Below, one piece after another: positions 1 to 38,091 of a DNA stretch of 38,091 bases. The stretch lies in IMG/VR virus record IMGVR_UViG_3300045972_000130, positions 1-38,091 of that record. One strand, 5' to 3'. Below the pieces are notes generated by a model. That model worked only from the letters and a program-made list of their open reading frames with translations, was not told the DNA's origin and made no database searches. How positions within the stretch are numbered: the first letter of the stretch is position 1; each line of letters starts with the position of its first letter. This stretch comes from a virus. A program made the position numbers and the translations under genes.

Positions 1-40
1 CCGTTGTACCGTTGTACCGTTGTACCGTTGTACCGTTGTA
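1..40. repeat. Tandem repeat, five copies of CCGTTGTA
   Basis: Five perfect head-to-tail copies of an 8-bp unit, followed at 41-66 by an A/T-rich tract with ten consecutive T. Iterons next to an easily melted tract are typical of replication origins. The same block is present at 37965-38004 because of the terminal duplication. Confidence 0.95.
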
Positions 41-76
41 TCCAGTTTATTTTTTTTTTAAATTATAAAGGAGGGT

Positions 77-129
77 AAGCCTATGGTGGGGGAATGTACT
101 CATGATAACACCCCATAATGCCACGCAAC
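77..129. repeat. Left arm of 53-bp imperfect inverted repeat with AATGCC box
   Basis: Aligned with the reverse complement of 37905-37957, this arm keeps AAGCC, GGGGGA, GATAAC and AATGCCACGCAA at identical spacing (37 of 53 positions by eye). A second box, AATGCCAAGCAAC, lies at 138-150, 21 bp outward. It mirrors the box at 37884-37896, which is 21 bp outward from the right arm. The arms enclose the CCGTTGTA iterons and the A/T tract, an arrangement expected of an origin or a large operator. Confidence 0.8.
83..118 (+). CDS. Candidate 11-residue micro-ORF with strong ribosome site
   Basis: ATG at 83 follows AAAGGAGG (67-74) at ideal spacing. It opens an 11-codon frame (MVGECTHDNTP) ending in TAA at 116-118. 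It lies within the inverted-repeat arm, upstream of the first long gene. It could be a leader peptide, or the purine run could belong to the origin structure. There is no homology evidence. The same frame appears at 38047-38082 through the terminal repeat. Confidence 0.25.
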   Translation: MVGECTHDNTP

Positions 130-280
130 TCGGCCACAATGCCAAGCAACTACTCGCAACTATTCCAACTAATTCGGTTGACTACTCCTAACAATGCCAC
201 GATCATCTAACAACGGGGATTTTCTGTCGGAGTTCCCCTTAGCTTCAACCCGGCAACATTTCACAACTGAGGAACTAATT
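128..280. other. Leader and promoter region before the first long gene
   Basis: A noncoding stretch holding the outer AATGCCAAGCAAC box (138-150) and a third AATGCCAC box (193-200). The third box falls exactly between a possible -35 (TTGACT, 178-183) and -10 (GATCAT, 201-206) with a 17-bp spacer. This suggests that the box is an operator for a promoter of the gene at 281. The -10 is weak, so the promoter is tentative. Confidence 0.45.
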
Positions 281-721
281 ATGGCACGGCCAGATACTAA
301 AGACGAACAGACGATCCTCCAGAATCTCTGGATAATGGCGAACAAGCGCCCGGAGGGAGTTAACGTACCATGCGGGGATGCGTCGAGTGCTAAGCGCTTG
401 CGGTTCGCCCTCTACAACGCAGTTAAATATCATAAAGGTGTGGATGCGCGGCCCTGTAGTGAACAGCTATCCGATGCCATTGCCAACTGCAGTTTATCCT
501 TCACCGACGACGGGGCAGGGGTTATCATCCGGCAGAAGATCGCGACGAAGGTTAATCAGGCGATTCTATCCGTTCTCGGTGACTTCCCAATCCTGTCAGA
601 TGAAGATCGGCAGTTGCAGGAGTCCAGCCAACGGCTCTTGGAGCGAATCGAATCGGAGAATACCCACGACGTTTCACCACTGGCCACGGCGACCGCGATG
701 GCATACGGAGCCAGGAAATAA
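281..721 (+). CDS. Hypothetical protein, 146 aa
   Basis: I do not recognise this protein. I chose the ATG at 281 over the upstream ATG at 194 because GAGG (268-271 region) precedes it at good spacing, and the extra 29 residues of the longer reading cover the candidate promoter. The product is soluble, mixed charge and largely helical (for example residues about 15-60 and 95-135), with no signal peptide, membrane segment or catalytic motif that I can see. It is followed after one base by the next gene, so the two are co-translated. Being first after the origin-like locus suggests an early function, which is inference. Confidence 0.75.
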   Translation: MARPDTKDEQTILQNLWIMANKRPEGVNVPCGDASSAKRLRFALYNAVKYHKGVDARPCSEQLSDAIANCSLSFTDDGAGVIIRQKIATKVNQAILSVLGDFPILSDEDRQLQESSQRLLERIESENTHDVSPLATATAMAYGARK

Positions 722-722
722 T

Positions 723-1097
723 ATGCCACGCACCAAGGTTAAAGCACTGGAGGAAGTCGATCCGCTGATTGCCAATGCCTTTCGCAATGCGTTCGCCAAA
801 CCCGGGCAGAGGATTGTGGTTGCCCCGGACGTTACGCCAGCAGTCGCTACCAACCTGCAAGTGCGGATGCAAGCCGTGCGGCAGGGGTTTACGAAGTTCT
901 ACCCAAGGGACCATGAGTACTATCGGGCTGCGGAATGTGGGAGACTGCGGATCGAACGGGAATATGATAGCAAACAGCCAGGCCTCCGCACGGTTACGAT
1001 CCGGTATACAGGGCTGATCAAACGGCCCTCGGAGATTGCGGCAGAGTACATGGAACGACTGAAAAATAATCCCCAAGTACATCCGATTAGGGATTGA
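723..1097 (+). CDS. Hypothetical protein, 124 aa
   Basis: Unrecognised. ATG at 723 lies one base after the TAA of the upstream gene and follows AGGA at about 8 nt. The first ten bases, ATGCCACGCA, match the AATGCC boxes of the origin-like locus, which may be coincidence. The protein is basic, with several Arg/Lys-rich beta-like segments (residues 85-110, ending in TVTIRYTGL), compatible with nucleic-acid binding, but no named domain is visible. The frame starting at 378 is an out-of-frame extension over the previous gene. A promoter for the following gene overlaps its last codons. Confidence 0.75.
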   Translation: MPRTKVKALEEVDPLIANAFRNAFAKPGQRIVVAPDVTPAVATNLQVRMQAVRQGFTKFYPRDHEYYRAAECGRLRIEREYDSKQPGLRTVTIRYTGLIKRPSEIAAEYMERLKNNPQVHPIRD

Positions 1098-1122
1098 CAA
1101 CTGCCGGGGGGCAAGCGATTAT
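1094..1122 (+). promoter_or_regulatory. Sigma70-like promoter candidate for the 1213 gene
   Basis: TTGACA at 1094-1099, a 17-bp spacer and GATTAT at 1117-1122 (4 of 6 consensus). The -35 overlaps the stop of the preceding gene. Downstream lies a leader of about 85 nt before the chosen start at 1213. The -10 region reads GCGATTATCC, loosely like the GGATTA half-site seen in other promoters here. Confidence 0.5.
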
Positions 1123-1212
1123 CCATCACCCCGCCGCGTACAAGGCATAACGGCAAGCACCTTAGCGGATTTTCGGGGCATTTGTTAAATGCTGGCTAAC
1201 TTGGAGATTGAA

Positions 1213-1755
1213 ATGGCTAAAGTTGAAACTGTGGTTGAAACCGTCACGATGGAAGACGCTCGCATTGTTGAGTTCGCTGGCAAACGCAAGCTGCTCAAGA
1301 CAAGCAAAGTGTCTGCCGAAGGCAAAGTGTCGGTGACGCTGGACTTCCGCAATGGCCAGACCCGCACGTTTACCATCCCTGACAACCTCGTGGCGAAATT
1401 CGCTGCGCACGGCGCTGAGCAGAAGCTGGGGGACGAAATCGCTGGTCTGGAAGACATTGACGATTGCGTGATGGCGACTGACGAACTGATCGACCGCTTG
1501 TACAACGGCGAGTGGGGCGTCAAGCGCGAAGCCAACGGCATGGCAGGGACTTCGGTCTTGGCTCGTGCATTGGTGGAAGTTACGGGCAAAACCCGCGACG
1601 TCATCAAGGCTTTCCTGTCGGCCAAGACCCAAGCGGAAAAGGTTGCCCTGCGCAATTCCGCGAAGATCAAGCCTGTCGTGGAACGCATCGAAGCGGAAAA
1701 GGCAAGCAAGGGATCGAAGGTCGATACCGATGCGCTGTTGGGCGAGTTGGCCTAA
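1213..1755 (+). CDS. Conserved phage protein, 180 aa, paralogue of the 37117 gene
   Basis: Start at 1213 is favoured over 1189 because GGAG lies 7 nt upstream, and the resulting MAKVETVVETV opening looks like a natural N terminus. The protein is charged, soluble and without membrane segments. Its C-terminal half aligns with the protein at 37117-37641: both have G(E/Q)W followed by K/R, an AIKAFL-like helix, (T/A)EK.ALRN.AKI and a final D(A/T)xLxEL. From memory, similar proteins of unknown function occur in other phages of proteobacteria; I cannot confirm this without a search. It has its own promoter and is followed by two hairpins, so it forms an independent, probably strongly expressed unit. 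Confidence 0.85.
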   Translation: MAKVETVVETVTMEDARIVEFAGKRKLLKTSKVSAEGKVSVTLDFRNGQTRTFTIPDNLVAKFAAHGAEQKLGDEIAGLEDIDDCVMATDELIDRLYNGEWGVKREANGMAGTSVLARALVEVTGKTRDVIKAFLSAKTQAEKVALRNSAKIKPVVERIEAEKASKGSKVDTDALLGELA

Positions 1756-1792
1756 CAAGGAATGGGCCGGGAGTTATGACCTAGCCGACCTT

Positions 1793-1854
1793 CCCCGCAG
1801 GTAGCGGGGTATGATACGGGTTGCAAGTGGATTAGTCTCCGGCTTGCAACCCGT
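1793..1854 (+). terminator. Double hairpin after the 1213 gene
   Basis: The first hairpin is CCCCGC (1793-1798), a 5-nt loop, then GCGGGG (1804-1809). The second is a perfect 12-bp inverted repeat, 1816-1827 with 1843-1854, loop 15 nt. No T tract follows either stem, so this is not a textbook intrinsic terminator. It may be factor-dependent or a transcript-stabilising structure that separates this unit from the promoter at 1886. Confidence 0.5.
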
Positions 1855-1885
1855 TAGTACTTGCGCCGTGCGCCTCATAACTGTG

Positions 1886-1914
1886 TTGACACCCACGGAT
1901 TACCTTTCTATAAT
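1886..1914 (+). promoter_or_regulatory. Strong sigma70-like early promoter with dyad operator
   Basis: TTGACA (1886-1891), 17-bp spacer, TATAAT (1909-1914): full consensus in both boxes. GGATTA at 1897-1902, then 8 bp, then TAATAC at 1911-1916 forms the dispersed dyad, whose right half overlaps the -10. Outer arms CACCCA and TGGGTG also pair. Start of transcription would be near 1921, giving a leader of about 42 nt to the ATG at 1963. Confidence 0.9.
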
Positions 1915-1962
1915 ACATGGGTGAAACGGTAATTCTGCCCGATCACTTAACCGGAGACTATT

Positions 1963-2523
1963 ATGCATCAGCATACACGCAGTGGCGATGATCGACGCCA
2001 GTCAGAGATTGATGACATTGAGACGGACGAAGGCGATCCAAGCTTCGACGATCTCGAGATTATCCTGAATCCGAAGCCTGTGCCAGACGCAGGCGCGGAT
2101 GACGAAGAGGAAGAGTTTGATGAACTGGAGGACCTGCTCGCAGGTGCGATGGAAGAGCGCAACGACGCGCAAAAGGTCAAGGACGCTCGGGCCAAAGCCA
2201 AGGGCGGATACGGGTTGTCGGCGGATGATCTGGAGCGTATTCGGAAATGGGAACTGGCGAAGGAATGGGTTGCCGTTTCCAACACAGCCATTTTCAAGCG
2301 TTACGTCTGCGCCTGTGGCTTTCACAGCACCGTATTCGAAGGCTTGATGCTGGAGCAAAAGCACCGCCATGATACACACGCGAACCGTTGGACAAGCCAG
2401 GAAAATAGCGTGGCGAATCTACCTAATAATACTGCGATCCGCGTGAAGCACATTCCCATGTGCCAGCGTTGTGCCAATAGCAAAGGGTTTTCCCTTGCAA
2501 CTGACGTGATCTGGCAAGTATGA
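1963..2523 (+). CDS. Acidic, putative zinc-binding early protein, 186 aa
   Basis: First gene after the consensus promoter. GGAG precedes the ATG by about 7 nt. Residues 15-65 are strikingly acidic, with a run of Asp/Glu at 46-58, followed by a helical segment. The C-terminal part has paired cysteines C116/C118 with H121 nearby, a histidine cluster at 134-139, and C167/C170, enough for one or two zinc sites. An acidic tail plus zinc module is compatible with a DNA mimic or a protein that binds host RNA polymerase, but no family is recognised and the role is inference. Its stop overlaps the next start (ATGA). Confidence 0.8.
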   Translation: MHQHTRSGDDRRQSEIDDIETDEGDPSFDDLEIILNPKPVPDAGADDEEEEFDELEDLLAGAMEERNDAQKVKDARAKAKGGYGLSADDLERIRKWELAKEWVAVSNTAIFKRYVCACGFHSTVFEGLMLEQKHRHDTHANRWTSQENSVANLPNNTAIRVKHIPMCQRCANSKGFSLATDVIWQV

Positions 2524-2729
2524 GAAATCATCCACCGCGCTGGCTACTGGCGCTTTACGGAGTAGCGATTGCCGGTGCTTGGGTTATGCTCAGCACCAGC
2601 GACTACCAAGAGGCTCGCAAGATGGAGTGTGCTAACCGCAGTACGCGGAGCACACTCGTCGAGTGGGATTCATCAACTGACACTTGTAAGAAGGAGAAGC
2701 GTAATGGCACGACCGCGCAAAACAGATAG
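2520..2729 (+). CDS. Small predicted membrane protein, 69 aa
   Basis: ATGA overlap with the preceding gene. Residues 8-25 (WLLALYGVAIAGAWVML) form one transmembrane helix after a short basic N terminus, followed by a hydrophilic tail of about 45 residues with two cysteines. The topology resembles a signal anchor. The 3' end overlaps the next gene by 26 bp, and that gene's ribosome site lies inside this frame. The clean translational coupling supports it, but there is no recognised family. Confidence 0.55.
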   Translation: MRNHPPRWLLALYGVAIAGAWVMLSTSDYQEARKMECANRSTRSTLVEWDSSTDTCKKEKRNGTTAQNR

Positions 2730-2892
2730 GCCTTGTGAGAAGAACATTTCCCTGCCGCAGAGCATTGTGATCCGGGTGGAGCTGGAACTGTTCTCTGCAC
2801 TGGAGGGCAAGGTGCCGTTCGGCGCTTGGCAGCGTTACATCGTTCGCTTGATTGAGGCGGATCTGGCGAGGAAGGAGGCCCGGAGTGTGTGA
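2704..2892 (+). CDS. Small ribbon-helix-helix-like protein, 62 aa
   Basis: Start at 2704 is chosen because AGGAG lies 7 nt upstream; the longer frame from 2569 is a shadow of the membrane-protein gene. A basic N terminus (MARPRKTDR) leads into a short beta-type segment (KNISLP, VIRVELEL) and two helices (FGAWQRYIVRLIEADLARK). This order matches ribbon-helix-helix DNA-binding proteins, which dimerise through the strand. It is therefore a candidate transcription regulator, possibly of the dyad operators in this genome, but the assignment rests only on visual pattern. It overlaps the next gene by 8 bp. Confidence 0.7.
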   Translation: MARPRKTDRPCEKNISLPQSIVIRVELELFSALEGKVPFGAWQRYIVRLIEADLARKEARSV

Positions 2893-3115
2893 TGAAATCG
2901 ACGCCCTTACCGACCGTGCCGCAGCGGAAGCTGAATTCGCTCGCCGCGCCCATGCGATTGAAGAGGCATGGAAACTTGCCCAACCTCCACTGGACTTCTG
3001 CGAGGACTGCGAGGATGATCTTACCTCACTTCGCAGACAAATGCGCGCGACGCGCTGCGTTGCTTGTCAGGACCATTTTGAGAAAAGGCAGAAGCTATTT
3101 GGGAGAGTGAAATGA
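2885..3115 (+). CDS. DksA/TraR-type zinc-finger protein, 76 aa
   Basis: GTG start at 2885 with a perfect AAGGAGG (2872-2878) six bases upstream; the in-frame ATG at 2852 has no such site. The opening MCDEIDALTDRAAAEAE is typical of phage TraR-like proteins. A C4 zinc finger is formed by C39/C42 and C58/C61, with basic residues after it. Family members enter the secondary channel of host RNA polymerase and change promoter choice without needing ppGpp. That role is inferred here from the family. It lies in the early, probably host-takeover, cluster and ends in an ATGA overlap. Confidence 0.85.
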   Translation: MCDEIDALTDRAAAEAEFARRAHAIEEAWKLAQPPLDFCEDCEDDLTSLRRQMRATRCVACQDHFEKRQKLFGRVK

Positions 3116-3477
3116 CCGAAGCCGAACGACTGGCAAACATCATCCACTGTGGCGATGACCAATGCAAATGTAGTAGCAGTCAAGCAGCCGCACTCCTGCG
3201 CAAGCTGCAAGCAGAGAACGAAGCCCTGCAAGCAGACCTTGTAAAGCATCGTGAGTTGCTGCTGCATCACCTGTCGGTTATAGACCCGCTGCGCGTCAGC
3301 AATGACAAGCTGACTGCTGATGCGAAGCGGCTGGACTGGCTTGAGAGAAATGCAGTCATCACATACGGACATGAAGCGACTGTCAAGGTTGCATTCCCAT
3401 TAACAGAGCTTCCTCTACTGTGTGTCACTTTGTGGCAGACCGTGGATGAAGCAATGAAAGGAGAAACCCTATGCTGA
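3112..3477 (+). CDS. Hypothetical protein with coiled coil, 121 aa
   Basis: Coupled to the DksA-like gene by an ATGA overlap. Residues 22-50 form an amphipathic, heptad-like helix (ALLRKLQAENEALQADLVKHRELL). The N terminus carries a CGDDQCKC cluster, and the C terminus ends in Cys. It resembles the short accessory phage proteins with a central coiled coil that lie in early regions of many phages. No function is recognised. Confidence 0.75.
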   Translation: MTEAERLANIIHCGDDQCKCSSSQAAALLRKLQAENEALQADLVKHRELLLHHLSVIDPLRVSNDKLTADAKRLDWLERNAVITYGHEATVKVAFPLTELPLLCVTLWQTVDEAMKGETLC

Positions 3478-4136
3478 CTGATGCCGAGATTGATGTCATA
3501 ACCGACAAGCAGTGGGATGGTATTCGAGGGCGCGAAATCGCAGCGGCTCACAGAGCATATGCCAAAGCCATCGAAGCCGCAGTGCTGGAGAAGCAAGCCG
3601 CCCTTGCGCAGCAGAAGGAAGCGCAGCCCATCGACTTTGACACATGGAGCGCCCACCCGTACACGAAGGTGCTTGAGAGGTCTATCGCGGAGGACTATGT
3701 GCCGAAGGAAGCGCAGCAATGCTCTACCCCAGAGCCTTGGTCAAAGGAACACATGCTGCAAGGTGAGCTTGACGCAGAAAGAGAAAAGACCACAGCGTTG
3801 ATTCTTGAATGTGCAAGCCTAGAGCATGAGCGCGACACCTTGAAGGAAGCGCAGCAAGAGCCTGTCGCTTGGACATACAAACAGAACTTGCGTGATGCGG
3901 ATGGGAGTAATCCAAAGTGGTGCCGAGAAGTATTGCTGTACTCCGCAAACAACGACGCCGAAGGACGTAGTAAGTACGGCATAAATCTCTACACCGCCAC
4001 ACCCAGCCACACCGCCGTGCTGCGTCAGGCGTTGGAGGCGTTGGAATCACTTGACCTCAACCGATGGACTGCTGATCTATCGCTAGTCGGTGACGCCATC
4101 GCCGCGATTCGTGAACAACTGGGAGAAACGAAATGA
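3471..4136 (+). CDS. Ead/Ea22-like accessory protein, 221 aa
   Basis: AGGAG lies 7 nt before the ATG, and the start overlaps the previous stop by 7 bp. The segment EPVAWTYKQ...LYTATP (residues about 132-178) followed by a C-terminal helix of ALEALESL type is characteristic of a widespread, poorly understood group of temperate and virulent phage proteins. A 14-base sequence, GAAGGAAGCGCAGC, occurs three times in frame (3614-3627, 3704-3717, 3842-3855), giving KEAQ each time, so the gene grew by duplication or recombination. Function unknown; non-essential accessory genes of this type often vary between relatives. Confidence 0.75.
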   Translation: MLTDAEIDVITDKQWDGIRGREIAAAHRAYAKAIEAAVLEKQAALAQQKEAQPIDFDTWSAHPYTKVLERSIAEDYVPKEAQQCSTPEPWSKEHMLQGELDAEREKTTALILECASLEHERDTLKEAQQEPVAWTYKQNLRDADGSNPKWCREVLLYSANNDAEGRSKYGINLYTATPSHTAVLRQALEALESLDLNRWTADLSLVGDAIAAIREQLGETK

Positions 4137-4465
4137 GCCACCATACACTGGAAATTACTTTCCTCGGCGTCGACCTTACCGTAACGGGTAATTATTTCGG
4201 CGGACAGCCAGGCAAAACGTCTGGACCCCCGGAACTGTGCTACCCGGAGGAGCCCTCCGACTTCGAGATCGAGGAAATCTACGTCAACGGCATCTCCATT
4301 TATGAGATGGTGCAGTGCTGTCAAGTCGTGCAGAACACGAAACCCATTTCGCACCGGGACTTTCTGATCGAACTGGCCGAAGCCTGCTGCGAGAAGCTCG
4401 ACGAAGCCGAACCGGAAGATGACGGGGATGAACCCGACTCCTGCTATCCAGATGCAGACGAGTAG
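4133..4465 (+). CDS. Hypothetical acidic protein, 110 aa
   Basis: ATGA overlap with the upstream gene. The sequence begins with a beta-rich segment (HTLEITFLGVDLTVTGNYF) and ends in an acidic tail (residues 90-110, mostly Asp/Glu/Pro). Four or five cysteines are scattered, including a CC pair at about 61-62 and another at about 85-86. The pattern of a short beta-sandwich followed by an acidic tail is common among small phage proteins of unknown role. The following gene starts inside its last codons. Confidence 0.7.
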   Translation: MSHHTLEITFLGVDLTVTGNYFGGQPGKTSGPPELCYPEEPSDFEIEEIYVNGISIYEMVQCCQVVQNTKPISHRDFLIELAEACCEKLDEAEPEDDGDEPDSCYPDADE

Positions 4466-4664
4466 ACAATCCGCAATCGAAGTGCTCGCGGGGACGACCA
4501 TTGGCTTCCTCGTGGCCTTTGCCTCCCAACTGTTCATAATGGAGCACTATGGCATACGGTCGACACTATCGCAGGACTTGGCGATCACAATCTTCTTCAC
4601 AGGAATTAGCATCGTTCGAGGCTATGCAGTGCGAAGATTTTTCAACTGGCTTTGGAGACACTGA
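4452..4664 (+). CDS. Small membrane protein, two helices, 70 aa
   Basis: Starting at the ATG at 4452 gives MQTSRQSAIEVLAGTTIGF, the usual opening of a short phage membrane family that I recall as DUF7220-like. Two hydrophobic helices (about residues 9-30 and 42-60) are joined by a short loop and followed by a basic end (RRFFNWLWRH). No clear Shine-Dalgarno is visible at 4452, so translation is probably coupled to the overlapping upstream gene. Upstream ATGs at 4419 and 4428 are possible. The role is unknown; the location is the inner membrane. Confidence 0.7.
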   Translation: MQTSRQSAIEVLAGTTIGFLVAFASQLFIMEHYGIRSTLSQDLAITIFFTGISIVRGYAVRRFFNWLWRH

Positions 4665-4665
4665 A

Positions 4666-4800
4666 ATGAAAACAAAGTTCCCCGCAAGGGAGTGGCTGCT
4701 GACTAACGTCGGGGAGTCCCTCTTCACCCTAACCCCGGAGGAGTATGCGCTCTTCCAACTCCTAACAAAGGCTTTTTATGACACCGACACTGAATGTTGA
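4666..4800 (+). CDS. Hypothetical small protein, 44 aa
   Basis: ATG at 4666 follows GGAG by 8 nt and comes one base after the previous stop. The longer frame from 4549 is a shadow. The product (opening MKTKFPAREWLLTN) is soluble with a helix-rich centre. It overlaps the helicase gene by 23 bp. Good ribosome site and operon position support it, but no family is recognised. Confidence 0.6.
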   Translation: MKTKFPAREWLLTNVGESLFTLTPEEYALFQLLTKAFYDTDTEC

Positions 4801-6037
4801 GCAAAGCGATGCGCTGCTCGCAATTGACTACTTCTTAAACGGAGTGGATTCTTTCTTCGTCCTCAGCGGTAGTGCCGGGACTGGCAAAACCTTCTGCGTT
4901 CGCGAGCTGGTTAACCGGACCAAAGGTCGCTTCATCTTCACAGCCCCCACGAACAAGGCGACGAAGGTACTGCGCGAAAGCGTAACCCGCGACGATTACA
5001 AGCCAGAATGCCGCACCATCTATTCCCTGCTCAAGCTCCGCTTGGAAGCCAACGGGGAAGTGAAGGAGCTAAAGGCACCGGAAGATCCGATTGACATTTC
5101 TGCTTACAAAGCGGTGATCGTGGACGAGGCCAGTATGGTGAATGCGAATCTGTTTGAGCACATTAAACTGGCCGCGGAACGGTTCAAGATCAAGTTCATC
5201 TTCCTCGGCGACGCCGCGCAGCTGCCTCCGGTTAAGGAACTGCGTAGCCCGGTCTGGGACCTGCCGTTCGGTAGCAAACTACTCACAGTCATGCGGCATG
5301 ACAATGCAATCCTGGCTCTAGCCACCGCACTGCGCGAACAGGTAGATAAATTCGCCCCACGGATCAAGCTCGCCGCCAGCAACGATGGGGAACAGGGGAT
5401 TTGGCAGTACCCCGGAATACAGTTTGAGAAGCAAATCCTGCTCGATGTAGACGCCGGCGCATTCGTGCAACCCAACGGGAGTAAGGTAATCGCATGGCGT
5501 AATGTCGAGGTGGATAAGTTTAATGAAATGATCCGCGCTCGCATCTTCCCACAGGCATCTGCCCCTTGGCTGGTCGGGGACCGGGTACTGTTCACGGCAC
5601 CTGCCAAGGACATTGACGATGAGCCGATGGCAAGTACCGACGATGAAGGAGAGGTGACTCGCGTGGATACTGAATGGCACGCAGTCCACGGGGAGTTCAA
5701 GATCTTCCGCATCGCTATTACACTGGACAATAACCAAACCGTGGTCGCCCGGGTACTGCATCCCGAATCCCGCGCAGCATTCGTAAAGAAGACCGAAGCG
5801 ATGCTGGCGGAAGCCCGCAGCAACTCCCGGAAATGGAAGGACTTCTGGGACTTCAAGGATGCATTCCACAGCTTGCGCTATGCGTATGCGATAACTGCCC
5901 ACCGCGCACAGGGGAGTACCTACGATACTGCGTTCGTCTATTGGCAAGACATACTCAGCAACCAGAATCGACAGGAGGCATTCCGCTGTCTCTATGTGGC
6001 GTGTACCCGTCCCAAGCGTTGCTTGGTTTTGTCATAA
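4778..6037 (+). CDS. SF1B DNA helicase, Dda/RecD-like, 419 aa
   Basis: All core helicase motifs are visible: Walker A GSAGTGKT at 31-38, motif Ia-like TAPTNKA at 55-61, Walker B DEAS at 116-119, motif III GDAAQLPP at 144-151, motif V TAHRAQGSTYD at 373-383 and motif VI YVACTRPK at 406-413. The order and the AHRAQG signature match the T4 Dda/RecD2 group of 5'-3' helicases. Length is close to Dda (about 440 aa). It should unwind DNA during replication initiation or recombination. It is the last gene of the operon that starts at the 1886 promoter; a second promoter follows immediately. Confidence 0.93.
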   Translation: MTPTLNVEQSDALLAIDYFLNGVDSFFVLSGSAGTGKTFCVRELVNRTKGRFIFTAPTNKATKVLRESVTRDDYKPECRTIYSLLKLRLEANGEVKELKAPEDPIDISAYKAVIVDEASMVNANLFEHIKLAAERFKIKFIFLGDAAQLPPVKELRSPVWDLPFGSKLLTVMRHDNAILALATALREQVDKFAPRIKLAASNDGEQGIWQYPGIQFEKQILLDVDAGAFVQPNGSKVIAWRNVEVDKFNEMIRARIFPQASAPWLVGDRVLFTAPAKDIDDEPMASTDDEGEVTRVDTEWHAVHGEFKIFRIAITLDNNQTVVARVLHPESRAAFVKKTEAMLAEARSNSRKWKDFWDFKDAFHSLRYAYAITAHRAQGSTYDTAFVYWQDILSNQNRQEAFRCLYVACTRPKRCLVLS

Positions 6038-6042
6038 CTTGA

Positions 6043-6071
6043 TTGACACCGGGGGATTATCCCGTCATAAT
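6043..6071 (+). promoter_or_regulatory. Strong sigma70-like early promoter with dyad operator
   Basis: TTGACA (6043-6048), 17-bp spacer, CATAAT (6066-6071). The dyad GGATTA (6054-6059), 8 bp, TAATAC (6068-6073) overlaps the -10 exactly as at 1886. Outer arms CCGGG (6049-6053) and CCCGG (6073-6077) add further symmetry. It starts five bases after the helicase stop and drives the nuclease/recombinase block. Confidence 0.9.
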
Positions 6072-6097
6072 ACCCGGACAATAACCCAAGGAACCCC

Positions 6098-6214
6098 ATG
6101 CAGTCACCACCATTTCGCCGCGCACGCCTTCCGGCCCTGATCTCATTCATCTGCCAGTTCTGGACACAGCCCGTGGCAATTTCCCAACCCATACCTTTCG
6201 AGGACTTAAAATGA
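6098..6214 (+). CDS. Small ORF, 38 aa, first after the 6043 promoter
   Basis: AAGGA precedes the ATG at 6098 by 6 nt, and the expected transcript start is only about 20 nt upstream. The 38-residue product (MQSPPFRRARLPALISFICQ at the N terminus) is basic, then hydrophobic and aromatic, and ends with a TGA that overlaps the next ATG (ATGA). Position, ribosome site and coupling all argue for translation, either as a leader peptide or a small membrane-active protein. No homologue is known to me. Confidence 0.5.
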   Translation: MQSPPFRRARLPALISFICQFWTQPVAISQPIPFEDLK

Positions 6215-6432
6215 ACAATCCCCAATTAGACCTGCAAATGAAGGTCGAAGAATGGCGCGCTAAAGCCCGCGCTGGCACACTCACGCTGGAAGAAACCCGC
6301 GAGGCTATCAAAGTCCTCCGCGCAGGGCGCAGCCTCATCGCAGCCGCGACTGGCGGTAGCAAGACCAATAAAACAGCCAAAGCCACTAAGCCCTCCGGCG
6401 ATGATCTGCTGTCCGAACTTGAGGGCCTGTAG
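6211..6432 (+). CDS. Hypothetical protein, 73 aa
   Basis: GAGG lies 8 nt before the ATG, which overlaps the small upstream ORF. Residues 1-42 are strongly helical and amphipathic (VEEWRAKARAGTLTLEETRE, then AIKVLRAGR). A flexible Ala/Lys/Thr linker and a short acidic helix (DDLLSELEGL) follow. The order of helix, basic linker and acidic tail is reminiscent of small phage proteins next to recombination genes, but no named family is evident. The conserved-looking ending suggests a protein-protein contact. Confidence 0.7.
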   Translation: MNNPQLDLQMKVEEWRAKARAGTLTLEETREAIKVLRAGRSLIAAATGGSKTNKTAKATKPSGDDLLSELEGL

Positions 6433-6440
6433 GAGAAATC

Positions 6441-6521
6441 ATGGATAATCGTAACCCAAGCCACACCAAAAAAGGCCCCGGCCGCAAGCATCAACAGGGC
6501 AAACCCACTAAGAAGGAGTAG
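6441..6521 (+). CDS. Very basic micro-protein, 26 aa
   Basis: A near-ideal TAGGAG sits 6 nt before the ATG at 6441. The 26-residue product begins MDNRNPSHTKKGPGRKHQQG and ends KKE; about one third of residues are Lys, Arg or His. It lies in tandem with its neighbours, 8 bp after the previous stop. Such Lys/Gly/Pro-rich tails resemble nucleic-acid binding peptides. The strong ribosome site is the main support. Confidence 0.5.
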   Translation: MDNRNPSHTKKGPGRKHQQGKPTKKE

Positions 6522-6584
6522 CCACGCTGCCCTGTGACAGAGGGCATCAGGCTACGTCTCTGTAGCGTTAATACAGGAGTTTTT

Positions 6585-6878
6585 ATGTTCGTTTATCTCA
6601 CCATCGAAGGTCAAGAGAAGGTCGCCCTCGGCGAAAGGCCCAACTCGTGGCACTACACAGTGTCTGACACAACCCGCGACTACGAAGGCAATACCGACAC
6701 TCTGCTGTGCGAGGTGTCAATTCCCCTGCCCAGCAAGGAATTCTGCATGGCCCCCGTGCTGGCGAAGCTGAAAGCTAAAGAGGCCGAAATCCAAGCTGAG
6801 GCCTACAAGGAAATGTTGTTGGTAAAAGCCAGGCGCGATGCGTTGTTGTGTCTCACTATGGAGCCGACTAATGTCTAA
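6585..6878 (+). CDS. Hypothetical protein, 97 aa
   Basis: Start at 6585 is favoured because AGGAG lies 5-6 nt upstream; the longer frame from 6534 has none. An N-terminal beta-rich half (MFVYLTIEGQEKVALGE, then HYTVSDTTRDY) is followed by a long charged helix (residues 57-85). It overlaps the nuclease gene by 8 bp, so expression is coupled. No recognised domain; possibly an accessory subunit of the downstream nuclease, which is only a contextual guess. Confidence 0.7.
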   Translation: MFVYLTIEGQEKVALGERPNSWHYTVSDTTRDYEGNTDTLLCEVSIPLPSKEFCMAPVLAKLKAKEAEIQAEAYKEMLLVKARRDALLCLTMEPTNV

Positions 6879-7812
6879 GCCCATGTTCCCCCACACCTTC
6901 GACAGCACCATGCTCGGTGCTTTTCGCTCTTGCCCTCAAAAGATGCTCAGAACCTATGTCCAACACTGGAAACCCAAGTCGGAAAGTGTACACCTCGTTG
7001 CCGGAGGTGCATTTGCAAAAGGAATCGAAGTCGCCCGTAAAAGTTACTACGAGGAAGGGCAGACTCAAGACGACGCAGTCGCTCGGGGACTTCATGCCCT
7101 CCTCGTTGCCTACGGGGACTTTGAATGCCCCGCAGATAGCGCCAAGTCAGCAAACCGTATGGCGGGTGCGCTCGAGTTCTACTTCGAAAACTATCCCCTC
7201 GACGGAGCCAGTGCCATCCCGGTCAAGTTCCCCTCGGGGAAGCTCGCGATCGAGTTCTCCTTCGCCGAGCCCCTCGACATAATGCACCCAGTTACAGGCG
7301 ATCCGATTCTCTACACGGGCCGAGCCGACATGATTGCGGAGTTCTGCGGTGGGCAGTATGCGGTTGATGAAAAGACGACGAGCAGCCTTGGCGCGAGCTG
7401 GGGGAAGCAATGGGAGATGCGCTCGCAGTTCACGGGGTATCAATGGGCAGCGAACAAGGCCGGGATGAACGTGCAGGGGACCTTGGTCCGCGGCGTCAGC
7501 ATTCTGAAAACCAAGTACGACCACCTCCAGCACGTCACTTACCGTACTCCGTACGAAGTCGACCGCTGGCTCGACCAGACCCACCGGGACATTGCAAGGG
7601 CAATCGAAATGTGGAAGGCAGGTCACTGGGATTACGCCCTCGACCACGCTTGCGCCGAGTATGGCGGATGTTCCATGACTTCGATTTGCAAATCCAATGA
7701 CCCGGAATCCTGGCTGCCAATGTATTTTGAGCAGCGAGTTTGGGACCCGTTGGCACGGCGCGAGCTGTCAGTCGCTGAATGGGAGGCCTCGTGGGGGCAC
7801 TCTACTTCCTAG
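6871..7812 (+). CDS. PD-(D/E)XK nuclease, Cas4/RecB-like with Fe-S cysteines, 313 aa
   Basis: Core motifs are D153 (TGRAD), D166-E167-K168 (VDEKT) and Q187..Y190 (QFTGY), the motif II, III and IV pattern of RecB-family nucleases. Four cysteines, C21 near the N terminus and C261, C267, C273 near the C terminus, reproduce the arrangement that holds a 4Fe-4S cluster in Cas4 and AddB. It is expected to be a single-strand DNA exonuclease acting in phage recombination or end processing. It lies upstream of a Sak4-like annealing/recombination ATPase and an SSB-like gene, a common recombination module. Length is normal for this family. Confidence 0.9.
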   Translation: MSKPMFPHTFDSTMLGAFRSCPQKMLRTYVQHWKPKSESVHLVAGGAFAKGIEVARKSYYEEGQTQDDAVARGLHALLVAYGDFECPADSAKSANRMAGALEFYFENYPLDGASAIPVKFPSGKLAIEFSFAEPLDIMHPVTGDPILYTGRADMIAEFCGGQYAVDEKTTSSLGASWGKQWEMRSQFTGYQWAANKAGMNVQGTLVRGVSILKTKYDHLQHVTYRTPYEVDRWLDQTHRDIARAIEMWKAGHWDYALDHACAEYGGCSMTSICKSNDPESWLPMYFEQRVWDPLARRELSVAEWEASWGHSTS

Positions 7813-8081
7813 GCAATTCCCTGCTAGGGACCAGCCAGTCAATCCCGCGGTGGGAGGACCACAAAGTCCACCACAACAACACCGCACACTTCTGCCCACA
7901 GTGCGGAGAGGTTTGGGGGCGGGTCGTAGATGACCGCTTGGCTGGCTGGTTCCCGCAGGTCACACTTTGTGCTAAGCACGGGGGAGGGAGTTTCATTTCC
8001 CCTTGGCGCAATACGTTTGAGGAACTCCCGCCGGAGGTTCTTCGCTACGAACTCATTCTCCGGCTTAACAAGGAACCGTAA
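7791..8081 (+). CDS. Zinc-ribbon-like hypothetical protein, 96 aa
   Basis: GTG at 7791 has GGGAGG five bases upstream, while the ATG at 7779 has no ribosome site, so GTG is preferred. CPQCGEVW around residues 35-42 is one half of a zinc ribbon. A later cysteine (about residue 60, LCAKHGGG) with His could complete it. The C terminus is helical. The gene overlaps the nuclease by 22 bp and its stop overlaps the next start (TAATG). Unknown role, probably DNA or protein binding within the recombination module. Confidence 0.75.
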   Translation: MGALYFLGNSLLGTSQSIPRWEDHKVHHNNTAHFCPQCGEVWGRVVDDRLAGWFPQVTLCAKHGGGSFISPWRNTFEELPPEVLRYELILRLNKEP

Positions 8082-8509
8082 TGCCTTTATCAAGTAAAGA
8101 AACTGTCGAAGACCGCATCCGTGAGGCAGAGGCAATGACCCGCGCTTACACGGAACAGCAGGTTGGAGCCGCACTCGCTGTCATGTCAACTGCCCTCGTC
8201 CCGCAGATCAATATGCTGGCAGTGCAACTGGCCGAAGCGAACGCCGCCAAGGGCTTCTGGGAATCCGATAACACCGGGGAGAAAATTGCCCTGATGCATT
8301 CGGAACTCTCGGAGGCACTGGAAGCCGACCGCAAGAAGTTAGTCTCCGATCACATCCCCAACTTCACCGGGATCGAAGAGGAACTCGCTGATTGCATGAT
8401 CCGCATCCTCGATTTTGCAGGTCACCACCGTCTGCGTCTCGGGGAAGCCATCATCGAAAAGGCCCTCTACAACCTTTCCCGCCCGTACAAACACGGCAAG
8501 GGGTACTAA
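8081..8509 (+). CDS. MazG-like nucleotide pyrophosphohydrolase, 142 aa
   Basis: The all-alpha NTP pyrophosphatase signature is visible as E75xxE78 (HSELSEALEADR) and E101xxD104 (EEELADCMIRILD), the residues that bind magnesium. The C-terminal KxxYNxxRPYKHGK is frequent in phage MazG-like proteins. It would hydrolyse (d)NTPs to monophosphates, either cleaning the nucleotide pool or lowering host alarmone signals. With a uracil-glycosylase-like domain encoded downstream, dUTP control is a plausible target, but substrate choice cannot be read from the sequence. The N-terminal 50 residues are an extra helical segment. Confidence 0.85.
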   Translation: MPLSSKETVEDRIREAEAMTRAYTEQQVGAALAVMSTALVPQINMLAVQLAEANAAKGFWESDNTGEKIALMHSELSEALEADRKKLVSDHIPNFTGIEEELADCMIRILDFAGHHRLRLGEAIIEKALYNLSRPYKHGKGY

Positions 8510-8510
8510 A

Positions 8511-8591
8511 GTGCTGGCGACTATCATCATCGGAGTCGTGGTAGTTCGCCTACTGCTTTGGCTCCTTGAAATCTTCCTCGACATTGATTAA
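8511..8591 (+). CDS. Single-helix membrane micro-protein, 26 aa
   Basis: GTG at 8511, one base after the TAA at 8507-8509, with AAGGGG about 8 nt upstream. The 26 residues begin MLATIIIGVVVVRLLLWLLE and end FLDID: one transmembrane helix with a short acidic tail. The coupled position and hydrophobic pattern support expression. It could be a small regulator of a membrane partner; no family is known to me. Confidence 0.45.
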   Translation: MLATIIIGVVVVRLLLWLLEIFLDID

Positions 8592-8606
8592 CAGAGAGTA
8601 ATCACC

Positions 8607-9473
8607 ATGAACGCAATCGTTTCCCCCGCAGTGGTACCTGCGAAATCCTCCATGCCCGGCTTCAACGTCATGCTGATGGGACCCGCTGGCAGCGGCAAAA
8701 CCCACGCAATCGGCACGCTCGTCGACTCCGGTATCGAGGTATTCTACCTCGCATTGGAGCCAGGCTTGGAATCCCTTCTCGGATACTGGACCGACCGGGG
8801 CAAACCAATTCCAGCCAATCTCCACTGGCACACACTCAAAGCCCCCGACACGTCGTTCCTCGATATGCTGGACACGGCGAATAAGATCAGCCAGTTTTCT
8901 CTCGAAATGCTGGCAAAGATGGTCGATCCGAACAAGTCCCGCTACAACCAGTTTCAAGAGTTATTCAAGTCCCTTAACGATTTCGAGGATCAGCGAGATG
9001 GCAAAAAATACGGGTCGGTTAACCTGTGGGACACTGGACGAGCGCTTGTTATTGATTCGCTTACCGGACTTAACAACGCAGCTCTCAACTTGGTCATCGG
9101 TGGAAAGCCAGTGCGTAGCCAGTCTGACTGGGGCATTGCTCAGCAGCAATTGGAAGGCCTTCTCCGGAAGCTATGCGATGGATGTACGTGCCACTTCGTC
9201 CTCCTCTCCCACGTTGAACGTGAGAGTGATCTGGTCCTCGGAGGAGTTAAACTCATGGCAAGCACCTTGGGAAAAGCACTTGCTCCAAAGATTCCAGCAA
9301 TGTTTAGCGACGTTATCCTTACAGTTCGACAGGGAGATAAATGGACATGGGATACAGCTAATGTTATGGCGGACCTTAAGACACGGAACCTCCCCATCAA
9401 AAGCGACAACCCCCCGAGCTTTGCCCCCGTCGTTGCGAAGTGGAAGGCGCGCGCTGCCGCAGCCACAACTTGA
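8607..9473 (+). CDS. RecA-fold ATPase, Sak4-like recombinase, 288 aa
   Basis: Walker A GPAGSGKT at 25-32 and Walker B ALVIDS at 146-151, followed by a glutamine-rich segment and a sensor-like LLSHVERE around 198-205. The layout matches the AAA_24/Sak4 group of phage RecA-like single-strand annealing proteins, which act with a phage SSB. Upstream lies a RecB-like nuclease and downstream an SSB-like protein, completing a recombination module. AGAG-type ribosome site before the ATG at 8607. The last codons carry the upstream TTGACA of the next promoter region. Confidence 0.87.
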   Translation: MNAIVSPAVVPAKSSMPGFNVMLMGPAGSGKTHAIGTLVDSGIEVFYLALEPGLESLLGYWTDRGKPIPANLHWHTLKAPDTSFLDMLDTANKISQFSLEMLAKMVDPNKSRYNQFQELFKSLNDFEDQRDGKKYGSVNLWDTGRALVIDSLTGLNNAALNLVIGGKPVRSQSDWGIAQQQLEGLLRKLCDGCTCHFVLLSHVERESDLVLGGVKLMASTLGKALAPKIPAMFSDVILTVRQGDKWTWDTANVMADLKTRNLPIKSDNPPSFAPVVAKWKARAAAATT

Positions 9474-9483
9474 CAATTAGTAA

Positions 9484-9522
9484 TTGACAGCTGGCCGGAA
9501 TGGGCTGACAATAACATTCCGG
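9484..9522 (+). promoter_or_regulatory. Promoter of the SSB-like gene with its own operator dyad
   Basis: TTGACA (9484-9489), 17-bp spacer, GACAAT (9507-9512). A perfect inverted repeat, CCGGAATG (9495-9502) and CATTCCGG (9515-9522), spaced by 12 bp, straddles the -10. Another TTGACA lies at 9470-9475. The dyad differs from the GGATTA type, so this gene is probably controlled by a different factor. Leader length to the ATG at 9604 is about 85 nt. Confidence 0.7.
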
Positions 9523-9603
9523 GGCGTATAGCGAGTGGCCACTGCTTGCACAACGCCTCTAGTCTCAGTGGCATTTCATCAATCTGTAATTAAGGAAAAC
9601 GTC

Positions 9604-10050
9604 ATGTTTACTCCCGAGCAATTTCTCGATATGCAAGTCACCGAGTCCAACGACACCAAGGTGATCCCCGTCCCTGCTGGCGAATACCTCGCCGTGGTGA
9701 AGGAAGTCAAATCCCGCGTCTGGACCAGCAAGAAAGACCCATCGCAATCCGGTGTGACACTCGACCTGGCTTGGACTATCGACGATCAAAACGTCAAGGC
9801 TCTCTTGGGCCGCGAGGAAGTCAATGTCAAGCAAGGCATCATGCTGGACCTCACCGATGCTGGTGGCTTGGACATGGGCAAGGGCCGCAACGTTGGCTTG
9901 GGCCGCGTCCGTGAAGCTACCGGCCTGAACGTTCCCGGCCAGCCTTTCTCTGCAACGATGCTGACGGGCCGCATGGCTAAGGTCAAGGTCAAGCACCGCA
10001 TCGACGGCGAGAACATCTACGCGGAAATCGAAGCCGTGACCAAGGTCTAA
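9604..10050 (+). CDS. SSB-like phage DNA-binding protein, 148 aa
   Basis: AAGGA precedes the ATG at 9604 by 8 nt. The frame open from 9535 starts within the promoter leader and is rejected. The protein is beta-rich: PAGEYLAVVKEVKSR, then a strand pair ending in LDLAWTID, and GRMAKVKVKHRIDGENIYAE. These match DUF669/SSB-like OB-fold proteins found beside Sak4 ATPases. Expected to coat single-stranded DNA and assist annealing. Its own promoter and the strong downstream terminator indicate high, separately controlled expression, as expected of an SSB. It lacks an obvious acidic C-terminal tip. Confidence 0.75.
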   Translation: MFTPEQFLDMQVTESNDTKVIPVPAGEYLAVVKEVKSRVWTSKKDPSQSGVTLDLAWTIDDQNVKALLGREEVNVKQGIMLDLTDAGGLDMGKGRNVGLGRVREATGLNVPGQPFSATMLTGRMAKVKVKHRIDGENIYAEIEAVTKV

Positions 10051-10378
10051 CTAGACCGCAAAGTGTAGGGGGTTATGAGTCCCCTACCATTTGTCAGCCC
10101 TCGGACCAATTTGGAGCTTCGGCTCCCCGCATTTTCCTCCCTTGGTGCGCGTTCGGTCTGAGGGCCTTTTTATTGTCAGCCATACTTGCCCGAGGTAATT
10201 ACCCGTGCTGCACAGTCATTCATCGAAACACCCACGGGTCATAGGCGCGTTTTCCAGCCCTCATGCACCTACGGTATATCCCCGCATTTTTACCCCCGTT
10301 CCCGGTCAATTTAACCCGGTTCTCGGGGTATTCTCGCGCTCATTTTCTCAACCCTAAACCAACCCAAGGAAAACTCCC
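10051..10378. other. 328-bp intergenic region with structured RNA and palindromes
   Basis: Contents in order: a 6-bp inverted repeat at the stop codon (10044-10057), a GTAGGGG/CCCCTAC hairpin (10065-10087), a large terminator with a TTCG hairpin (10097-10170), the palindrome GGTAATTACC (10194-10203) and ACACCCACGG (10227-10236). The last sits in a 14-base sequence (10224-10237) shared exactly with 36623-36636. From 10240 to 10378 I see no good sigma70 promoter, although the next gene starts a new unit. Confidence 0.7.
10097..10172 (+). terminator. Complex intrinsic terminator or structured RNA with UUCG hairpin
   Basis: The outer stem pairs 10097-10107 with 10155-10165 (10 of 11 Watson-Crick) and is followed by a T-rich run (CTTTTTATTG). 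Inside is a perfect GGAGC-TTCG-GCTCC hairpin (10113-10126), the extra-stable C(UUCG)G tetraloop. The 47-nt interior is more elaborate than a usual terminator, so a small stable RNA ending here is possible. Confidence 0.75.
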
Positions 10379-11746
10379 ATGAGATTCATTAAGCTGTCCG
10401 AAATCGTTGTCAAGCCCGACCGCCAGCGCCAGGAATTCGACCCACAAGCGCTGCAAGACTTGGTCACCAGTATCGAATACAACGGTCTCCTGCACCCTAT
10501 CATACTGCGGCAGGAAGGCGATAAAATGGTGCTGGTTGCGGGGGAGCGTCGACTGAAAGCCATGTCTCAGATTTGGGAACTCGGCGGCAGCTTCCGCTGC
10601 GATAATGAGGAAGTGCCCGAGTGCTGCATCCCCTTTTCCAACATCGGGGAACTTTCCCTGCTCGACGCGGAAGAGGCCGAACTCGATGAGAATCTGAAAC
10701 GAAAGGACCTAACATGGCAGGAACACGCAGCGGCGGTGGCCCGGTTGCACAAACTCCGCGGTGCCCAGAAGGTAGAAACCAACAAGACTGCCCCAGTTGC
10801 GGAGCAGGTCCCTGTACAGACCTATGCAGATACGGCATTGGAGATACTCGGCAAATCCGATGGCGGTTATCAGGACCAGATCAGGAAGGAAATCCTCGTG
10901 TCGAAGCACCTGGACAACCCGGCGGTAGCGAAAGCGAAGTCAGCGGACGAGGCGTTCAAGATACTTAAAAAGCAGGAAGAGAGCGCAAAAAATGTCGAAC
11001 TTGCGCGCGTTGTCGGTGCATCCTTCAACTCCGACCTGCACCAGCTCATCAACATCAACTGCTTGGAATTCATGGCCAGCTGCGCTGAGGGCCCAGAGGA
11101 AAATAAGTTCGACGTCATCCTCACCGATCCTCCCTATGGCATGGGGGCAGACCAGTTCGGGGATGCCAACGGTCGCCTGGCTGGTATCGAACACCGCTAC
11201 GACGACTCCCCCGAGGCTTGGCGCGACCTAATGGGACTCTGGACAGTTTTGTCCTACCAAGTCTGCAAGCCGCAAGCTCACGCATACGTCTTCTGCGACA
11301 TTGATATGTTCCATGAACTAAAAGCTATGATGCAGAAGGCTGGCTGGTACGTCTTCCGCACTCCCTTCATCAACCACAAAATGAACTCTGGACGAGTTCC
11401 CCTCCCTGACCAAGGACCAAGGCGCCAATATGAAATCATTCTTTACGCGATCAAAGGGAAAAAGCAGACTACTCACATTTATCCAGATGTTATATCCACA
11501 TCTGCGGATGAGAACTTCTCTCACGGAGCCCAAAAACCCGTCGCACTTTACCAAAATCTTCTACAACGAAGCGTCCGACCTGGAGACCGAGTGCTTGATA
11601 CTTTCGCGGGCAGTGGAACAATATTCGAGGCGGCGAACGGATTTCAGTGCTCTGCAACAGGAACCGAACTCAACCCAGAATACTACGGAATGTGCCTCGC
11701 AAGAATCGCCAGATGTAAGGCCCTCGAGACCGCAGACCTTTTTTAG
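10379..11746 (+). CDS. ParB-like/DNA methyltransferase fusion, 455 aa
   Basis: Residues 1-120 are a ParB/Srx-type domain: a beta-rich opening, NGLLHPIILR (35-44), GERR at 55-58 and a DENLKRKDLTWQEHA-like helix near 103-117. Residues about 215-455 are a class-beta N6-adenine or N4-cytosine methyltransferase: DPPY at 250-253 (motif IV) precedes FAGSG at 409-413 (motif I), with KPVALYQNLL just before motif I. The methyl donor is S-adenosylmethionine. The ParB-like part may guide the enzyme to sites or act as an NTP-dependent switch. No partner restriction enzyme is nearby, so self-protection or regulation is likely. AAGGA lies before the ATG. Confidence 0.92.
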   Translation: MRFIKLSEIVVKPDRQRQEFDPQALQDLVTSIEYNGLLHPIILRQEGDKMVLVAGERRLKAMSQIWELGGSFRCDNEEVPECCIPFSNIGELSLLDAEEAELDENLKRKDLTWQEHAAAVARLHKLRGAQKVETNKTAPVAEQVPVQTYADTALEILGKSDGGYQDQIRKEILVSKHLDNPAVAKAKSADEAFKILKKQEESAKNVELARVVGASFNSDLHQLININCLEFMASCAEGPEENKFDVILTDPPYGMGADQFGDANGRLAGIEHRYDDSPEAWRDLMGLWTVLSYQVCKPQAHAYVFCDIDMFHELKAMMQKAGWYVFRTPFINHKMNSGRVPLPDQGPRRQYEIILYAIKGKKQTTHIYPDVISTSADENFSHGAQKPVALYQNLLQRSVRPGDRVLDTFAGSGTIFEAANGFQCSATGTELNPEYYGMCLARIARCKALETADLF

Positions 11747-11755
11747 AGAACTCCC

Positions 11756-14131
11756 ATGACAATAAGACCAACAGGTCCAGCTCCGGCTAGGATCATGATA
11801 GTAGGGGAAGCTCCGGGCGATCAGGAGATTCGAGAGAGTGCACCGTTTGTAGGCTACTCCGGTCAGGAGCTGTCGAGAATGCTGCAAGAAGCTGGGATCA
11901 TCCGTTCGACCTGCTTCATCACCAATGTCATCCGGATTAAACCTCCAGGTGGCGACATTGCGTCGTTCATTGCAGAGAAGAAATCTGCGATAACCCCACA
12001 ACACAAGCTAGTCCGCGACAAGTACTGTATGGCTCCGGTTTGGGAAGGCATTAGCCTACTGGAACGCGAGATCGAGATGGTCAAGCCTAACATCATCATC
12101 GCCCTTGGCAATGTTGCGATGTGGGCGCTGACGGGCAAGTGGGGCATCACCTCATGGCGGGGTTCCCTGCTCGAATGCAACCTAGCCCTGCAAGGCATGG
12201 ACCGTCCAGTAAAGGTAATCCCTGCCTACTCCCCAACAATGGTCATGCGGCAGTGGAGCTGGCGGCAGATACTCGTCCACGACCTGCGGCGGTGCAAAGC
12301 GCAAGGGGAGTACCCGGAGATTATCCGCCCGGATTACAAATTCATAATCCGCCCGGATTACGGCACGGCAGTAACCTACCTCCAGACCCTACTCCAACTG
12401 GTCGAGGCCAAGCCCACAACGTTGTCAGTTGACATCGAAACGCGCTCAGGGCATACTGCCTGTATCGGCATCGCGTGGAGTAAGTTAGAAGCGATCTGCA
12501 TCCCATTACTGTGCAGCGAACGTCAGACCGGCTACTGGACGGAGGACGAGGAAGCGTTCCTCACCTATCTGATGTACAAGCTGCTCACTCACAAGAATGC
12601 AGAGGTGATCGGGCAGAACTTTAGTTACGACGCCCAGTACTTCTTCCGTCATATGCACTTCCTCCCGAACCTCAAACGGGATACGATGATTGCCCAGCAC
12701 GTTTGTTTTAGCAATATGCAAAAAGGCCTGGATTTTCTCGCCTCCATGTACTGCGAATCCTACACCTACTGGAAAGAGGATGGCAAAACATGGGATGCCA
12801 ACACTGGTGAAGACCAGCTATGGTCCTACAACTGTCAAGACGCCGTTATCACCTTCGAGGTCGATGGGGTCGAGCAGCGCAATGTCGACGCAATGGGTCT
12901 CCGCCCAGTCCACGACTTCCAGCAAGCCCTCTTTTGGCCGGTGCTGCACACCATGAACAAGGGCCTCCGTGTAGACACATCTCGCCGCAACGCTTTCGCC
13001 CTCGAACTAATGGATGAAATCGCAGCCCGCGAGCAATGGATGATCGACGTACTCGGCGAGTCCCTCAACATCAAGTCCCCTAAACAAATGCAGGAGTTAT
13101 TCTATGGAGCCCTTGCCCAAAAGCCGATCCTTAATCGGAAAACCGGGACTGTCACCACTGATGATGAGGCTCTTGGTCGAATGGCTGATCGTGAACCAAT
13201 CCTACGACCCCTCGTCAAGAAAATTCAGGAACTTCGTTCACTTGGAGTTTTCCTCTCCACTTTCGTCAATGCACCTCTTGACGTGGATGGAAGAATGCGC
13301 TGCAGTTTTAACATCGCAGGGACTGACACCTATCGCTTTAGTTCATCCCAAAATGCATTCAACTCAGGACTTAACCTCCAGAACATCCCTAAAGGTGGTG
13401 GCGGAAAAGACCAACTACAGCTTCCAAACGTTCGATCTCTTTTCATTCCCGATCCCGGGAAAACCTTTTTCGACATCGACCTCGCTAGCGCTGACTTACG
13501 AATTGTCGTTTGGGAGTCAGACGAGCCCGAAATGAAGCGTATGCTGTTGGAAGGCTACGACCCGTATACTGAAATTGCCAAGGAATTCTACCATGACCCT
13601 ACGATCTCGAAAAAGGACCCTCGCCGTCAGACGTTCAAGGGCTTCGCACACGGTACAAACTATCTCGGAACGGCTAAGGGCCTTGCCGAACGGCTGGGTT
13701 TGGGAGTTGCCGAGGCAGAAAAAACGCAGCGATGGTACTTTAATCGTTTCCCAAAGATCAAGAAGTGGCAAGACGATCTTAAGGATCAAGTTGTCAAGCG
13801 TCGTATGGTGCAGAATATCTTTGGCTACCGCTGCTACTTCTTCGACCGCATTGAAGGCACAATATTCAACCAAGCGGCTGCGTGGATACCTCAATCAACT
13901 GTTGCGTGCCTAATCAACCGCGCTTACGTCGCCATCGACCGGGACTTGCCGCAGGTCGACATTCTCCTACAGGTGCATGACAGCCTGGCTGGACAATTCG
14001 ACACAACCCTCGGTGACTGGATGGTCAAGCAAATCGTAGACAAGGCGGAAATTCCTCTTCCCTACGATGACCCCTTAATCATCCCCGTGGGTGTGAAAAC
14101 TTCAACAGAAAGCTGGGGTGGCTGTGAATAA
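11756..14131 (+). CDS. Uracil-DNA glycosylase-like/family A DNA polymerase fusion, 791 aa
   Basis: Residues 1-180 are a family 4/5-like uracil-DNA glycosylase fold: GEAPGDQE (17-24), PFVGYSG (30-36), TNVIRIKPPGG (56-66) and AYSPTM (157-162). The usual His of the last motif is Ser, and the N-terminal cysteines of Fe-S enzymes are missing. Proofreading motifs follow: DIE at 226-228, N288..YD at 291-292, Y358..QDA at 361-363. Polymerase motif A is 571-582 (D575, with D580 where Klenow has Glu), motif B R624...K628.......Y636, motif C HDS at 741-743 instead of HDE. It should be the replicative polymerase; similar fusions occur in SPO1-like phages. The linker repeats IIRPDY. Confidence 0.93.
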   Translation: MTIRPTGPAPARIMIVGEAPGDQEIRESAPFVGYSGQELSRMLQEAGIIRSTCFITNVIRIKPPGGDIASFIAEKKSAITPQHKLVRDKYCMAPVWEGISLLEREIEMVKPNIIIALGNVAMWALTGKWGITSWRGSLLECNLALQGMDRPVKVIPAYSPTMVMRQWSWRQILVHDLRRCKAQGEYPEIIRPDYKFIIRPDYGTAVTYLQTLLQLVEAKPTTLSVDIETRSGHTACIGIAWSKLEAICIPLLCSERQTGYWTEDEEAFLTYLMYKLLTHKNAEVIGQNFSYDAQYFFRHMHFLPNLKRDTMIAQHVCFSNMQKGLDFLASMYCESYTYWKEDGKTWDANTGEDQLWSYNCQDAVITFEVDGVEQRNVDAMGLRPVHDFQQALFWPVLHTMNKGLRVDTSRRNAFALELMDEIAAREQWMIDVLGESLNIKSPKQMQELFYGALAQKPILNRKTGTVTTDDEALGRMADREPILRPLVKKIQELRSLGVFLSTFVNAPLDVDGRMRCSFNIAGTDTYRFSSSQNAFNSGLNLQNIPKGGGGKDQLQLPNVRSLFIPDPGKTFFDIDLASADLRIVVWESDEPEMKRMLLEGYDPYTEIAKEFYHDPTISKKDPRRQTFKGFAHGTNYLGTAKGLAERLGLGVAEAEKTQRWYFNRFPKIKKWQDDLKDQVVKRRMVQNIFGYRCYFFDRIEGTIFNQAAAWIPQSTVACLINRAYVAIDRDLPQVDILLQVHDSLAGQFDTTLGDWMVKQIVDKAEIPLPYDDPLIIPVGVKTSTESWGGCE

Positions 14132-14795
14132 AGGTATCATCATATCGCTATGTGACTACACTGGCAAGTTCGTGGAACCGTGGGTGACGTTTGGCTACAC
14201 GGCCCTGCTCGTCGATCCCCAGCATGAGGACTTCGGAGAAGGCAACGTACTAAAGTTCCCCGGAACGGTGCTAGAGGCCATGCCAGTCATCGAACTCCTG
14301 ATCGCCACCGGCAAGGTTGTGTTCGTCATGGGCTTCCCCCCTTGCACGGACGTAGCCGTATCCGGCGCTCGCTGGTGGCCGGACAAGTACCACATCGACC
14401 CGTACTTCCAAGCCAAGGCGTCACTCGTGGCGAAGCAATGTCGCGTCGTAGGGATGTTATCCGGTGCCCCTTGGGTGTTCGAAAACCCGGTATCCGCGTT
14501 CTCTTCCATCTTCGGTGAACCCAACCACAGCTTCTCTCCTTATGACTATTCCGCATATTGCGAAGCTGATCAGTACTTCAAGAAAACCTGCCTCTGGTCT
14601 GGCGGCGGATTCATCATGCCGGAAGCCAGGCATAAAGGTGCCTTGGGCAAGCCCGATGAACGGATATTCCGTATGTCGCCGGGAGAGGATCGGCAGAACA
14701 ACCGCAGCGCAACTCCTGCAGGTTTCTCCATTGCGGTGTTCTTGGCCAACTGTCCAGACTTCCGCGGACAAACCGTTACGCTGGAGGAGGCATGA
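14118..14795 (+). CDS. C5-cytosine methyltransferase-like protein, 225 aa
   Basis: GTG start at 14118 overlaps the polymerase gene by 14 bp; GTG at 14124 is an alternative. Motif IV is PPC at 74-76 (catalytic Cys76 in GFPPCTDVAVSG), motif VI is ENP at 122-124 (usually ENV), and the first strand ends at D33, which would contact S-adenosylmethionine. At 225 aa it is shorter than typical C5 methylases and has no obvious target-recognition domain or motif I glycine loop. It may be a divergent or minimal cytosine-modifying enzyme. It lies with the polymerase, so action during replication is plausible. Confidence 0.75.
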   Translation: MAVNKGIIISLCDYTGKFVEPWVTFGYTALLVDPQHEDFGEGNVLKFPGTVLEAMPVIELLIATGKVVFVMGFPPCTDVAVSGARWWPDKYHIDPYFQAKASLVAKQCRVVGMLSGAPWVFENPVSAFSSIFGEPNHSFSPYDYSAYCEADQYFKKTCLWSGGGFIMPEARHKGALGKPDERIFRMSPGEDRQNNRSATPAGFSIAVFLANCPDFRGQTVTLEEA

Positions 14796-16019
14796 ATGGC
14801 TCGCAAATACGGAGACTGGTTAAGCGGCTTTCTCGAGTACGCGGAGTTCGGGGAAGCGCCAAGGCATATGTACTTTTGGGCGGGAGTTTCCGCCGTTGCT
14901 GGTGCCCTTCGCCGCAAAGTCTGGATAGATCAGGCTTACTTCAAGTGGTACCCAAACTTCTACATCTGTCTAGTTGCCCCTCCCGGTATTGTTTCCAAAT
15001 CCACGACGGCTGGCGTCGCTATGAGTTTACTGCGGAAAGTACCTGGGATCAAATTTGGGCCGGACGTGGTTACTTGGCCCGCACTCGTTTCCGCGTTTGC
15101 GGAAGCCACCGAGGGCTTCGAACACGATGGAGCGATGTACCCTATGTCCGCAATGACCTTGGAAAGCTCCGAATTCGGAAATTTGCTAAACCCGCAAGAC
15201 AAGGAAATGGTGGACCTGCTCGTCAGCTTGTGGGATGGAAAGCAAGGCAGTTTCGAGAAGTCTACCAAACACTCCGGAAAGGATACCGTTGAAAACCCTT
15301 GGATCAACCTCATCGCGTGCACGACTCCAGCGTGGATTGCGGGCAATTTTCCTGAGTACATGGTTGGAGGCGGTTTCACCTCCCGGACCATCTTCGTTTA
15401 CGCTGATGCGAAGCAGCGCTATGTGGCCTACCCCGGACTTCGGGTTCCGAAGGACCTTGAGGCACAGGCGAATAACCTCGTTGTGGACCTCGAGGATATA
15501 TCAAAGCTTCACGGAGAGTATAAGCTTACCAAGGCCGCGGTGGATTTTGGTGAGGAATGGTATCACCAGCACTATTCCATACGGGCGGCCAATCTGGACC
15601 CTGACCGGTTTGGTGGCTATATCGCGCGGAAGCAGACACATATCCACAAGCTTGCTATGGTACTATCCGCCTCGCAGGGGGACTCCATGCTAATCACGCC
15701 AGAGCATCTCGCAACCGCACACCAGATGGTGACAGACTTGGAGCCCGATATGCAATTCGTTTTCAGTAAGATCGGAAGGTCCGACGCCAGTCTCCACGCG
15801 GAGCGGTTGATCAGTTTCGTCCAGACCAAGGGGGAGGTCGGATTCCAAGAGGCTTACCGGTACGTCCATTCTCACTTCTCCAGTATGAGGGATTTCGAGG
15901 ATGTGCTGGCCGGGATAGTCCGAGCCGGATTCCTGTTACTCTCCAGCAAAAATGGGATGCCGACCCTAAAGCCAGGCATCCCCCTACCAACCGCAACCAA
16001 TGGAGCTGCTCGTGTTTAA
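14796..16019 (+). CDS. DUF3987-like P-loop ATPase, possible helicase, 407 aa
   Basis: Starts immediately after the methylase-like stop, with GGAGG upstream. The opening (WLSGFLEYAEFGEAPRHMYF, then a helix ending GALRRKVWID) and LVAPPGIVSKST (59-70) match the DUF3987 group. Its P-loop is unusual, GIVSKS rather than GxxGxGKS. A likely Walker B/acidic segment is 119-128 (AMTLESSEFG), and GGGFTSRTIF near 196-205 may hold an arginine finger. Family members are often annotated as phage replication helicase or primase partners. It is the only candidate replicative motor beside the Dda-like helicase. It is the last gene of the rightward operon, 2 bp from the convergent late gene. Confidence 0.78.
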   Translation: MARKYGDWLSGFLEYAEFGEAPRHMYFWAGVSAVAGALRRKVWIDQAYFKWYPNFYICLVAPPGIVSKSTTAGVAMSLLRKVPGIKFGPDVVTWPALVSAFAEATEGFEHDGAMYPMSAMTLESSEFGNLLNPQDKEMVDLLVSLWDGKQGSFEKSTKHSGKDTVENPWINLIACTTPAWIAGNFPEYMVGGGFTSRTIFVYADAKQRYVAYPGLRVPKDLEAQANNLVVDLEDISKLHGEYKLTKAAVDFGEEWYHQHYSIRAANLDPDRFGGYIARKQTHIHKLAMVLSASQGDSMLITPEHLATAHQMVTDLEPDMQFVFSKIGRSDASLHAERLISFVQTKGEVGFQEAYRYVHSHFSSMRDFEDVLAGIVRAGFLLLSSKNGMPTLKPGIPLPTATNGAARV

Positions 16020-16021
16020 CT

Positions 16022-16420
16022 CTACTGAAACGAAATCCCTGCCGGGTTCTCTGGCGAGGGCTGTCCGCCGCTTCCTTGCAGAAGGGGGCTATCCGGGGGA
16101 ACTGGTATACCGCGACGTTGTGCCTCTTGCAGGAGCAACTGCCGCTGGTCAATCGCCTGCGCTGGCATCTGCCCACCACCTTGGCGAGCAAGGATCGCTT
16201 GGATCATCTGCTGCTTCTGCACGGGGTCCATCGCGGCCGCGCTTTGCGCCTCATCTGGAGTCCCGGGACGTGCACTTGGGTTTATCACCGCACCTTGCGC
16301 AGCCCCCTGTATCTGATTGTGTATCCAGTTTCCGGGGGCACTCGCCAGCTGGCCAATCCGTTCCCGCAGGACTTGCCCGTAAGTGTCGGGCGCAAATTGT
16401 TGATTCGAGGCAATAGGCAT
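16022..16420 (-). CDS. Gln/Pro-rich hypothetical late protein, 132 aa
   Basis: Start at 16420 has AGGAG about 9 nt upstream on the minus strand; the longer frame to 16471 has no such site. The product (MPIASNQQFAPDTYGQVLRE...) is rich in Gln, Ala, Pro and Gly, with a helical centre (PVQKQQMIQAILARQ) and a disordered C terminus, a composition like the virion proteins upstream. Function unknown. It is the last gene of the late operon and meets the early operon tail to tail. A competing plus-strand frame (16000-16416) lacks a ribosome site and plausible protein composition. Confidence 0.65.
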   Translation of the reverse strand: MPIASNQQFAPDTYGQVLRERIGQLASAPGNWIHNQIQGAAQGAVINPSARPGTPDEAQSAAAMDPVQKQQMIQAILARQGGGQMPAQAIDQRQLLLQEAQRRGIPVPPDSPLLQGSGGQPSPENPAGISFQ

Positions 16421-16421
16421 T

Positions 16422-16631
16422 ATGTTTACTCCTAAAATGGTTTCATGGTTCCGTGACGCAGTTTTCGTCACTATCTTCTACATTGGCTGGTTGGGGATAG
16501 CGGTAATCGCCACTCCCTTCATCGCCTATTCCACACTCCGCAAGCAGGGGGCTAGTACCCCACAAGCGCTATTCTTATCCTTCGCGGCGTTCTGCCTAGT
16601 CGGATGGCTGACGTCACTTGTTGCTAACTGA
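16422..16631 (+). CDS. Small two-helix membrane protein on the opposite strand, 69 aa
   Basis: Residues 8-33 (FRDAVFVTIFYIGWLGIAVI...) and 47-68 (ALFLSFAAFCLVGWLTSLVA) form two good membrane helices joined by a basic, Gln/Thr-containing loop. GAGG lies 11 nt before the ATG. It is flanked by minus-strand genes: its start is one base from the start of the 16022-16420 gene, and its end overlaps the holin 3' end by 18 bp. No minus-strand frame covers 16421-16613, so this is the best coding reading. It would need read-through of the early operon or its own promoter. It could be an antiholin or second holin; unproven. Confidence 0.5.
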   Translation: MFTPKMVSWFRDAVFVTIFYIGWLGIAVIATPFIAYSTLRKQGASTPQALFLSFAAFCLVGWLTSLVAN

Positions 16632-17030
16632 CGCCACGCCCTGTATCTTTTCCATCGTCCGCAAACCACCCAGCCCTAGCATCCCCATTAGAACTGGCAT
16701 CATTTCGCCAATCTCTGCAGGGGCTAGGTGCAGCTCCTTCCCAAACCAGGCTGCAACGAATAGGGCGATTTTCAACCCCAGCCAATTCCACGCGCAGGCT
16801 ATCCCGCACACCCAGCCGATGAACGGACGCCAGCCGGAGACGAAGACCGAGGGGGATTTCGCTTCCTCCTTATTGATCTCCATCTGCCCGGTGATCGACG
16901 CCAGTTCTCCAGCCTGTTGCAGCTTGTAGAGTTCCAGCTTCGCCGCGGCGGCTTGCACGGGGTCCGGGAAGATACGGTCCATCACTTTTCCGCCAATTTC
17001 CAGTAACGCTGTAATAGGATCGAGGCTCAT
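16614..17030 (-). CDS. Holin, 3TM-type, 138 aa
   Basis: The N-terminal 60 residues form a charged amphipathic region (QAAAAKLELYKLQQAGELAS). Hydrophobic segments follow at about 66-82, 84-97 and 107-124, with the WRPFIGW signature typical of the holin_3TMs family. It would permeabilise the inner membrane at the end of infection. The gene overlaps the endolysin by an ATGA junction, the classical lysis arrangement. Length is normal. The C terminus (RTMEKIQGV) is also usual for the family. Confidence 0.88.
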   Translation of the reverse strand: MSLDPITALLEIGGKVMDRIFPDPVQAAAAKLELYKLQQAGELASITGQMEINKEEAKSPSVFVSGWRPFIGWVCGIACAWNWLGLKIALFVAAWFGKELHLAPAEIGEMMPVLMGMLGLGGLRTMEKIQGVASVSNK

Positions 17031-17443
17031 GTTTCCACCTTTCCTGCCTTGTACTCGGCAATTGAAAAACCAAGGGTATCCTGCATATGCGGCATATCAA
17101 CAAGGGTTGTGAAATCCCCTCCCCATTCCAAGCCTAGGCTTTTACCAATTGCGGCACACTTTTGATAGTGGTCTTTCGACCCCCAGCTCGGCTGCCCCGC
17201 TACCAGCGGCACGAAGTCAAATGCCACTTTGTACTGGTGGTAACTATCCCCACCTTTGGCATTGGTGACTATCTTCCCCGGGGCAGTCCGGCCTTTGGCG
17301 TACTCCGCATCTTGCGCTTCCTTGTCCCGGTACGTCGAATAGACCAACACGGGCAGGTCCAACTTCAGGCATTCCCGGATAAATGCCTGGGCTTTCGCCC
17401 GAGTCCGGGGACGGAGATCCATCAGGTCACGAGAGTTTATCAT
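17027..17443 (-). CDS. Endolysin, M15 L-alanyl-D-glutamate peptidase type, 138 aa
   Basis: Start at 17443 (MINSRDLMDL) is coupled to the upstream gene through TGATG; the longer frame covers that gene and is rejected. Zinc ligands H69 (SYHQYKVAFDF), D76 and H119 (MPHMQ) match the VanY/T5-endolysin peptidase fold, and the GLEWGGD segment at 104-110 is conserved there. It cleaves peptidoglycan stem peptides between L-Ala and D-Glu or at a similar bond. No signal peptide is seen, so release depends on the holin. The length equals that of the T5 enzyme (137 aa). Confidence 0.92.
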   Translation of the reverse strand: MINSRDLMDLRPRTRAKAQAFIRECLKLDLPVLVYSTYRDKEAQDAEYAKGRTAPGKIVTNAKGGDSYHQYKVAFDFVPLVAGQPSWGSKDHYQKCAAIGKSLGLEWGGDFTTLVDMPHMQDTLGFSIAEYKAGKVET

Positions 17444-17664
17444 CAGGCAACCTTGACGTGTGCAGCAATCCATGAAGCCATGGCACCAATTGTTCCTGCC
17501 ACTCCGCCTAGCCAGACAAGAGTGCGCCATCCCCCTTTGGATTGTTCCATCAGGTCACGCATCGCTTGAATGTTTTCCTTGAGCATATGCACGTCTTCGG
17601 TCAGCTGTTTTACCTGCTGCTCCAGCATACCATAGTCGCGGCGGTCAATTCCTGCATCACTCAT
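17443..17664 (-). CDS. XhlA-like coiled-coil membrane protein, 73 aa
   Basis: AGGGG lies 6 nt before the ATG at 17664; the longer frame from 17694 is less well supported. Residues 8-40 are a heptad helix (LEQQVKQLTEDVHMLKENIQ), and 46-70 are one membrane helix introduced by GGWRTLVW. This matches XhlA-like haemolysin/holin-associated proteins. In lysis cassettes such proteins assist the holin or span the membrane. It directly precedes the endolysin with a TGATG overlap. A plausible alternative is a stand-in for a spanin, since no spanin pair is visible. Confidence 0.72.
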   Translation of the reverse strand: MSDAGIDRRDYGMLEQQVKQLTEDVHMLKENIQAMRDLMEQSKGGWRTLVWLGGVAGTIGAMASWIAAHVKVA

Positions 17665-17665
17665 G

Positions 17666-18118
17666 TTATCCCCTGTAAACTTCATCAGATGCAAGTGGAT
17701 CGGTCAGGATGGAGGTAGCGCGAGGAGCGGTTAAAATCGCCTCAGTCACCAGCAGTCCTGTCACCTTGTTCGCACGCTTCGCTTGCAGTACGTCGAAGAA
17801 CTTGTCAGCATCTACGTCCCGGCGAAAAATGCGCAGTTTTGCAGAGCGGCTCTGGTTCGGTGCTGCATCAGCCGGGTTATGTTGGCAGGCCACTTCGTAG
17901 GCGACCAGCTCCGCTTGTGTGAAGCGTTCCCAGAAGGCTGAGGACTTCATCACGTGAGAAGGGGTCACGACAGGGGCAACCGCAGAGGTAAATACCCCAT
18001 TGGCATAAGAGTCCCCAATCGCAGCGGTATCGCTCTGAACCCAGTTGTCATAAATAGGGCTACTGGCAATCGCTGCGTTAGTGACAACGCCTTGTTCGAT
18101 AATTACATAACGTGGCAT
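17666..18118 (-). CDS. Hypothetical fibre-associated protein, 150 aa
   Basis: Ends two bases before the XhlA-like start and begins with MPRYVIIEQGVVTNAAIASS, then WVQSDTAAIGDSYANGVF. This beta-rich opening is the one often seen on small proteins that accompany phage tail fibres. The C-terminal half is helical (residues 60-130). There is a ribosome site (AGGAAAAATC) before the ATG. Likely a tail-fibre chaperone or minor tail component, inferred from position between the fibres and the lysis genes. Confidence 0.65.
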   Translation of the reverse strand: MPRYVIIEQGVVTNAAIASSPIYDNWVQSDTAAIGDSYANGVFTSAVAPVVTPSHVMKSSAFWERFTQAELVAYEVACQHNPADAAPNQSRSAKLRIFRRDVDADKFFDVLQAKRANKVTGLLVTEAILTAPRATSILTDPLASDEVYRG

Positions 18119-18127
18119 GATTTTTCC

Positions 18128-19081
18128 TTAGAAGTAGAAATGCAGGACTACGCCACCAGCGCCGCCAACGCCGTTAGCTCCACCGGATTGCTTGGCTCCG
18201 GCGCCGCCGCCGCCTAGTCCGCCCTGCGTGCCATTGAGTGTCGTTCCGGTAACGCCAGCCCCCCAGACGCCACCGCCGCTGCCACCGGCAAAACCTGCGA
18301 CATTGCTGCCTCCACCGGCATAGCCAGTGAATCCCCACATAGTGGCCCCTGTCAAGTCACCGCCGGGCATACCACCATTAGGCGCGGAAGGAGCAGATCC
18401 CCCGCCGCCGCCTGCCTTTCCTTGCAGGGCACCAGCGGTACTATCACCTTGACCGCCTCCGCCTGTCCCAGCACTCCAGCCGCTTGCTGCGCCGCCGCCA
18501 CCCCAGCCAAAGGCACCGTCCGTTCCGACGCACTGCCCAGCTGCGTTATAGCTTGCCCCATCGCCCAAGGGTCGAATATAGAAAGGGGCTACACCAGCCG
18601 TTGACCGCCAAGAGTACGGTGCCGCACCAGACCTCGGAGTTACCACATCCATTGCTGACCAAAGAAGTTTTGCAGTATTAAAGGGACCGCCTCCTTTGCC
18701 ACCTTCCGTGGTTACCAGCTGTGCGCCGCCGCCGCATCCACCAAATAAGCCATTACTTCCGGAAACAGCCCCACCGCCTACTGCCGCGTAAAGTGTTCCA
18801 GCAGAGGATACTGTAGTAGTTCCACCAATAGTACCATTACCTCCAGCCCCAATAACTAAATCGAGTGGCTTTCCAGTAACAGGTATTTCGTAGACTTGCC
18901 AGCCACCAAATCCTCCCCCGCCATTGGAGTTAGAACCACCCCCGCCACCTACCAGCATCGCTTCAATGCGTTTCGTCCCGGCAGGAACCGCGACCTGCCC
19001 GGAGTTAAAGATCGGACCAACCTGAACGTAGTCCGTGATAATGCCGCCACCGGCAGCGTTTGCTACGAATGGATTAGGCAT
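18128..19081 (-). CDS. Glycine-rich tail adhesin, 317 aa
   Basis: Start at 19081 (MPNPFVANAAGGG) overlaps the previous stop (TAATG) and has GGGGGAG about 10 nt upstream. More than a quarter of residues are Gly, in many runs of three to five, ending in GGAGGVVLHFYF. The pattern recalls the polyglycine-II sandwich of S16-type gp38 adhesins and the Glycine_rich_1-type tail proteins, with a short non-glycine insertion around residues 150-190. It would recognise the host receptor. Glycine runs make the gene prone to recombination. Identity as adhesin is inference from composition and place. Confidence 0.75.
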   Translation of the reverse strand: MPNPFVANAAGGGIITDYVQVGPIFNSGQVAVPAGTKRIEAMLVGGGGGSNSNGGGGFGGWQVYEIPVTGKPLDLVIGAGGNGTIGGTTTVSSAGTLYAAVGGGAVSGSNGLFGGCGGGAQLVTTEGGKGGGPFNTAKLLWSAMDVVTPRSGAAPYSWRSTAGVAPFYIRPLGDGASYNAAGQCVGTDGAFGWGGGGAASGWSAGTGGGGQGDSTAGALQGKAGGGGGSAPSAPNGGMPGGDLTGATMWGFTGYAGGGSNVAGFAGGSGGGVWGAGVTGTTLNGTQGGLGGGGAGAKQSGGANGVGGAGGVVLHFYF

Positions 19082-19569
19082 TATGTGAAGTCTCCCCCAC
19101 CGAGCATAGACACATCGAGGGCACAAGCCGTGCCGCCGATAGCCGTAGCCAGGCCTGCGTAGATTTTGTAACCTGCGGGCAGGGACAGCAGACCAAAGTC
19201 GAAGTCACTGGGCTGGACTACTGCATCAGTTTCCTTCATCAGCGTAGCAGGTATACTGACCTCGCCCAACAAGTAGTTGTTCGTCGCAGTCGTGTTCACA
19301 CTGCCGTTATTGGCCCAGATACGCATCACGCTTGCGGTGGTTGTGCCCGTGGCCTGCGCACCCGCGGTACTCCCGAACCGGGTTTTCAGCTTAGGCAACT
19401 GCCCGCCAGCCGTACCGACGGTGTAGACCAGTCCCATGGCAGTGCCCACAGCTTCCGTACCGTCGCGGTTCTTTGTCACCCCCATCGCTGTGCTCAGTTT
19501 AACCGGAGCCAGCGCCGCATTGATCTGCGTCGGGGCAGGGGTGGTGTCAAAAAGTGTAATAGCTGTCAT
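19081..19569 (-). CDS. Hypothetical structural protein beside the fibres, 162 aa
   Basis: The sequence is beta-rich, with many Thr/Ala/Gly residues (GTAMGLVYTVGTAGGQLP, GSTAGAQATGTTTASVMRIW). It also has SIPATLMKETDAVVQPSDFD, LPAGYKIYAGLAT and a final GGGDFT. This layout is common in phage tail or head-surface proteins with a jelly-roll or Ig-like fold. A clear AAGGAG precedes the ATG. It probably decorates or connects the fibre. No enzymatic motif. Confidence 0.68.
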   Translation of the reverse strand: MTAITLFDTTPAPTQINAALAPVKLSTAMGVTKNRDGTEAVGTAMGLVYTVGTAGGQLPKLKTRFGSTAGAQATGTTTASVMRIWANNGSVNTTATNNYLLGEVSIPATLMKETDAVVQPSDFDFGLLSLPAGYKIYAGLATAIGGTACALDVSMLGGGDFT

Positions 19570-19579
19570 CTAAATCTCC

Positions 19580-20170
19580 TTAAGGATTCCCGACGAAGGC
19601 GCCGGAAGCTGCGTTGAATGCGTTGAAACCTGCGTGGCGAACGTACCCCGGAAGGTTGGGAGGGGCCAAAGCCTTCGCCGTAACATAGGCTGTCGTGGCG
19701 AGCTTTGAGCTGTTATCGGAGGTCAGCTGCGTAGGCGCGGTCGGGGCTCCCGTCAGTGCAGGGGATGCCAACGGCGCAAAGCTATCTGCAACGAATTTCG
19801 TATTCGCCACTTGTGTGCTATTCGTGCCCGGTGCAGCTGTTGGAGCCACCGGTACACCAGTCAGGATCGCATCACTAGCAGTAGGAGTGACCAAGACAGG
19901 ACTCGTAAACGTCCCGCCCGTGAACACCTGGGCAAACGTCACCGCATCCGCAGGGTTAACCCCGGTGCCCAGTCCTGTAATCTTGTTCCCTCCCATCGGG
20001 AGATTCGCCGTCATCGGGCTCTGCCCATCCCGCGTCATCACAGAGGAAAGCCCCGTGAAAACGTCATTCATCGTCGCGTTGAAGTAACTCGCGAGAATAT
20101 AAGTGTTCGGCACCGCCGGGAACGTCGGGGTCCCCAGGGATGTGAAAAGTCCTACTCCATTGTAAGGCAT
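19580..20170 (-). CDS. Tail fibre protein, 196 aa
   Basis: Contains the fibre signature MTANLPMGGNKITGLGTG followed by NPADAVTFAQV (residues about 53-83), and two repeats of the type PxAPT...STQVANTKFV and TAPTQL..SSKLATTAYV (110-170), as in phage tail-fibre repeat domains. The N terminus (YNGVGLFTSLGTPTFPAVPN) is probably the virion-attachment part. At 196 aa it is short for a fibre, so receptor binding may reside in the downstream glycine-rich protein. A dyad operator lies 25 bp upstream of the start. Confidence 0.85.
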   Translation of the reverse strand: MPYNGVGLFTSLGTPTFPAVPNTYILASYFNATMNDVFTGLSSVMTRDGQSPMTANLPMGGNKITGLGTGVNPADAVTFAQVFTGGTFTSPVLVTPTASDAILTGVPVAPTAAPGTNSTQVANTKFVADSFAPLASPALTGAPTAPTQLTSDNSSKLATTAYVTAKALAPPNLPGYVRHAGFNAFNAASGAFVGNP

Positions 20171-20184
20171 ACTGTGTGCTCCTA

Positions 20185-22701
20185 TTATTCCGGGGGATTA
20201 CTGTCTGATAATCCGGGGGAATTACCCATCGTACTACCCCAGGTTCCCAAGATCACTTGTGCTTTGCGGGACATGACTGGTACCTTCCCCAATTCAATGA
20301 GCATTTTAGCGCCCTCGGGAGATGTGAGGATAGTGTCTAACTGGGAAAGTGTCTTGCCGAAGGTGTGGCGTTCAATGGCCTCCCCGACCCTGTTTACAGG
20401 CAGGAAACTAGCCACACGGACGAGGTTGGCGACATTGCTGGCACTACCCATTTGTTTCAAGTCAGCAGGTGACATACCGCCAATATTCCTTGGACGAGAC
20501 TCCATTGCGGTTGTCAGTTGGCGAAGATTTTCCAGTCCACGAATCATATCGGTCGCAGGCAGTCCCCGCACATCAGCCATCGTTTTCGTAGCATCCTTGA
20601 TCCCCTGCCACTGCAATGGGTCATTGAAAACCTTAGAAGCCAGTGTACTGGGCTCCGCAGTAGGCAGGGCGGAACCACCACCGCTGGCAGTCGTAGCCGA
20701 CTGGATCTTCCGAGATAGCCAGCTTTTGAAGGCTCCTTCGAATGCAGTAGGGTCGACTTTTGCGAGTTCCTTACCAGCCGTAGCAATGTCGGAGACCTTG
20801 GCAGTCGGGTCCGTACCGCGGTTCATCAGACCATCGAACTTGCTAACCATCGCAGCCGTGGCTGGGTCAGACCCGTGATTCTGGGCTAGGAGACCAACAG
20901 GGCCTTGACGAAGCGGGTTAACGGTGGAGTCGGTAAAATTGCGGTAAGCTGTGTTGGCATTCTTGATTGGGGTGAAGCCTTGTCCGAGGTCCGTGCGGAT
21001 CGAATCCACGACACCGCCGAGGAACTTACTCACCCCCGCATCCATGCCTTGCGTTTGCAGGTCAGGGGATTTGAGGCGGGTTGTGAACTGGGTCAGCACG
21101 CGGTTGATCTGCATGGGGTCAGTTAATGGGCCGCTGTCCGTATGCAGTCTTGCAAGCAACCCCGACAGTTCCGAAGCCTCAACCGAGTTTGGCCGTGCCG
21201 CGATAATCCCCTGCAATTTTGACTGCATGGAATCGAAGGTCTGTGGGGGGATGGATTCGGTTGCAGCCATACCCTGCCGAGCCTTAGCTAACGCTTGTGC
21301 GGCTTGTGACTGCCTCTGCTCCTGCTGCGACAGCCCCTGCTGCGCGAGTTCGAGTTCCCGTTGTTTCGCAAGTGTAGGGATACCGGGAGCTTGTTCCACA
21401 GCAGGGGTAATAGCGTTGCCGAGTGCATCTCGCTTCACTTCTCGCCCGATGGAGTCATAAATGATCGACTGACCGCGTTGGGGGAGAGTAGAGTAGCTTC
21501 CCGAATTCGTAGAGGTAACCCCGCGAGGCAGGCTAAAATTCTTGAGACTTTCGATAAGACCCTGGCTTGCTTCTAGCTTCTTATTCAAAGCTGCAACAGC
21601 TGCCACATCCCCAGCCTTAGCTGTGGCGAGTTCGTTCATGAGGGTATTGACCTGCGAACGAGCCTGTCCAACGGAGATTCCAGTCTCTTTCAGAAAGTCC
21701 TGTGCTGCACTTACCTTGATGCCTTCTGATGCTTTCAGCGCAGCGACCCCATCCTGCACTGTCTGTTCCCACAAATCGGAGCGAGTTTTCTTCGCATTTT
21801 CGATAGCAGTAGTGGCAGTCTTTTGCAGAAAGTTAGCATTGGAAGTTGCGGAAAAGTTGGTTCCCGGCAAGCTGCCTACGGTAAGTTCCGCTTCCCGCGC
21901 CAAGGCTTCTGGCTGCCCACGCAAGGTACGCTGCACGCCGTCGCCCTGCACACGACCAGCCAGGAAATCCCGTACGGAACCCAAGTTTCCGGAATGGCCG
22001 CTAGTCGCTTGCAACGCCTGCGCGAGGTCGATGTCAATCCCCTTTTGGGCCAGTTGGTTCTTATACTGCTGCGCAGCGTTTAACTGATCCGGGGTAAGCC
22101 CCTCCATCGCTTCGCGTGCAACGTCAGCTGTTTGAGGACGGACCCGTGCGGCTACGGCAGCAGTTGTACCAGCAACCAGCCCGCCAGCGACGCTACCAGC
22201 GACACGCAAAAGCGGGTTCGGATTCCCATTGGCCAGCTGCTCCGCGGCTTGGTCCCCCAACCCTGCGCCTGCACCAGCTGCCATGTTAACTGCGGAAGCC
22301 GGGCCAGTTGTAAGCGCACCACCAACTCCACGAAAGGCTTTCTGCCCCCAGACGTTGTTGTTGGACTTATCTCCGACTTCCTTCCAATAGCGTTCTGCGG
22401 AGTCTGCGACGTCGTTTGCGCCGGCAGCCAGGCCATTATCCTCGGGCAGGAAAGCTTTCGCGAGGTACCCGACCGCACGAGGTGCCATGCTTGCAGCCGT
22501 GCCGAAGCCACTCGCTAAGTCACGGGCAGTACTTTCGAGGAAGCCAACTTTTGGTTCCACACCGCCGTCCAGCTTCACTACTTTTTTCCCAAAGTCCTGA
22601 GTAGCGCGCTGCGTCACCACCTCCGGCGTGAGGTCATCCGGGGCATTCTCGTAAACGTGAGAAGTCCCGTCTTCAAAGTCTACTGTAATGCGTCGTGCCA
22701 T
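20185..22701 (-). CDS. Large internal virion/DNA-ejection protein, 838 aa
   Basis: Residues 1-45 form a small domain (ITVDFEDGTSHVYENAPDDL...) often found at the N terminus of podovirus ejection proteins. A Gly/Ala-rich hydrophobic region follows (about 60-195) that could insert into membranes, then long helices with Gln/Ala-rich coiled coil (450-480) and a flexible C terminus. The size, order and place after two other large virion proteins fit the three P22-like ejection proteins that form a channel across the envelope. Start overlap with the upstream gene is one base. The last codons contain the dyad operator. Confidence 0.75.
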   Translation of the reverse strand: MARRITVDFEDGTSHVYENAPDDLTPEVVTQRATQDFGKKVVKLDGGVEPKVGFLESTARDLASGFGTAASMAPRAVGYLAKAFLPEDNGLAAGANDVADSAERYWKEVGDKSNNNVWGQKAFRGVGGALTTGPASAVNMAAGAGAGLGDQAAEQLANGNPNPLLRVAGSVAGGLVAGTTAAVAARVRPQTADVAREAMEGLTPDQLNAAQQYKNQLAQKGIDIDLAQALQATSGHSGNLGSVRDFLAGRVQGDGVQRTLRGQPEALAREAELTVGSLPGTNFSATSNANFLQKTATTAIENAKKTRSDLWEQTVQDGVAALKASEGIKVSAAQDFLKETGISVGQARSQVNTLMNELATAKAGDVAAVAALNKKLEASQGLIESLKNFSLPRGVTSTNSGSYSTLPQRGQSIIYDSIGREVKRDALGNAITPAVEQAPGIPTLAKQRELELAQQGLSQQEQRQSQAAQALAKARQGMAATESIPPQTFDSMQSKLQGIIAARPNSVEASELSGLLARLHTDSGPLTDPMQINRVLTQFTTRLKSPDLQTQGMDAGVSKFLGGVVDSIRTDLGQGFTPIKNANTAYRNFTDSTVNPLRQGPVGLLAQNHGSDPATAAMVSKFDGLMNRGTDPTAKVSDIATAGKELAKVDPTAFEGAFKSWLSRKIQSATTASGGGSALPTAEPSTLASKVFNDPLQWQGIKDATKTMADVRGLPATDMIRGLENLRQLTTAMESRPRNIGGMSPADLKQMGSASNVANLVRVASFLPVNRVGEAIERHTFGKTLSQLDTILTSPEGAKMLIELGKVPVMSRKAQVILGTWGSTMGNSPGLSDSNPPE
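20195..20214. promoter_or_regulatory. Perfect dyad operator GGATTA-N8-TAATCC
   Basis: GGATTA 20195-20200, 8 bp, TAATCC 20209-20214, within the last codons of the 838-aa gene and just upstream of the tail fibre. It has no matching -35 in either direction, so it is a candidate binding site rather than a promoter. It is flanked by C/G runs as at the other sites. Confidence 0.6.
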
Positions 22702-24005
22702 TATGGGTTCCAGTTAGAAACAGTTGGACCGTTCTGGCGAAGGTTATCAGTCTTGCGCCGAGTAGGGGTAGGGCCGCTCAGGTAGCTACCGTCATAGGCC
22801 ATGCGGCCACCCTTGACAATACGGAAGGCAGGGTCATCCATTTGCTTTTCCGGGTCTGTATTACCATTCAGTTGCGGGTGGCCCCACGAAATCGGAGGTA
22901 ATGGGTGGAGCTTCGCAGCTTCCTCCATGCCTGTAACAGTCTTCGCAGTGTTGTACTGATCTGTAGCATTCATAACTGCGTTATGGTTAGCTTGCAGTGC
23001 CAAGGCCGCGATGTGCTTAATAACCTGCGGACTGAAGTCAATACGACCCGCGGATACTTCTTCAAGAAATGGCTTCTCCTTATCGGAGATCGCACCGGGC
23101 AGGTTTTTCGTCTGTGCCAGTGTGTTCTTCGCCATTTCCGTCCCCAGCGCCTGGGTTTTCGCGGCACTTTCCGGACCGTTGAAACCCATAGACGCTCCGA
23201 GTGCTGCGAGTCCCGCGACTTTACTAGCCCCGAAACCGGAGAGTACTTGTGGGTCGTCGATAAGCGTCATTACGCGCTTAGCCGCATCGAGACCTTGCTG
23301 GGAGCTGAGGATCGTGTCGCGAGCACCTTTCAGTACAGGGATAGTTTCCTTTTGGACTTCACTGGTGCCCTTGTTGTCGATGTTGACAGTCGTTCCGCCG
23401 GGAGCCCGGGGCAGCCATTGCTTGGTCATAGTGTCGCGCTGACCGGGAACAGTCTGCCCGTTTATGACACGATCTTCGTCTACCCAGTTTGCCTTGGGAG
23501 CACTGCCAGCGAGGCTCACTTCCCCAGTCCGTTTGTTTTCCTTGAATAGACTATCGCCGGCTTGGTGGAAGCTAAATTCCTCCGGTTTACCAAACGCCGA
23601 CATACTTGCCTTGCCCATAGCCTGCATTTCAGGCAGTTGCGAGGTCATTGCACGCACGATTGCCTCGCGAGGGTTTGGTGCCACCGCTGGTGTGGGAGGG
23701 CCGACGCCTTCCTCCCCACCCATGAAGGGGGCAGCGGGCTTCGAAGGGGAGCCTTGCATGGAAGCCATGTAGGAGTTCAGCTCATTCCCCAGCTGACCTT
23801 GGATGCGCTGCTGGTGTGTAGCCTGATCCCTCGCCAGCCCTGCTTTCGCATCCGCATAGCGAGAATCGACGGAGTTCCCGAACAGCCCTTTGATCAAATC
23901 ACCTGTCGTGGGGTTCAGGGTACGGCCAGCTAAAGCATCCACGATGGCCTTACGGCGCTCGAGGTCTTGCTGCTGGGATTGCAGATCGTAGTCGGAAAAG
24001 TCCAT
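22701..24005 (-). CDS. Internal virion/ejection protein, 434 aa
   Basis: Helical and Gln/Ala/Lys-rich from the N terminus (MDFSDYDLQSQQQDLERRKA), with a Pro/Gly linker at about 95-120. Residues 240-360 are helical, containing hydrophobic segments (FGASKVAGLAALGASMGFNG). The C terminus is disordered. No enzyme motif is seen. Between two other large late proteins, it fits a podoviral ejection protein. It ends one base into the next start. Confidence 0.68.
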   Translation of the reverse strand: MDFSDYDLQSQQQDLERRKAIVDALAGRTLNPTTGDLIKGLFGNSVDSRYADAKAGLARDQATHQQRIQGQLGNELNSYMASMQGSPSKPAAPFMGGEEGVGPPTPAVAPNPREAIVRAMTSQLPEMQAMGKASMSAFGKPEEFSFHQAGDSLFKENKRTGEVSLAGSAPKANWVDEDRVINGQTVPGQRDTMTKQWLPRAPGGTTVNIDNKGTSEVQKETIPVLKGARDTILSSQQGLDAAKRVMTLIDDPQVLSGFGASKVAGLAALGASMGFNGPESAAKTQALGTEMAKNTLAQTKNLPGAISDKEKPFLEEVSAGRIDFSPQVIKHIAALALQANHNAVMNATDQYNTAKTVTGMEEAAKLHPLPPISWGHPQLNGNTDPEKQMDDPAFRIVKGGRMAYDGSYLSGPTPTRRKTDNLRQNGPTVSNWNP

Positions 24006-24014
24006 TTTTGCTCC

Positions 24015-25298
24015 TTACCAGCCCATGTTCCACATCTTGTTCGCACCACCCACTGCGTCGAACAAGTCATTGCCGCTGTTGATAGTCTGTGGAGGACCCT
24101 GCGTTGCTGGGTTCGCGCTATTCGTGTAGTAGCTTTGAAACGTTGGCATAGAGGGGTTAGACAGATTCTGCATTGCCTGCAGTTCTTTCAGTGGCTCCTG
24201 CCGTGCCGTGATCTGCTCCTGCATCTGCTGATTCCGCAGGTCGTTGTTAAACGCTGCCGCCTTGAAGCCAGTGTTAACATTAAACTCGCGGGATTGCTGT
24301 TCCAGCTGCTGTGCGAGGCGACTGCTTGCCCCTTGATTGTTGATGTTCGCTGCGCCGAGGGTGGCCCCAGCGGCAGTCTGCGCGTTCGACATAGAGGTAG
24401 CATTCTGCGCCATCGCAGTCTCAGCGTCCTGCCCAAACTTGCCAGTAGCCAAAGCTTGCTGGAATTGCTGATCGTTGAGACCCTGCAAAAGCTTGGTTTG
24501 ACGGTCCTCTTCCTGGCCTCCGGCGAGAACTGCCTGCATCCGAGCATCGGTGCCCTTTTGGTTGTTCAGGGTCATTTCGCGGTTATACGCGTCGGTGCCA
24601 ACTTCAATTCCGCTGTTTAGCAGGCGACTGCGCAGCGCATTCGTGTCGTTTTCCAGCTGCGGATTCAGCCGAGACATGAGGGCTTCTTCCACACGCTGGC
24701 GTGATGTATCGTCGATGGTGCTGGGGAGCTTTGCCGTGACGTTGCTCGTGTCGAAGGTCGTTCGGATGTTACCAGCGTTAGCAGGAGTGCTGCTTGCAGC
24801 AGAGACGGAGTAGCTACCTCCACCACCTCCACCACCTCCACCACTGCTATATCCACCGCTACTGTTCCCAACTGGGATACCGGCTACAGAGCTAGCCGCC
24901 CCGGCACCAGTTCCGCCGGAATTCCCCAGCCAGTCATAGGCCGTTGGATTAGCTCCCCCCGCGTTGACACCTTGCCAAGCTTGCAATCCGTTGTTGAAAT
25001 CCAGCCCCTGCGACAGCGTCGGGATCATGTTTTGGGACAAGTTCACCGAGGCCTGCCCGAGGTTCGCCCCGACCTGCGCTTTATTGTCATACAGCGTTTG
25101 CTGCTGAGGGTTAAGCGTAGTAGTCTGCGTGGCTTGCTTCGTGGTCGGATCAATACTCCAAGTCGAAGACCCATCTGGGCCAACTTGGTTAACGCGGTTT
25201 GCAGCAAGATTGCTGTCCCGCATATCGACGGCTTTTTGCTGGTTCTGGTTGGCTACGTCGCCACCGTCCCAGGTGCTTTTACCCGTTAGAAATCCCAT
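24015..25298 (-). CDS. Virion protein with poly-Gly segment, 427 aa
   Basis: The N terminus (MGFLTGKSTWDGGDVANQNQ) resembles ejection or tail-tip proteins of podoviruses. Residues about 145-165 contain a Gly/Ser tract with nine consecutive Gly, and the C-terminal two thirds are long Gln/Asn-rich helices (TKLLQGLNDQQFQQALATG). Probably the first of three proteins ejected with the DNA. The poly-Gly tract is a slippage-prone spot. The start is preceded by GGAG. Confidence 0.68.
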   Translation of the reverse strand: MGFLTGKSTWDGGDVANQNQQKAVDMRDSNLAANRVNQVGPDGSSTWSIDPTTKQATQTTTLNPQQQTLYDNKAQVGANLGQASVNLSQNMIPTLSQGLDFNNGLQAWQGVNAGGANPTAYDWLGNSGGTGAGAASSVAGIPVGNSSGGYSSGGGGGGGGGSYSVSAASSTPANAGNIRTTFDTSNVTAKLPSTIDDTSRQRVEEALMSRLNPQLENDTNALRSRLLNSGIEVGTDAYNREMTLNNQKGTDARMQAVLAGGQEEDRQTKLLQGLNDQQFQQALATGKFGQDAETAMAQNATSMSNAQTAAGATLGAANINNQGASSRLAQQLEQQSREFNVNTGFKAAAFNNDLRNQQMQEQITARQEPLKELQAMQNLSNPSMPTFQSYYTNSANPATQGPPQTINSGNDLFDAVGGANKMWNMGW

Positions 25299-25301
25299 GT
25301 G

Positions 25302-25727
25302 TTAGCTCCTCAAATCGAATGTAGTAGCGAAAGTTCGCTGAAAGCCCTCGTCGATGCGGGCAGTGTTAAAAGCGTACCCCATCCACTTGGCAAAGGCCTC
25401 TACGCGGGGGTTGTCGTAGTAAGTGACTGCTGTGGAGAAGTGCTCGGAAAGGTCAGCGAGTAGCATCCGGGTACCTTCCAGCAGATTCCGCACGGTTCCA
25501 CCGTTTAGGGAGTGAAACTCAAAGCAACCATTTCCCAGGCTTTTTCCGACAAAAATGATGTTTTCATAGAAGCCCGTGGGGTTGCCAGAGTTCAGCCACC
25601 ATTCCGCTGCATCAACTATGTCCTCAACAGAGGGGGGTGAAGTGCGGTAATTCCGCATCCAATCGGCTGCGGCGATGGTCCAAAGCTCTTCGGCAGAGAG
25701 TTGGGGAAGGGGACGGCAAAGTTGCAC
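25302..25727 (-). CDS. GNAT-like internal virion protein, T7 gp13-type, 141 aa
   Basis: GTG start at 25727 with GAGGAG five bases upstream. The first part is helical (LSAEELWTIAAADWMRNYRTSP). The rest shows the strand-helix order of a GNAT fold: NIIFVGKSLGNGCFEFHSL, then a helix (LLEGTRMLLADLSEHF), then AVTYYDNPRVEAFAKWMGY, where the Asn-containing loop and final Gly resemble the acetyl-CoA-binding half of acetyltransferases. The canonical Q/RxxGxG/A loop is not seen, so catalytic activity is doubtful. Similar small proteins precede ejection proteins in podoviruses. Confidence 0.6.
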   Translation of the reverse strand: MQLCRPLPQLSAEELWTIAAADWMRNYRTSPPSVEDIVDAAEWWLNSGNPTGFYENIIFVGKSLGNGCFEFHSLNGGTVRNLLEGTRMLLADLSEHFSTAVTYYDNPRVEAFAKWMGYAFNTARIDEGFQRTFATTFDLRS

Positions 25728-25743
25728 AGGGACTCCTCGAATG

Positions 25744-25764
25744 AAAAGCCCTGCGTTCCCAGGG
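25744..25764 (-). terminator. Weak terminator-like hairpin between hub and GNAT-like genes
   Basis: On the minus strand CCCTG and CAGGG form a 5-bp stem with a 6-nt loop, followed by CTTTTC. It lies in the 40-bp gap after the gp10-like gene. The stem is short, so it would reduce rather than stop transcription of the downstream genes. Confidence 0.4.
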
Positions 25765-25767
25765 AGG

Positions 25768-27330
25768 TTAGACTAGCGCGCCCGGCTCATAGAGTTGATC
25801 GGTGGCTGACCAAGTGACTGTAGCGTCTCGGGCGATCACGCGCAAGCATACGGCTGAGGCATAGCTGTCATCGGTGGCAACAGTGACCCATTCGTTGTGC
25901 CCCGTAGGTTCTGTACTCCACCCTGCGGTATCCCACTGGGAGCTATCCCAGCGAGAGAGGAGGGAGGTATTGAATACCGCTGTGCCATAGTCGACAGCTT
26001 CTTGGAAATCTGTTTTTAGCGCCACGTTTACTGCCACGCTACCACCGAGGGTGAGGTTGGCCCGAATCATCCCCCAGCGCTTTAGTCGGCTGTGCGGGGA
26101 GTGGTAGTTGAAAGCGGCTTGCGCTTCCGCCGTGATGGAGCTGGCAAAGTCATTGCCGGGAATGAAGATTTTCCCAACTTTCCCGCCAAACCCCATGTAG
26201 ACAGTGTTGCCAAACATGGTCACGCAGAACCCATCCCAGCCTTTGAAACGACACCAAGCGTTGGTTTTGGTGTTCATTATGTACTGGTGGGTGTTGGTGA
26301 ACTCCACCTGCGGAATGTTGCAAATCAAGAGATTCTTGTCGGGGTACTCGGTCATATCCCAGCCGAGGTAGCTCCCCCCGGATACGGCTGCTGCTGAAAA
26401 GGCTTCCCCGACAATGTCGGAAAGTGCCGAATTCGGCGTCATCATCGTGTCCTTGAGAATGCGCGACATGGAGAAAACACCCCTGCGGGTTAGGACGAGC
26501 AAATCCCCTCCGAAGCGGCAGAAGCACTTCCGACCCATCGGAGGGGATAGGTCGTAGACGCCATTCAGTGCCCATGTAGTGGTAGACGACGGGTCTGTGC
26601 CTTTGTAGACAACAGCCTGGCCTTCCGAACTAATAAAGACTGCGTAGTCATCAGCACCGAAACCACCGTCGATAGTCCAAGTGCCCATAGCCATCAAATA
26701 CCCGCCACGGGAGAAGAGGGCGCCGAGCGGGAATTCGCTTACGATACCAGTGATCGAGTCGATTGGCAGGTAGAAGAAAGAGAGGCTGGCTTTCTTCAGG
26801 AAGTATAGTGAACGCTTGAAGTTATTGACGTTGACAATGTCTTTTGTCAGTAGCGTGCCACCTCCGGTAATAGAGAAGTTCGCCAGTGTCGTCCACGTCG
26901 TGCCATTGGTATAGGCAAGATCATCAACCCCGTTTACGGTAACGAGATAGGACTGCCCGGTCGTGTTGAAATTGATCCCAATGCAGGAACCATTGGTGCG
27001 AGCTTGCACGACTGCACCTATAGCTCCAGCCGCAGTAACATCGTAAATACCGGAATCGGTGCTGGCAAAGAGCTTCTGCGAGGCAGTCCCACGCCACGGC
27101 ATGAGGGCTTTCACGGCTGTACCTAGGCCCGTAGCATGGTCAGTCACACCCGGGCGCAATTCCACCGTCCCGGTGCTGGGTAGCCAGTTGTCGAGAATAA
27201 CTGCGCATCGTGGGTCCATATTCGCGAGCGGGTCGCGGGTATTCCAGCCCTTGACGGGCGCTGCCACGCTGTCGGACATGCCAATCTCTTGGCGACCTTT
27301 GCGCTTGCTTGCGAGTGGTCCGGCCTTCAT
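25768..27330 (-). CDS. P22 gp10-like tail hub/packaged-DNA stabilisation protein, 520 aa
   Basis: Start at 27330 (MKAGPLASKRKG) overlaps the preceding stop (ATGA) and has AGGGAG about 8 nt upstream; the 70-residue extension to 27540 is a shadow. The protein is beta-rich throughout, with repeated strands around aromatic and Gly residues (TGQSYLVTVNGVDD, GRKCFCRFGGDLLVLTRRGV, NTKTNAWCRFKGW), as in the beta-propeller hub proteins of P22-like tails. It would close the portal channel after packaging. The adjacent adaptor gene supports this. Confidence 0.78.
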   Translation of the reverse strand: MKAGPLASKRKGRQEIGMSDSVAAPVKGWNTRDPLANMDPRCAVILDNWLPSTGTVELRPGVTDHATGLGTAVKALMPWRGTASQKLFASTDSGIYDVTAAGAIGAVVQARTNGSCIGINFNTTGQSYLVTVNGVDDLAYTNGTTWTTLANFSITGGGTLLTKDIVNVNNFKRSLYFLKKASLSFFYLPIDSITGIVSEFPLGALFSRGGYLMAMGTWTIDGGFGADDYAVFISSEGQAVVYKGTDPSSTTTWALNGVYDLSPPMGRKCFCRFGGDLLVLTRRGVFSMSRILKDTMMTPNSALSDIVGEAFSAAAVSGGSYLGWDMTEYPDKNLLICNIPQVEFTNTHQYIMNTKTNAWCRFKGWDGFCVTMFGNTVYMGFGGKVGKIFIPGNDFASSITAEAQAAFNYHSPHSRLKRWGMIRANLTLGGSVAVNVALKTDFQEAVDYGTAVFNTSLLSRWDSSQWDTAGWSTEPTGHNEWVTVATDDSYASAVCLRVIARDATVTWSATDQLYEPGALV

Positions 27331-28049
27331 ACGTTCCAGCTCCCTGCGGGTACGAGAATGCCAGGTCCCATGGAGGACACACCAGACCCCATATCGAGGG
27401 CCTTCGGCCGGGCGTCCCGCATACCTTTGGCTTCCAGCATGGATTCGTACTTGCGGAAGTCCTCTGCGTAGTCGAGTCCCTTTTCCTTCTTCCAAGCCCA
27501 TTTTAGGTAAGCCATTGGCAGGGCATCGTCTAGGAGGCAAGTGTCAGTGTCTTTTAACCAGTATTTACGGAAAACTGGTACGGAAACGTCATCATTGCGG
27601 ATGAAGTAAGAGGAAAAGTATTCCACCGCATAAGTGTGACCAGCTGGAGGTACCGGGGAAAGCAGTAACTCATTGCCACGGATGCGGAAAGCTGGCAACG
27701 GACCGGAGAAATTCCTGGCTTTGCGGCTAGCCCATTCTTGCGCAGTTAACCCACCTTGCACTTGAAGCTGGTTGCTACGGTTGAAGAAAGTATCGACCAG
27801 CAAACCCTCGTAGCCAAAGGGGAAAAGGGCGGCGAGCGTACCTTGACTTTCCAGTGCAATTGTCGTAAATGTCGCCTCGCGGGTATTCGACTGCCAGTAC
27901 TTACGCGTAACGAGATCTTCGAGGAACTCATTCAGCAAGCCAAGGGTTTGGATAATGCCAGCATCGGTATTACCCGCTACACTAGCTGGCCTCGGCTGCC
28001 CTAGCCGCCCACGAGTCTCTTGGACGATTTGCAAAAGGTTCATGGGCAT
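27327..28049 (-). CDS. Head-tail adaptor/tail tubular-like protein, 240 aa
   Basis: Begins MPMNLLQIVQETRGRLGQPR and has a helical front (IIQTLGLLNEFLEDLVTRKYW). A beta-rich middle (PLPAFRIRGNELLLSPVPPAGHTYAVEYF) is followed by a helical end (YLKWAWKKEKGLDYAEDFRKYE). This is the outline of P22 gp4 and SU10/phiKMV gp11-type adaptors that dock under the portal. It sits directly before the gp10-like hub, as in P22-like tails. Length is within the family range. The start is preceded by AGGAGA. Confidence 0.72.
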   Translation of the reverse strand: MPMNLLQIVQETRGRLGQPRPASVAGNTDAGIIQTLGLLNEFLEDLVTRKYWQSNTREATFTTIALESQGTLAALFPFGYEGLLVDTFFNRSNQLQVQGGLTAQEWASRKARNFSGPLPAFRIRGNELLLSPVPPAGHTYAVEYFSSYFIRNDDVSVPVFRKYWLKDTDTCLLDDALPMAYLKWAWKKEKGLDYAEDFRKYESMLEAKGMRDARPKALDMGSGVSSMGPGILVPAGSWNV

Positions 28050-28060
28050 AGAGGAATCTC

Positions 28061-28645
28061 CTATTTAGCTAGTTTTGCCACCTGTGCTGCGAGGTCTTTG
28101 ACCTGCTTTTCCAGAGTCGCGTTGCGGTCATTGGCGTCAGAGAGGTTAGCCCTCAATGCTGCCATTTCTTCGGTGATCTTACCGGGGCCGGCGGCAGCTG
28201 TCATCCAGCTTACTGCTTTGCTCTTCAAGTCACGCCCACCCATTCCGAGGCGACCGATGGTTTCTTCGTTGGCAAGGGCAAGGTCTTCCACCGTGCGAAT
28301 GTTCGCGTCGATGCAAGTTTTGGACTGCGTGGGGGAAAGGACGGGCCAAGTTAGGATTGGGGTACCGTTTAGCGGCAATTCCCTGCCTTCCTTCCAAGCA
28401 TCATAGGCGCCACGGTACTGCCGCAACCAGTCACCTTTGAAACGGTTTTGCTGGACCTGCAACTGCAGGTTTTCAAACCATTCGCTGACGATACGCTCGA
28501 TCCGGTCCTTACTGCCTTGCGGGGTGATAAGGGCAAAGTCCACATCCTTCGTCTTGTACATACCGGCAGCAATGCTGGCGTCACGGTCTTCAACCCCGCG
28601 AACTTCGAAGGTAACATATGGGGGGCGGTCTTCAGCGATTTCCAT
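28061..28645 (-). CDS. Conserved capsid-region protein with HhH-like motif, 194 aa
   Basis: The opening MEIAEDRPPYVTFEVRGVED and the SKDRIERIVSEWF segment are typical of a widely spread phage protein that lies beside the capsid gene; I recall it only as function unknown. Residues about 112-148 (IRTVEDLALANEETIGRLG, then GRDLKSKAVSWM) look like a helix-hairpin-helix, which often binds DNA without sequence preference. The last 35 residues are a coiled coil. It may link DNA and the capsid interior. AAGGA precedes the ATG. Confidence 0.72.
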   Translation of the reverse strand: MEIAEDRPPYVTFEVRGVEDRDASIAAGMYKTKDVDFALITPQGSKDRIERIVSEWFENLQLQVQQNRFKGDWLRQYRGAYDAWKEGRELPLNGTPILTWPVLSPTQSKTCIDANIRTVEDLALANEETIGRLGMGGRDLKSKAVSWMTAAAGPGKITEEMAALRANLSDANDRNATLEKQVKDLAAQVAKLAK

Positions 28646-28681
28646 GGTGGGTCCTTATTTACGCCGGGTTTGGCAGTAGGA

Positions 28682-28701
28682 CAAGAGCCCGAAGGCCCTT
28701 G
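28682..28701 (-). terminator. UUCG tetraloop hairpin after the decoration-like gene
   Basis: On the minus strand an 8-bp stem (one G-T wobble) closes a TTCG loop, giving C(UUCG)G. It begins about 20 nt after the stop of the 28722-29459 gene. No T tract follows, so it is a processing or pausing element, or 3'-end stabiliser, for the abundant capsid mRNA rather than a full terminator. Confidence 0.55.
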
Positions 28702-28721
28702 ACTTGATCCCAACCGGGTGG

Positions 28722-29459
28722 TTAGGTGATGGCGCCCTGTGCGAATGGGCGGTTGAAGTGAGCCACGTTGTAGAAGATCACACCATTGTTGTAAGTAGCT
28801 GTGATGCTACCACCGACAATGGCTGCGGTACTTGCTGCGGACATGGTGACGTAACGGCCGTCAGCAGAGATCGAGGCGATGGTAGTGCCACCTGCGATAC
28901 CTGTACCGGACAAGTAGGCACCAACGAACCAGCCATCGCTGTTTGGCACTTGCAGAGTCGTGGACAGACCGATGGTGTTGCAACCTGCCTTGACGACGGT
29001 AGCGGCGGCAGCAACCACAACGCGAGCGTTGAGAATCTGCTTACCAGCGGCAACTGCACCACCCTGACCTGCGGCTGCAATACCGAAGGAGGTATCTGCT
29101 GCGACGGAGGCATTGCAGGAGACAGGACAGAGACCAGAGATCTGGAACCAGCCGTAGTCACCGAGTGCCATCGTTTTCACCGCCACTGCCACGGAACGAC
29201 CCAAGTTGGCTGTGTTAGCGACTGCTGTAGCGTCGTAACGATAGCTGTTCAAGGTCGAATCGAACACTGGCAGGAAGGATGCCAAGTTGAACGCTGGGAT
29301 CGCACCAGCGGCGCGTGCGTACATGAACTCCCCGAAACCCCACCAAGGATCGGTGAAGGGGGTGATCAGACCAGGCTGAACGCGTGGTACGGCGTCGACC
29401 GTCAGGCCGGACAATTGGATCGGTGCAGTACCGACCAGACCATTTACTGAAGCATACAT
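28722..29459 (-). CDS. Putative capsid decoration/structural protein, 245 aa
   Basis: Directly downstream of the capsid gene. It is rich in Ala, Gly, Thr and Val, with repeated strand-like segments (GTGIAGGTTIASISADGRYVT; ASTAAIVGGSITATYNNGVI). The C-terminal half (about residues 130-245) resembles an Ig-like or beta-helical surface domain, and the N-terminal segment (DPWWGFGEFMYARAAGAIP) may bind the shell. These properties fit a head decoration or stabilisation protein, but no family is confirmed. AGGAG precedes the ATG. Confidence 0.62.
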   Translation of the reverse strand: MYASVNGLVGTAPIQLSGLTVDAVPRVQPGLITPFTDPWWGFGEFMYARAAGAIPAFNLASFLPVFDSTLNSYRYDATAVANTANLGRSVAVAVKTMALGDYGWFQISGLCPVSCNASVAADTSFGIAAAGQGGAVAAGKQILNARVVVAAAATVVKAGCNTIGLSTTLQVPNSDGWFVGAYLSGTGIAGGTTIASISADGRYVTMSAASTAAIVGGSITATYNNGVIFYNVAHFNRPFAQGAIT

Positions 29460-29498
29460 GGATGATTCTCCTAATTACTGAGATTGATAAAGTCCCAC

Positions 29499-29518
29499 AG
29501 ATTACCGGATGATAACCC
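29499..29518. promoter_or_regulatory. Degenerate dyad operator between capsid and decoration genes
   Basis: AGATTA (29499-29504), 8 bp, TAACCC (29513-29518), followed by the palindrome CCCGCGGG-like core (29516-29523). It is the same spacing and core as the promoter dyads, in the 71-bp gap between two highly expressed genes. No convincing -35 is found. Confidence 0.45.
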
Positions 29519-29530
29519 GCGGGAATTACT

Positions 29531-30511
29531 TTAGGCCTTGAGCACGCCTTGCAGACTGCGGTTCGAGCAGATCAGGTTACCCATCCAGAGGATTGGCACC
29601 ACGGCAGCATCTTGGTTGTAAGGCTTCATTTCATCCATGATAGCCATATCAGCGTCCTTGTGCACGACCAGATCCAAGTAGTCAGTGTTCAGGAAGTACA
29701 TGCGGTTGGCAGGGATGCCGGAACCACCGTCGAAGATCACGTCAGCATTCTTGTACTTCAACGACACGAAGCCGCCGTTGGCCTTGTCAGCACCCTTACC
29801 ATCACTGGTATAGCGCTTGATTGAGGTCTGTGACTGCTCGTAGAAGGTGAAGTAGTTGTTGTCAGCGATGATCACGTCAGGACTGTCGTCACCACGGACC
29901 TGGGCCAACCACAGGGGCAGCATCAGAGATTCAATGGTTGTTGGTCCGGGAGTGATAGCACCACCACCTTGCAGCGGGGCTGCGGCGGATTGCACCAACG
30001 ACTTCCAGAAAGCCCAGGCGGACGAGTCGATACCACCAACGGTGCCAGTGCCGGTATCGGACACGAGAACTTGCAAACCGCCAACTTGATTGGGCAACGT
30101 GCCGTCAGAGTAGATATCTGCCGAGAAGTTGTTCTTGAAGGTGCGGATAGCGTTCTTCATCCGGGCTTTCACCAGATTGATGATGCGGCTGTCACCACTG
30201 TTGGTGCGCAGTTCCAAGCCCGAGGCGATCACATTGATTGCGATCTGGCGCCACTGGTACTCAGCTGCGGAGATCACATCGCTTGCACCAACGTTCAGCA
30301 CGTCGTAACCGGAGTAGCGTTGGTAAGTGCCGTTTGCAGCGTAGTCGAGTGGGGCGACGATGGTCAGACCGCCGTCTTCCTTGCGAGTACCCTTGATGCC
30401 GAGGCGAGCAAGCAGCGCGTTGTTCTTGGACACGTTGTCCTTGATGTCTTTCGAGTGCTTACGGAAGGTGGTTGAGACCAGTTCCGTGAAGACTGCATTT
30501 GGAGATGCCAT
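29531..30511 (-). CDS. Major capsid protein, HK97-fold type, 326 aa
   Basis: Opens with MASPNAVFTELVSTTFRKHS, an N-arm helix, then KNNALLARLGIKGTRK (E-loop neighbourhood) and TIVAPLDYAANGTYQRYSGY. Further on are IYSDGTLPNQVGGLQVLVSD, DVIIADNNYFTFYEQSQ and the final PILWMGNLICSNRS. These are common landmarks of a class of HK97-fold capsids in podoviruses and siphoviruses. Position after the scaffold gene and AGGAG ribosome site support it. It forms the icosahedral shell after scaffold exit. Confidence 0.9.
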   Translation of the reverse strand: MASPNAVFTELVSTTFRKHSKDIKDNVSKNNALLARLGIKGTRKEDGGLTIVAPLDYAANGTYQRYSGYDVLNVGASDVISAAEYQWRQIAINVIASGLELRTNSGDSRIINLVKARMKNAIRTFKNNFSADIYSDGTLPNQVGGLQVLVSDTGTGTVGGIDSSAWAFWKSLVQSAAAPLQGGGAITPGPTTIESLMLPLWLAQVRGDDSPDVIIADNNYFTFYEQSQTSIKRYTSDGKGADKANGGFVSLKYKNADVIFDGGSGIPANRMYFLNTDYLDLVVHKDADMAIMDEMKPYNQDAAVVPILWMGNLICSNRSLQGVLKA

Positions 30512-30549
30512 GGTTTAAGGCTCCTTAAAAAGGGTTGTTCAATTTCACA

Positions 30550-31563
30550 CTAACCTTTGCGGGCTTTGATTTCCGCAAATGCTTCATTCAGCGTGTCATC
30601 GAGGCTTCCAGTTGGAGTCGTAGCACTACCACTTCTAGCTCTCGTCGTCACATTCGCTGCCGTTGCCTTGCGAGCGGCTGCTGCCTTGGTTGCAGACTCC
30701 GCAGCCGCTTTGGTTGCCGCTTCCGCTGTGGTGCGGGCAACTTCCTTAGCGCGGGTGACTGGGTTCAACCAGACGGCTCTCTCGTAGGCTTCTTGCAGCG
30801 TCCCAGCTACTCCCCGCTGCAGCAATGTCGCAATGTCTGTTGCAACTTCGTTGAAGTAGAGATTCTTGGGATCGGCGGCAAACTTGTCCAAGTCTGCAGA
30901 TACGCTTGCGCGAACTTCTGCTTGTCGGCGGTTGTTTGCCTCTGACAGTTGGGACTGTACACCGCGCAATTCATTTTGCAATGCCGCAACTGTCGGGTCG
31001 ATATAGGGGGCTTCCCCTGCGGGGGCGACTAGGGATGACAGGTCTATCCGGTAGTCCCGCGCCATTTGCTTGAAAAGCGTGGCCTTTTGCTCAGGCGTGC
31101 CAGTGGCGAGAGTGTGGTGACCGCGCAGCATACCACCGATGGTAGCGACTGGGTCCATGCCGTTGGCTGCCATGATTGCTTCATAGGGCTGCACGACAGT
31201 TCGCACGGATTTTCCATACGTTGCGTCGCCCTTGTAGGATTCGATACCCTTGAAGATATCGGTTTCCCGCTTGAGGATCTCAGCCTTCGCCTCACTAGGC
31301 AGGGCAGCCCAAGTCGCGGACGCCTCTTTCCGCCATGTCTTGGGAGGTTCGTTGATGTTGGGAGTAGCGGAAGGGTCGGCGGTAGGAGTTTCGCCTGTGG
31401 CAGTAGCCTCGGGTGCGGCAAGTTCCAAGGGCTTTTCATCGGAAACTTCCTTCGCGACTACGTCTAAGACAACGTCGTCACTAACTGGTTTTTCGTCAAC
31501 CTCGAAACCCAGTCCACCGCCAATGTCATCAACCGCTGCGCTGATGTCAAAATCATCTTCCAT
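30550..31563 (-). CDS. Scaffolding protein, 337 aa
   Basis: The N terminus is highly acidic (MEDDFDISAAVDDIGGG), followed by a Pro/Ala/Thr-rich disordered stretch. A helical body follows, with KTWRKEASATWAALPSEAKA (typical of phage scaffolds) and coiled coil (VAALQNELRGVQSQLSEANN). A basic, Ala-rich C terminus (about 275-335) would contact the capsid protein. It lies immediately before the capsid gene, as usual. It drives procapsid assembly and is then removed. Confidence 0.87.
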   Translation of the reverse strand: MEDDFDISAAVDDIGGGLGFEVDEKPVSDDVVLDVVAKEVSDEKPLELAAPEATATGETPTADPSATPNINEPPKTWRKEASATWAALPSEAKAEILKRETDIFKGIESYKGDATYGKSVRTVVQPYEAIMAANGMDPVATIGGMLRGHHTLATGTPEQKATLFKQMARDYRIDLSSLVAPAGEAPYIDPTVAALQNELRGVQSQLSEANNRRQAEVRASVSADLDKFAADPKNLYFNEVATDIATLLQRGVAGTLQEAYERAVWLNPVTRAKEVARTTAEAATKAAAESATKAAAARKATAANVTTRARSGSATTPTGSLDDTLNEAFAEIKARKG

Positions 31564-31565
31564 AT

Positions 31566-31979
31566 CTACTTCCTATCTATTGAAACATCAAGACCTGTTT
31601 GAACCGCGGTGGCCAAAGCCTCCCGCTTTTCCGTGGGCAGGGTCTCGTAAAACTGCTCCACCGTACTCTCTACCTCTCTGTCGAATTTCGCCTCTTCTTG
31701 GCTACGGCTGCGGCGTGCTTGATCTGTTTCGCCCCCTTCAAGAACCCGACATTCGTGCCTTTTAAGGTTTTCCTCGTGCGCCCTTCTGCCCTCAATCCAT
31801 TTTCCAGAGATTGGGCAGGCGTACCCGGCGTAGTCGCCCATAATAGCTGGGGCTGAAAGTTTCCTTTCCATCGTGACTTGACAGGCTTCACAGGGTTCCT
31901 CTCTATCTAGCTGGGCAAGGGGTTTAAAAACGTCACGCTGGGCGAGGCATCCGGGGCATCGGTAAGTATAGATAGGCAT
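31566..31979 (-). CDS. FmdB-like zinc-ribbon protein, 137 aa
   Basis: MPIYTYRCPGC at the N terminus with C8/C11 and C30/C33 is the FmdB regulatory zinc ribbon. Residues 55-85 contain another Cys and a Gly-Lys-Trp segment, and the last 50 residues are helical (EVESTVEQFYETLPTEKREA). Such proteins often lie between portal and scaffold in phages of this type; their role is unknown. It may bind nucleic acid or act in assembly. It overlaps nothing and ends two bases before the scaffold start. Confidence 0.8.
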   Translation of the reverse strand: MPIYTYRCPGCLAQRDVFKPLAQLDREEPCEACQVTMERKLSAPAIMGDYAGYACPISGKWIEGRRAHEENLKRHECRVLEGGETDQARRSRSQEEAKFDREVESTVEQFYETLPTEKREALATAVQTGLDVSIDRK

Positions 31980-31988
31980 AACGTCGAG

Positions 31989-32008
31989 GGATTATTGGGC
32001 TTTAATCT
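31989..32008. promoter_or_regulatory. Dyad-like site GGATTA-N8-TAATCT at the end of the portal gene
   Basis: GGATTA 31989-31994, 8 bp, TAATCT 32003-32008, one mismatch from the perfect dyad, overlapping the stop codon of the portal gene. It could belong to the same operator set or be chance; it lacks the flanking C/G signature of the promoter sites. Confidence 0.3.
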
Positions 32009-34256
32009 GTTGGGATTTCAATTTTGCCTGGCCTTTTTGCACCTGCCCCTGAACGTGCAGCGTCGCGGCCTCTTGCGCACTGGCAATGCCTTGGTTTACC
32101 GCTTGTTGGTGCAGATCAAGTTCCTTCGCAGTCATCTGTTTATGCAGGGCGATCTCACGGAGGGTGAATTGCTTCTCCATTGCAAGTTCCTTTTGCTGGA
32201 ACTGCAGGTCGGCGGCTTGCTGGGCGTGCTTTTGATCAGCCGCCATGCTCGCCTGTTGCAGAGCCTGTTGCTGCTGCTTGATCTGCTCAGCTTGCTTGGT
32301 GAGTTCATCCTGCTGCTGTTTGAGTTGGTCGGGATTTTGCTGAGGAGCAGGGGCTTTCATCTCTTTCAGTTGATCTTCCAGCTCCGGGCCAAAGCGATAA
32401 CGGCGGACAACTGCAAGCAGAATGCCCTGCGCAACGGAGAATGGCATCGTACCGTCCTTAACCATTGGGCCGACGCCGTTGAGGAACTGGCTCATAGCGT
32501 TAAGCAGCTCAGAAATGTCCTGTTTGTCCTCTGTCGCCTCCGCATCTACAGTCGAGTTCGTCTCAATGTCGATCCGGTAGCTGCGCTGGGTATCGTCCTG
32601 CAGTAGCTTAAGCAAATCCTCCCAAGCAGGCATGGAGAGGGCTTGTTGGACCTCTGGCGGCACCTGTGGAGGTGGTGGGGGTTGCTGGCCAGCCAGTTGA
32701 GCTTGCTGCACAACGGCCTGATACTGCTGCGTCATATGCTGCATCATCATTTGCATCTGCAGTTTCTGCGACTGGAAGGGGAAGGGCAGGCCCGTCATCG
32801 CCTTCATCGTCTCTGGGGAGAGCTTGCTCACAGCGATTTCCGCCATAATCCGCAGGCAATCTCGGCAATACCGCATGACAGCCTTCTGGGTCTTTTTCAG
32901 CCGCAGGGTGCCCCATTGGTTCTTGATCTGCTGAGCCCCGAGCGTCTCCGAAGCCTGGCTGCTACCACGCATAATGTCGGCAATACCAGTGATTTCGTAA
33001 ATAACGGTCTTTATCTGGGTGCGGTTGAGGTAGAGCTGCTGTAGAACAGCAACCAGCTTCTCAATCGGCATCAGCCAGATGGCTTTTTCCAGTGCATTAC
33101 CTTGGGCAAGCATAGCCGCGACGTTTTCTGCCGCAATTAGCACGTTATCCTCAGCCGCCATAACCTTCTCAATCCCCTCAACTGTCGCATCGTACATACC
33201 GCGCACTTTCAGCGCACTGGTAATCTTGTTGATCCGAACAGTGATACGGTTGAGCTCTTTCGCCTGGGCTTCATACATCGTGTAGAGCGGCACAGGGATG
33301 AGGGATCTGATTTTCGAGGTAAAGGTAAGTGGCTGTGGCCATGGGAAGAATCCAGAGAGGCCAAGCGGGTCCGGAACCAGTTTCAATGCACCTTCTTTCC
33401 ACGAGGGGCTGATGAAAATTACTTGCTTTTCCTCTTTATCCCAGATTTCGTAGACTTGTGCGGTTTTGATACCTTTCAAGTCATCATCCTTCGCCATCGG
33501 GTCGGACTCATCCCCGGTGGTGGAGGCTTTCGACTGCTCTGCCACCGGAACCTTAGCACCCAGCACTCCGAAGTTCTTCTCCAGCTCTTCCCGGGTCATG
33601 AAGTGCTCAATCGCTCCCCACGGAACATCTTTCCACTTCTTCGCATTGCCATGCAGGAAGCGATCCCAAGGAACTTCTTCACCGCAGACGGTTTCATACT
33701 TGATATTTTCCGGTGGAGGAGTTTCCACTCCGGCTTCCGGTTTATCGTCGCTGCCCTCTTCGTCGGTTTCAGCGTTTTCCGCAGCATCCTCATTCTGCAC
33801 GGACTCCATAACTGCGTCGTATTTGAAACGAGTAAGGCCACGACCGGGGACTAGACCTTCCAGAACTGCAGATGACATGAGGTCATCGAAACTCGTGTAT
33901 GAGGCATCGCCATTGTCGATCAGGTACTCCAGTGTGCGCTCTGCGGCCTTGCTCGCCATCTTTCCCAATGGGTCTTCGTCCTTGAAGCGCCGCTGAACGA
34001 TAGGTCGGGGCGTGCTGTTGTACAGTGCCGGCAGCATCGTCTCCGTGTTGGAGTAGAGGATGTTGTACTGATAGTCATCAGCCTTTTCCCCTTCATAGAG
34101 GTCAACGATTCGGTTAGCCTCCTTCCGCCAGTTCTTCTCTCGCTTCTTCGCTTCGGCAAGCTCCTTCAGCCACCAAGTGACAACTTCGGATTCAGGGGAG
34201 TTGTCTTCCGACTTTGCGGTGCTTTTAACTCCGATTTCGTTGAGCTGTATGGACAT
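31992..34256 (-). CDS. Portal protein, P22-like, 754 aa
   Basis: Residues 25-70 (WWLKELAEAKKREKNWRKEA followed by RIVDLYEGEK) and SNTETMLPALYNSTPRPIVQ are typical of P22-like portals. The central segment IRSLIPVPLYTMYEAQAKEL followed by NRITVRINKITSALKVRGMY is the conserved core, and TGIADIMRGSSQASETLGAQ lies near 430-450. From about 640 a long Gln-rich coiled coil forms the barrel end. It makes the dodecameric DNA gate and docks the terminase and adaptor. Start overlaps the large-terminase stop (TAATG). Length is within the P22 range (725 aa). Confidence 0.93.
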   Translation of the reverse strand: MSIQLNEIGVKSTAKSEDNSPESEVVTWWLKELAEAKKREKNWRKEANRIVDLYEGEKADDYQYNILYSNTETMLPALYNSTPRPIVQRRFKDEDPLGKMASKAAERTLEYLIDNGDASYTSFDDLMSSAVLEGLVPGRGLTRFKYDAVMESVQNEDAAENAETDEEGSDDKPEAGVETPPPENIKYETVCGEEVPWDRFLHGNAKKWKDVPWGAIEHFMTREELEKNFGVLGAKVPVAEQSKASTTGDESDPMAKDDDLKGIKTAQVYEIWDKEEKQVIFISPSWKEGALKLVPDPLGLSGFFPWPQPLTFTSKIRSLIPVPLYTMYEAQAKELNRITVRINKITSALKVRGMYDATVEGIEKVMAAEDNVLIAAENVAAMLAQGNALEKAIWLMPIEKLVAVLQQLYLNRTQIKTVIYEITGIADIMRGSSQASETLGAQQIKNQWGTLRLKKTQKAVMRYCRDCLRIMAEIAVSKLSPETMKAMTGLPFPFQSQKLQMQMMMQHMTQQYQAVVQQAQLAGQQPPPPPQVPPEVQQALSMPAWEDLLKLLQDDTQRSYRIDIETNSTVDAEATEDKQDISELLNAMSQFLNGVGPMVKDGTMPFSVAQGILLAVVRRYRFGPELEDQLKEMKAPAPQQNPDQLKQQQDELTKQAEQIKQQQQALQQASMAADQKHAQQAADLQFQQKELAMEKQFTLREIALHKQMTAKELDLHQQAVNQGIASAQEAATLHVQGQVQKGQAKLKSQQIKAQ

Positions 34257-35731
34257 TAGTCAGTTTCCTTCGCAATTCGTTTATCGCGGAGCTTGCCCAC
34301 GAGATCATTGATTGTCATCTCACTCGGAAGTTTGGGCAAGCCAGGTCCTGCGGGAACCGTTTTGTGTGGTATCCAGGGGCGCGACATGACGGCGTACCGA
34401 GTTTCGTCATACGCGTGATCTTCCGCCTCGGTATCCACATCCTCTGGGTCATGATCGTCGTGCTGAAGTGTCGGGATAGTCCGAATGGAATCTTCACACG
34501 CGTCGAGAAAGTAAAGCATCGGGCGACCATCTACCCCGACCAGACGCTGGCGCAGCATTTCCGCACCTGCTTTGCGCTTATTATCGGCCCGCCGCCAATT
34601 GCAGCGATGGAGCGACATGGTTTCCCCGATACTCGGACCTCCGTCGCGGATGTAAATCGCGGGGTCAGCCACGCCGTAGCGTATGCGTTGGCCACGTTCC
34701 CGCTCCACTACCCCTTGGGCGACGAGGTCGGCTGTCATTTTTAGGCCTTTATTCGGACCTTGGCTACCGTACCATTCCTGGTACTTGACGAGCGCGCCGC
34801 GGGGCATGAGTAAGCCGTTGTGTTCGAAGGACTCTTCGATGAGGGAGTACCAGCCGACGGAGAAGGGCCGGTAGGACCCCCAGTCAAAGGCTCGGAAACG
34901 CAACCACGAGGGCTTTAGCAGCGGGAGCACTTCGTGGGTACTGAGAACGTGAGCGTTTTCATCCCATTCGTCGAAGAAGGCTCCGTCAACAATGTCCCAA
35001 TTGCCCTCAAGCCAGGCTTTTACGAGTGCGGCGGACCCGGATTGCTTGAGGCGAAGGATATAAGTCGGGTCATTCCGCATGAGGAGCAGGTTATCGCTGA
35101 TCTTCGATGGGATGAATACCCGGTCGAGCTTAACAATCTGCTTTACTCCGTCGATTTCGATCTCTGTGTCGTCGGTAATGAGGGTGAATCCGCGAGGATT
35201 GGGGTCGATGAAGCGTCGTTTGACCCAGTTATGTCCGGCACCTCCGGGATTTCCGGTGAGACGCATTCCGCAAGGCACACCGCTACCACTTCGGAGAGTG
35301 GCACGCAGCTTGTTGATGGGGTCAGGGGACGGAAAATTGGTAACCTCTTCCACGTAGACGCGGGTATAGTTATGCCCTTGATACTCTTCCGCATCGGAAT
35401 CCCTTTCGAGGTAGGCGAATTTCAGCCGTGCGCCATTCGGCATGGTCCATGTCTTTTGCTGCTCGTTGTACTTCGCTCCGAGCTTGGGGAAGAGCTGTTT
35501 CGTCCGGGCGATCACCTCCGCGAGCTGCACGAGTTTTCGCCGGAAGAAGATTCCAATAGCGTTTTCGCCATACAGTGAAGAGTGCTGGAGCCAGTCCCCT
35601 ACGGAGGATTCAGTTTTCCCACCGCCCCGGGCACCTCCGTAGAATACCTCAAAAACGGGGCATTCGAGCAAGTAGGTTTGCGGCCCGGGCTGGGGTTGCC
35701 AGATTATCTGGACGTCACTACCGTCAGCCAT
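34256..35731 (-). CDS. terL: Terminase large subunit, 491 aa
   Basis: Start at 35731 (MADGSDVQIIWQPQPG) is coupled to the upstream stop (TAATG); the 53-residue extension to 35890 is a shadow. The ATPase domain has Walker A GGARGGGKT (32-40), Walker B VYVEEV (125-130) and the coupling motif TGNPGG (159-164). The nuclease domain has FDWG with D283 and GVADPA with D356, the metal ligands of the RNase H fold. It pumps DNA into the procapsid and cuts concatemers. The packaging mode cannot be told from this sequence alone. Confidence 0.95.
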   Translation of the reverse strand: MADGSDVQIIWQPQPGPQTYLLECPVFEVFYGGARGGGKTESSVGDWLQHSSLYGENAIGIFFRRKLVQLAEVIARTKQLFPKLGAKYNEQQKTWTMPNGARLKFAYLERDSDAEEYQGHNYTRVYVEEVTNFPSPDPINKLRATLRSGSGVPCGMRLTGNPGGAGHNWVKRRFIDPNPRGFTLITDDTEIEIDGVKQIVKLDRVFIPSKISDNLLLMRNDPTYILRLKQSGSAALVKAWLEGNWDIVDGAFFDEWDENAHVLSTHEVLPLLKPSWLRFRAFDWGSYRPFSVGWYSLIEESFEHNGLLMPRGALVKYQEWYGSQGPNKGLKMTADLVAQGVVERERGQRIRYGVADPAIYIRDGGPSIGETMSLHRCNWRRADNKRKAGAEMLRQRLVGVDGRPMLYFLDACEDSIRTIPTLQHDDHDPEDVDTEAEDHAYDETRYAVMSRPWIPHKTVPAGPGLPKLPSEMTINDLVGKLRDKRIAKETD

Positions 35732-35970
35732 TAGATTGGGATCAGCGTGGGATTCTGGAGGAAGTATTGCTCCGCAACCGCGGCTGTCGCTGTGGCAGCT
35801 TCCCCGGGAAAGAGGGTTAAGTAGAAACCGAGCCGGCGAGCCGCAACATCTCCGGCAGGACGGACCTTGAAGGTCAGGTAAGCTTGCCAATCTTCGTTAA
35901 TCGTCCCCGCAGTAGCAGGCACCGTAACGGCGCGCAAACGGGCTTGCACAGTTTCTTCGCGTGTGGGCAT
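35731..35970 (-). CDS. Hypothetical protein between terminase subunits, 79 aa
   Basis: Coupled to the large-terminase gene by TAATG and preceded by AGGAG. The N terminus is basic and helical (MPTREETVQARLRAVTVPAT), the middle beta-like (DWQAYLTFKVRPAGDVAARR), and the end hydrophobic. It has no cysteines or enzyme motif. Small genes at this place are common but rarely characterised. A role in packaging is suggested only by position. Confidence 0.7.
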   Translation of the reverse strand: MPTREETVQARLRAVTVPATAGTINEDWQAYLTFKVRPAGDVAARRLGFYLTLFPGEAATATAAVAEQYFLQNPTLIPI

Positions 35971-35971
35971 C

Positions 35972-36565
35972 TTATTCTCCTAAAGTTGTAGGTTCTGGCG
36001 GGAGCATGACTGCTTCGCAGATAGGCATCATCGCGCCGAGGCCGGGTGTGCGCTGACTGATATGCTGATGCATTGCCGCCCAGTCCTCCGGGCTCTGCAC
36101 CTTGGTCGGCATCGCCACGACGAAGTTCGTCTGCACGTTGAGGTTCTGCTGGCGAGCTCCATAGCCGAGGGCTTTGCTACTCAGCTCCAGTGCCTTCAGC
36201 GCCGTATCGGGGTTTTTCGTAACCGTCAGCTTCTCCATTATAATATCGAGAGACTGATTTGCGAGAGCGCGAAACTTTTCATCCAGCGTCAACGCGATGG
36301 AGGGGTCTACCAGATCCCTCTTTCTCTCGGCCAGCCGTGCCAAGAACGCGTCGCTGTTGACAACCCGGGAAACCCAGGCTTGCGTGTAGCCGAACTGCTG
36401 TGCCAAGTCGCCTTGCTTGATTTCAGGGTTGGCAATCATCAGGTCGATCATCGCGTCGTGTGAGTATTTCACCCGCTGAATGGCCAGCGCCGCGCTTTCC
36501 GTTCCGGCGAGGGGCTTGCTTTGCTGACGTACCCAATCGTCGATTGCTGCTGTGGGGTCATCCAT
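35972..36565 (-). CDS. terS: Terminase small subunit, 197 aa
   Basis: Start at 36565 (MDDPTAAIDDW) has GGAG seven bases upstream; the longer frame to 36634 would overlap the late promoter. A helix-turn-helix at about residues 50-70 (KQGDLAQQFGYTQAWVSRVV) would recognise the packaging site. The central helices (90-135, LDEKFRALANQSLDIIMEKL) would form the ring, and the C terminus contacts the large subunit. It is the first gene of the late operon, 20 nt from the predicted transcript start. Confidence 0.85.
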   Translation of the reverse strand: MDDPTAAIDDWVRQQSKPLAGTESAALAIQRVKYSHDAMIDLMIANPEIKQGDLAQQFGYTQAWVSRVVNSDAFLARLAERKRDLVDPSIALTLDEKFRALANQSLDIIMEKLTVTKNPDTALKALELSSKALGYGARQQNLNVQTNFVVAMPTKVQSPEDWAAMHQHISQRTPGLGAMMPICEAVMLPPEPTTLGE

Positions 36566-36590
36566 GGGAGGCTCCGGTTGATTAGGGCAC

Positions 36591-36619
36591 AGCGTAGCAG
36601 ACTTATCGCCCCCTGTCAA
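36591..36619 (-). promoter_or_regulatory. Late promoter candidate, leftward
   Basis: On the minus strand TTGACA (36619-36614), 17-bp spacer, TACGCT (36596-36591). The -35 is perfect and the -10 is weak (3 of 6), as expected for a promoter that needs an activator. The dyad at 36635-36654 lies about 16 bp upstream of the -35, a natural activator position. Predicted start near 36584 gives a leader of about 20 nt to the small terminase. Confidence 0.55.
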
Positions 36620-36634
36620 GCCCGAAACACCCAC

Positions 36635-36654
36635 GGATTACTATTTCATAACTT
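36635..36654. promoter_or_regulatory. Dyad site GGATTA-N8-TAACTT upstream of the late promoter
   Basis: GGATTA 36635-36640, 8 bp, TAACTT 36649-36654, with CATAAC at 36647-36652 in the -10-like position. The 14 bases 36623-36636 recur at 10224-10237, and ACACCCACGG is shared with the 1886 promoter. In the plus direction the -35 would be GAAACA, so promoter activity is uncertain; binding-site function for late control is more likely. Confidence 0.55.
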
Positions 36655-36860
36655 CCCGGATATTTCCGACCACCCTTTGCCATCAGTAAGCCTACCGGGT
36701 TGAAACCCATTTTTACTCCACTCATGACTGACAATTCGTAGACGACAGATGCAGGTTGGGGGACGTTGAAAATGGCAGCGGCGCGTGGGGGTGCTATGCG
36801 CGTAAACCCCCGGCCGCGAGACCCCCGGCCTGCCGACTCACCACCCCCGGTCGAGTTATT

Positions 36861-36952
36861 ACCAGGCAGTCAGAAAAAAACCAGGCGGTCAGAAAAAATA
36901 CTAAGTAGTCACAAACTGGTGTCAACTATTCCGACTGGTGTCGAGATACCTT
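36861..36952. repeat. Iteron array of 19-bp repeats
   Basis: Two 19-bp copies (36861-36879 and 36880-36898) differ at one base; a degenerate third (ACTAAGTAGTCACAAA) starts at 36900. Two ACTGGTGTC copies follow at 36915 and 36934, again 19 bp apart. A leftward TTGACA at 36925-36920 with TAGTAT about 16 bp further falls inside the array. Iterons of this type bind a replication initiator or repressor. Confidence 0.75.
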
Positions 36953-36959
36953 ACACTCG

Positions 36960-37048
36960 TAACCTGTTGATTTGTATAGATATTTGCAAAATCAGTGTCG
37001 ATCTACCTTACACTGGGTATAGCGTACCCTATATAAATCAACGGGTTA
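36960..37048. repeat. 19-bp inverted repeat enclosing a repeated operator-like motif
   Basis: Arms 36960-36978 and 37030-37048 pair at 17 of 19 positions (TAACCYGTTGATTTRTATA). Between and beside them, GTGTCGA-N2-TACCTTACACT occurs twice (36939-36956 region and 36994-37013 region); each copy has AGTGT/ACACT-like ends, so each is itself a short dyad. This is a likely multi-site operator for the rightward promoter. Confidence 0.7.
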
Positions 37049-37116
37049 CAGGCTGGCATGGATTCTGCTAGATAGAATCTGCCCCGATCTTGGGGTTAAC
37101 ACAATGAGGTTATGGA

Positions 37117-37641
37117 ATGACAAACGAAATTACACGCACGCCAGCCATTAATGCAACGGTCGATATGGAAAATGTGAATGATCCTACGCTGACCCTCATA
37201 TTTGGTAATGGCGAGGTTCTGTGTATCATGGCGCATCAATTGACGGTAGAACTGGCCCAGACCGCTATGATGCATGGACTGAAGCAGAAATTAGTCGATG
37301 CTGCCGCTATTAGTCGAAACCCCGACACCGGACGCACAGCTTCCGTGGATGATAAATACAACGCAGTGAAGGAGGTTTTTGACCGTCTGATTGCTGGCCA
37401 GTGGAATAAACAACGCGACGGCGCTGGCGCGACCAAGGGAGGCTTGTTGTTCCGTGCGCTGTGTATGTTGTACGCCGATAAAACCCCAGATGCTATCAAG
37501 GCATTTCTGGACAAGAAAACTGCCACGGAAAAAACTGCACTACGCAACACAGCGAAAATCGCTGCCATCATTGCAACCCTCAAGGAGGATGATGACAACG
37601 GCGATGTTGACGTGGACGCTATGCTGGATGAGCTGAACTAG
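37117..37641 (+). CDS. Conserved phage protein, 174 aa, paralogue of the 1213 gene
   Basis: GAGG lies 7 nt before the ATG. First gene of the rightward early operon. The N-terminal half is divergent (MTNEITRTPAINATVDMENV), but residues 95-174 match the 1213-1755 protein: GQWNKQRDG, DAIKAFLDKKTATEKTALRN, TAKIAAII and the final DVDAMLDELN. Both have short acidic ends. Function unknown. It is followed by a perfect intrinsic terminator, so it is an independent, probably abundant, early product. Divergence of the N terminus suggests a changed partner or ligand. Confidence 0.85.
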   Translation: MTNEITRTPAINATVDMENVNDPTLTLIFGNGEVLCIMAHQLTVELAQTAMMHGLKQKLVDAAAISRNPDTGRTASVDDKYNAVKEVFDRLIAGQWNKQRDGAGATKGGLLFRALCMLYADKTPDAIKAFLDKKTATEKTALRNTAKIAAIIATLKEDDDNGDVDVDAMLDELN

Positions 37642-37660
37642 TTCCCCCGAATCCCCAAGG

Positions 37661-37685
37661 AGCCCCGCATAGTCGGGGCTTTTTT
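37661..37685 (+). terminator. Intrinsic terminator after the 37117 gene
   Basis: AGCCCCG (37661-37667), 6-nt loop, CGGGGCT (37674-37680), then six T (37680-37685). A textbook rho-independent terminator, 20 nt after the stop codon. Confidence 0.92.
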
Positions 37686-37695
37686 ACGTCTGGGC

Positions 37696-37726
37696 TTTTC
37701 ACCCGTGGATTATTGGATCATAATCC
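37696..37726 (+). promoter_or_regulatory. Early promoter with perfect dyad operator, reading toward the junction
   Basis: TTTTCA (37696-37701), 17-bp spacer, CATAAT (37719-37724). GGATTA 37707-37712, 8 bp, TAATCC 37721-37726 is a perfect dyad overlapping the -10. Transcription would cross the origin-like locus and reach the gene at 281, or act as an origin-activating or primer transcript. Confidence 0.75.
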
Positions 37727-37883
37727 GACCGGAAAATGGACCCCGATTCTATCCCCCGATGCCGTTTAAACCGATTCTATGGCACCATACGGCCACGCGC
37801 CACCCGAGCTGGTACATTAGTATGCAAAACCCGGATCGTTCATTTAAACCCCCAAAAACCAGGATTGTGTAACAAGCTGGCCA

Positions 37884-37957
37884 GTTGCGTGGCATTGTAG
37901 AGCTTTTGCGTGGCATTTTCACGGGTTATCAGATGTATGCTCCCCCGCCTATGGCTT
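37884..37957. repeat. Right arm of origin-like inverted repeat, with two AATGCC boxes
   Basis: GTTGCGTGGCATT (37884-37896) and TTTGCGTGGCATT (37905-37917) are reverse complements of the boxes at 138-150 and 117-129, with the same 21-bp spacing. GTTATC at 37925-37930 lies 7 bp from the inner box, exactly as GATAAC does in the left arm. The arm ends at GGCTT (37953-37957). Confidence 0.8.
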
Positions 37958-37964
37958 TCCATTC

Positions 37965-38091
37965 CCGTTGTACCGTTGTACCGTTGTACCGTTGTACCGT
38001 TGTATCCAGTTTATTTTTTTTTTAAATTATAAAGGAGGGTAAGCCTATGGTGGGGGAATGTACTCATGATAACACCCCATAATGCCACGCA
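37965..38091. repeat. Terminal direct repeat, right copy
   Basis: Exact copy of 1-127, containing the five CCGTTGTA units (37965-38004), the A/T tract and the strong Shine-Dalgarno with micro-ORF (38047-38082). Confidence 0.95.

Follow-up and report, generated by a model that had tools for sequence, protein, structure and literature searches.

A dispersed four-half-site operator with an early-promoter repression geometry in a group of related phages

The virus record IMGVR_UViG_3300045972_000130, a stretch of 38,091 nucleotides analysed in full and referred to here as the window, carries dispersed copies of a dyad with the core GGATTA-N8-TAATCC. We favour, at a probability of roughly 0.58, the interpretation that this dyad forms the inner portion of a 46 to 48 bp operator for a phage-encoded DNA-binding protein, with a 62-amino-acid early protein as the candidate, and that the bound protein would shut early promoters and act as a roadblock at copies that lack a promoter. 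The broader proposal of a dispersed phage regulon with a repression geometry at early promoters appears well supported by the sequence comparisons described below.

With DNA polymerase and major capsid protein as queries, 128 related viral stretches were gathered, and approximately 40 related phages carry the element, at about 6 to 18 copies per genome. The two ends of the window (positions 1-127 and 37965-38091) form a 127-bp direct terminal repeat with an 8-bp tandem (ACCGTTGT), and the record is therefore very likely a complete, circularly closed assembly.

The repeated dyad and its spacing

The repeated dyad is real. All eight core coordinates listed in the initial annotation were correct when checked against the sequence, and the perfect 6+6 dyads are indeed those at 12331, 20195 and 37707. 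The remaining copies depart from GGATTA-N8-TAATCC by one mismatch (1897, 6054 and 31989), two (29499) or three (36635). With up to two mismatches allowed, the window holds 10 matches, a count that is not reproduced by 100 dinucleotide-preserving shuffles (0.82 ± 0.95 expected, maximum 4). With up to three, there are 19 matches versus 9.3 in shuffles, where the maximum is 18. Two further candidates, a two-mismatch dyad at 8585 that lies upstream of Sak4 and a weak match at 10245, were not counted as operators.

The 8-bp gap proved to be strict among the relatives, where approximately 2 Mb of sequence contain 34 perfect and 70 one-mismatch dyads with this gap, versus 0 to 2 and 0 to 8, respectively, for other gaps from 0 to 20. 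Because the relatives conserve the gap, the question of chance can be considered settled. Neither outcome that the initial annotation had named as refuting, a similar dyad count after permutation or unconserved spacing in relatives, was obtained. The idea that chance or coding repeats produce the dyads can draw on the codons at 12331, which encode a repeated peptide (RPDYKFIIRPDY), but it is opposed by the conserved spacing, by motif scores above those of controls, by the ranks of the DNA polymerase copy, by synteny and by the shuffles. We regard its probability as negligible, since the conservation of spacing and synteny already refutes it.

A larger element with four half-sites

Palindromic motif searches conducted at 22 bp, and later at 48 bp, converge on a 46 to 48 bp element that was recovered genome by genome in the window and its relatives. 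GGATTA-N8-TAATCC represents only the inner half of this quasi-palindrome, which comprises four half-sites of alternating orientation (outer >, inner <, inner >, outer <) with successive centre-to-centre distances of about 13, 11 and 13 bp; an example from relative G009 reads GTAATCCGnnCGGATTACnnnnnnGTAATCCGnnCGGATTAC. Motif scores range from 117 to 914 in the seven genomes tested, versus 72 to 89 in Markov-shuffled controls. A second control, in which genomes were reversed without complementation, was uninformative because palindromes survive reversal. The eight window sites also resemble one another in their outer flanks, as evident from leave-one-out scoring in which only 1e-4 to 4e-4 of random positions score higher. 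The outer flanks, together with the 48-bp motif, therefore identify the dyad noted earlier as the inner half of the operator.

In an unsupervised dyad scan, many relatives had a dyad in the same register and with other letters at or near the top of the ranking, with the caveat that period-3 coding patterns outscored dyads in some G+C-rich genomes. The leading letters are GGTTATG in G002 and G003, GGATTAA in G008, ACATTACT in G010, GTATTACAA in G011 and G012, GTATTACTC in G014 and GGAATACG in G024. Operator letters differ between lineages and agree within one genome, and for this reason all sites of a genome would be read by one diffusible factor. The suggestion in the initial annotation that a single regulator serves the dispersed sites is thus sustained by lineage-specific letters that are shared within each genome, the DNA polymerase copy included.

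Operator positions are constant while letters drift

The expected numbers of genomes quoted in this section assume a uniform distribution of operators along the genome, and intergenic seeds were favoured, so that expectations at intergenic spots would be several-fold higher and the figures are somewhat inflated; this bias does not change the conclusion on synteny. Operator 1 (1883-1930, core 1897-1916) lies over the early promoter of the operon that encodes gene 1963-2523 and the 62-amino-acid protein. An operator at this spot, downstream of the homologue of gene 1189-1755, is present in 36 of 43 genomes (3.7 expected). Operator 2 (6040-6087, core 6054-6073) likewise lies over an early promoter, downstream of the Dda helicase gene, as found in 22 of 43 genomes (1.3 expected). 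Operator 3 (12317-12364, core 12331-12350) places all four half-sites within the DNA polymerase coding sequence, and the same polymerase position is occupied in 23 of 43 genomes (0.7 expected).

Operator 4 (20181-20228, core 20195-20214) overlaps gene 20185-22701 at its 3′ end and lies a short distance upstream of the minus-strand gene 19580-20170; an operator just before this minus-strand gene is present in 20 of 29 genomes (0.4 expected). Operator 5 (29485-29532, core 29499-29518) occupies the gap between the major capsid gene and the minus-strand gene 28722-29459; an operator just after the capsid gene occurs in 27 of 30 genomes (0.5 expected). Operator 6 (31975-32022, core 31989-32008) sits at the boundary between gene 31992-34256, which is in the portal position and whose end is overlapped by the core, and the minus-strand zinc-ribbon gene 31566-31979, the start of which carries an operator in 7 of 30 genomes (0.4 expected). 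Operator 7 (36621-36668, core 36635-36654) lies upstream of the late promoter predicted for terS, and 32 of 42 genomes have an operator upstream of terS (2.3 expected). Operator 8 (37693-37740, core 37707-37726) is downstream of the early gene 37117-37641. Operator positions therefore remain constant while the letters drift between lineages.

Promoter anatomy at early and late sites

The promoter at operator 1 comprises a -35 element, TTGACA (1886-1891), and a -10 element, TATAAT (1909-1914), separated by an N17 spacer. That at operator 2 comprises TTGACA (6043-6048) and CATAAT (6066-6071) with the same spacer. An overlay of the dyad on promoters with a 17-bp spacer had been described for 1897, 6054 and 37707; it is exact at the first two, while operator 8 lies over a weak promoter-like sequence, TTTTCA-N17-CATAAT, with a poor -35 element. 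At the 1897 and 6054 spots of several relatives, the outer half-site contains TTGAC(A/G), and the far inner one reads (C/G/T)ATAAT. In the commonest early-promoter placement, the -10 element starts at +2, that is 2 bp to the right of the operator centre, and the -35 element is in the outer half-site. The overlap with both -35 and -10 that marks an operator-regulated early phage promoter is therefore found at 1897 and 6054, and recurs at the same offset in several relatives. A protein bound to the operator would cover the promoter at these two sites, which is a clear repression geometry. In genomes G010 to G015 and some others, the operator is upstream of the predicted early promoter and not over it. 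Operators 1 and 2, like the sites of many relatives, have a recurring (A)ACTG or GCTTGG just before TTGAC, which is possibly an extended -35 element or a site for a second regulator.

The predicted late promoter of terS (36591-36619, minus strand, TTGACA-N17-TACGCT) precedes a terS start at about 36565. The core at 36635 is 15 bp upstream of this promoter, in agreement with its earlier description as lying just upstream of a late promoter. This arrangement raises the possibility of an early-to-late switch, in which the protein would both repress early promoters and, from its upstream site, activate the late promoter of terS. In many relatives, an operator is positioned upstream of a good sigma-70-type terS promoter (32 of 42 genomes, as noted above); counted from the operator centre, the -10 element falls at +42, +48 or about +70. 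However, the distance between operator and terS promoter varies in helical phase. The operator centre lies at about -60 from the predicted start in the window, about -54 in W01 and about -82 in a group of relatives, and no fixed phase was found among the relatives. Furthermore, the remaining late sites lack promoters, as the operators in the gap that follows the capsid gene and in the one that precedes gene 19580 coincide with no promoter of note. We consider such a switch possible, though doubtful. The proposal of the initial annotation that one regulator might repress early units and switch on late ones thus survives in its first half, as a repression geometry at 1897 and 6054 that recurs in relatives, and loses ground in its second.

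The promoterless sites in late gene gaps and in the DNA polymerase gene would fit roadblocking better than activation, and the absence of promoters at these sites is the one reason for proposing it. The spread of sites over early and late regions, with one inside a gene, can also be read to mean that they organise, partition or package phage DNA, comparable to matS or parS, and that promoter overlap is incidental; the near-universal presence of a ParB-domain/methylase fusion in the relatives adds to this reading. Its probability is low, however, given the exact overlay on -35 and -10 elements at early promoters, the placement in gene gaps, the fusion of ParB to a methylase and the fact that no ParA was noticed. 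In the window, the fusion is encoded at 10379-11746 and joins a ParB N-terminal domain to an N6/N4 DNA methylase.

The copy within the DNA polymerase gene

In 23 genomes, an operator is located within the coding sequence for DNA polymerase residues 182 to 189. When motif models were built for 51 genomes from the other operators only, the polymerase copy fit the other operators of its own genome best, with rank 1 of 51 in 14 of the 23 genomes and a median rank of 1. Lower ranks were obtained for the window (6 of 51), W01 (7) and G001 (18). The window encodes EIIRPDYKFIIRPDY at this site, and G002, with TGTGTGG in its operators, encodes DFKCVDYRFIIRPDF; the corresponding peptides of G022 and G005 are EVLGPQYEFILRPRF and EYLRPQYRFVLRPQY, respectively. 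From these comparisons, the polymerase protein sequence appears to have followed the operator.

One trans-acting factor would explain both the fit of the polymerase copy and the change in the peptide, whereas chance and local constraints do not. We regard this copy as the strongest single argument for such a factor. It may also offer a testable case in which a regulatory site within a gene forces an amino-acid change in a replicative DNA polymerase.

A 62-amino-acid early protein is the probable binder

The likeliest reader of the operator is a basic protein of 62 amino acids (2704-2892, plus strand), encoded in the operon behind operator 1. A homologue is present in 26 of the 27 genomes of the first set, and the exception (G011) is a contig truncated in that region. 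Three genomes that have only the capsid gene in common with the window (G037, G038 and G040) have no 62-amino-acid protein, no early module and no operator above the null. The homologue is present and a clear operator absent in distant genomes G018, G033, G034, G036 and G053, and in Microcystis phage Mel-JY34. Another distant relative, G017 (L287-L288), has a different repeated dyad, GGGCGG..TAA(C/T)T..A(A/G)TTA..CCGCCC, and a homologue of the 62-amino-acid protein was not found there.

Divergence of the protein was compared with that of the operator. Among close-relative pairs with a polymerase identity of at least 0.68, 0.70 and 0.72, identity of the 62-amino-acid protein is the best tracker of operator similarity (partial rho 0.38, 0.45 and 0.62; p 0.007, 0.003 and 0.001, which are indicative only, as the thresholds were explored and chosen after looking). 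Values for Sak4, exo and gene 9535 are similar, though weaker, and at a threshold of 0.65 the protein equals Sak4 (0.25 and 0.26). Across all 43 genomes, covariation between protein and operator is not clearly beyond phylogeny by a global Mantel test and column-by-column tests.

The initial annotation had pointed to this protein as a ribbon-helix-helix candidate. It remains the best candidate binder on the grounds of its presence and of divergence tracking, while membership in that class was searched for and not found: there was no ribbon-helix-helix match by Pfam (25 members), a PDB profile search, hhalign to Arc and Mnt or Foldseek, and a PF01402 search of 21 genomes gave no match at this protein. 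Family, profile and fold searches placed it in no DNA-binding family. Repressors of the Arc/MetJ/CopG type have a strand followed by two helices, dimerize through an intertwined strand and read half-sites about one helical turn apart. The AlphaFold2 monomer (mean pLDDT 90.6) has helices at residues 19 to 29 and 41 to 61, and no strand was assigned at residues 11 to 17. The protein reads like a member of the ribbon-helix-helix class, and the two helices of the model follow the expected order; that identity is not confirmed, and we have not filed it there. The half-site spacing of the operator (13, 11 and 13 bp between centres) is compatible with binding of this type. Overall, the 62-amino-acid protein is the probable binder of the operator.

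The operator might instead be read by another early phage protein, acting alone or with the 62-amino-acid protein. The product of 1963-2523 (plus strand) is a candidate secondary regulator: it is encoded by the first gene behind operator 1, is zinc-ribbon-like with invariant C-x-C, H and C-x2-C residues and an acidic N-terminus, and is represented by homologues in no fewer than 23 of the 27 genomes. Other candidates are the 1189 and 37117 paralogues, the terS product and the ParB-methylase. Homologues of 1189 and 37117, as well as terS, are nearly universal, and the terS product, the small terminase subunit by position (35972-36565, minus strand, just upstream of the terminase large subunit), has an HTH and a sub-threshold Crp-HTH match. 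However, 1189, 37117 and terS occur also in genomes without a clear operator and do not track its divergence, as their values for the same close-relative pairs are near zero or negative. In addition, no PDB structure matches the AlphaFold2 model of 1189 significantly (best E 7e-3 at TM 0.17), and the 1189 family is strongly conserved, unlike the drifting specificity. No regulator was named when the small early proteins were compared with PHROGs and Pfam. We consider a different early reader rather unlikely. Genes 1189-1755 and 37117-37641 encode paralogous, strongly conserved early proteins, and the 1189 model consists of a beta domain and helices.

The core also resembles the sites of CRP, FNR and NtcA, which have a GTG-N8-CAC type of register. 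TTA-N8-TAA is in this register, a likeness that concerns the core only, and one could imagine that a CRP/FNR-type global regulator of the host reads the sites. Such a reader is very improbable in view of four half-sites over 46 bp, the fast lineage-specific drift and the lack of a phage CRP-family protein. A phage-encoded CRP/FNR regulator, suggested by this register and by the public label ‘cyclic nucleotide-binding domain’ on the syntenic gene of MW202489.1 (557-1111), was rejected, as that gene is at the terS position and its HTH match is sub-threshold only. The label looks like a misannotation.

In the favoured mechanism, the 62-amino-acid early protein would bind the operator as several cooperating dimers. 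Early promoters, including that of its own operon, would be shut off by covering the -35 and -10 elements, and promoterless copies in late gene gaps and in the DNA polymerase gene would present roadblocks to passing RNA polymerase. In this manner, one protein might quiet the whole genome or pace its expression.

Comparison with known systems

By analogy, the system would work most like the stoperators of Cluster A mycobacteriophages and looks most like the 17-bp dyads of Cluster O. A stoperator-bound repressor stops elongation and maintains lysogeny. As with stoperators, many operator copies are dispersed over each phage genome. The stoperators of L5 and Bxb1 likewise serve one phage repressor from dispersed sites, some at early promoters and many promoterless, and their motif varies among related phages, where it has been compared with repressor distance (PMC6550527, PMC9283540). 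They are, however, 13 bp long, asymmetric and mostly oriented with transcription, number up to about 30 per genome, and are bound by a monomeric repressor in temperate phages (PMC6550527, PMC9283540). In contrast, the operators described here are 46 to 48 bp long, two-fold symmetric rather than asymmetric and transcription-oriented, and present at about 6 to 18 per genome in phages in which no integrase was found.

Corndog and other Cluster O phages (five close genomes) carry more than 30 copies of an invariant 7-3-7 dyad of 17 bp, mostly off promoters; their binder is unknown, and stable lysogens were not recovered (PMC4351075). These dyads are similarly symmetric, genome-wide, located between and within genes, and conserved in position (PMC4351075). 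The present system differs by its four half-sites, fewer copies, drifting letters, clear promoter overlay and candidate binder.

The SPBRE element of Bacillus prophage SPbeta, also repeated at many phage promoters, was found in silico years before its single phage master repressor, MrpR, but it is a 15-bp motif in promoter regions and MrpR has a tyrosine-recombinase fold (PMC10516654). At Pant of P22, the annotated Arc operator lies within TTGACA-N17-TATATT, so that a small early protein represses from between -35 and -10, as proposed here. Arc has a single 21-bp operator, however, and hhalign detected no sequence similarity of the 62-amino-acid protein to Arc or Mnt. In E. coli, the ribbon-helix-helix repressor RelB cooperatively reads four repeats in one operator, relO, although these are 6-bp repeats in a compact autoregulatory toxin-antitoxin operator that is not genome-wide (PMC2812701). 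In our search of the open literature, none of the systems compared has a symmetric 46-bp operator with four half-sites, drifting letters, fixed positions and a copy in a DNA polymerase gene. Few systems are known in which a phage silences its whole genome, and the element would extend them by dispersed operators that are symmetric and promoterless.

A phage group with exchanged structural modules

In genomes G010 to G015 (L167-L186), the late structural genes of the window are undetectable except for terS, and the early module and operators are kept. The capsid gene of the window is undetectable in these genomes and in G044, G045, G047, G055, G056 and G058, where the early/replication module and operators are common to all. 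These gene contents suggest that the structural module was exchanged wholesale in all twelve. Isolates with the same capsid or primase (ppBjS10J-1, BUCT555 and Mel-JY34) carry no operator set, no relative turned up when bacterial genome contigs were searched with the polymerase to find prophages or hosts, and the searches made for an integrase found none.

We would give even odds to a more extensive proposal, that these phages, in which no integrase was found, represent an undescribed and widespread family with operators set genome-wide at fixed positions and a recognition code that has often changed, giving dozens of specificities as in an immunity system. In this proposal, the code is strong enough to bend the amino acids at one spot of DNA polymerase, and it remains with the early/replication module through exchanges of the entire structural module. 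The group could serve as a natural data set of protein-DNA co-evolution, with probably one small protein, four half-sites and about 40 lineage-specific codes at fixed positions, and would allow a prediction of which related phages should be mutually immune. As a minor observation, the label ‘class D beta-lactamase’ on a very short open reading frame of MW202489.1 (39992-40171) also looks like a misannotation.

Follow-up and report, generated by a model that had tools for sequence, protein, structure and literature searches.

What does a podovirus-like phage do with a non-coding spot of its genome in which arrays of short boxes stand in mirror image on both sides of an A/T-rich centre? This question is raised by the virus record IMGVR_UViG_3300045972_000130 of IMG/VR, of which the whole stretch analysed here, 38,091 nucleotides long, is called the window. 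The initial annotation of this DNA had proposed a replication origin or a large regulatory complex, a reading that fits the evidence and is partly supported by the conserved architecture of the locus and by its co-occurrence with the gene of a DUF3987 protein. Our results suggest that the locus is probably an origin of replication with a new arrangement, no description of which was found in the open-licence literature searched.

Mirrored box arrays at the junction of the circle

Positions 1-127 of the window are identical to 37965-38091, and both ends hold one copy of the dyad core. This 127-bp terminal repeat is most likely an assembler overlap, and once it is removed the true circle is 37,964 bp. 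The features of the locus and of its surroundings are as follows.

37117..37641, plus strand: gZ, the conserved left neighbour, transcribed toward the dyad locus
37660..37685, plus strand: terminator-like hairpin with a T run downstream of gZ, identified by eye; recurs in relatives
37883..37973, no strand: left arm by gapped alignment, 41-131 bp left of the T tract
37885..37896, minus strand: left outer box (TTGCGTGGCATT on the plus strand)
37906..37917, minus strand: left inner box (TTGCGTGGCATT on the plus strand), 21 bp from the left outer box
37925..37930, minus strand: GTTATC, 7 bp from the left inner box
37942..37949, plus strand: C-rich left shoulder CCCCCGCC, a feature of the phage family
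37965..38004, plus strand: five CCGTTGTA units, same DNA as 1-40
50..59, plus strand: T10 tract, the dyad centre, same DNA as 38014-38023
64..151, no strand: right arm, including the G-rich shoulder at 70-93
104..109, plus strand: GATAAC, 7 bp from the right inner box
117..128, plus strand: right inner box AATGCCACGCAA
138..149, plus strand: right outer box AATGCCAAGCAA, 21 bp outward of the right inner box
178..206, plus strand: early promoter candidate TTGACT-17-GATCAT
281..721, plus strand: gA, first early gene; its start is put at 281, in agreement with the promoter, and at 194 in the ORF list
14796..16019, plus strand: DUF3987 (PF13148) putative helicase, proposed as the initiator; its gene co-occurs with the dyad

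The boxes, the 21-bp spacing and the 7-bp gaps that the initial annotation had described were all found in place, as were the five CCGTTGTA units and the T tract inside the arms. Its 53-bp imperfect inverted arms match at 37/53 positions and belong to the strongest dyad of the genome; indeed, a dyad scan of the whole circle placed the junction locus first with a score of 62, for a mean of 17.3 and a next best score of 31. With gaps allowed, the symmetry reaches 131 bp to the left and 92 bp to the right of the T tract, and the arms score 66 in local alignment against 21.7 +/- 3.1 in dinucleotide shuffles (maximum 32 in 200). The box TGCCACGCAA with at most one mismatch occurs 9 times in the genome for 3.8 expected and is not very rare alone, the significance being carried by symmetry and spacing and not by the small box itself. 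A protelomerase-type telomere resolution site was also considered and is not supported, as the centre is not palindromic by eye. Note that a second conserved stretch, GAGCTGGTA..TTAGTA, lies left of the dyad at 37762-37850 and is flanked in relatives by GGCGTTTT/AAACGCC-like inverted arms.

Genes and promoters on both sides of the dyad

Late genes run leftward from 36634 and early genes rightward from ~281. Composition skew changes sign at the dyad, in step with gene orientation, and GC skew is mixed; the strand skew that had been proposed as a check for an origin is compatible with the dyad locus but not diagnostic. The hairpin at 37660..37685 was not reported by a consensus terminator scan. 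On the other side, most relatives also have a TTGAC -35 element, ~110-185 bp to the right of the T tract. A regulator of the phage or of its host, bound to the phased boxes, could loop or wrap the DNA and control the 178-206 promoter, since the right array stands just upstream of this conserved promoter at a fairly constant distance and helical phasing is typical of cooperative regulators. We nevertheless consider such an operator or enhancer unlikely as the explanation of the locus: it accounts neither for the A/T core nor for the left array, the mirror image of the right one, which looks onto the end of gZ with no strong leftward promoter on that side, and relatives that have no DUF3987 gene keep the early genes and lose the dyad. 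Control of the early promoter may be an added role of the dyad.

Several neighbouring proteins were examined. The paralogues gC (1189-1755) and gZ (37117-37641) are kept in relatives, gC being ~50-87% identical, and they matched no family in Pfam or PHROG and no fold clearly, including in a structure search with the gC model (pLDDT 86). For gA, the search with an AlphaFold model (pLDDT 86) gave a best VIA match of low score (Z 4.9), to a probable RNA-binding protein of the R3H/KhpB type; its homologues mostly end in a conserved NPYY-R tail, and the window copy ends differently. As an arm-binding protein gA was discarded, because an apparent gA, identified by eye, in the dyad-less genome G012 means that it does not track the dyad. 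An HTH protein (35972-36634, minus strand) adjoins the terminase and may be a small terminase subunit or a regulator; it was rejected as the dyad partner, being present in dyad-positive and dyad-negative genomes with a tree devoid of resolution. A leftward promoter candidate (TTGACA-16-TAGTAT, 36898-36925) lies between gZ and the first late gene. The window phage also encodes a PolA (11756-14131) in which an N-terminal uracil-DNA-glycosylase-like domain is fused to exonuclease and polymerase, together with a Dda-like helicase and Sak4.

The same plan with unrelated sequences in relatives

Relatives were collected through TerL, gC and gZ, the nearest annotated record to the window phage being MW202489. 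Their gZ-gA spacers display unrelated sequence on the same plan, which runs from outer direct repeats through a C-rich shoulder, a T7-T12 tract and a G-rich shoulder to the same repeats in mirror image. Own-left against own-right arm scores range from 54 to 163 in 26/27 T-tract genomes, compared to ~23 +/- 4 in shuffles (45 for the C-rich L169) and ~25 in cross-genome pairs, which score high only between close pairs (e.g., L144/L149). A scan free of the T-tract assumption added dyads to the set; in some of them, the core contains an A tract or A/T palindromes. In 52 flanks, direct 5-mer repeats peak at 10, 11, 21 and 22 bp (z 16, 18, 13 and 8, descriptive values since the flanks come from related genomes) and show nothing at 13-18 bp, which places the boxes on one helix face. 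Direct repeats in helical phase and an A/T-rich element beside them, both expected of an iteron origin, are thus found, the former in the 52 flanks and the latter as the T7-T12 or A-tract core of the dyad members. What relatives keep of the boxes, the ~21-bp spacing and the symmetry is therefore the architecture, but not the box sequence. Indeed, neither the exact box AATGCCANGCAA nor conserved tandem units upstream of the terminase were found in relatives, because only the symmetry is conserved, and exact GATAAC-N5-9-AATGCCACGCAA gave 7 matches in viral contigs, none of them among the terminase-found relatives.

The arms could also be thought to pair with each other, as a structured RNA or an extruded cruciform, given a long imperfect inverted repeat that is 74.5% symmetric over 26 genomes. 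Arm mismatches, however, show no clear G-U excess on either strand (164 vs 146) and include 414 transversions, and this lack of wobble-pair preference favours double-stranded DNA sites over an RNA hairpin. Moreover, gaps and repeats shift freely, the helical period of the direct repeats is left unexplained and no Rfam family matched, so that we regard pairing of the arms, already weakened, as highly improbable.

Within the core, the initial annotation had taken the CCGTTGTA units as the iterons. The units are real, but only 8/26 genomes have a TTGTA element in the 70 bp to the left of the T tract (1-5 copies, vs 0.04 expected); CCGTTGTA is accordingly a variable core element, and the mirrored, helically phased arm boxes appear more likely to be the iterons. 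Perfect DnaA boxes TTATCCACA occur in the spacer of one clade, with 3 in L144 and 2 in L159; they are clustered there, two of them 11 bp apart. The window contains no exact DnaA box, and therefore not the box cluster of a DnaA-dependent oriC.

The window contig begins exactly at the first CCGTTGTA unit, and 4 full-length contigs are cut in the spacer for 0.8 expected. The ends of the cut contigs overlap and differ by one base, by poly-C length or by repeat number, which suggests that population polymorphism broke the assembly at the spacer; judging from contig ends rather than from reads, the dyad locus would vary within populations. These overlapping ends with small differences were not retained as proof of physical genome ends.

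Co-occurrence with the DUF3987 gene

The near-complete genomes number 32, of which 18 have a DUF3987 gene and 14 have none; the dyad was found in 18/18 of the former and in 0/14 gZ-gA spacers of the latter. G030 was counted as dyad-positive by inspection, since gZ is inverted there and the genome first looked exceptional. All 14 DUF3987-negative relatives retain PolA, Dda and Sak4, and in those that were read the late genes come directly after PolA. G019 holds the dyad and the DUF3987 gene with a PolA inside the dyad-less clade (support 100/100), so that dyad and helicase changed together at least twice, and the PolA tree gives the co-occurrence a basis of about two independent events. It had been anticipated that relatives with the same early genes and no such structure would speak against the origin. 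Relatives of this kind do exist, but they are those without DUF3987, which links the structure to the helicase rather than refuting the origin. G016, which has no DUF3987 gene, carries, to the left of gZ, a different array, also mirrored and phased, whose core measures 217 bp; this array (L281, 4984-5357) consists of inverted phased TTAACA repeats and is possibly another origin type. No DUF3987 relative was found in the plasmids searched.

The same genomes bear on two other explanations. A pac or cos packaging signal, or a physical genome end recognised by terminase, would agree with the excess of contigs cut in the spacer and with a large-terminase gene 2 kb from the locus, and phased arrays occur at some pac/cos sites. 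A packaging site should travel with the terminase, whereas G015 shares TerL, portal and capsid but has neither dyad nor DUF3987, and G019 and G030 have both with no recognisable TerL; the dyad does not track virion genes and this, together with cut ends whose small differences suggest polymorphism, makes packaging improbable. Likewise, a partition or DNA-organising site resembling a centromere might be imagined, as phased arrays resemble centromere arrays and the window encodes a ParB-N domain fused to an N6/N4 adenine DNA methyltransferase (10379-11746). Nevertheless, the fusion is also kept in DUF3987-negative, dyad-less relatives and the searches run gave no ParA, and we give this explanation very little credence.

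Beyond the relatives, distant DUF3987 phages often have their top dyad at the boundary of early and late genes. The strongest of these out-group dyads are those of MW202554 (104), vir526 (74) and a Desulfofustis phage (69), followed by weaker ones in the Microcystis phage Mel-JY34 (48, T9 core), in Tiera (44) and in the Vibrio phage VS-ABTNL-3 (43, T8 core). The top dyads of control genomes without DUF3987, G016 aside, reach z values of 5.5-8.7, so that by score only those of MW202554, vir526 and the Desulfofustis phage are distinct. No 10-11 bp period was found in the out-group arms, and PaP2, 119X, Kuura and the partial EBPR3, all DUF3987 phages, showed no clear dyad. The MW202554 dyad core (L304, 35849-35937) also contains TTATCCACA.

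Comparison with known origins

At the origins of staphylococcal pathogenicity islands (SaPI), an A/T-rich region lies between iteron sets. The SaPI Rep and SCCmec Cch2 proteins are self-loading helicases that recognise short iterons, 5 nt long for Cch2, and SaPIbov1 Rep contains DUF927, two hexamers having been proposed (PMC7581432). The likeness of the phage locus to these systems (Rep, Cch, Cch2) lies in the short iterons and in an initiator that is itself a helicase, as is proposed here. In contrast, the window phage has longer mirrored arms, C-rich and G-rich shoulders, a genome-specific box sequence and a dyad ~15 kb from the helicase gene, and its DUF3987 (PF13148) is of a different ATPase family from the DUF927 or D5/Primase_Cterm helicases that define the SaPI/SCCmec type. 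The phage locus may thus work like an origin of that type, though it is not a member.

In iteron plasmids, cooperativity needs the correct helical phase (PMC4980987). Those such as RK2, R6K, F and P1 share with the phage locus direct repeats beside an A/T-rich unwinding element; their iterons, however, are 17-22 bp long and read by winged-helix Rep proteins, whereas the phage arrays are made of short boxes, spaced by one turn in many genomes, that stand in mirror image on the two sides. Lambda-type origins have O-protein iterons next to an A/T-rich segment. These iterons lie inside the O gene and on one side of the A/T region, and no O-like protein was found in the window phage. Herpesvirus and papillomavirus origins have mirrored initiator sites around an A/T core, an analogy only, as the proteins and organisms are unrelated.

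A candidate origin and its likely initiator

Altogether, we favour with fair confidence the reading of the dyad locus as a replication origin used by the DUF3987 helicase. This reading relies on the position of the genome's strongest dyad, in the non-coding DNA that separates gZ from the early promoter, on the recurrence in relatives of the same plan and helical repeat period with unrelated boxes, on a co-occurrence with DUF3987 (G019 included) and not with terminase, on the early/late location of the top dyad in distant DUF3987 phages, on the perfect DnaA boxes in the spacer of one clade, and on the helicase prediction for DUF3987 combined with the SaPI Rep/Cch2 literature. We counted against it the DUF3987 phages PaP2, 119X, Kuura and EBPR3 with no clear dyad, the G016 array without DUF3987, a co-occurrence of about two independent events, weaker out-group dyads that are non-significant by score alone, out-group arms with no 10-11 bp period, a skew that follows gene orientation and a DUF3987 C-terminus in which no DNA-binding domain was matched in Pfam.

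DUF3987 is a predicted replicative helicase family, which replaces known helicases next to primases (PMC5862659). In the mechanism that we propose, the initiator, most likely the DUF3987 helicase, would bind the phased boxes in many copies, on one helix face per arm, possibly through the C-terminal part of DUF3987; this end is the most variable of the protein and, judged from its sequence alone, is possibly winged-helix-like. The mirrored arrays would place two helicase assemblies face to face, one on each side of the core. Opening of the oligo(T)/A+T core would follow, one helicase would be loaded per direction, and the phage PolA would then replicate bidirectionally. About evenly balanced, in our judgement, is the broader proposal of a new phage origin class, in which short-iteron arrays, helically phased and mirrored on the two sides of an oligo(T) core, with a fast-changing box sequence and arms that change in concert, would be loaded directly by sequence-specific DUF3987 helicases that move together with the origin between lineages.

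Few lytic phages have mapped replication start sites, and DUF3987 proteins are helicases by prediction only. In this context, the dyad defines, at the level of sequence, a candidate origin that tens of uncultivated phages share, and it comes with a likely initiator, both being directly testable. It also represents a DNA element whose mirror sides stay matched while the sequence turns over, and such matched-arm turnover offers a clear case for initiator-site co-evolution or concerted change at an origin.
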